From positions 1-23,446 of IMG/VR virus record IMGVR_UViG_3300032087_001394: DNA of 23,446 nt; one strand, written 5' to 3'. The DNA comes from a virus. Each line of letters opens with the position of its first letter. Position 1 is the first letter of the stretch. Position numbers and translations under genes: made by a program. The notes beneath the pieces are model-generated. The model was not told the origin of the DNA. It made no database searches and saw only the letters and a program-made list of their open reading frames with translations. Below are positions 1 to 23,446 of this stretch, piece after piece.

Positions 1-1542
1 AGCCCGACTAAAAATTTCTGCACGTTTAATTCTTTGACGGGGCAGGCACAAACGCTTTCAGATGGTAATCTCAAGTCTACAATTTCAGCATCACAGGGCG
101 TTTCTTTAGGTACGGTTGCCGTAACTAGCGGTAAATGGTACTGGGAAGTGACAAATGGAAATAACAATATTGGCGGTTCGCGCAAAGCAATTGGTATTGT
201 TGACGTAGACAATTTTATCATCACAAGCGGAGAGTATTTTGTCGATGATGCGTATGGATGGGGTTACGTCGAAAACGGAAACAAAGAAAATAATAATAGC
301 CAGTCTGCTTATGGCAATGTTTTTGATACCGCCGGTAAAATTGTTGGCGTAGCTCTTGATCTGGACAACGGCGCAATTTGGTTCAGCAACGATGGAACGT
401 GGCAGAACAGTGCAACAGTTGGTGAAATTGAGGCTGGTACAACCACTAATGCCGCATTCACCAGCCTTTCAGGCAGGTTTGTTCCTGCGTATTCGGACTT
501 TAGCGGAAACGCAACGGTGAATTTTGGGCAGTCTGCCTTCACCTACACACCGCCTACCGGCTTCGTCGCACTAAACAATGACAACCTCCCGCTTACCGGC
601 GCAGGACTGTCCGGCTTTGTCTGGATCAAGAACCGCGATGCAGCAGACAACCATATGCTGTTCGATGCGGTTCGTGGTGCCACGAAAGACATGCACAGCA
701 ACGCAGTTAATGCTGAAGTAACCAACGTAAACACGCTGCAGCGGTTTCTGCTCAACGGTTTTGAAGTTGGCAACGACGTAGAAGTTAATACGTCAGGAGA
801 AAGCTACGTCGCATGGCAGTGGCTTTACAACAATCTGACAGCTAGTAGCAATACCGATGGCTCTGTAATCTCTTCGGTTCTTGCTAATACAACGGCTGGC
901 TTCAGCATTGTAGGTTATGCTGGAAATTCAACTATTGGAGCAACAGTAGGTCATGGTCTAGGTGCAAAAACGCCAGCTATGATTATTGTGAAGCAGAGAA
1001 CAACAGCTACTAATAGTGATTGGACTGTTTATCACCAAAGTTTTGGAAATACGGGTGGTGGCTATTTAAATTCTTCTGCTGTTTTTACGACTGCAAGTTG
1101 GTGGAACAACACGTCGCCAACATCGAGTGTTTTTACAGTTGATAATTCTGGTCGTGTGAATGGTTCAGGCAATAACTACATTGCCTACTGTTTCGCAGAA
1201 GTCGAAGGCTTCAGCAAGTTCACGTCGTTCGCTGGGAATGGAAATGCAAATGGGCCAATGATTAATCTAGGCTTCAGACCTGCTTACGTTCTTGTAAAAG
1301 TAGCTAGTGGCTCAACAGGTAGCTGGCGGCTGTTTGATACTAGCCGAAATCCATACAATGTTACGGATAAACTAATCTATCCTAATCTTGCTAATGCAGA
1401 AGCCACCTCTGCCGAAATGGATATTTTGAGCAACGGGTTTAAAATTAAAGTTGGTAGTGGTTACGACATCAATGACAGCGGTGACACTATGATCGTGGCA
1501 GCATTTGCCGAGACACCTTTCAAAACAGCAAACGCCCGATAG
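1..1542 (+). CDS. SPRY-domain tail / receptor-binding protein, 5' partial
   Basis: The frame is open from base 1 (SPTKNFCTFNS, then the internal TTG at 34), so the true start lies left of the window. The first ~175 residues look like a SPRY/concanavalin-like fold: WYWEVT, AIGIVD, GWGY, VGVALDLDNGAIWFSNDGTW. The C-terminal half carries GHGLGAKTPAMIIVK, YIAYCFAEVEGFSKF, GFRPAYVLVK and MIVAAFAETPFK, a pattern I associate with DUF7483-like modules of phage tail proteins. SPRY domains are binding modules, so a virion-surface or host-recognition role is inferred. Base composition is patchy: bases about 540-840 are visibly more GC-rich than the flanks, which suggests mosaic assembly. The stop is followed by TAGGAGG, the ribosome site of the next gene. 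The family call is fairly sure; the exact place in the tail is not. Confidence 0.8.
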   Translation, partial: SPTKNFCTFNSLTGQAQTLSDGNLKSTISASQGVSLGTVAVTSGKWYWEVTNGNNNIGGSRKAIGIVDVDNFIITSGEYFVDDAYGWGYVENGNKENNNSQSAYGNVFDTAGKIVGVALDLDNGAIWFSNDGTWQNSATVGEIEAGTTTNAAFTSLSGRFVPAYSDFSGNATVNFGQSAFTYTPPTGFVALNNDNLPLTGAGLSGFVWIKNRDAADNHMLFDAVRGATKDMHSNAVNAEVTNVNTLQRFLLNGFEVGNDVEVNTSGESYVAWQWLYNNLTASSNTDGSVISSVLANTTAGFSIVGYAGNSTIGATVGHGLGAKTPAMIIVKQRTTATNSDWTVYHQSFGNTGGGYLNSSAVFTTASWWNNTSPTSSVFTVDNSGRVNGSGNNYIAYCFAEVEGFSKFTSFAGNGNANGPMINLGFRPAYVLVKVASGSTGSWRLFDTSRNPYNVTDKLIYPNLANAEATSAEMDILSNGFKIKVGSGYDINDSGDTMIVAAFAETPFKTANAR

Positions 1543-1551
1543 GAGGCAAAC

Positions 1552-2133
1552 ATGACATCAATTTATAAATGCTGCCACGGGCAGACGATCCGACCGGGCA
1601 AGGCGTGGACCGACCAGACCGGCGTCCAGCACCCGGCGAACTGGCACACGTACAGCGCAGAGCGCAAAGCAGACCTCGGCATCACCGAGATCGTGCAGCA
1701 GCCTGCACCTGACAGCCGCCTCTATAACTGGTCTTACAATGAAGACGGCACCGTCAACGCTACGGCGAAGTCGCTCGACGACATCAACGAGGTCGATGAA
1801 AACGGTGATCCGCTGCTCGACGAAAAGGGCCAGCAGGTCGTCACGCTCGGCGTGAAATCCACGCTGATCGCCGAGGTCAAGGCGCAGCAGGGCGCATTGT
1901 TGACGCAGACTGACTGGGCTATTATTCGTAAGATCGACACCAACATTGAAGTTCCCGCAGCGATCCAACTTTGGCGTAACGAGATCAGGCTTGCCGCTGC
2001 GGCGATGGAAGACCAGATCACACAGGCTGCGACGACCGACGCCATCGCTGCGCTGTTCGTGACCTACACCAGCAACCCGGACGGCAGCGTTACGAAGACC
2101 GGCGTCCTATTTGATTGGCCGGAACTCGGCTGA
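1552..2133 (+). CDS. Phage tail-associated protein, tail-fibre-assembly-like
   Basis: 193 aa, preceded by a strong TAGGAGG site 6 bases before ATG. The N-terminal segment (GKAWTDQTGVQHPANWHTYSA, then ADLGITEI) matches the 'Y/HPANW...LGI' motif of many small proteins encoded next to phage tail fibre genes. The central part holds a NEDGTVNATAKSLDDI segment. The C-terminal half has TQTDWAIIRKIDT and VPAAIQLWRNEIR, typical of DUF4376-like or tail-fibre-assembly-like proteins. No signal peptide or membrane segment is present. It follows the SPRY protein directly and its stop overlaps the next start by one base (TGATG). Whether it is a chaperone or a virion part cannot be told from the sequence. 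Confidence 0.6.
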   Translation: MTSIYKCCHGQTIRPGKAWTDQTGVQHPANWHTYSAERKADLGITEIVQQPAPDSRLYNWSYNEDGTVNATAKSLDDINEVDENGDPLLDEKGQQVVTLGVKSTLIAEVKAQQGALLTQTDWAIIRKIDTNIEVPAAIQLWRNEIRLAAAAMEDQITQAATTDAIAALFVTYTSNPDGSVTKTGVLFDWPELG

Positions 2134-2309
2134 TGGACAACCACGCCAAAACCATTATCGATCTGAGCAGCATCACTGTCGTGCTTGCCACGCTGGTCGA
2201 GTGGCTACCTGCGGCGGCAGCTTTAGCGTCTTTGATCTGGTCGGTCATCCGCATTTATGAAACTGAAACCGTGCAAAGGTGGATCAAAAAATGGCGCAAG
2301 CAATCGTGA
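2133..2309 (+). CDS. Small membrane protein, putative holin-like
   Basis: 58 aa with start ATG 2133, which overlaps the previous stop by one base. An upstream in-frame start at 2115 would sit inside the preceding gene and is less likely. It has two hydrophobic stretches, about residues 10-28 (LSSITVVLATLVEWLPAAAA) and 28-40 (LASLIWSVIRI), and a basic tail ending RWIKKWRKQS. The 'IRIYETETVQRW' end is one I associate with small membrane proteins in lysis cassettes of T7-like environmental phages. The position immediately before other membrane proteins, a 3TM holin and a lysozyme supports a lysis role. Function (holin or pinholin) is inferred from size, topology and position. Confidence 0.6.
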   Translation: MDNHAKTIIDLSSITVVLATLVEWLPAAAALASLIWSVIRIYETETVQRWIKKWRKQS

Positions 2310-2380
2310 TTAGCTACGGCGAAGTGATGCTGCTCGGTGTGGTGGTGGCTGCGCTGCTATTTGCGGCGTTCAGAAAATAA
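2291..2380 (+). CDS. Single-TM mini-protein in lysis cassette
   Basis: 29 aa (MAQAIVISYGEVMLLGVVVA, then ALLFAAFRK). It overlaps the end of the preceding gene in another frame and ends exactly one base before the next ATG. An AAGGTGG sequence lies about 7 bases before its ATG. Almost the whole protein is one hydrophobic helix (residues ~11-26) with a two-residue basic end, the shape of phage mini-membrane proteins. It could be a holin accessory, an antiholin or a non-functional ORF. The gapless fit between neighbours is the main support. Confidence 0.5.
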   Translation: MAQAIVISYGEVMLLGVVVAALLFAAFRK

Positions 2381-2737
2381 ATGGAACTCGACGCCCGCAT
2401 GATCCTGACGCTCGCAGGGATACTGGTCAGTGTTGTATCGGCAGCAGCCATCGTCAGGCAGAAACTGTCTACTGTCATCGATCAACTAGCCGACACAGAG
2501 GTCAGGCTGCGCGGCTTGGATCGTCGCATCGATGCGCTGGATACCCGCACGGAAAAACAAGAACAGCGCATAAATATATTGGCACAGATGTCATCGCCGG
2601 AACTTTTGAGACGCGATCATATGGCCGCTGCTGTGATGCAAACGGATATTGAGTACCTGAAAGCTGAAACGGCATCTCTCAAAAAAATACATAACGGCGT
2701 TCATCCGCCTGTGGCAAGCGAAAGGATAGCAAAATGA
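2381..2737 (+). CDS. TM-anchored coiled-coil protein of the lysis cassette
   Basis: 118 aa, start ATG directly after the previous TAA (translational coupling likely). One N-terminal membrane helix (about residues 8-26, ILTLAGILVSVVSAAAIV) is followed by a charged, heptad-like stretch (about 30-70, LSTVIDQLADTEVRLRGLDR and QEQRINILAQM). A second helical part follows at 82-105. This N-in membrane anchor plus coiled coil is the layout of inner-membrane spanins (i-spanins), but similar proteins in podoviruses are simply listed as hypothetical. No separate lipoprotein o-spanin is seen. Its stop overlaps the next gene's start as ATGA. Confidence 0.55.
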   Translation: MELDARMILTLAGILVSVVSAAAIVRQKLSTVIDQLADTEVRLRGLDRRIDALDTRTEKQEQRINILAQMSSPELLRRDHMAAAVMQTDIEYLKAETASLKKIHNGVHPPVASERIAK

Positions 2738-3150
2738 TTGGCGCATTACTGCCCGTTATAGGGCCGCTGCTTGGAGATGTAATTAAGCGCGTTCTTCCCG
2801 CCGATAAAGACAAGGCGCAGGAAATTGAGCGCGAAATCAACATGGCACTCATCAATAACAGCAAACAGATTGAACAGGCCGCTGCGTCTGTCATTCTTGC
2901 CGAGGCAAAAAGCGAACACTTTATCACTGCCACATGGCGACCAGTTCTCATGCTGACAATTACCGCCATAGTGGCGTGGAATTTTTTATTCGGAGCGTTA
3001 GTTGAACTGGCTGTAAAAATCGCTACCGGAGATCAAATGCCGTTGACGATCCCGCTACCTGATGAACTGTGGAATCTGCTGATGATTGGCGTCGGAGGTT
3101 ATGTGGTCGGACGCAGCGCCGAGAAAGTCGCAGACAAGGTAAGAAAGTAA
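2734..3150 (+). CDS. Holin of the 3TM type
   Basis: 138 aa, ATGA overlap with the gene before it. The pattern matches the Holin_3TM family: a short amphipathic start (MIGALLPVIGPLLGDVIKRVL), a charged helical middle with EIEREINMALIN, the conserved 'SEHFITATWRPVLMLTI' block at about residues 85-101, then hydrophobic segments near 98-122 and 127-147 with the aliphatic stretch LLMIGVGGYVVGRSAEKV. Holins of this class form the inner-membrane lesion that lets lysozyme reach the cell wall. The lysozyme gene lies 140 bases downstream. Its stop TAA shares its last base with the next ATG. Confidence 0.8.
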   Translation: MIGALLPVIGPLLGDVIKRVLPADKDKAQEIEREINMALINNSKQIEQAAASVILAEAKSEHFITATWRPVLMLTITAIVAWNFLFGALVELAVKIATGDQMPLTIPLPDELWNLLMIGVGGYVVGRSAEKVADKVRK

Positions 3151-3290
3151 TGGCGAGCAAAGTATCAGATGCAGTCTGGCACCCGATAAAGATCAAGCAT
3201 CGCACCAGCATCGGCGACGGACCTAACAGCAAGCCGTCGAACAAACATAAGCGCCGCTCGTGGAAGAAGTACAGAGGGCAGGGCCGTTGA
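3150..3290 (+). CDS. Short basic conserved phage protein
   Basis: 46 aa and very basic: HPIKIKHRTSIGDGP, then KPSNKHKRRSWKKYRGQGR at the end. The start ATG 3150 overlaps the holin stop by one base; AAGGTAAGAAAG upstream can serve as ribosome site. The C-terminal 'NKHKRRSWKKYRGQGR' resembles short proteins seen near lysis or head genes of marine podoviruses (recollection, not checked). The positive charge suggests nucleic-acid binding, but no function is known to me. Its stop TGA lies inside the TTGA overlap with the lysozyme start. Confidence 0.7.
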   Translation: MASKVSDAVWHPIKIKHRTSIGDGPNSKPSNKHKRRSWKKYRGQGR

Positions 3291-3733
3291 CGTTCGAGGA
3301 AAGCCTGCGCCTTGTGCTAGAAGCTGACGAAGGCATCGTGCATGAAATTTACGAAGACCATCTGGGCAATCCGACGTGCGGTATCGGGCACCTTCTGGTT
3401 CCGCAAGACAGGGAATACGGGTGGCCGGTAGGCACTGAGATCAGCGAAGATCGTGTCACGCAGTTATACAATCAGGATGTAAGCATCGCGCTGAATGATG
3501 CTCGCTGGATACACCCCGACTTTGATGACCTGCCGGACAGTGCGCGGATCGTCATTGCGTCCCTGTCCTTTCAGCTAGGCTTGCCACGATACAAAAAATT
3601 CAAGCTACATCATGCCGCTATAGAGGCCAAGGATTGGCGCGAGGCCGCAGCACAACTCCGCGACAGCAGCCTGTACCGGCAGACAACAAAACGCACGGAA
3701 CGTCACGCGAAAAGGTTGGAATCACTTGCCTAA
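3287..3733 (+). CDS. Endolysin, T4-type lysozyme (GH24)
   Basis: 148 aa from TTG 3287. I prefer this start over GTG 3260 because TTGA overlaps the previous stop and AGAGGG lies about 9 bases upstream. The catalytic block is clear: EADEGIVHEIYEDHLGNPTC then GIGHLL. Glu15, Asp24 and Thr30 (counting from TTG) keep the 9- and 15-residue spacing of T4 lysozyme Glu11, Asp20 and Thr26. The later part has 'PDSARIVIASLSFQLG' and 'ALRDS.LYRQT..R' like the C-terminal lobe of GH24 enzymes. It cleaves the MurNAc-GlcNAc bond of peptidoglycan. No signal peptide is seen, so it depends on a holin for export. The length is normal for the family. Confidence 0.92.
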   Translation: MTFEESLRLVLEADEGIVHEIYEDHLGNPTCGIGHLLVPQDREYGWPVGTEISEDRVTQLYNQDVSIALNDARWIHPDFDDLPDSARIVIASLSFQLGLPRYKKFKLHHAAIEAKDWREAAAQLRDSSLYRQTTKRTERHAKRLESLA

Positions 3734-4037
3734 CTTCCGTCATCAGCAAGGTCAGATATGTGAACACATCCTGACCGAGTGGTTGCTGCGGCGCGGTTAT
3801 TACGTCTTGCGCCCTCTTGCGGGGCAAGGGCCAATCGACGTGATGGCTTACGACGAGGAAGGCACGATATTTTTTTTCGACGCTAAACAAAATTCAATGC
3901 GAATCAATCCGGGCCGTAAAAACAAGACAAGAATACACAGACCATTGTCCGAAACACAGAGGCGTCTCGGCGTTCGTGTCGCGTATATAGACATCGAAAG
4001 CCGAGACGTTCATATCGTGCCAAGCATTGACGATTAA
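3726..4037 (+). CDS. Small PD-(D/E)XK nuclease
   Basis: 103 aa, start TTG 3726 overlapping the lysozyme end by 8 bases; AAAAGGTTGG lies upstream. The fold signature is Glu13 in an early helix (QGQICEHILTEWLLRRG), Asp38 in GQGPIDVMAYD and Asp52-Ala-Lys54 in FFFDAKQ, i.e. a D-x-K form of the E-x-K motif. This matches PDDEXK_5-like nucleases, the fold of the cyanobacterial homing enzyme I-Ssp6803I and of some resolvase-like proteins. It may act on branched or phage-specific DNA; the substrate is unknown. It is tail-to-tail with the minus-strand exonuclease with only two bases between the stops, so both transcripts must overlap beyond the genes. Confidence 0.7.
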   Translation: MPNFRHQQGQICEHILTEWLLRRGYYVLRPLAGQGPIDVMAYDEEGTIFFFDAKQNSMRINPGRKNKTRIHRPLSETQRRLGVRVAYIDIESRDVHIVPSIDD

Positions 4038-4039
4038 AT

Positions 4040-4996
4040 TTATATCTCCTTTATCGTCAAAGTTTTCTGACGCATGGTATATGCGTCCTTCGCAGGTACT
4101 ACCCTTTGAGGCTTTGCGCTGTAGCTACGCATCGGGCGACTGATTTGATATAGGCGATTGCCTACCAGCCCTTTCGCCTTGGGGTGTGCGCCCATGTACT
4201 CCATGATCGTGGCCTGCGCCGCGTCAATTCGCGCTTCACTTGCGCCCTTGTCCGCCCGTGCTTCGACCAGATCACTAAGCGCTTCCGCCACTTCCGCGTC
4301 CTTCGACAAATCAATCTCCGGCGCATCCTGATCGACCGTGCTATACGCGTGTGCGGCGTCATCGCTGGACTCCACAGGGTAAAAATCCACATCCGCCTTT
4401 CGGCGCTCGAAATCCACGACCGCTTCCGCGATCTGGCGCTGAATTTCAAGGTCCGCAGCATACACAAACAGACGCAAATCAAGTCCTTGATACAGCGTCG
4501 CGATTACGCCTGACTGGTGGCCCGTACACATCATCTGCGCCTGCAACTGTAGCGGGCCACGCGAAGCCGGTGGGCGGGATTCAGGGTGAGATCGGGTCGC
4601 CTTGCTTTCGACGAGTACAGGCCCGGTCAGGTCTATCGTGTCGGCGTTCATTGTAAATATGCCCCTGTCCGCGTCAGTGCTTATCGTGCCGCTGCCTTCT
4701 CCCAAGCCATCAAGGCTACACGCCATGCGTAGCGTCGGGTGCGGGAACGCGGCAGGGAAATCGTCGCGAAAATTTTGCAGGCCTAAACGCTCCGCCGCGA
4801 CTTTCAGTATCACGGGTTCAAGTTCGTTACCCCAAAACGTCGCTTCATTGCCCGTAAAGGTATCAACGAACGTCCCTTCCGCTGCCGCAATGCAGCGTTG
4901 AAGCAACTGATTGCGCGTCATGTATGGACTATAGCCCAGCAACGCGGGTACAACGCTCGCGCTGATAATGTCGTCAGGTGTTAGTTTCCCAACCAT
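4040..4996 (-). CDS. YqaJ / lambda-type exonuclease
   Basis: 318 aa. The start ATG 4996 has AAGGAG 6 bases upstream, in the leader AACCAAGGAGA. Family signs in order: SASVVPALLGYSPY (~12-25), WGNELEPVI (~55-63), MACSLDG with Asp96, VLVESKAT with Glu130 and Lys132, and QLQAQMMCTG (~150-159). This is the 5'-3' dsDNA exonuclease type used in Red-like recombination, which loads a single-strand annealing protein. The C-terminal ~100 residues are helical (DLVEARADKGASEARI), as in long YqaJ proteins. It is the last gene of the minus-strand cluster, two bases after the recombinase stop. No Redbeta/RecT/Erf partner is recognisable in the window. Confidence 0.85.
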   Translation of the reverse strand: MVGKLTPDDIISASVVPALLGYSPYMTRNQLLQRCIAAAEGTFVDTFTGNEATFWGNELEPVILKVAAERLGLQNFRDDFPAAFPHPTLRMACSLDGLGEGSGTISTDADRGIFTMNADTIDLTGPVLVESKATRSHPESRPPASRGPLQLQAQMMCTGHQSGVIATLYQGLDLRLFVYAADLEIQRQIAEAVVDFERRKADVDFYPVESSDDAAHAYSTVDQDAPEIDLSKDAEVAEALSDLVEARADKGASEARIDAAQATIMEYMGAHPKAKGLVGNRLYQISRPMRSYSAKPQRVVPAKDAYTMRQKTLTIKEI

Positions 4997-4997
4997 T

Positions 4998-5645
4998 TTA
5001 TTCTCCTTGGTTTTCGATTAAGCGGGACACGCTGGCGGGATGCCAGCGCTTGCCCATTGCACTTGAAATTCCGGCCCCGTTAAGGGCGGCGGCAATTTCG
5101 CGTAAACTTGCGCCCTTGTCCAGTAGCGGACGCGCGACCGCTAACGCCCCTTCCGCCACCCGCGCGGACGCGGCAAGGCGCTTCCGTTTGGTTGTCGCGC
5201 CGCCCTTTTCCGGGCAGGGACAACCGAGCGTAACGCCCCGCGCCTTGGCGGCAGCAAGCGCCGCGCGGGTGCGCTCACTGATTTTGCGGCCTTCCCATTC
5301 GGCAAAGACTGCCGCCATTTGCAGAAAAGTGCGGTCCGCTTCCGGCATATCCGCCGCCATGATCGGAACGTTGCTTTCTAATAGGCCCGATACAAAATGA
5401 AGGTTCCGCGCTAGGCGGTCGAGCTTTGCGATTAACAGCGTCGCGCCCTTCTCACGACACGCGGCAAGGGCAAGCGCCAGTTCCGGGCGATCACTTTTCT
5501 TGCCGCTTTCGATTTCCGTAAATTCCGCGACGATATCCCCCCGCCACGGTTCAACGGCGGCACGTTGCGCGTCTAAGCCAAGGCCCGATTGCCCCTGCCG
5601 TTGGGTCGAGACGCGGTAATACGCGACGTATTGCGGCGCGGTCAT
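4998..5645 (-). CDS. Small serine recombinase (resolvase/invertase type)
   Basis: 215 aa. The start ATG 5645 overlaps the preceding stop as ATGA; GAGGTG lies upstream. The catalytic domain is complete: YYRVSTQRQG with nucleophile Ser13, ESGKKSDRPEL at 46-55, AKLDRLARN at 73-81 with the conserved arginines, and FAEWEGRKISERTRAALAAA for the E-helix. A helix-turn-helix of the Hin/resolvase kind fills 163-213 (LREIAAALNGAGI, WHPASVSRLI). At this size it is a resolvase or invertase, not a 450+ aa large serine integrase. It could resolve genome multimers, invert a segment or integrate the phage. I see no clear att or res site next to it. Confidence 0.88.
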   Translation of the reverse strand: MTAPQYVAYYRVSTQRQGQSGLGLDAQRAAVEPWRGDIVAEFTEIESGKKSDRPELALALAACREKGATLLIAKLDRLARNLHFVSGLLESNVPIMAADMPEADRTFLQMAAVFAEWEGRKISERTRAALAAAKARGVTLGCPCPEKGGATTKRKRLAASARVAEGALAVARPLLDKGASLREIAAALNGAGISSAMGKRWHPASVSRLIENQGE

Positions 5646-5827
5646 ATTGTCACCTCGACATATTCGGCTTGTATATTTTGCAACGTGTCGCCGGTATCGT
5701 CGCGGCGCACGTCATAAACGGGTGGGGATGTGTAGCAACGCCCGACGATCACGCCGGTTGCCCATATTATGCGGGGACGGTCCGCGTCTATCACGCGGAC
5801 CGTTACGGGGGTTTGAAGGGCTATCAT
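5642..5827 (-). CDS. Hypothetical small protein
   Basis: 61 aa starting MIALQTPVTVRVIDADRPRI. The start ATG 5827 overlaps the stop of the gene before it (ATGA) and its own stop overlaps the recombinase start (ATGA), which argues for a real gene. A longer upstream reading would cover the preceding gene and is rejected. It is beta-rich in appearance with no Cys pairs, membrane segment or known motif. Function is unknown. Confidence 0.6.
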   Translation of the reverse strand: MIALQTPVTVRVIDADRPRIIWATGVIVGRCYTSPPVYDVRRDDTGDTLQNIQAEYVEVTI

Positions 5828-6024
5828 TGTGCGAGCTCGATAACGTATTGCCCCAAATCCTCGCCGATACGGTGCCCCGTGTCGACGTGGTAATTTGTAG
5901 AGAGTTCCGCCATCAATTCCGAAAGCTCCCGGCACATTTCGTCGGGTTCCTCGCAATCAAGCGCGACCCATAAGCGTTCATAAATATACAGCGTGTCGAC
6001 GCGGGATAGCTTTGCGCGGTTCAT
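5824..6024 (-). CDS. Hypothetical small acidic protein
   Basis: 66 aa, start MNRAKLSRVDTLYIYERLWV. It is linked at both ends by ATGA overlaps to the neighbours, so it is almost certainly co-translated with them. It is acidic and helical (CEEPDEMCRELSELMAELS), with no recognisable domain. Small acidic early proteins are common in phages and some bind host factors, but nothing here shows a target. Confidence 0.65.
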   Translation of the reverse strand: MNRAKLSRVDTLYIYERLWVALDCEEPDEMCRELSELMAELSTNYHVDTGHRIGEDLGQYVIELAQ

Positions 6025-6215
6025 TGTGCGGCTCCTTCAATGAATGCGCGTTTGCGGGCGTTGTACGCTTGCGGCGGCCATCCCGGCAGGGTGGCGAACC
6101 ATTCCGCGCCTCGTTCGATATCGCCGCGCGGGTTTTCAACCCGCCACGCCTTACCGTACAATTGCCAAGCGTGCCATGCGCTGCCGGGTTTAACTTCGTT
6201 TATGTTGCGTGTCAT
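6021..6215 (-). CDS. Hypothetical small protein
   Basis: 64 aa (MTRNINEVKPGSAWHAWQLY at the start). AGGAGA lies 8 bases before ATG 6215. An earlier ATG directly after the AGGAGA leads to a stop after three codons and is not used. It is rich in Trp (six in 64 residues), with WRVENPRGDIERGAEWFATL and PGWPPQAYNARKRAFIEG. The last part resembles short proteins common in phage early regions, with no function I can assign. Its leader contains the repeated AACC motif shared with other minus-strand genes. Confidence 0.6.
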   Translation of the reverse strand: MTRNINEVKPGSAWHAWQLYGKAWRVENPRGDIERGAEWFATLPGWPPQAYNARKRAFIEGAAQ

Positions 6216-6241
6216 CGTGTCATTCTCCTGTGGTTGGTTGG

Positions 6242-6325
6242 TTAAGCGCCAAAGCGCATAAGCGCCTCAGCCATTAGCATTGTAATAAAAATGCTGGCTC
6301 CCAAGACGATCCCGTCTTTAATCAT
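6242..6325 (-). CDS. 27-aa hydrophobic mini-protein
   Basis: 27 aa (MIKDGIVLGASIFITMLMAE, then ALMRFGA). The start ATG shares one base with the stop of the upstream gene (TGATG), the same coupling used through this cluster. The centre (residues 5-22) is hydrophobic enough for one membrane helix. It is too short for family assignment; a chance ORF is possible, but it fills an otherwise empty gap neatly. Confidence 0.4.
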   Translation of the reverse strand: MIKDGIVLGASIFITMLMAEALMRFGA

Positions 6326-6648
6326 CACGCTGCCTCTCTTTCCTCAATCTTTTCGTCGATTGCTTGTTGGATCCGGGCGCGCAATTCGCCATATGCGATA
6401 ATGCTGGCGATTCCGTTGTACGTGATATCTTCCCAAGGCCCGCAATCTTCATAGAATTCCTCGCCGTTGTCGGTGTTGCAATTCTGGCAAAGCTCGTGCG
6501 CTTTGTAGTAGTAAATCGCCCATTCGCTGTTGTCGGCGTATTCGTACGCGAGGTCCATTGCGTCGTCGCGGTCGCCGTCGCATTCGCGTAGGATTTCGTC
6601 AGCAATGTCGGCGGCGTATTCGTTCAGGGTATAGTCGTTAATAGTCAT
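6325..6648 (-). CDS. Hypothetical acidic protein
   Basis: 107 aa. ATG 6648 is preceded by AGGAGA at 8 bases, inside the AACCAAGGAGAACC leader. It is strongly acidic, helical and rich in aromatic residues: LNEYAADIADEILRECDGDR, DLAYEYADNSEWAIYYYKAH. Cys pairs in ELCQNCNTDNGEEFYEDCG could bind metal, although the spacing is not a classic zinc finger. The acidic surface resembles DNA-mimic proteins in a general way only. Function unknown. It is coupled to the mini-protein downstream by TGATG. Confidence 0.65.
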   Translation of the reverse strand: MTINDYTLNEYAADIADEILRECDGDRDDAMDLAYEYADNSEWAIYYYKAHELCQNCNTDNGEEFYEDCGPWEDITYNGIASIIAYGELRARIQQAIDEKIEEREAA

Positions 6649-6665
6649 ATCGTGGTTCTCCTTGG

Positions 6666-7160
6666 TTAAATAAACATTTCAGAATTTAAAAAATCGTCCA
6701 TGACGCCGCCGGGGATTTCGACGCGCCGCGCGGCGAAAATACTTTCGCCATTCTCAGAACACCATTGAATGCGATCCCGCAAACCGGCTTGCTCCCAATA
6801 ATCGCATATTGCGGTGAATTGCCGATCCGAATAGTCCATTTCGTCAATGATCGGATAGTCGGAAAGCGCCGCCAATATTTCGCCAGCCGTGTCAATCGTG
6901 GCGGCGGGTGCGTCGCGTCGCACAATAAGGTATTCAACCCAGCCGCAGACCCAATGCGACGCGAGGAAGGTATACACGGGCGCGTCGAAATCATCATCTG
7001 CCGGGGATAATTCGGCCCGCCATTGCGCCCAATTACTTTCGTCGCTGATTGTTGCGTCGCGGGTAATGGCGGCGACGACGTAGTGTCCGTCTGGCGAATG
7101 TCCGCCGTATGACGGCGGGCGCTCCCAGATATGATCGGCAAGAATATCGGCGGTGTTCAT
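6666..7160 (-). CDS. Hypothetical phage protein, first gene of the minus-strand cluster
   Basis: 164 aa from ATG 7160. The first possible ATG at 7169 touches the AGGAG ribosome site with no spacing, while 7160 sits 9 bases from it, so the second is chosen. The central 'LSDYPIIDEMDYSDRQFTAI' then 'CDYWEQAGLRDRIQWC' is a block I have seen in hypothetical proteins of many phages and plasmids. The N-terminal part has HIWERPPSYGGHSPDGHYVV. It has no catalytic motif. As first gene after the divergent promoter it would be expressed strongly. Function unknown. Confidence 0.7.
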   Translation of the reverse strand: MNTADILADHIWERPPSYGGHSPDGHYVVAAITRDATISDESNWAQWRAELSPADDDFDAPVYTFLASHWVCGWVEYLIVRRDAPAATIDTAGEILAALSDYPIIDEMDYSDRQFTAICDYWEQAGLRDRIQWCSENGESIFAARRVEIPGGVMDDFLNSEMFI

Positions 7161-7169
7161 TTTGTTCAT

Positions 7170-7190
7170 CTCCTGTTGGTTGGTTGGTTT
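7170..7190 (-). promoter_or_regulatory. AACC-repeat ribosome-binding leader
   Basis: On the minus strand this reads AACCAACCAACCAACAGGAG, directly before the first cluster gene. The same arrangement of one or more AACC units followed by AGGAGA occurs before three other minus-strand genes (6224-6243, 6657-6670 and 5002-5013). It supplies the ribosome site; a shared regulatory role is inferred. Confidence 0.5.
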
Positions 7191-7198
7191 GCTTGATT

Positions 7199-7242
7199 AC
7201 ACTTGCATATTAATATCGTAACTATATTATCCATTGCAAGTG
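7199..7242. promoter_or_regulatory. Divergent promoter region with 8-bp inverted repeat
   Basis: CACTTGCA (7200-7207) is repeated in reverse as TGCAAGTG (7235-7242), with 27 AT-rich bases between. On the plus strand TTGCAT (7203-7208) and TATTAT (7225-7230) are 16 bases apart. On the minus strand TTGCAA (7239-7234) faces AT-rich -10-like words GATATT or TATTAA at 16-18 bases. So the inverted arms overlap the -35 boxes of two facing promoters, one for each operon. Promoter activity is inferred from sequence only. Confidence 0.5.
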
Positions 7243-7274
7243 CTATTGTGAAAAAAAATTGAAGGCTGTTAAAA

Positions 7275-7484
7275 ATGGCGGAAACAAAGGGCATTCGGCC
7301 CGTATGCTTGAGGCTTTCCGACGCAACGCATGAAGCATTGCGCGACGCGGTGACGCATTCGGCGCATAGAAGTATGTCAGCGCTGGCGGATGAAATTCTG
7401 GCGGAAGGGCTGGCGCGTCGAAACGCCGAGACAATGAGCGACATTGATCGCATGATACGCGCAGCGCGGGACGCTGGGGCGTGA
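7275..7484 (+). CDS. Ribbon-helix-helix-like DNA-binding protein
   Basis: 69 aa, with GAAGG 9 bases before ATG. The N-terminal 44 residues fit a ribbon-helix-helix pattern: a short strand (GIRPVCLRLSD), helix 1 (ATHEALRDAVTHSA) and helix 2 (SMSALADEILAEGLAR), as in CopG/Arc/ParD-type proteins. It is followed by a short helical tail. As first gene of the rightward operon, next to the inverted repeat at 7200-7242, it is a natural candidate to bind that repeat and regulate both operons, or to act in copy control. The fold assignment is by eye. Confidence 0.6.
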   Translation: MAETKGIRPVCLRLSDATHEALRDAVTHSAHRSMSALADEILAEGLARRNAETMSDIDRMIRAARDAGA

Positions 7485-7924
7485 AGCAAGGCGGCGGCAG
7501 GCAAAAAGGCGCGGCCTTTGAGCGTGATATTGCGCGGGAGTTAGACGCGCAATTAGGGATCGCGTTCCGGCGCGACCTTATACAGTATCAGGAACGCGGG
7601 CGCGGCGATCTGGCGCGCGTAGACGGCGAACCGTTCCCATTCGTTATAGAGTGCAAGCGCTACGCTAAAGGGCCGATCCGGGCCGAATGGTGGCGGCAGG
7701 CATGTGGCGCGGCACGAGCGGCTGGCGCTATGCCCGCGCTTGTATGCCGCTTTGATCGCGGGCCGGTCATTGTGCGGATACCATTTGCGGCGATTGTTAA
7801 AATGGCGGAAGGGTCCGGCCATTACGCGTGGGACTATTATTGCGAGTGCGATTTTAGTGCGTTTTGCATGATCGCGAGGGAGCTACTGGCAGTTGAAAAG
7901 GCGGGGGCAGAAATATGCTTATAA
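7481..7924 (+). CDS. PD-(D/E)XK nuclease, Holliday-junction-resolvase-like
   Basis: 147 aa, start GTG 7481 overlapping the previous stop (GTGA). Catalytic pattern: Glu14 in KGAAFERDIAREL, Asp43 in ERGRGDLARVDG, and Glu57-Cys-Lys59 in FVIECKRY, followed by a conserved Trp-rich helix (AEWWRQACGAARAAG). This arrangement is that of Hjc-like or phage Holliday-junction nucleases of the PD-(D/E)XK superfamily. It would cut branched DNA during replication or before packaging. It differs from the other nuclease at 3726-4037, which uses DxK. No accessory domain is seen; the C-terminal third (HYAWDYYCECDFSAF) is unassigned. Confidence 0.72.
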   Translation: MKQGGGRQKGAAFERDIARELDAQLGIAFRRDLIQYQERGRGDLARVDGEPFPFVIECKRYAKGPIRAEWWRQACGAARAAGAMPALVCRFDRGPVIVRIPFAAIVKMAEGSGHYAWDYYCECDFSAFCMIARELLAVEKAGAEICL

Positions 7925-7950
7925 GTGGCGTTTTTAGAACAATTCTAATG

Positions 7951-8123
7951 GGACGCTATGCGGACGTGTCCTGTTTAGCGTGTCCCATAACAGGACATGG
8001 CGGACATTCAACGAAATCAATGGCTTATTGACTCATGTCCTGTTGGTGTCCTGTTTGTTTTGGCATGAAATGGGACGTGTCCGCATGTCCCCCCCCCTTT
8101 AAGGGGGGACATGGGACAGGACA
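7951..8123. repeat. GTCC/GGAC word cluster, candidate origin or operator array
   Basis: Fourteen GGAC or GTCC words lie within about 172 bases of non-coding DNA (7951, 7962, 7968, 7982, 7993, 8002, 8037, 8048, 8073, 8079, 8087, 8107, 8114, 8119); about 1.3 are expected by chance with equal base frequencies. The 7-mer GTCCTGT occurs at 7968, 8037 and 8048, and its reverse complement at 7990 and 8116. Copies at 8037 and 8048 are 11 bases apart, one DNA turn. TGTCCTGTT (7967-7975) and AACAGGACA (7989-7997) form an inverted pair. The block lies between a resolvase-like gene and the replication genes, so iterons or a repressor array are the likely readings. Confidence 0.6.
8084..8113. other. Perfect C-run/G-run hairpin
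   Basis: CATGTCCCCCC (8084-8094) pairs with GGGGGGACATG (8103-8113) around a short loop; a run of nine C and one of six G make the stem able to slip. There is no following T-run, so it is not a normal terminator. It is inside the GTCC/GGAC cluster and ends 44 bases before the next gene. Confidence 0.6.
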
Positions 8124-8157
8124 TGCCCGGAAATCGTGTTTTGCTTGAGGTGTCGAA

Positions 8158-8760
8158 ATGAATAAAAAAACGCGTTCGACGCGTCGGAAAGTGCCCGCCC
8201 CTGATCGTGGAATACAACGCGAACTCACGGCGAGCTATTCGCGCCAATATGCAAAGGTGCAAAGCGCGATTGTGGATTATGACAGAATTGCGTCGGAGTT
8301 CGAGCGCAAGTGGGGCGTTGATCGGTTGCCGGAACTTGTTGACGCGGAATTGCGTGAGCGTTTCTGGGAAACGATTCATCGGTTGAACGTGGCAATCAAC
8401 AAGAATGATCCCGACGAAGTGCGACGACATGCCGACGCTGCTGCGCGTGGCTGGTATGCCTTAGATCGCGCTGCAATCGCCGCTGGCGCGCTTCCGCCGT
8501 CCGGCGAGGGTTGGGACGCCCGAATCGATGAGACGCGCGTCCTGCGCGTTTGTAAGACGATTGACGACGCGTGTGTTTCTCAACGGGAGCGCCCGGACGT
8601 GGTCGCGGTATCGGTTGAGGAAATCGCGCGCTTGTGGAAAGTCTGGGATGAGCGCGATATTGTCGCGATGGCGAAACAGGCGTTTCCCGGTGCAGAGATA
8701 CTAGAAGCGCGGGCGAAATCTAACGAAAAGGGCGATCCGAATGACGCAATCCCGTTCTGA
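8158..8760 (+). CDS. Hypothetical protein, replication region
   Basis: 200 aa. ATG 8158 has GAGGTG 7 bases upstream. It is mainly helical and charged. The N-terminus is basic (MNKKTRSTRRK), followed by YSRQYAKVQSAIVDYDRIAS, FERKWGVDRLPELVDAELRE and a long helical region. The C-terminal end (GDPNDAIPF) recalls the short acidic hydrophobic tails that bind host replication proteins, but this is a weak likeness. It starts right after the GTCC/GGAC block and overlaps the winged-helix gene by 20 bases, so it may act with it in replication. No known domain is recognised. Confidence 0.7.
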   Translation: MNKKTRSTRRKVPAPDRGIQRELTASYSRQYAKVQSAIVDYDRIASEFERKWGVDRLPELVDAELRERFWETIHRLNVAINKNDPDEVRRHADAAARGWYALDRAAIAAGALPPSGEGWDARIDETRVLRVCKTIDDACVSQRERPDVVAVSVEEIARLWKVWDERDIVAMAKQAFPGAEILEARAKSNEKGDPNDAIPF

Positions 8761-9424
8761 GTTGCCGGAAATCAAGCGGCAATGGTCTATCCTGCCGGTT
8801 CGCGCGTTGCTTGATCGTGGATTAAAAGAGCGGGAGTTCCGAACCCTTGCCGCGCTTTGCATCTTTACGAACTCTTACGGCGTTTGTTGGCCCGGCGTGA
8901 CAACTCTTTCCGCGATTATCGATTGCGATAAGGCGACAATCTCCCGCGTATTAAATCGCCTTGTGGCGAAGGGTTATGTTCGCAAGTTAAAGCCCTCTGA
9001 CTATCAAATGGAATTTGCTAAATTCGGCAAGATAAGCCGTTACCAAGTGTTGTATGAGCCGGAAGCGCCCTTGCCGTCGTGGGAAGAAGTGCAATCGGCA
9101 ATCGTACTTGCCCCGGTCGAAGACCAGCCCGAACCGCCAATAAATGAATTGGGGTCCGGGGGATCAGACGCGCTCGTGTCTCTCTCTCACGCGCTCGCTC
9201 ACGCATATCTTCGCGCCGTGCAGCGCCGGACCGGACAGACGCGGCGCTTTGATAACGAGATCAATCACGCGCGGCGCTTGGCGGAGCAAGGCGCGACCGT
9301 GGCGCAGGTGACGGAAGCGACCGAGGCGTTGTGCCTTGCCTATCTGGCCGAAAGGCGCGGAATACCTAGCCTTGCGGACGTGGCGCGGCAGGGTGTTACG
9401 AAATCAAACGAGCGTTTGCCATGA
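8741..9424 (+). CDS. Winged-helix replication initiator-like protein
   Basis: 227 aa, ATG 8741 inside the end of the preceding gene; AAAAGGGCG upstream can serve as ribosome site. Residues ~17-82 form a helix-turn-helix/winged-helix block: LPVRALLDRGLKEREFRTLA, GVCWPGVTTLSAIIDCDKAT, ISRVLNRLVAKGYVRKL. This is the 'GxxWPS.. LA' pattern of phage replication proteins of the lambda-O/DnaD-like HTH kind. Residues 110-150 are a Pro- and acid-rich linker and the remainder is helical (HARRLAEQGATVAQVTEATE). The position after an iteron-like block suggests origin binding. It could alternatively be a transcription regulator. Confidence 0.62.
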   Translation: MTQSRSELPEIKRQWSILPVRALLDRGLKEREFRTLAALCIFTNSYGVCWPGVTTLSAIIDCDKATISRVLNRLVAKGYVRKLKPSDYQMEFAKFGKISRYQVLYEPEAPLPSWEEVQSAIVLAPVEDQPEPPINELGSGGSDALVSLSHALAHAYLRAVQRRTGQTRRFDNEINHARRLAEQGATVAQVTEATEALCLAYLAERRGIPSLADVARQGVTKSNERLP

Positions 9425-9573
9425 GACGGGCCGGGGCTTTTTCTTTTTCGGCGCTGGCGCGAGGGGCACCCCTTGCCCCCCCGCCCTGTCCCGTATCTAT
9501 ATGGGGGTATCGCACAAAATTTTCCCACGAAACCACAGTAAATCGTTATCGCGAAAGGAGAATCACGAAATGA
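9421..9573 (+). CDS. Possible 50-aa ORF between replication genes (doubtful)
   Basis: The start ATG overlaps the upstream stop (ATGA) and its stop TGA overlaps the start of the next gene (ATGA), the spacing typical of this genome. However, its Ala/Pro/Arg-rich sequence has no recognisable domain and no ribosome site of its own. Otherwise this stretch holds only a short GGGGCA/TGCCCC hairpin (9463-9479) without a T-run. Confidence 0.25.
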   Translation: MRRAGAFSFSALARGAPLAPPPCPVSIWGYRTKFSHETTVNRYRERRITK

Positions 9574-10181
9574 AGAAATCACGAAAAGTCCACGGCGTCG
9601 GCATAAACGACGCGGACTACGCTGTACGCCCCAGAGGACCGGACGGTAAGCAATTATGGTGTCCGTATTATCGTGCATGGTCCGGTATGCTCAAACGCGC
9701 CTACTGCCCCAAGTTCCACGCCCGCCAACCTACCTACATCGGCGTCACGGTATGCGAGGAATGGCACTCGTTCATGGCGTTCCGCGCTTGGATGGAGACG
9801 CAGGATTGGGAAGGGAAGCAACTCGACAAAGACATCATCGCGCCGGGAAACAAAGTCTACTCGCCCGACACATGCGTCTTTGTGTCGCCAAATCTTAATA
9901 CCCTGCTCACCGACCGCGCCGCCGCCCGTGGCGAATGGCCGATTGGGGTGTGTTTTGATAAGGCGAAAAAAAAATTCTGCGCCTATATCAAAGAAGGAGG
10001 GAAACAGCGAAACCTCGGGCGCTTCACCTGCCCGCATGAGGCGCACATGGCATGGCGCAAAGCAAAAGTGCGAATCGTTCGCGACGCCGCCCGCGAACAG
10101 GACGATCTGCGTGTTTACGATGGCTTGCTGCGCCACGCGGCGCGAATTGAGAGTGACAACAGATGTGTTGCGTGCCGCTGA
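9570..10181 (+). CDS. HNH/AP2-type phage endonuclease-like protein
   Basis: 203 aa from ATG 9570, with AAAGGAG 9 bases upstream; longer readings lack a ribosome site. It has the pattern of phage endonucleases with a degenerate HNH core: YYRAWSGMLKRAYCP (16-48 region), VTVCEEWHSFMAFRAWM, then WEGKQLDKDIIAPGNKVYSP and DTCVFVSPNLNTLL. A following AP2-like DNA-binding segment reads GVCFDKAKKKFCAYIKEGGK then RNLGRFTCPHEAHMAWRKAK. Such genes often spread as free-standing homing endonucleases. It lies between the initiator-like gene and the SSB-like gene, consistent with insertion into a replication operon. The cleavage site is unknown. Confidence 0.7.
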   Translation: MKKSRKVHGVGINDADYAVRPRGPDGKQLWCPYYRAWSGMLKRAYCPKFHARQPTYIGVTVCEEWHSFMAFRAWMETQDWEGKQLDKDIIAPGNKVYSPDTCVFVSPNLNTLLTDRAAARGEWPIGVCFDKAKKKFCAYIKEGGKQRNLGRFTCPHEAHMAWRKAKVRIVRDAAREQDDLRVYDGLLRHAARIESDNRCVACR

Positions 10182-10210
10182 TACAAATACGCCAAGGACG
10201 GTAGTCGTTG

Positions 10211-10318
10211 GTGTTAGAGGGTGTCCGCCGTCTGCATGACACAGGTCATATCTGGATGGCGACACGCAAGGACGCGACGGACACGTTCGTCCTTATGGTG
10301 AAAGAGCGAAACTGTTAA
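10211..10318 (+). CDS. Possible 35-aa protein
   Basis: Start GTG 10211 (or TTG 10208); reads MLEGVRRLHDTGHIWMATRK, then DATDTFVLMVKERNC, and stops just before the SSB-like gene's ribosome site. The composition is protein-like with alternating charged and hydrophobic residues, and it fills most of the 150-base gap. No clear ribosome site and no family. It may be real but is not proven. Confidence 0.4.
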   Translation: MLEGVRRLHDTGHIWMATRKDATDTFVLMVKERNC

Positions 10319-10334
10319 TGAAAGGAAAGACGTT

Positions 10335-10949
10335 ATGGCTCTAGGTTTAGATGTAGGAAACAAATCTTCTGGCGATATTTTGCCGATTTTGAAGTTTGAC
10401 GCGAAGGCGGGTGACTTCATTCGCCAAGATCGCTTTCAGAGCGAAAGCGGGGCATGGGAGAAGACCGAGGAGGAGGTAAAACTTCCCCTAGAATTTGCTG
10501 TCGATTTTGAGAAAATGGAGGTCGGTTGGCTTTCGTTTGCAACGGGTCATCCAGACTTTGCGATGACTCGCGTTGGTGGCGAGATGCCAGCCCGCCCAAC
10601 GCCAGAACACAAGCAGGCGTTCCGTATTCGTCTGACGAATGACGATCTGGGTCTGCGGGAATTGTCCGGCAGCAGCAAGACGTTGCTTAGGGCGATGGAC
10701 AAGTTGCACGACGAGTATGTGTCGCAGTCCAAAGCGAATCCGGGCAAGTACGCTCTCGTTGTGGTTGACGACCTTGAGACGGTCAAGGTGAATACACCGC
10801 AGGGCGAGTTGCGTTTTAAGTCTCCGCTCTGGAAGATTGGTGGTTGGGTTGACGCGCCTGATGCTTTCCAAGGCAATCAGGCGTCAACGCCCGCGCCTGA
10901 AGATGATGATCGCGTTATTGAGCAAGAAGACGACGGCGATTTGTTTTAG
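10335..10949 (+). CDS. Putative single-stranded DNA-binding protein
   Basis: 204 aa, with AAAGGAAAG before ATG. A mostly beta domain covers residues ~1-165 (GDILPILKFDAKAGDFIRQD, WLSFATGHPDFAMTRVGGEM, AFRIRLTNDDLGLRELSGSS). The C-terminal tail is disordered and acidic and ends in Phe (APEDDDRVIEQEDDGDLF). An OB-like body with an acidic, Phe-ended tail is the layout of T7 gp2.5 and bacterial SSB, where the tail contacts other replication proteins. It lies just upstream of the primase-helicase, which fits. The identification rests on shape, tail and neighbours. Confidence 0.6.
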   Translation: MALGLDVGNKSSGDILPILKFDAKAGDFIRQDRFQSESGAWEKTEEEVKLPLEFAVDFEKMEVGWLSFATGHPDFAMTRVGGEMPARPTPEHKQAFRIRLTNDDLGLRELSGSSKTLLRAMDKLHDEYVSQSKANPGKYALVVVDDLETVKVNTPQGELRFKSPLWKIGGWVDAPDAFQGNQASTPAPEDDDRVIEQEDDGDLF

Positions 10950-10952
10950 GGG

Positions 10953-10988
10953 GGGGTAAACAACGGCGGGGTTTTTTACCCCGTCGTT
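10953..10988 (+). terminator. Two competing hairpins before the primase gene
   Basis: AACGGCGGGG (10962-10971) pairs with CCCCGTCGTT (10979-10988), with one G-T wobble. Alternatively GGGGTAAA (10953-10960) pairs perfectly with TTTACCCC (10975-10982). Both use CCCC 10979-10982, so only one can form. The T-run lies in the loop, not after the stem, so termination is uncertain; it looks more like an attenuator or RNA-stability element. Confidence 0.5.
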
Positions 10989-11004
10989 ATTTCTGGAAAG
11001 AAGA

Positions 11005-12036
11005 ATGAACACAAATTTATCAGCATATATTGAGATGGTGGCGCGTCATTATTGGGGTGAGCCTAACCCGAAGCCGCGAGGGCGGAAACTTCGGTGGGGT
11101 ACGCATAATGGGCGCGAGGTCGATCTACGCAAGGGCGTGTGGTTTGACTACGAATTAAACAAGGGTGGCGGCGTCGTAGATATGGTGCGCCATCACGAAG
11201 GTGCGTCGTTGAAGCCGATGCACGAAATCCTTCAACAGAATTTTGGCATAACGCGTGACGTTGAAGAGCGTATTCGCCCAAAGGAATGGCTGTCGAAGGT
11301 TTATGAGTATTATGACGAGAATGGTGTTCTGTCGTACCAAGTGCTGCGTTATGAGCCAAAGCGTTTTATACAACGGCGTCCTGACGACAAGGGCGGTTGG
11401 GTATGGAACATGGATGGTGTGACGCCACTGCCGTATAACCTTCCGCTTATCGTCAATCATTCCAACCGCCCGATCCTGATCGTTGAGGGTGAGAAGTGTG
11501 CGGATGCGCTGGCGCAGGCAGGTTTTCTCGCGACGACGAGTCATGGCGGTGCGCGAAAGTGGCGCGAGGATTTGAACCGCTGGTTCGAAGGTCGCGCCGT
11601 TGTGATGATAGCCGATAACGACGAGGCGGGCGAGGCGCACATGGATATGGTCGCGGAGAACCTGAACGGTGTCGCCAATCGCATGAAGCGCGTCGTGCTT
11701 CCGAACCTTGCGCCGAAGGGCGATGTCGCGGATTGGCTTGCCGCGAATGGCAATGACGCGGAACGGTTGAAGCACATCATGCGCTCTACGCCGTTGTATG
11801 AAGTGCCGGATGACCTACCGGAAGTTGAGCAATCGGGCGACGAGGCGGAAGGCGAGCAGGCGGATACGTTCGAGATATATACGCTTGAGCACTTGCGTCG
11901 TATGCCGCCGGTCGAGTGGTTGATTGACGGGATGCTGACGAAGCATGGGTTTAGTGTGCTGTACGGTGAGCCGGGTGCAGGCAAGTCGTTTCTCGCGTTG
12001 GACTGGGCGCTGTCTATCGCGCATGGCCGTGCGTGA
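11005..12036 (+). CDS. Primase-helicase, N-terminal part up to an in-frame TGA
   Basis: 343 aa, with AAAGAAG before ATG. The order is: an N-terminal primase-type region (GTHNGREVDLRKGVWFDYEL then NKGGGVVDMV, 33-61); TOPRIM domain with LIVEGEKCADAL (158-169, catalytic Glu161), ADNDEAG (203-209) and KGDVADWL (238-245); an acidic linker; and the start of a RecA-like ATPase with Walker A GEPGAGKS (321-328). The protein then stops at TGA 12034. The downstream frame continues without shift and contains Walker B, so the ATPase is cut between its two nucleotide-binding motifs. Relatives normally have Trp at the TGA position. Read-through would give 618 aa. Primase activity of the short form may remain, but helicase activity should not. 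Confidence 0.85.
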   Translation: MNTNLSAYIEMVARHYWGEPNPKPRGRKLRWGTHNGREVDLRKGVWFDYELNKGGGVVDMVRHHEGASLKPMHEILQQNFGITRDVEERIRPKEWLSKVYEYYDENGVLSYQVLRYEPKRFIQRRPDDKGGWVWNMDGVTPLPYNLPLIVNHSNRPILIVEGEKCADALAQAGFLATTSHGGARKWREDLNRWFEGRAVVMIADNDEAGEAHMDMVAENLNGVANRMKRVVLPNLAPKGDVADWLAANGNDAERLKHIMRSTPLYEVPDDLPEVEQSGDEAEGEQADTFEIYTLEHLRRMPPVEWLIDGMLTKHGFSVLYGEPGAGKSFLALDWALSIAHGRA

Positions 12037-12051
12037 CAGGGGCGTCATAAC

Positions 12052-12861
12052 GTGACGGCTGGCAGCGTATTGTATATCGCTGGTGAGGGCGTCGGCGGAT
12101 TGGGTAAGCGCATCAAGGGCTGGGAGTTTCATCACGAACTGCCCGGTGCGGACTGTCCGTTTTATGTTCTGCCTACGGCGGTACGTTTTCGTGAGCAAGG
12201 TGATATTGAGAAGCTGATGCGGACGATTGATTCGCTTGGACAGCGTTTCTCTCTTATCGTGATTGATACGGTCGCCCGTGCCCTTCTGGGTGGTGACGAG
12301 AACAGCGCGACGGACATGGGTATGTTTGTCGATGCGTGTGACGCGATCAAGCGTCATGCTGGTTGCGCTGTGTTGGCTGTTCACCATTCGGGCAAGGATG
12401 CGGCGCGTGGAATGCGTGGCAGCACGTCGCTGCTCGGTGGCGTGGACGCTTCGCTTCGCGCCATGCAAAACGACGGCCTGATGACCATCCATGTGGAGAA
12501 GCAGAAGGATGCAGAACCCGCCGACGATATTAACTTGCGTATGGTGAGTGTCGGTCTGATTGGAGATCAGACTGTCGTGCTGCATGAGACGGATAAGCAG
12601 GGCGTTCCGAAGAAGCGTGGCGAACGTCTGACCGGGCCGCAGAAGATAGCGTTGCAGGCGTTGACGAACTTGGCGGTCGATCACGGGCCGAAGGTTTCTG
12701 TCGCGGCGTGGCATGATGAACACAACGGCAAGACGCCATCTGCGACACGACAGGCGCGTAATCGTGCGCGTGACGCCTTGCAGAACAAAGGCATCGTCGT
12801 GATCGACAAGGGACATGCGTGGGTGGACTACAGCGTGTTGAAGGGGGATGGCGGTGAATGA
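12052..12861 (+). CDS. Primase-helicase, C-terminal RecA-like ATPase part
   Basis: 269 aa counted from GTG 12052, in the same frame as the previous part; the stretch between is five sense codons (QGRHN) after the TGA. It begins at the conserved AGSVLYIAGEGVGGLGKRI strand, then has Walker B FSLIVIDTVARALLGGDEN (67-85), AVLAVHHSGKDAARGMRGST (106-125) and a winged-helix-like C-terminus (TRQARNRARDALQNKGIVVI). AGGGG at 12038-12042, 9 bases before GTG, could allow separate initiation. Without Walker A it cannot bind ATP alone, so read-through, association of the two parts or loss of function are the choices. Its stop overlaps two downstream starts. Confidence 0.8.
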   Translation: MTAGSVLYIAGEGVGGLGKRIKGWEFHHELPGADCPFYVLPTAVRFREQGDIEKLMRTIDSLGQRFSLIVIDTVARALLGGDENSATDMGMFVDACDAIKRHAGCAVLAVHHSGKDAARGMRGSTSLLGGVDASLRAMQNDGLMTIHVEKQKDAEPADDINLRMVSVGLIGDQTVVLHETDKQGVPKKRGERLTGPQKIALQALTNLAVDHGPKVSVAAWHDEHNGKTPSATRQARNRARDALQNKGIVVIDKGHAWVDYSVLKGDGGE

Positions 12862-12913
12862 GCAAGAAACCATCAACGTCCTCGACCTGTTCAGCGGCAT
12901 CGGAGGAGATTGA
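12854..12913 (+). pseudogene. Remnant of a C5 cytosine DNA methyltransferase N-terminus
   Basis: Read from GTG 12854 the frame gives VNEQETINVLDLFSGIGGD and a stop. 'VLDLFSGIGG' is motif I of Dcm-type C5 methyltransferases, the SAM-binding loop, located as usual within the first 20 residues. The frame is broken right after GlyGly, and no later methyltransferase motif (PCQ, ENV) follows. The GTG overlaps the primase stop, the position a real gene would have. The rest of the gene seems to have been deleted and replaced by the repeat protein. Confidence 0.7.
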
Positions 12914-12914
12914 G

Positions 12915-13472
12915 ATGACTACTTTTGATTTTGATGACGGTAAAGGTCCGGTTCCGGCTCACAAGCATTACAATGGTGGTGGCTGGGTTGCTGATACGGC
13001 TGAGGTTGCTGATACCGCACATGTAGGGCGAGATGCTAGGGTCTATGGCAATGCTAGGGTCTTTGGCAATGCTAGGGTCTATGGCGATGCTAGGGTCTTT
13101 GGCAATGCTAGGGTCTTTGGCGATGCTAAGGTCTATGGCGATGCTAAGGTCTTTGGTAAGTCTTGGGTCTTTGGTAATTCTTGGGTCTATGGCGATGCTA
13201 GGGTCTTTGACAAGGCCTGGGTCTATAACAATGCTCAGGTCTCTGACAATGCTAGGGTCTCTGACAATGCTTTAGTCTATGGCGATGCTAAGGTCTTTGG
13301 TAAGTCTTGTGTCTTTGGTAATTCTTGGGTCTCTGACAATGCTGTGGTCTTTGGCAGTGCTTTAGTCTATGGCGATGCTAAGGTCTTTGGTAAATCTTGG
13401 GTTTATAAAAATGCTGTGGTCGTCGAGCAAATCGGAAAAGCAATCCTCGCAGGAGAAACGGATGAGATGTAA
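12915..13472 (+). CDS. Hexapeptide-repeat (left-handed beta-helix) protein
   Basis: 185 aa from ATG 12915, with GGAGGAG 6 bases upstream. An in-frame ATG at 12858 would add 19 low-complexity residues read out of frame through the methyltransferase remnant, so it is rejected. After MTTFDFDDGKGPVPAHKHYN there are about 25 six-residue units of the form A-[R/K/W]-V-[Y/F]-G-[D/N] (ARVYGN ARVFGN ARVYGD), which would form about eight turns of a left-handed beta-helix. Such folds occur in acyltransferases and in phage proteins of unknown role. No active-site His or CoA motif can be picked out. The DNA is an 18-base tandem repeat, so length may vary. Confidence 0.72.
   Translation: MTTFDFDDGKGPVPAHKHYNGGGWVADTAEVADTAHVGRDARVYGNARVFGNARVYGDARVFGNARVFGDAKVYGDAKVFGKSWVFGNSWVYGDARVFDKAWVYNNAQVSDNARVSDNALVYGDAKVFGKSCVFGNSWVSDNAVVFGSALVYGDAKVFGKSWVYKNAVVVEQIGKAILAGETDEM
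13021..13418 (+). repeat. 18-base tandem repeats coding hexapeptides
   Basis: Units of the form GATGCTAGGGTCTATGGC recur about 22 times with point differences. A longer block, TATGGCGATGCTAAGGTC followed by TTTGGTAA(G/A)TCTTG, appears three times (near 13134, 13278 and 13367), which points to duplication of several units at once. The repeats keep the reading frame, so gain or loss changes only helix length. Confidence 0.8.
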
Positions 13473-13608
13473 AGAATGCGGCGGCGACGGCCAAGTCGAG
13501 CGCGAATACACGGTCGGCGGCTATCACAATGGTCCGTGGATGGAGTATCGCGTGAGATGGGTCGAGTGTGAAACGTGCAGCGGATGGGGAGAGGTAGAAG
13601 ATGAATAG
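13462..13608 (+). CDS. Cys4 zinc-binding mini-protein
   Basis: 48 aa; AGGAGA lies 5 bases before ATG and it overlaps the end of the repeat protein in another frame. Two Cys pairs, CKECGGDGQVE (3-13) and CETCSGWGEVE (37-47), match the CxxCxGxG zinc-binding motif of DnaJ-type proteins, with a short aromatic spacer between (GGYHNGPWMEYRVRWVE). Mini zinc-finger proteins of this kind are common in phages, probably binding nucleic acid or a protein partner. No specific function known. Confidence 0.7.
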   Translation: MRCKECGGDGQVEREYTVGGYHNGPWMEYRVRWVECETCSGWGEVEDE

Positions 13609-13861
13609 AACCGAACTGCTAGAGAACGTCACCGTCGCGCTGTCGGATCGCGGCAGCGCGTATGGCGATGCGTCGGAGAACTTCCAGCGGATCGCAGATA
13701 TGTGGTCGGTTATACTGAGCCGCCGCGTAACGGTGAAAGAGGTCGCGCTTTGCATGGCGGCGGTAAAGATGGCAAGATTGATCGAGACACCGGACCATGA
13801 AGATAGCTGGATCGATCTGGCTGGCTATGCGGCGTTGGGGGTTGAGGTCAATGACGGATAA
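13601..13861 (+). CDS. DUF6378-like phage protein
   Basis: 86 aa; GAGGTAGAAG precedes ATG, and the start overlaps the previous stop by 8 bases. Conserved features: RGSAYGDASENFQRIADMWS (17-36), VKEVALCMAAVKMARLIETP and HEDSWIDLAGYAALG. This R..YG.....F..IA..W plus 'MA..K.AR....H.DS..D..GY' pattern is that of DUF6378, a short helical family frequent in phages. The two conserved acidic/histidine helices recall nucleotide pyrophosphohydrolase-like (MazG) folds; this is an impression only. Confidence 0.72.
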   Translation: MNRTELLENVTVALSDRGSAYGDASENFQRIADMWSVILSRRVTVKEVALCMAAVKMARLIETPDHEDSWIDLAGYAALGVEVNDG

Positions 13862-14270
13862 GAAGCTAACCGTCCGCGAGGCGCGAGCGGCTCTAGCGGC
13901 TGACGACGAGGACCGGAAACGCGCTGTCGTTGAAGAACTGGAAGCGATTGGCTCCGGCGAGATCACCGACGTGCTGTCGTGGGATGAACTTGGCCGCGTA
14001 CAGGTGCGTCCATCTGACAAGCTGTCGGAGAGGGCGCGTCGGTCGATCAAGAAAGTGAAGATCACGCCGAACCAGCATGGCAACACGATTGAGGTTGAGA
14101 TGCACGACAAGCTGTCCGCGCTTCGCTTATTGGCGAAACATCGTGGCTTGCTTGAGCCGAACAGCGATGAGCGCCGCCCCAGCATGATTGGCATCAACGT
14201 GACGGGTCCGAAGACGACGACGTATGAGGTCGTGGACGACGATGATAAGGATGATGATGAACGGGAATAA
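13851..14270 (+). CDS. Terminase small subunit
   Basis: 139 aa from ATG 13851, overlapping the previous gene by 11 bases. An earlier in-frame ATG (13797) is embedded in the previous gene and has no ribosome site. It has a helical N-terminus (LTVREARAALAADDEDRKRA), then SDKLSERARRSIKKVKITPN, and a beta-strand plus helix (NTIEVEMHDKLSALRLLAKH, then RGLLEPN) typical of phage small terminases. The tail is strongly acidic (VVDDDDKDDDERE). It recognises genome DNA and feeds it to the large subunit, encoded 170 bases downstream. Confidence 0.78.
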   Translation: MTDKKLTVREARAALAADDEDRKRAVVEELEAIGSGEITDVLSWDELGRVQVRPSDKLSERARRSIKKVKITPNQHGNTIEVEMHDKLSALRLLAKHRGLLEPNSDERRPSMIGINVTGPKTTTYEVVDDDDKDDDERE

Positions 14271-14448
14271 CGTCATAGACCTTTCGCGTCGTTACGTTCG
14301 TTTTTATGCCAAGCCTGTTGAGTGTACCCGCTGCGGCGAGTTATCTCGCGGTCGTATTTACGACAGTACGCAAGCGGTCGTCTGCGGTTATTGTGGAGAT
14401 TTGTGGTGGTTGTGGAAATTGGATTCTGAGGAGAGATGGGATGGCTAG
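14257..14448 (+). CDS. Zinc-ribbon mini-protein between terminase genes
   Basis: 63 aa from ATG 14257 (14254 also possible); AAGG precedes the cluster of ATGs. A Cys4 zinc ribbon is clear: CTRCGEL (22-28) and VVCGYCGDLWWLWK (41-54). It overlaps the end of the small terminase and the start of the large terminase. A role in packaging control is possible from position, but the sequence gives only the metal site. Confidence 0.65.
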   Translation: MNGNNVIDLSRRYVRFYAKPVECTRCGELSRGRIYDSTQAVVCGYCGDLWWLWKLDSEERWDG

Positions 14449-15997
14449 AGCGCAACGGGCGACTGATCGTTCACCACGTCGCAAGCGCCAGCGTGATACG
14501 GATGCGCTGACTGGATTAAACTTGGACTTCAGCGAAAGCCCGACAGTCTGGAAGTTTTTGAACGACGATAGTTTTGTTCGCGGCCTAATGGGTCCGGTCG
14601 GCAGCGGCAAGACGTATGCCAGTCTGGCGGAAGTGATGCTTCGCGCTGTCAAGCAGCCGCCCTCGCCGGTTGATAACATCCGCTACACACGCTTTGCAGT
14701 CATTCGTAACTCGTATCCAGAACTTCGCACGACGACGATTAAGACGTGGCAAGAGATATTCCCTGAGAACACTTGGGGCGATATGCGCTGGTCTCCACCG
14801 ATCACGCATCACATCAAGCTACCCCCACGCGATGGAGCGCCGGGTCTTGATTGCGAAGTGATATTTCTCGCGCTAGATCAGCCGCGTGATGTGCGAAAGT
14901 TGCTGTCACTTGAACTGACCGGCGGATTCATTGACGAGGCGCGTGAACTGCCGAAGGCGGTGGTCGATGGTCTGACATCGCGTGTCGGTCGTTACCCGAC
15001 GAAGAAGAACGGCGGTTGTCCGTGGCGTGGCGTGTGGATGTCAACAAACCCGATGGATTCGGATCACTGGTGGCCGAACCTTGCGGAAAAGAACCCTATA
15101 CGCGGTCGCTATCCTTGGAAATTCTTTAAGCAACCCGGTGGCGTAAAGGAAGGAACGAAGGAACACCAAACAGCGATCTTCGCGGCTGACAAATACTGGA
15201 TAATTAACGAAGGCGCAGAGAATCTAAGCAACTTGCCTCCCGGCTATTACGAGCAACAGCTTGCTGGTAAAACGATTGATTGGATTCAATGTTATGCCGG
15301 AGCGCAGTACGTTTATGTTCAGGACGGCAAACCGGTGTGGCACGAGTTTAGTGATAGTTTGATGTCGGCGGATTTAGAGATTGAGACTGGTATGCCTGTG
15401 CATGTCGGGCTCGACTTTGGTTTGACGCCCGCTGCGGTGTTTGGCCAGAAGATGCCGAACGGTCGATGGCATCTCGTACATGAACTTGTCGCCTTCGATA
15501 TGGGGCTTGAACGATTCGCGCATCATTTGATGGCGGATATCCAGACGAAGTTTCCGAAGTCGGAGATATTTATCTGGGGCGACCCGGCTGGTGGCAAGCG
15601 TGACGAGATATTTGAGGTCACAGCGTTCGACCATCTGCGAACGTTGGGGCTTCGCGCCCAGCCGACAGTATCGAACGATTTTAAGGTGCGTCGTGAAGCT
15701 GGCGCGATGCCGATGAACCGTCTGATCGACGGTCGCCCCGGACTGCTTGTGTCGAGGGAATGTATGCGGACACGAAAGTCTTTATCTGGCGGATATCATT
15801 TCAAGCGCGTTGCGGTTGGTGCTGGTTATGAACGCTTCCGCGACATGCCGAACAAGAACGAGCATTCGCACGTTGGAGACGCATATGGCTATCTGATGTT
15901 GGGCGGCGGGGAGCATCGCACCTTGACGCGCAATCCGAACGGTCGCCCGATGTTCAAGCAGCACATGGCCGCGACCGACTTCAATATCTTTGCGTAG
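14441..15997 (+). CDS. Terminase large subunit
   Basis: 518 aa from ATG 14441, with GAGGAGAG upstream; longer readings have no ribosome site. ATPase: Walker A GPVGSGKT (51-58), Walker B GGFIDEAR with Asp165 and Glu166, coupling motif WMSTNP (199-204). Nuclease: HVGLDFGLTPAAVFG with Asp325, FIWGDPAGGKRDE near 380, and HSHVGDAYGYLML near the C-terminus, giving the acidic metal site of the RNase-H-like fold. The basic N-terminus (RSPRRKRQR) may bind DNA. It drives ATP-dependent genome packaging and cuts concatemers. A complete protein of normal length. Confidence 0.93.
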   Translation: MARAQRATDRSPRRKRQRDTDALTGLNLDFSESPTVWKFLNDDSFVRGLMGPVGSGKTYASLAEVMLRAVKQPPSPVDNIRYTRFAVIRNSYPELRTTTIKTWQEIFPENTWGDMRWSPPITHHIKLPPRDGAPGLDCEVIFLALDQPRDVRKLLSLELTGGFIDEARELPKAVVDGLTSRVGRYPTKKNGGCPWRGVWMSTNPMDSDHWWPNLAEKNPIRGRYPWKFFKQPGGVKEGTKEHQTAIFAADKYWIINEGAENLSNLPPGYYEQQLAGKTIDWIQCYAGAQYVYVQDGKPVWHEFSDSLMSADLEIETGMPVHVGLDFGLTPAAVFGQKMPNGRWHLVHELVAFDMGLERFAHHLMADIQTKFPKSEIFIWGDPAGGKRDEIFEVTAFDHLRTLGLRAQPTVSNDFKVRREAGAMPMNRLIDGRPGLLVSRECMRTRKSLSGGYHFKRVAVGAGYERFRDMPNKNEHSHVGDAYGYLMLGGGEHRTLTRNPNGRPMFKQHMAATDFNIFA

Positions 15998-16000
15998 AAA

Positions 16001-16031
16001 AACGCCTTGGCTTGTCTTTAGCCAAGGCGTT
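16001..16031. terminator. 12-bp perfect hairpin after terminase
   Basis: AACGCCTTGGCT (16001-16012) and AGCCAAGGCGTT (16020-16031) form a perfect stem with a 7-base loop. On the plus strand no T-run follows, but on the minus strand the stem runs into TTTTTC. So as an intrinsic terminator it works best against leftward transcription; on the plus mRNA it may act in RNA stability or weak termination. Confidence 0.65.
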
Positions 16032-16069
16032 AGTAACCAGGAGGTTTCGAATGAACAGGATTAATATAT

Positions 16070-16543
16070 ATGTCCACGAATGATATATCAACCAATTATC
16101 GCGTGAATATGATTCCGTTTCATTGGGGTCATGTTTATATGATGGATTTACGCCCATTTGAGGAACAGTATTTTGAATGGTTCGATGACTACAACGAGAC
16201 TCTGAAGCATTTTGCTTCGTATGGTAATTGTTACACAGCGCTCCATGACGGCAACGTGGCCTGCTGTTTTGGCGCTGTGCCTCTGATAACAGGCACCGCT
16301 GAGGGTTGGTTGCTTACTAGCTATATCGTTGAAAGCAATCCTATATCACTCACACGCGGCGCTATGCGTTATATCAATAAGATTGCAATAGATATGGAAT
16401 TACATAGATTGCAGTTTGTGATAGATGAAAGTAATTTTCTTGCAATTCGATGGGCAAAAGCATTAGGATTCGTTGAAGAAGGTTTGATGAGACAGTATGG
16501 TCCAGACAAGTCAAATCATTTTATGTATGCGAGGTATTTCTAA
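16070..16543 (+). CDS. GNAT-fold protein, T7 gp13-like
   Basis: 157 aa from ATG 16070 (AGGA 9 bases upstream). A strong AGGAGG site before ATG 16051 leads only to a 10-codon reading that ends in this gene. The fold is that of GNAT acetyltransferases: a WGHVYMMDLRPFEEQYFEWF start, strand CYTALHDGNVACCFGAVPL, LLTSYIVESNPISLTRGAMR, and the C-terminal HRLQFVIDESNFLAIRWAKA then LGFVEEG motif. T7 gp13 has a similar GNAT-like fold in the same kind of genomic place near head genes. The acetyl-CoA loop (Q/RxxGxG/A) is not obvious, so enzymatic activity is doubtful. Confidence 0.6.
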   Translation: MSTNDISTNYRVNMIPFHWGHVYMMDLRPFEEQYFEWFDDYNETLKHFASYGNCYTALHDGNVACCFGAVPLITGTAEGWLLTSYIVESNPISLTRGAMRYINKIAIDMELHRLQFVIDESNFLAIRWAKALGFVEEGLMRQYGPDKSNHFMYARYF

Positions 16544-16791
16544 TGAGTGGACTTTTCGGTAGCCCAAAGACCCCTGCACCGCAACCTCTCCCTCCTCCGC
16601 CTGAGCCTGACCCAGAGATCAATGCCGCGCAAGAGCGTCAGGAACAGCGCCTTGAGGAGCAGGAGCGCAAAGCTGAACAGGAAATTGCTGCCCGCCGTCG
16701 TGCGCGGCGTGTTGGTGGTCAAAGGGCTTTACTTTCAATGGAGCGTGAAGATCCGCGTCGTGGCATTGCACCGAAACTTGGGGCTGGCTGA
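16543..16791 (+). CDS. Small Pro/Glu-rich protein A
   Basis: 82 aa; the start shares the last base of the previous stop (TAATG). N-terminal MSGLFGSPKTP and a Pro-rich stretch, then a highly charged helix (NAAQERQEQRLEEQERKAEQ) and EIAARRRARRVGGQRALLSM near the end. MxGLF-plus-proline proteins of this size occur before the portal gene in many T7-like marine phages. The C-terminal RRRARR...LLS block is repeated in the next gene. Structural role assumed, not shown. Confidence 0.65.
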   Translation: MSGLFGSPKTPAPQPLPPPPEPDPEINAAQERQEQRLEEQERKAEQEIAARRRARRVGGQRALLSMEREDPRRGIAPKLGAG

Positions 16792-17027
16792 TGGGCGGTT
16801 TGAACCCTCTTAAGAAGAAGAAACCGCCTGCGCCTGCTCCGCCACCCGCACCCGCGCCCGCGCCCGCACCCGCACCTGTTGTTGAACCGAAACCTGTCGT
16901 AAAGGAAAGCACTAGAAATGAGCGCGAAGAGGCGGCGCGTCGTCGCGCACGTCGGATTAGCGCCCGCTCACTTCTCAGTAATAACAGCGCAACTAGCGAA
17001 GAAAAGCAGACACTTGGAGTTGGTTAA
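16791..17027 (+). CDS. Small Pro-rich protein B, paralogue of protein A
   Basis: 78 aa; ATG overlaps the previous stop by one base. It starts MGGLNPLKKKKPPAPAPPPA, with ten or so Pro-Ala pairs and a short GC-rich repeat at DNA level, then EREEAARRRARRISARSLLS near the C-terminus. Layout and end match protein A, which suggests a tandem duplication with divergence. Function unknown. After its stop, 34 bases of non-coding DNA precede the next gene. Confidence 0.65.
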   Translation: MGGLNPLKKKKPPAPAPPPAPAPAPAPAPVVEPKPVVKESTRNEREEAARRRARRISARSLLSNNSATSEEKQTLGVG

Positions 17028-17061
17028 GTCCAACTGATATTTACAATAGATTGGGTCCATA

Positions 17062-17208
17062 ATGCCTAAAGTAGTGTTGAAGAATGGAAAGACTAAGACG
17101 TTTGCATATACCAAAGCAGGCATGTCTGCGGCGAAGGAATACGCCAAGCAGTACGGCGGACGAATCAGCGAGGTCAATATGAAAACCGCGATGATGAAGA
17201 AGAAATGA
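17062..17208 (+). CDS. Short basic conserved phage protein
   Basis: 48 aa: MPKVVLKNGKTKTFAYTKAG, then MSAAKEYAKQYGGRISEVNM. It is very basic and ends in MMKKK. Similar 'MPKV.LK.GK.K.F.YTKAG' proteins occur just upstream of portal genes in podoviruses (recollection). It lacks a strong ribosome site. It overlaps the next gene by four bases (ATGA). Function unknown. Confidence 0.65.
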   Translation: MPKVVLKNGKTKTFAYTKAGMSAAKEYAKQYGGRISEVNMKTAMMKKK

Positions 17209-17357
17209 AGAAGGTCTGGGAAAAGAAACGACCGAAAGGCATTGGCAAGTCCAAGAGCCTGACGCCCGAACAAAAACGCGCCGCAATGCGAGCAGCGAAG
17301 AAGGCTGGTCGTCCGTACCCCAACCTGATTGATAATATGCGAGCCGCCCGTGGCTAA
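17205..17357 (+). CDS. Short basic conserved phage protein
   Basis: 50 aa starting MKKVWEKKRPKGIGKSKSLT and continuing PEQKRAAMRAAKKAGRPYPN, then LIDNMRAARG. The 'KSLTPEQK...A.AAGRPYPNL.DNM.AAR' pattern is widely shared by phages next to the DUF6321-like gene. ATGA overlap with the previous stop; it overlaps the next gene by 8 bases. Its helical basic character suggests nucleic-acid contact or a head-interior role, unproven. Confidence 0.72.
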   Translation: MKKVWEKKRPKGIGKSKSLTPEQKRAAMRAAKKAGRPYPNLIDNMRAARG

Positions 17358-17652
17358 GACTCCAGCTTGGCAGCGCAAAGCGGGGAAGAACCCCGCAGGC
17401 GGTTTGAATGAAAAGGGCCGTGCCTCTGCGCGGGCGCAGGGTATGGACCTGAAAGCGCCTGTCAAAAAGGGCGATAACCCACGTCGTGCATCTTTCTTGG
17501 CGCGAATGGGGGCTATGCCCGGCCCGGAGCGCGACGAGAAAGGACGCCCCACGCGTTTGTTGCTTTCCCTCCGCGCGTGGGGCGCTTCTTCCAAGGCCGA
17601 TGCGAAAAGCAAGGCCCGTGCAATTAGCGCCCGCAACAAGGCGAAAGGTTAA
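17350..17652 (+). CDS. DUF6321-like conserved phage protein
   Basis: 100 aa from GTG 17350; GAGCC lies upstream, so the ribosome site is weak and coupling to the previous gene likely. The sequence AKTPAWQRKAGKNPAGGLNE, then DLKAPVKKGDNPRRASFLAR, MGAMPGPERDEKGRPTRLLL and SLRAWGASSKADAKSKARAI matches DUF6321 nearly along its whole length. The family is very conserved in marine and soil phages and lies near terminase or portal genes. Basic with no known activity; a DNA-binding or packaging accessory role is a guess from context. Confidence 0.78.
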   Translation: MAKTPAWQRKAGKNPAGGLNEKGRASARAQGMDLKAPVKKGDNPRRASFLARMGAMPGPERDEKGRPTRLLLSLRAWGASSKADAKSKARAISARNKAKG

Positions 17653-17655
17653 GTC

Positions 17656-19227
17656 ATGCTCACCGTCGAACAGGTTATCAAGCGCCACGAACTGGCCCAG
17701 CGTCGTAAGGACAACTGGCGTCAGATTTACGAGGACTGCTATGAGTTCGCGCTGCCGCAGCGGAATCTGTATGACGGTCACTACGAAGGTGGTGGTTCGC
17801 CCGGTCAGAACAAGATGGTTCGCGTGTTCGACTCCACCGCGATCAACTCGACGCAGCGGTTTGCCAACCGCATTCAGTCGGGTCTGTTCCCGCCCTATGG
17901 GCGCTGGTGTCGTCTGGAGCCGGGGCCGGATATTCCGCAGGAGCGTCAGCTTGAGGCACAGGCGGTTCTTGATACATACGCAAACAAAATGTTTTCTGTT
18001 TTGCGTCAGTCTAATTTCGATCTGGCGATGGGTGAGTTCCTTATGGACTTGGCTGTCGGCACGGCGGTCATGCTCATTCAACCCGGTGATGAGACAACCC
18101 CAGTCCGATTCACGTCTGTTCCACAGTATCTCGTTGCAATCGAAGAAGGCGCACACGGCAAAGTCGATAATGTTTACCGGCGTATGCGTCTGAAGGCAGA
18201 AGCGATCAAGCAGCATTGGGTTGACGCGGAAATCCCGGATCGTCTTCAGCGCATGATTGACGAGAAGCCGACTGATGAGATCGACTTGCTTGAGGCAACT
18301 GTTCTTGATGTTCAGCGTGGCGATTACGACTACATGGTAATCTGGCCGGATGGCAAAGCCGCGATTGTTGAACGCAAGATGAAGTCGTCGCCGTGGATTG
18401 TTGCGCGTTTTATGAAAGTGGCGGGTGAGGTCTATGGTCGAGGTCCGCTAATCACGGCGCTGCCCGACATCAAGACGCTAAACAAAACACTGGAACTGCT
18501 ACTGAAAAATGCGTCTCTATCTATCGCTGGCGTGTACACTGCGGCAGACGATGGCGTTCTCAACCCGCAGACGATTCGCATTACGCCCGGTGCTATCATT
18601 CCGGTCGCGCGTAATGGCGGGCCGCAGGGTGAGAGCCTGAAGCAGTTGCCGCGTTCCGGCGATTTCAATGTGTCGCAAATCGTTATCAACGATCTTCGTA
18701 TGAACGTGAAGAAGATTCTGCTAGATGACACATTACCGCCAGATAATATGTCGGCGCGTTCTGCTACTGAAATTGCAGAGCGTATGAAAGAACTAGCACA
18801 GAACCTTGGCAGCGCCTTCGGTCGTTTGATTACCGAAACGATGATCCCTGTCGTGTCGCGGGTTCTGTACGTCATGGACGAGCGCGGCATGATCGAGATG
18901 CCGTTGCGTGTAAATGGTTTGGAGGTAAAGGTGTCTCCGGTGTCGCCTATCGCGCAGGCACAAAACATGGGTGACATAGAGAAAATTACGCAATGGGTTC
19001 AACTTTCGCAAGCGCTTGGACCGGAGGGCATGATGGCTCCGCGCATGGGTGCTATCGCTGATTACGTTGCTGATAAATTAGGAGTCCCTGCTGAACTACG
19101 CACAACGCCGGAGGAGCGTCAAATGGCAATGCAGCAGGCAGCTGAGATGGCGCAGATGGCGGCGCAACAGGGTATGGTTGATGGAGGCCAAGCGATGGAG
19201 CAACAAGATATGGTTGAGGGAGAATAG
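17656..19227 (+). CDS. Portal (head-tail connector), T7 gp8-like
   Basis: 523 aa, three bases after the previous gene; AAAGG lies before ATG. Podovirus-type portal features: RKDNWRQIYEDCYEFALPQR (16-35), FDSTAINSTQRFANRIQSGL, FPPYGRW, then VGTAVMLIQPGD, MKVAGEVYGRGPLITALPDI, LNKTLELLLKNASLSIAGVY and MSARSATEIAERMKELAQNL. Twelve copies form the ring at the capsid vertex through which DNA enters and leaves. The C-terminal end is Met/Gln-rich (MAMQQAAEMAQMAAQQGMVD), a low-complexity tail. The stop overlaps the next GTG by one base. Confidence 0.92.
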   Translation: MLTVEQVIKRHELAQRRKDNWRQIYEDCYEFALPQRNLYDGHYEGGGSPGQNKMVRVFDSTAINSTQRFANRIQSGLFPPYGRWCRLEPGPDIPQERQLEAQAVLDTYANKMFSVLRQSNFDLAMGEFLMDLAVGTAVMLIQPGDETTPVRFTSVPQYLVAIEEGAHGKVDNVYRRMRLKAEAIKQHWVDAEIPDRLQRMIDEKPTDEIDLLEATVLDVQRGDYDYMVIWPDGKAAIVERKMKSSPWIVARFMKVAGEVYGRGPLITALPDIKTLNKTLELLLKNASLSIAGVYTAADDGVLNPQTIRITPGAIIPVARNGGPQGESLKQLPRSGDFNVSQIVINDLRMNVKKILLDDTLPPDNMSARSATEIAERMKELAQNLGSAFGRLITETMIPVVSRVLYVMDERGMIEMPLRVNGLEVKVSPVSPIAQAQNMGDIEKITQWVQLSQALGPEGMMAPRMGAIADYVADKLGVPAELRTTPEERQMAMQQAAEMAQMAAQQGMVDGGQAMEQQDMVEGE

Positions 19228-19499
19228 TGGAACAAACAGAAGGTTGGGACGGACTCCGGCAGGTAGCGCCAGAGCTTCGTCGTACAAATCAGCAGGATCG
19301 TGATGATATAGATCGCATGTACCTGCGTGTATTTGGCAGCGAAGATGGGCAAAATGTGTTTGAACATTTGCGTTCGCTGACGATAGAACAGCCGACTTGG
19401 TATCCGGGCGAAGAAGCAAGTCATGGATATGCGAGGGAAGGACAAAACTCATTAGTCCGCGAAATTGAGCGGCGTATTAAAAGGGCATCAGAATTATGA
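19227..19499 (+). CDS. Bbp19-like phage protein
   Basis: 90 aa from GTG 19227, with GAGGGAGAA upstream. Core: YLRVFGSEDGQNVFEHLRSL (32-51), TIEQPTWYPGEEASHGYARE and GQNSLVREIERRI. This 'VFG...G..V...L...T...P.......A..REGQ.SL...I' pattern is that of the small Bbp19-like family, found between portal and scaffold genes. The role is unknown; it may help capsid assembly. ATGA overlap with the next gene. Confidence 0.72.
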   Translation: MEQTEGWDGLRQVAPELRRTNQQDRDDIDRMYLRVFGSEDGQNVFEHLRSLTIEQPTWYPGEEASHGYAREGQNSLVREIERRIKRASEL

Positions 19500-20308
19500 G
19501 TGACGAAAACACAATCGAAGGCGAAGGTCTTTTAGCTGAGGCGAATACTGCGGTAGAAGAAACGCCACAAGAGGAGGCGTCTATTGAGCATCGCATTCCT
19601 GATGAGCAGCCTAGCGTTGATCAGGTAACAGTCGCGGAGAACGATGAGGAAGTAGAGTTCGAGCGTCCAGACTGGTATCCAGACAAATTCTGGAACGATG
19701 AAAGCGGGCCTGATCTTGAAAATCTTGCAAAATCGTACAACGAACTTCAAAAGAAGTTTTCTCAAGGAAAGCATAAAGCGCCTGAAGAATACGATGTTAA
19801 GATATTTGAGGATTCTAATATACCGGAAGATGACGAACTTTTCTCAACGTATAAAGATTGGGCAAAAGAAAACGGCATTAGCCAAAAGGCATTTGAAGAC
19901 TTGGCATCTAAATTTATTAGCATGGCAGGCGCAGAGCAAGATTTAGCAAAAGTTTCTTATGAAGAAGAACTTAAGAAATTGGGGCCGAACGCTGACATAG
20001 CCATCAAGTCTATGACTGAATGGGGACAAGGGCTTGTTCGCAAAGGTGTTTGGAGTAACGACGATTTTGAGGAGTTCAAGATCATGGGCGGCACTGCCCA
20101 AGGTCTTCGCGCTTTACAGAAAGTCCGTTCGTACTATGGCGATCAGCCGGTGCCGGTAGATGTCGGGCCGGTTGAGGGTTTGCCATCAAAAGAAGAACTT
20201 TCAGCTATGGTCGCAAAGCCCGAATATATTAGTGATCCCGGATACCGCGCCAAGGTCGAGAAGATGTTTGATCAAGTGTACGGTACGCAAGATTATTCCC
20301 CTGTGTGA
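19496..20308 (+). CDS. Capsid assembly scaffolding protein, T7 gp9-like
   Basis: 270 aa, start overlapping the previous stop (ATGA). The first 60 residues are acidic and disordered (EETPQEEASIEH, NDEEVEFERP). Then RPDWYPDKFWNDESGPDLEN and LAKSYNELQKKFSQGKHKAP, EEYDVKIFEDSNIPEDDELF, a helical middle with DWAKENGISQKAFEDLASKF, and the C-terminal 'PSKEELSAMVAKPEYISDPG' then 'YRAKVEKMFDQVY'. These are hallmarks of podovirus scaffolds, which guide capsid folding and then leave. A terminator and a new promoter follow, separating it from the capsid gene. Confidence 0.88.
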   Translation: MSDENTIEGEGLLAEANTAVEETPQEEASIEHRIPDEQPSVDQVTVAENDEEVEFERPDWYPDKFWNDESGPDLENLAKSYNELQKKFSQGKHKAPEEYDVKIFEDSNIPEDDELFSTYKDWAKENGISQKAFEDLASKFISMAGAEQDLAKVSYEEELKKLGPNADIAIKSMTEWGQGLVRKGVWSNDDFEEFKIMGGTAQGLRALQKVRSYYGDQPVPVDVGPVEGLPSKEELSAMVAKPEYISDPGYRAKVEKMFDQVYGTQDYSPV

Positions 20309-20319
20309 ATGAAATCGAA

Positions 20320-20344
20320 TTGCTAGGGGAGTCTAGTAATTTTT
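20320..20344 (+). terminator. Intrinsic terminator after scaffold gene
   Basis: TTGCTAG (20320-20326) and CTAGTAA (20333-20339) pair with one G-T wobble around the 6-base loop GGGAGT, followed by TTTTT (20340-20344). The stem is short and AT-rich, so it may be partial. Confidence 0.55.
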
Positions 20345-20360
20345 CTTGACATAGGAAGTA

Positions 20361-20389
20361 TTTACATTTTTCGAAATGTTTTTTATAAT
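20361..20389 (+). promoter_or_regulatory. Sigma70-like promoter of the capsid gene
   Basis: TTTACA (20361-20366) and TATAAT (20384-20389) are 17 bases apart, the consensus spacing, with a perfect -10. A second TTGACA lies at 20346-20351. The spacer contains ACATTT-TTCG-AAATGT (20364-20379), a small hairpin. The expected start of RNA is near 20396. This gives the capsid gene its own transcript. Confidence 0.72.
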
Positions 20390-20395
20390 TGTTAT

Positions 20396-20517
20396 AACGG
20401 ATAACCGCGTGGCCCGTTGGACCGGCCTTGGGACGAGGCGCAAAACCGTTCAAGCCTCAGCCCGATATGGATACCTGATAGGCGCTTTTCGTTAAACACA
20501 ACAGAAAGGAAAATGAA
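20396..20517 (+). promoter_or_regulatory. Long structured 5' leader of the capsid mRNA
   Basis: About 120 bases without an ORF lie between the predicted RNA start and ATG 20518. GC-rich pairing is possible: GCCTT (20428-20432) with GAGGC (20436-20440), GGCC with GGCC further left, and two GGCGC words followed by AAAA and TTTT (near 20438 and 20480) that could close a larger loop. AGAAAGGAAA is the ribosome site. A cis-acting RNA is inferred. Confidence 0.45.
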
Positions 20518-21351
20518 ATGGCCGTAGGCATTTCTAACGCTTTCGTTCAGTTGTTCGACGCGGAAGTCAAGCAAGCGTATCAGGCTTCTCGTATGCTTGC
20601 CGGTGCTACCCGCGAGCGGAACAATGTCGAAGGCTCGGTCGTGAAGTTCCCGAAAATTGGGAAAGGCACGGCAACGGTCCGCGTCCCGCAGACCGACGTA
20701 ACCCCGCTGAACGTCACCTACTCGCAGGTGTCTGCCACTATGGAAGACTACATCGCTGCTGAATACAGCGACATCTTCCATCAGGCCAAAGTAAACTTCG
20801 ACGAGCGCCGTGAACTGGTGCAGGTCGTTGGTAACGCTATTGGCCGTCGGATGGATCAGCTTTGTATCGACGCGCTGAACTCAGCTTCGTCGCCCTCAAC
20901 TGTAGGCACCGACGTCGGTGGCGTGGGTACGAACCTGAATCTGGACAAATTGCTGGCGGCGAAAAAGGCTCTGGACGCCAAGAATGTCCCGGCTGAAGGT
21001 CGTATGATTGTCATCCATGCGAATGGTCTGTCGGCGCTTCTGAATGAAACTGAACTCACTTCAAGCGATTTCTCCACCATCAAGGCGCTAAGTGCTGGAG
21101 AGGTCGATACGTTTTTGGGCATGAAATTTATCATGCTCGGTGATCGTGATGAAGGCGGTCTTCCTCTGCCGTCCACCCGCACCAGCTTCGCGTTCCATCG
21201 TGACGCGGTTGGTATGGGTATCAGCATGAATCAGAAGTCCGAAATCAACTATGTGCCTGAGAAGACTTCGTTCCTCGTCTCCTCGATGTTCTCCGCTGGT
21301 GCGGTTGCCATCGACGACGACGGCATTGTCAAAATCAGCAGCACTGAGTAA
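20518..21351 (+). CDS. Major capsid protein
   Basis: 277 aa; AGAAAGGAAAA precedes ATG. HK97-fold type features of podovirus capsids: N-arm (FVQLFDAEVKQAYQASRMLA), GSVVKFPKIGKGTATVRVPQ, TMEDYIAAEYSDIFHQAKVN then FDERRELVQVVGNAIGRRMD, DALNSASSP, the ALDAKNVPAEGRMIVIHANG strand, then TFLGMKFIMLGDRDEGGLPL and MNQKSEINYVPEKTSFLVSS. The conserved 'NVPAEGR.IVIHANG' and 'K.EINYVPEKTSFLV' blocks identify it with good certainty. It follows its own promoter and long leader, as expected for the most abundant virion protein. Confidence 0.9.
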   Translation: MAVGISNAFVQLFDAEVKQAYQASRMLAGATRERNNVEGSVVKFPKIGKGTATVRVPQTDVTPLNVTYSQVSATMEDYIAAEYSDIFHQAKVNFDERRELVQVVGNAIGRRMDQLCIDALNSASSPSTVGTDVGGVGTNLNLDKLLAAKKALDAKNVPAEGRMIVIHANGLSALLNETELTSSDFSTIKALSAGEVDTFLGMKFIMLGDRDEGGLPLPSTRTSFAFHRDAVGMGISMNQKSEINYVPEKTSFLVSSMFSAGAVAIDDDGIVKISSTE

Positions 21352-21362
21352 GGAGTTTTATT

Positions 21363-21641
21363 ATGGCTTTTGCTTCTTCAGGACTTGGCGTTGTTTCGGC
21401 CTCTAAAAAGGGTAATGCTCCTAGCATTTACACCTATCAGACCGCCGACACGATTGCTGATGTAAACACTGCGGGATATTTCAACAGTATCTCCGACACG
21501 CTCGCCATTGGCGATCTGATCTATTGCGTCACCTCTACGGGTGGCACACGGGTCAGCACACTGACGCAGGTTCTTTCGAACAGCGGTGGTGTGGTCGATG
21601 TTGCGGACGGCACGACGCTTGCCGCGACTGACGGCGACTAA
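21363..21641 (+). CDS. Small head-associated protein
   Basis: 92 aa; AAGGAG precedes ATG. A small beta-rich protein: SGLGVVSASKKGNAPSIYTY, ADTIADVNTAGYFNSISDTL, AIGDLIYCVTSTGGTRVSTL and GGVVDVADGTTLAATDGD. The 'ADTIA.VNTAGYFN....L..GD.I' pattern is seen in small proteins directly after podovirus capsid genes; a decoration, head-fibre or head-surface role is the usual assumption. An intrinsic terminator follows the stop at 21649. Confidence 0.72.
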   Translation: MAFASSGLGVVSASKKGNAPSIYTYQTADTIADVNTAGYFNSISDTLAIGDLIYCVTSTGGTRVSTLTQVLSNSGGVVDVADGTTLAATDGD

Positions 21642-21648
21642 TAAGATC

Positions 21649-21674
21649 GGGGCGGGTTTCGGCCCGCCCCTTTT
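21649..21674 (+). terminator. Intrinsic terminator after the capsid unit
   Basis: GGGGCGGG (21649-21656) and CCCGCCCC (21663-21670) form a perfect 8-bp stem with loop TTTCGG, followed by TTTT. It is the strongest terminator in the window and closes the capsid-head transcript; read-through must reach the tail genes or another promoter must exist. Confidence 0.85.
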
Positions 21675-21690
21675 GCTTTGAGAGGTCGGC

Positions 21691-22305
21691 ATGGCCGCAG
21701 GCGATACGAAACTATCCATATGTTCCGATGCGCTCATTATGTTGGGCGCTTCTCCTCTTTCTAGTTTTAGCGACGGAACTGATGAGGCGCAGATTGCAGA
21801 TCGTCTCTACGATGATATCCGCGACACTGCTATAATGCAGTATCCGTACAGCTGGTCTGTCAAGAAAGTTCAGCTTGCACAGCTTGTTGACACTCCCGTA
21901 AATGAATGGAAATACAAATACGCGCTGCCGGGTGACATCTTAGGCAACCCGAAAGCGGTATTTAACACGAGCGCGACAGGGGCGCTGCCTCTGCGCGAGT
22001 TTGAAATTTACAGCGGCGGCTTATACGCAAATTACGAGCAGGTTTGGATTGACTACCAGTTCCGTCCCGATGCTTCCTCTTTTCCGCCTTATTTCGTAAA
22101 CTTCCTGCGACACGCACTCGCTGCGACGTTTGCAGAACCGGTCACGGATCAAATCACGAAAGCGCAATACTTTCACGAGATGGCTTTCGGGTCTCCGACA
22201 CAGAATATGCGCGGCGGTCTGGCGCGCGTTTCCATGAACATTGACGGCGGCGACCGCCCGCCGCAGAATATCATGGAGTTCCCACTAACGGATGTTCGTG
22301 GATGA
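21691..22305 (+). CDS. Tail tubular protein A, T7 gp11-like
   Basis: 204 aa; GAGAGGTCGGC precedes ATG. Typical gp11/adaptor start: KLSICSDALIMLGASPLSSF, DEAQIADRLYDDIRDTAIMQ then YPYSWSVKKVQLAQL, then WKYKYALPGDILGNPKAVFN, IYSGGLYANYEQVWIDYQFR and PYFVNFLRHALAATFAEPVT. It forms the ring that joins portal and nozzle. The length fits the family (about 200 aa). Its stop overlaps the next ATG (ATGA). Confidence 0.9.
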   Translation: MAAGDTKLSICSDALIMLGASPLSSFSDGTDEAQIADRLYDDIRDTAIMQYPYSWSVKKVQLAQLVDTPVNEWKYKYALPGDILGNPKAVFNTSATGALPLREFEIYSGGLYANYEQVWIDYQFRPDASSFPPYFVNFLRHALAATFAEPVTDQITKAQYFHEMAFGSPTQNMRGGLARVSMNIDGGDRPPQNIMEFPLTDVRG

Positions 22306-23446
22306 GCCGCACTGTATTCATACAGAACGATTTCACGTCTGGTGAATTAGACCCTAAACTGAGGGCGCGTACTGATATTGCCCAATACTCGTCCGGCCTA
22401 ACGACGGCGACAAACGTATCAATCCAACCGCAAGGTGGCGCAAAGCGCCGTGAAGGCACGAAGTTTATCTTCGAACTGGACTCTGGCGCTGGCGATGCTG
22501 TCCGTATGGTCAAGTTTGAGTTTAGCGTATCAGATAGTTACATGCTTGTGTTCACGCCGGGGCGCATGTACGTCGTTAAGAATGGCGCTCTCATCACGAA
22601 TATCAATGGCAGCGGCAACGATTATCTCACATTAGCGGCGCTTACATCTTCAATTTTGCCGGAAATAAATTGGGTCCAGTCGGCGGATACGGTTATCGTT
22701 GTCCATGAAGACCTAGAACCTCTCAAGATCGTGCGCGGTGTAAGTGATTCTTCGTGGACAGCCACCACAATAAATTTTTCTTATGTTCCGCTTTTTGCGT
22801 TTAATATTGATATACACAATCCGACCTACACTATCACGCCATCCGGCACTAGCGGTAATATCCAGATTACGGCGTCCAGCGTAACGACCGACAACGGAAC
22901 CGCGCAAGCAGGCAGCACAAGCACGATTACCCTCAAATCGGCCACTAGCTTTGGGTCAGACGATCAGTGCAATGGTATGTTTATTGAAATCACAGGTGGC
23001 ACTGGTTCTGGTCAGACTCGTAGTATTGCTGATTATAACGCAACTTCTAAGATAGCAACGGTTGAGCCTAGTTTCGATACCGCTCCTGACGCCACCTCAC
23101 AATATGACATTAAGGCGTTCAAAGAAGCTGCGGTTGGTGAATACATAAATGCGCTGAATGGTTTTGGGCGGGCGCGTATTACAGAGTTCGTTAGCAACAC
23201 TGTTGTTAAGGCTTATGTCGAGATACCCTTTTTCGATACTAATGCAATCAGTAGCGGTAACTGGTCTATTGAATTTGGTTATGAAAATGCGTGGAGTGCA
23301 ACGCGCGGTTGGCCCCGAAGCGTTACGTTCCATGAGGGGCGTTTATATTTCGGCGGATCGAAAGGGTTGCCATCTACGATCTGGGGGTCACGCGTCAGCG
23401 ACTTTTTTAACTTTGATCCGGGGCAAGCATTAGACGATAGTTCTGT
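22302..23446 (+). CDS. Tail tubular protein B / nozzle, T7 gp12-like, 3' partial
   Basis: The frame opens at ATG 22302 (ATGA overlap) and runs without stop through the window end; 381 codons are seen. The start SRTVFIQNDFTSGELDPKLR, then ARTDIAQYSSGLTTATNVSI and QPQGGAKRREGTKFI, is the signature of gp12-like stabilisation/nozzle proteins ('F..GE.SP.L..R.D...Y..G......N....P.GG...R.GT.F'). Later blocks ADTVIVVHEDLEPLKIVRGV, then GWPRSVTFHEGRLYFGGSKG and PSTIWGSRVSDFFNFDPG, fit the propeller-like body. Family members are 700-800 aa, so about half is missing here. Confidence 0.9.
   Translation, partial: MSRTVFIQNDFTSGELDPKLRARTDIAQYSSGLTTATNVSIQPQGGAKRREGTKFIFELDSGAGDAVRMVKFEFSVSDSYMLVFTPGRMYVVKNGALITNINGSGNDYLTLAALTSSILPEINWVQSADTVIVVHEDLEPLKIVRGVSDSSWTATTINFSYVPLFAFNIDIHNPTYTITPSGTSGNIQITASSVTTDNGTAQAGSTSTITLKSATSFGSDDQCNGMFIEITGGTGSGQTRSIADYNATSKIATVEPSFDTAPDATSQYDIKAFKEAAVGEYINALNGFGRARITEFVSNTVVKAYVEIPFFDTNAISSGNWSIEFGYENAWSATRGWPRSVTFHEGRLYFGGSKGLPSTIWGSRVSDFFNFDPGQALDDSS

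Follow-up and report, generated by a model that had tools for sequence, protein, structure and literature searches.

The array of short repeated words at about 7949-8124 of a 23,446-base IMG/VR virus record (the whole record is called the window here) is quite probably the iteron array of a phage replication origin, in which the word would be read by the C-terminal winged helix of the phage primase-helicase. We found that the array is conserved in relatives with a constant layout, and that its word covaries with the recognition helix of the primase-helicase. As in iteron origins, a short word is repeated, directly or inverted, in a non-coding stretch, and this stretch is placed with replication genes and is conserved there.

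The block is bounded upstream by the stop of a PDDEXK nuclease gene (7481-7924) and downstream by the start of the gene at 8158, and is overlapped by mechanical minus-strand open reading frames only. This agrees with the earlier note, which had described a non-coding block directly upstream of putative replication genes. The core word of the array is GTCCTGT, in direct and inverted copies. Fourteen copies of the 4-mer GTCC/GGAC were counted within 7951-8122, the number given in the earlier note, and the five copies of GTCCTGT/ACAGGAC in both directions were likewise recovered at 7968, 8037 and 8048 (plus) and at 7990 and 8116 (minus). Two of these (8037-8054, plus strand) have a spacing of 11 bp, and the inverted pair with 9-bp arms that had been noticed consists of TGTCCTGTT (7967-7975) and AACAGGACA (7989-7997). 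The near-palindromic word pair GGACGTGTCC, a 10-mer, occurs at 7962-7971 and again at 8073-8082, and is absent elsewhere in the window. An exact match (AATCAATGGCTTA, 8015-8027, plus strand) to the IHF consensus WATCAANNNNTTR lies in the block, and an inverted repeat, CATGTCC-C(n)TTTAAG(n)-GGACATG (8084-8113), forms a GC palindrome between words; the array, the 10-mer and the inverted repeat are assigned to no strand. The single-stranded DNA fold of 8068-8130 has a z of -4.0.

The 4-mer count alone is modestly unusual, just beyond chance: no 4-mer exceeded 14 copies in a 175-bp stretch of the window, and in 20 first-order Markov shuffles the corresponding top count averaged 10.7 and reached 12 at most. 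The excess of the 7-mer is the clearer signal, with 6 copies of GTCCTGT/ACAGGAC in the whole window against 1.45 expected, a number reached in 0 of 100 shuffles. Cumulative GC skew, which had been suggested as an origin marker, was uninformative, having no minimum at the array, and a nucleotide search of the block against named phages returned no related match. The decisive evidence that the array is real is not the word count but its conservation in relatives.

Nearly all relatives of P8158, the unnamed protein encoded directly after the array, have an array at the same place. The window array is conserved in the loci L003, L004, L005, L016 and L017, each of which has a pair similar to that at 8037 and 8048; the first three, whose P8158 homologues are 84-88% identical to that of the window, retain its landmarks. 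More distant P8158 homologues have the same array position and other words (GTATA, GTGTGA, GGTTCG, GGTTGCG, CGTTGC, GTGCGA, GGTAAGG, GGTTAA and more), and more than 15 different words were seen overall, including GTCCTGT, ATGTGA, GTGCGA, ATGAGA, GTCCGG, GGTTAA, GGTCG, TGTAGT and GTATAA. What stays constant is the layout, in which a GC palindrome with the centre CCC-TTTA/TATA-GGG is accompanied by direct and inverted word copies of opposite orientation on its flanks; the palindrome flanked by words is a landmark also of arrays with other words. Thus conservation in relatives, the lack of which the earlier note had named as a reason to abandon the proposal, was found for both the array and its layout. 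The top 6-mer was significantly repeated in 46 of 56 representative loci. The IHF consensus was matched exactly or with one mismatch in the window-type relatives examined, and exactly in 5 of the 56 arrays against 0.4 expected from shuffles, while in many adjacent-type arrays the IHF-like site was weak or missing. In most relatives the array occupies a gap of about 85-210 bp within a same-strand gene run, directly downstream of the helicase gene, and the CRP roseophages have the same module in the order helicase, array, P8158. The window differs in that the array lies about 2.9-3 kb upstream of the helicase gene.

In the window, the P8158 gene (8158-8760, plus strand) is followed by the gene of an O-like replication protein with an HTH_36 domain (8741-9424, plus strand). 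P8158 had no match in Pfam or PHROG. It carries an SSB-like C-terminal tail (8740-8757; family consensus LDDEIPF), and such a [DE]x[ILV]PF tail ends 109 of 116 P8158 homologues, the CRP homologues being without it. The structure of P8158, predicted well (pLDDT 87), is a helical bundle with a small alpha/beta part, for which a fold search gave no clear match; the better matches were uncharacterised or unnamed viral proteins, one with a weak terminase-small-subunit label. A gene for an HNH endonuclease with a weak AP2 match (9570-10178) stands between the O-like gene and the gene at 10335-10949 (plus strand). In locus L009 a gene related to this HNH gene lies after the helicase, and the HNH gene looks mobile. 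The product of 10335-10949, with no family match of its own, is a probable single-stranded DNA-binding protein, as suggested by its position before the helicase, which is the same in CRP phages.

The RepA-like primase-helicase itself (11005-12861, plus strand) has a weak Toprim match and an AAA_25 core. Its gene has an in-frame TGA at 12034-12036, where the close relative L005 has Trp. This interruption, which counts against the proposed reading, might reflect recoding, a gene that is broken or an error of sequencing. The C-terminal domain (12631-12846, plus strand), the candidate reader of the word, is predicted by AlphaFold2 to be a winged helix, with a mean pLDDT of 75 and about 84-90 over the helices. 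Its fold matches the winged helices of the replication initiators Cdc6/Orc1 and MCM with Z of 8.4-8.9, and other winged helices score similarly. The recognition helix of the model, RQARNRARDALQNK (12748-12789, plus strand), coincides with the covarying residues, and no other protein segment predicts the array word as well by its similarity. Elsewhere in the window, the protein encoded at 12858-13472 is built from short repeating units, VFGNARVYGDAR, and may be a repeat protein of beta-helix-like type, and at 4040-5645 a small serine recombinase adjoins a YqaJ-type exonuclease, a pair kept in many relatives.

The relation between word and recognition helix was examined over loci with both features, of which two viral-contig scans yielded 119; these were reduced to 56 diverse representatives. 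Word similarity was taken from the 5-mer spectra of the arrays and helix similarity from 18 alignment columns. Word and recognition helix correlated with r=0.46 (Mantel, 56 loci), and the helix kept a partial correlation of r=0.28 (p=0.0005) given the core, P8158 and the rest of the domain, in permutation tests that remove shared ancestry incompletely. The rest of the domain (r=0.03, p=0.29, given helix, core and P8158) and P8158 (r=0.06, p=0.18, given helix) make no significant further contribution when the helix is controlled for. At core identity below 65%, array similarity was 0.33 via the helix neighbour, 0.23 via the core and 0.14 via P8158, with an average of 0.18. By eye, helices of the type G[KNA]RRDAR go with ATGTGA/GTGTGA, S[RAT]RR[DS]AR with GTGCGA/ATGCGA, SR[RK]R[AS]DDR with ATGAGA and [RQ]RA[GS][DE]AR with GTCCG words; these groups are descriptive and drawn from the same data, and are not a tested code.

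Because the array directly follows the helicase gene in most loci, linkage can mimic such covariation. In windows sliding along the C-terminal part of the helicase, the correlation peaked on TRQARNRARDALQNKG (r=0.52), with a weaker signal in the last codons. The peak thus falls on the helix and not on the codons that are closest to the array in most loci, which argues against simple linkage. Against the covariation stands a comparison of loci whose array is distant with those whose array is adjacent, in which helix and word showed no significant association (9 loci, r=0.09, p=0.25). One locus with a distant array, L131, has its array 4.2 kb from the helicase stop and a core nearest to those of L006 and L101. 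Its helix TSGARRDAR resembles that of the TSGKRRDAR loci, and the word GTGTGA is common to both, though the arrangement differs. L244, found later in a scan of bacterial genomes, has the helix TAGKRRDAR with the word ATGTGA, as expected.

Two natural changes of the word agree with the covariation of word and helix. Among the CRP phages, CRP-831 and CRP-821 have GTATAA arrays, and CRP-811 and CRP-823 have TGTAGT arrays. In the pairs compared, the ATPase core of the helicase is 99-100% identical. Identity of the C-terminal domain is 98-99% for phages sharing a word but drops to 67% for phages with different words. The N-terminal half groups otherwise, 821 with 823 at 96%; the array thus goes with the C-terminal domain in the manner of a cassette. 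The second change is between L245 (Ancylobacter) and L246 (Methylocystis), alphaproteobacterial contigs from the scan that gave L244. Up to the linker their helicases share 96% identity, against 32% in the C-terminal domain; their P8158 proteins are 88% identical, and their arrays differ (GCGGAGAC versus TGCGGAAC). That the helicase-array-P8158 module occurs on contigs assigned to Ancylobacter radicis (L245) and to a Methylocystis MAG (L246) suggests integrated phages.

The choice between an iteron origin and a multi-site operator had been left open in the earlier note. Such a class of element is well supported by the conserved array and layout, but there is a better candidate than the binders proposed there (the 8158 protein, the winged-helix or O-like protein and the RHH protein), as the changes of the word track the C-terminal winged helix of the primase-helicase instead. 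We consider it unlikely that the array is a transcription operator only, through which the helicase C-terminal domain or another regulator controls the P8158 and O-like genes, with replication starting elsewhere. The array does immediately precede P8158, a position that it keeps in loci with a relocated helicase gene. However, no sigma-70-type promoter-like site was found at 7850-8250 (alphaproteobacterial promoters may differ), the gap in most relatives lies inside a same-strand gene run, and at least 10 sites around a palindrome are more than in a usual operator. The two roles are compatible, and the arrays may also serve as operators. It is quite improbable that the word is read by P8158, the O-like protein or the RHH protein, even though P8158 adjoins the array, the O-like protein has its HTH_36 domain and an RHH gene is nearby in the window. 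P8158 is about 90% identical across the word change in the CRP phages and adds nothing given the helix; these results, from the CRP phages and from the partial Mantel tests, led us to reject it as the reader. Its best sliding window reached 0.22. The best window of the O-like protein reached 0.36 against 0.56 for the helicase helix in the same loci; the CRP phages have no O-like match, and a search for the O-like protein in named phages found none.

The palindrome and inverted words can also fold as RNA, but that the block acts as a leader hairpin or attenuator of P8158 is highly improbable: the palindrome is without a U-tract terminator, and RNA pairing predicts no covariation with a protein recognition helix. 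Rfam gave only sub-threshold matches in the window, one of them whalefall-1 at 18.7 bits with 37 needed, and none of 18 relatives had a family at the gathering score. Clustered repeats can be carried by packaging sites as well. A cos or pac site at this place is nevertheless extremely improbable, since the block is about 6 kb from the large open reading frame at 14306-15997, which is terminase-large-subunit-like by eye, and a separate terminase small subunit is annotated in the CRP phages.

For an iteron origin read by the primase-helicase, we propose that the C-terminal winged-helix domain would read the short word, and that the many copies, some of them helically spaced, would gather helicase subunits beside the GC palindrome. 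Host IHF probably bends the array, and the helicase-primase would open and load on its own origin near the palindrome. The probable role of P8158, with its SSB-like tail, is that of a partner connecting this complex with replication proteins of the host or the phage. The word and the helix have changed together across lineages, either as a swapped cassette or by co-evolution.

Several known systems are close to this arrangement. SaPI Rep and SCCmec Cch2 are initiator helicases that use their C-terminal domain to recognise short repeats immediately after the gene (PMC7581432). Likewise, the protein described here is a helicase, with an AAA_25 core, and has a C-terminal domain predicted to be a winged helix, a candidate for DNA binding; the covariation and the two natural changes (CRP, L245/L246) would be compatible with a specificity set by this domain. 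Unlike SaPI Rep, which belongs to a different helicase family, it combines a primase region with an AAA_25 core of the RecA type. The P8158 gene follows the array, which is built around a GC palindrome, and the iterons, downstream of the helicase gene in most relatives, are upstream in the window. P4 alpha reads repeats with a C-terminal winged helix. It is also a primase and initiating helicase in one protein (PMC7145576). The chain described here has a weak Toprim match, AAA_25 and a predicted winged helix, and differs in helicase family, in words and in having the array beside P8158. In the PLE satellites of Vibrio cholerae, the origin varies together with the RepA_N DNA-binding domain, and both are exchanged although the initiator is otherwise conserved (PMC8263062). 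There the reader is an N-terminal RepA_N domain and not a helicase, and two specificity groups are described. Iteron plasmid origins combine repeats, some at helical spacing, with host bending proteins, and use dedicated Rep initiators in place of a primase-helicase. The CRP-822-type roseophages, which are described isolates, share the helicase-array-P8158 module, and their description makes no mention of an iteron or repeat (PMC12629253).

The principle is therefore already known from SaPI Rep, SCCmec Cch2 and PLE, and the novelty here lies in the family to which the helicase belongs, in how many words there are and in P8158 as a partner. Our literature search found no description of the helicase-array-P8158 module, although such absence is not proof. 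The module supplies a candidate origin and initiator for a large group of marine phages, for which none is described in the literature searched. As a tentative proposal, which may well prove wrong, marine and alphaproteobacterial phages could share one origin chassis whose word and single recognition helix have been rewritten jointly on more than 15 occasions, giving a natural winged-helix recognition code driven by selection against cross-talk, exclusion or origin-directed attack by competing elements. The natural pairs of word and recognition helix, some only 1-2 bases and a few residues apart, would make it possible to study how a winged-helix protein shifts from one DNA target to another, and why these phages keep changing the word (exclusion, satellites or origin-directed nucleases) becomes a testable question.
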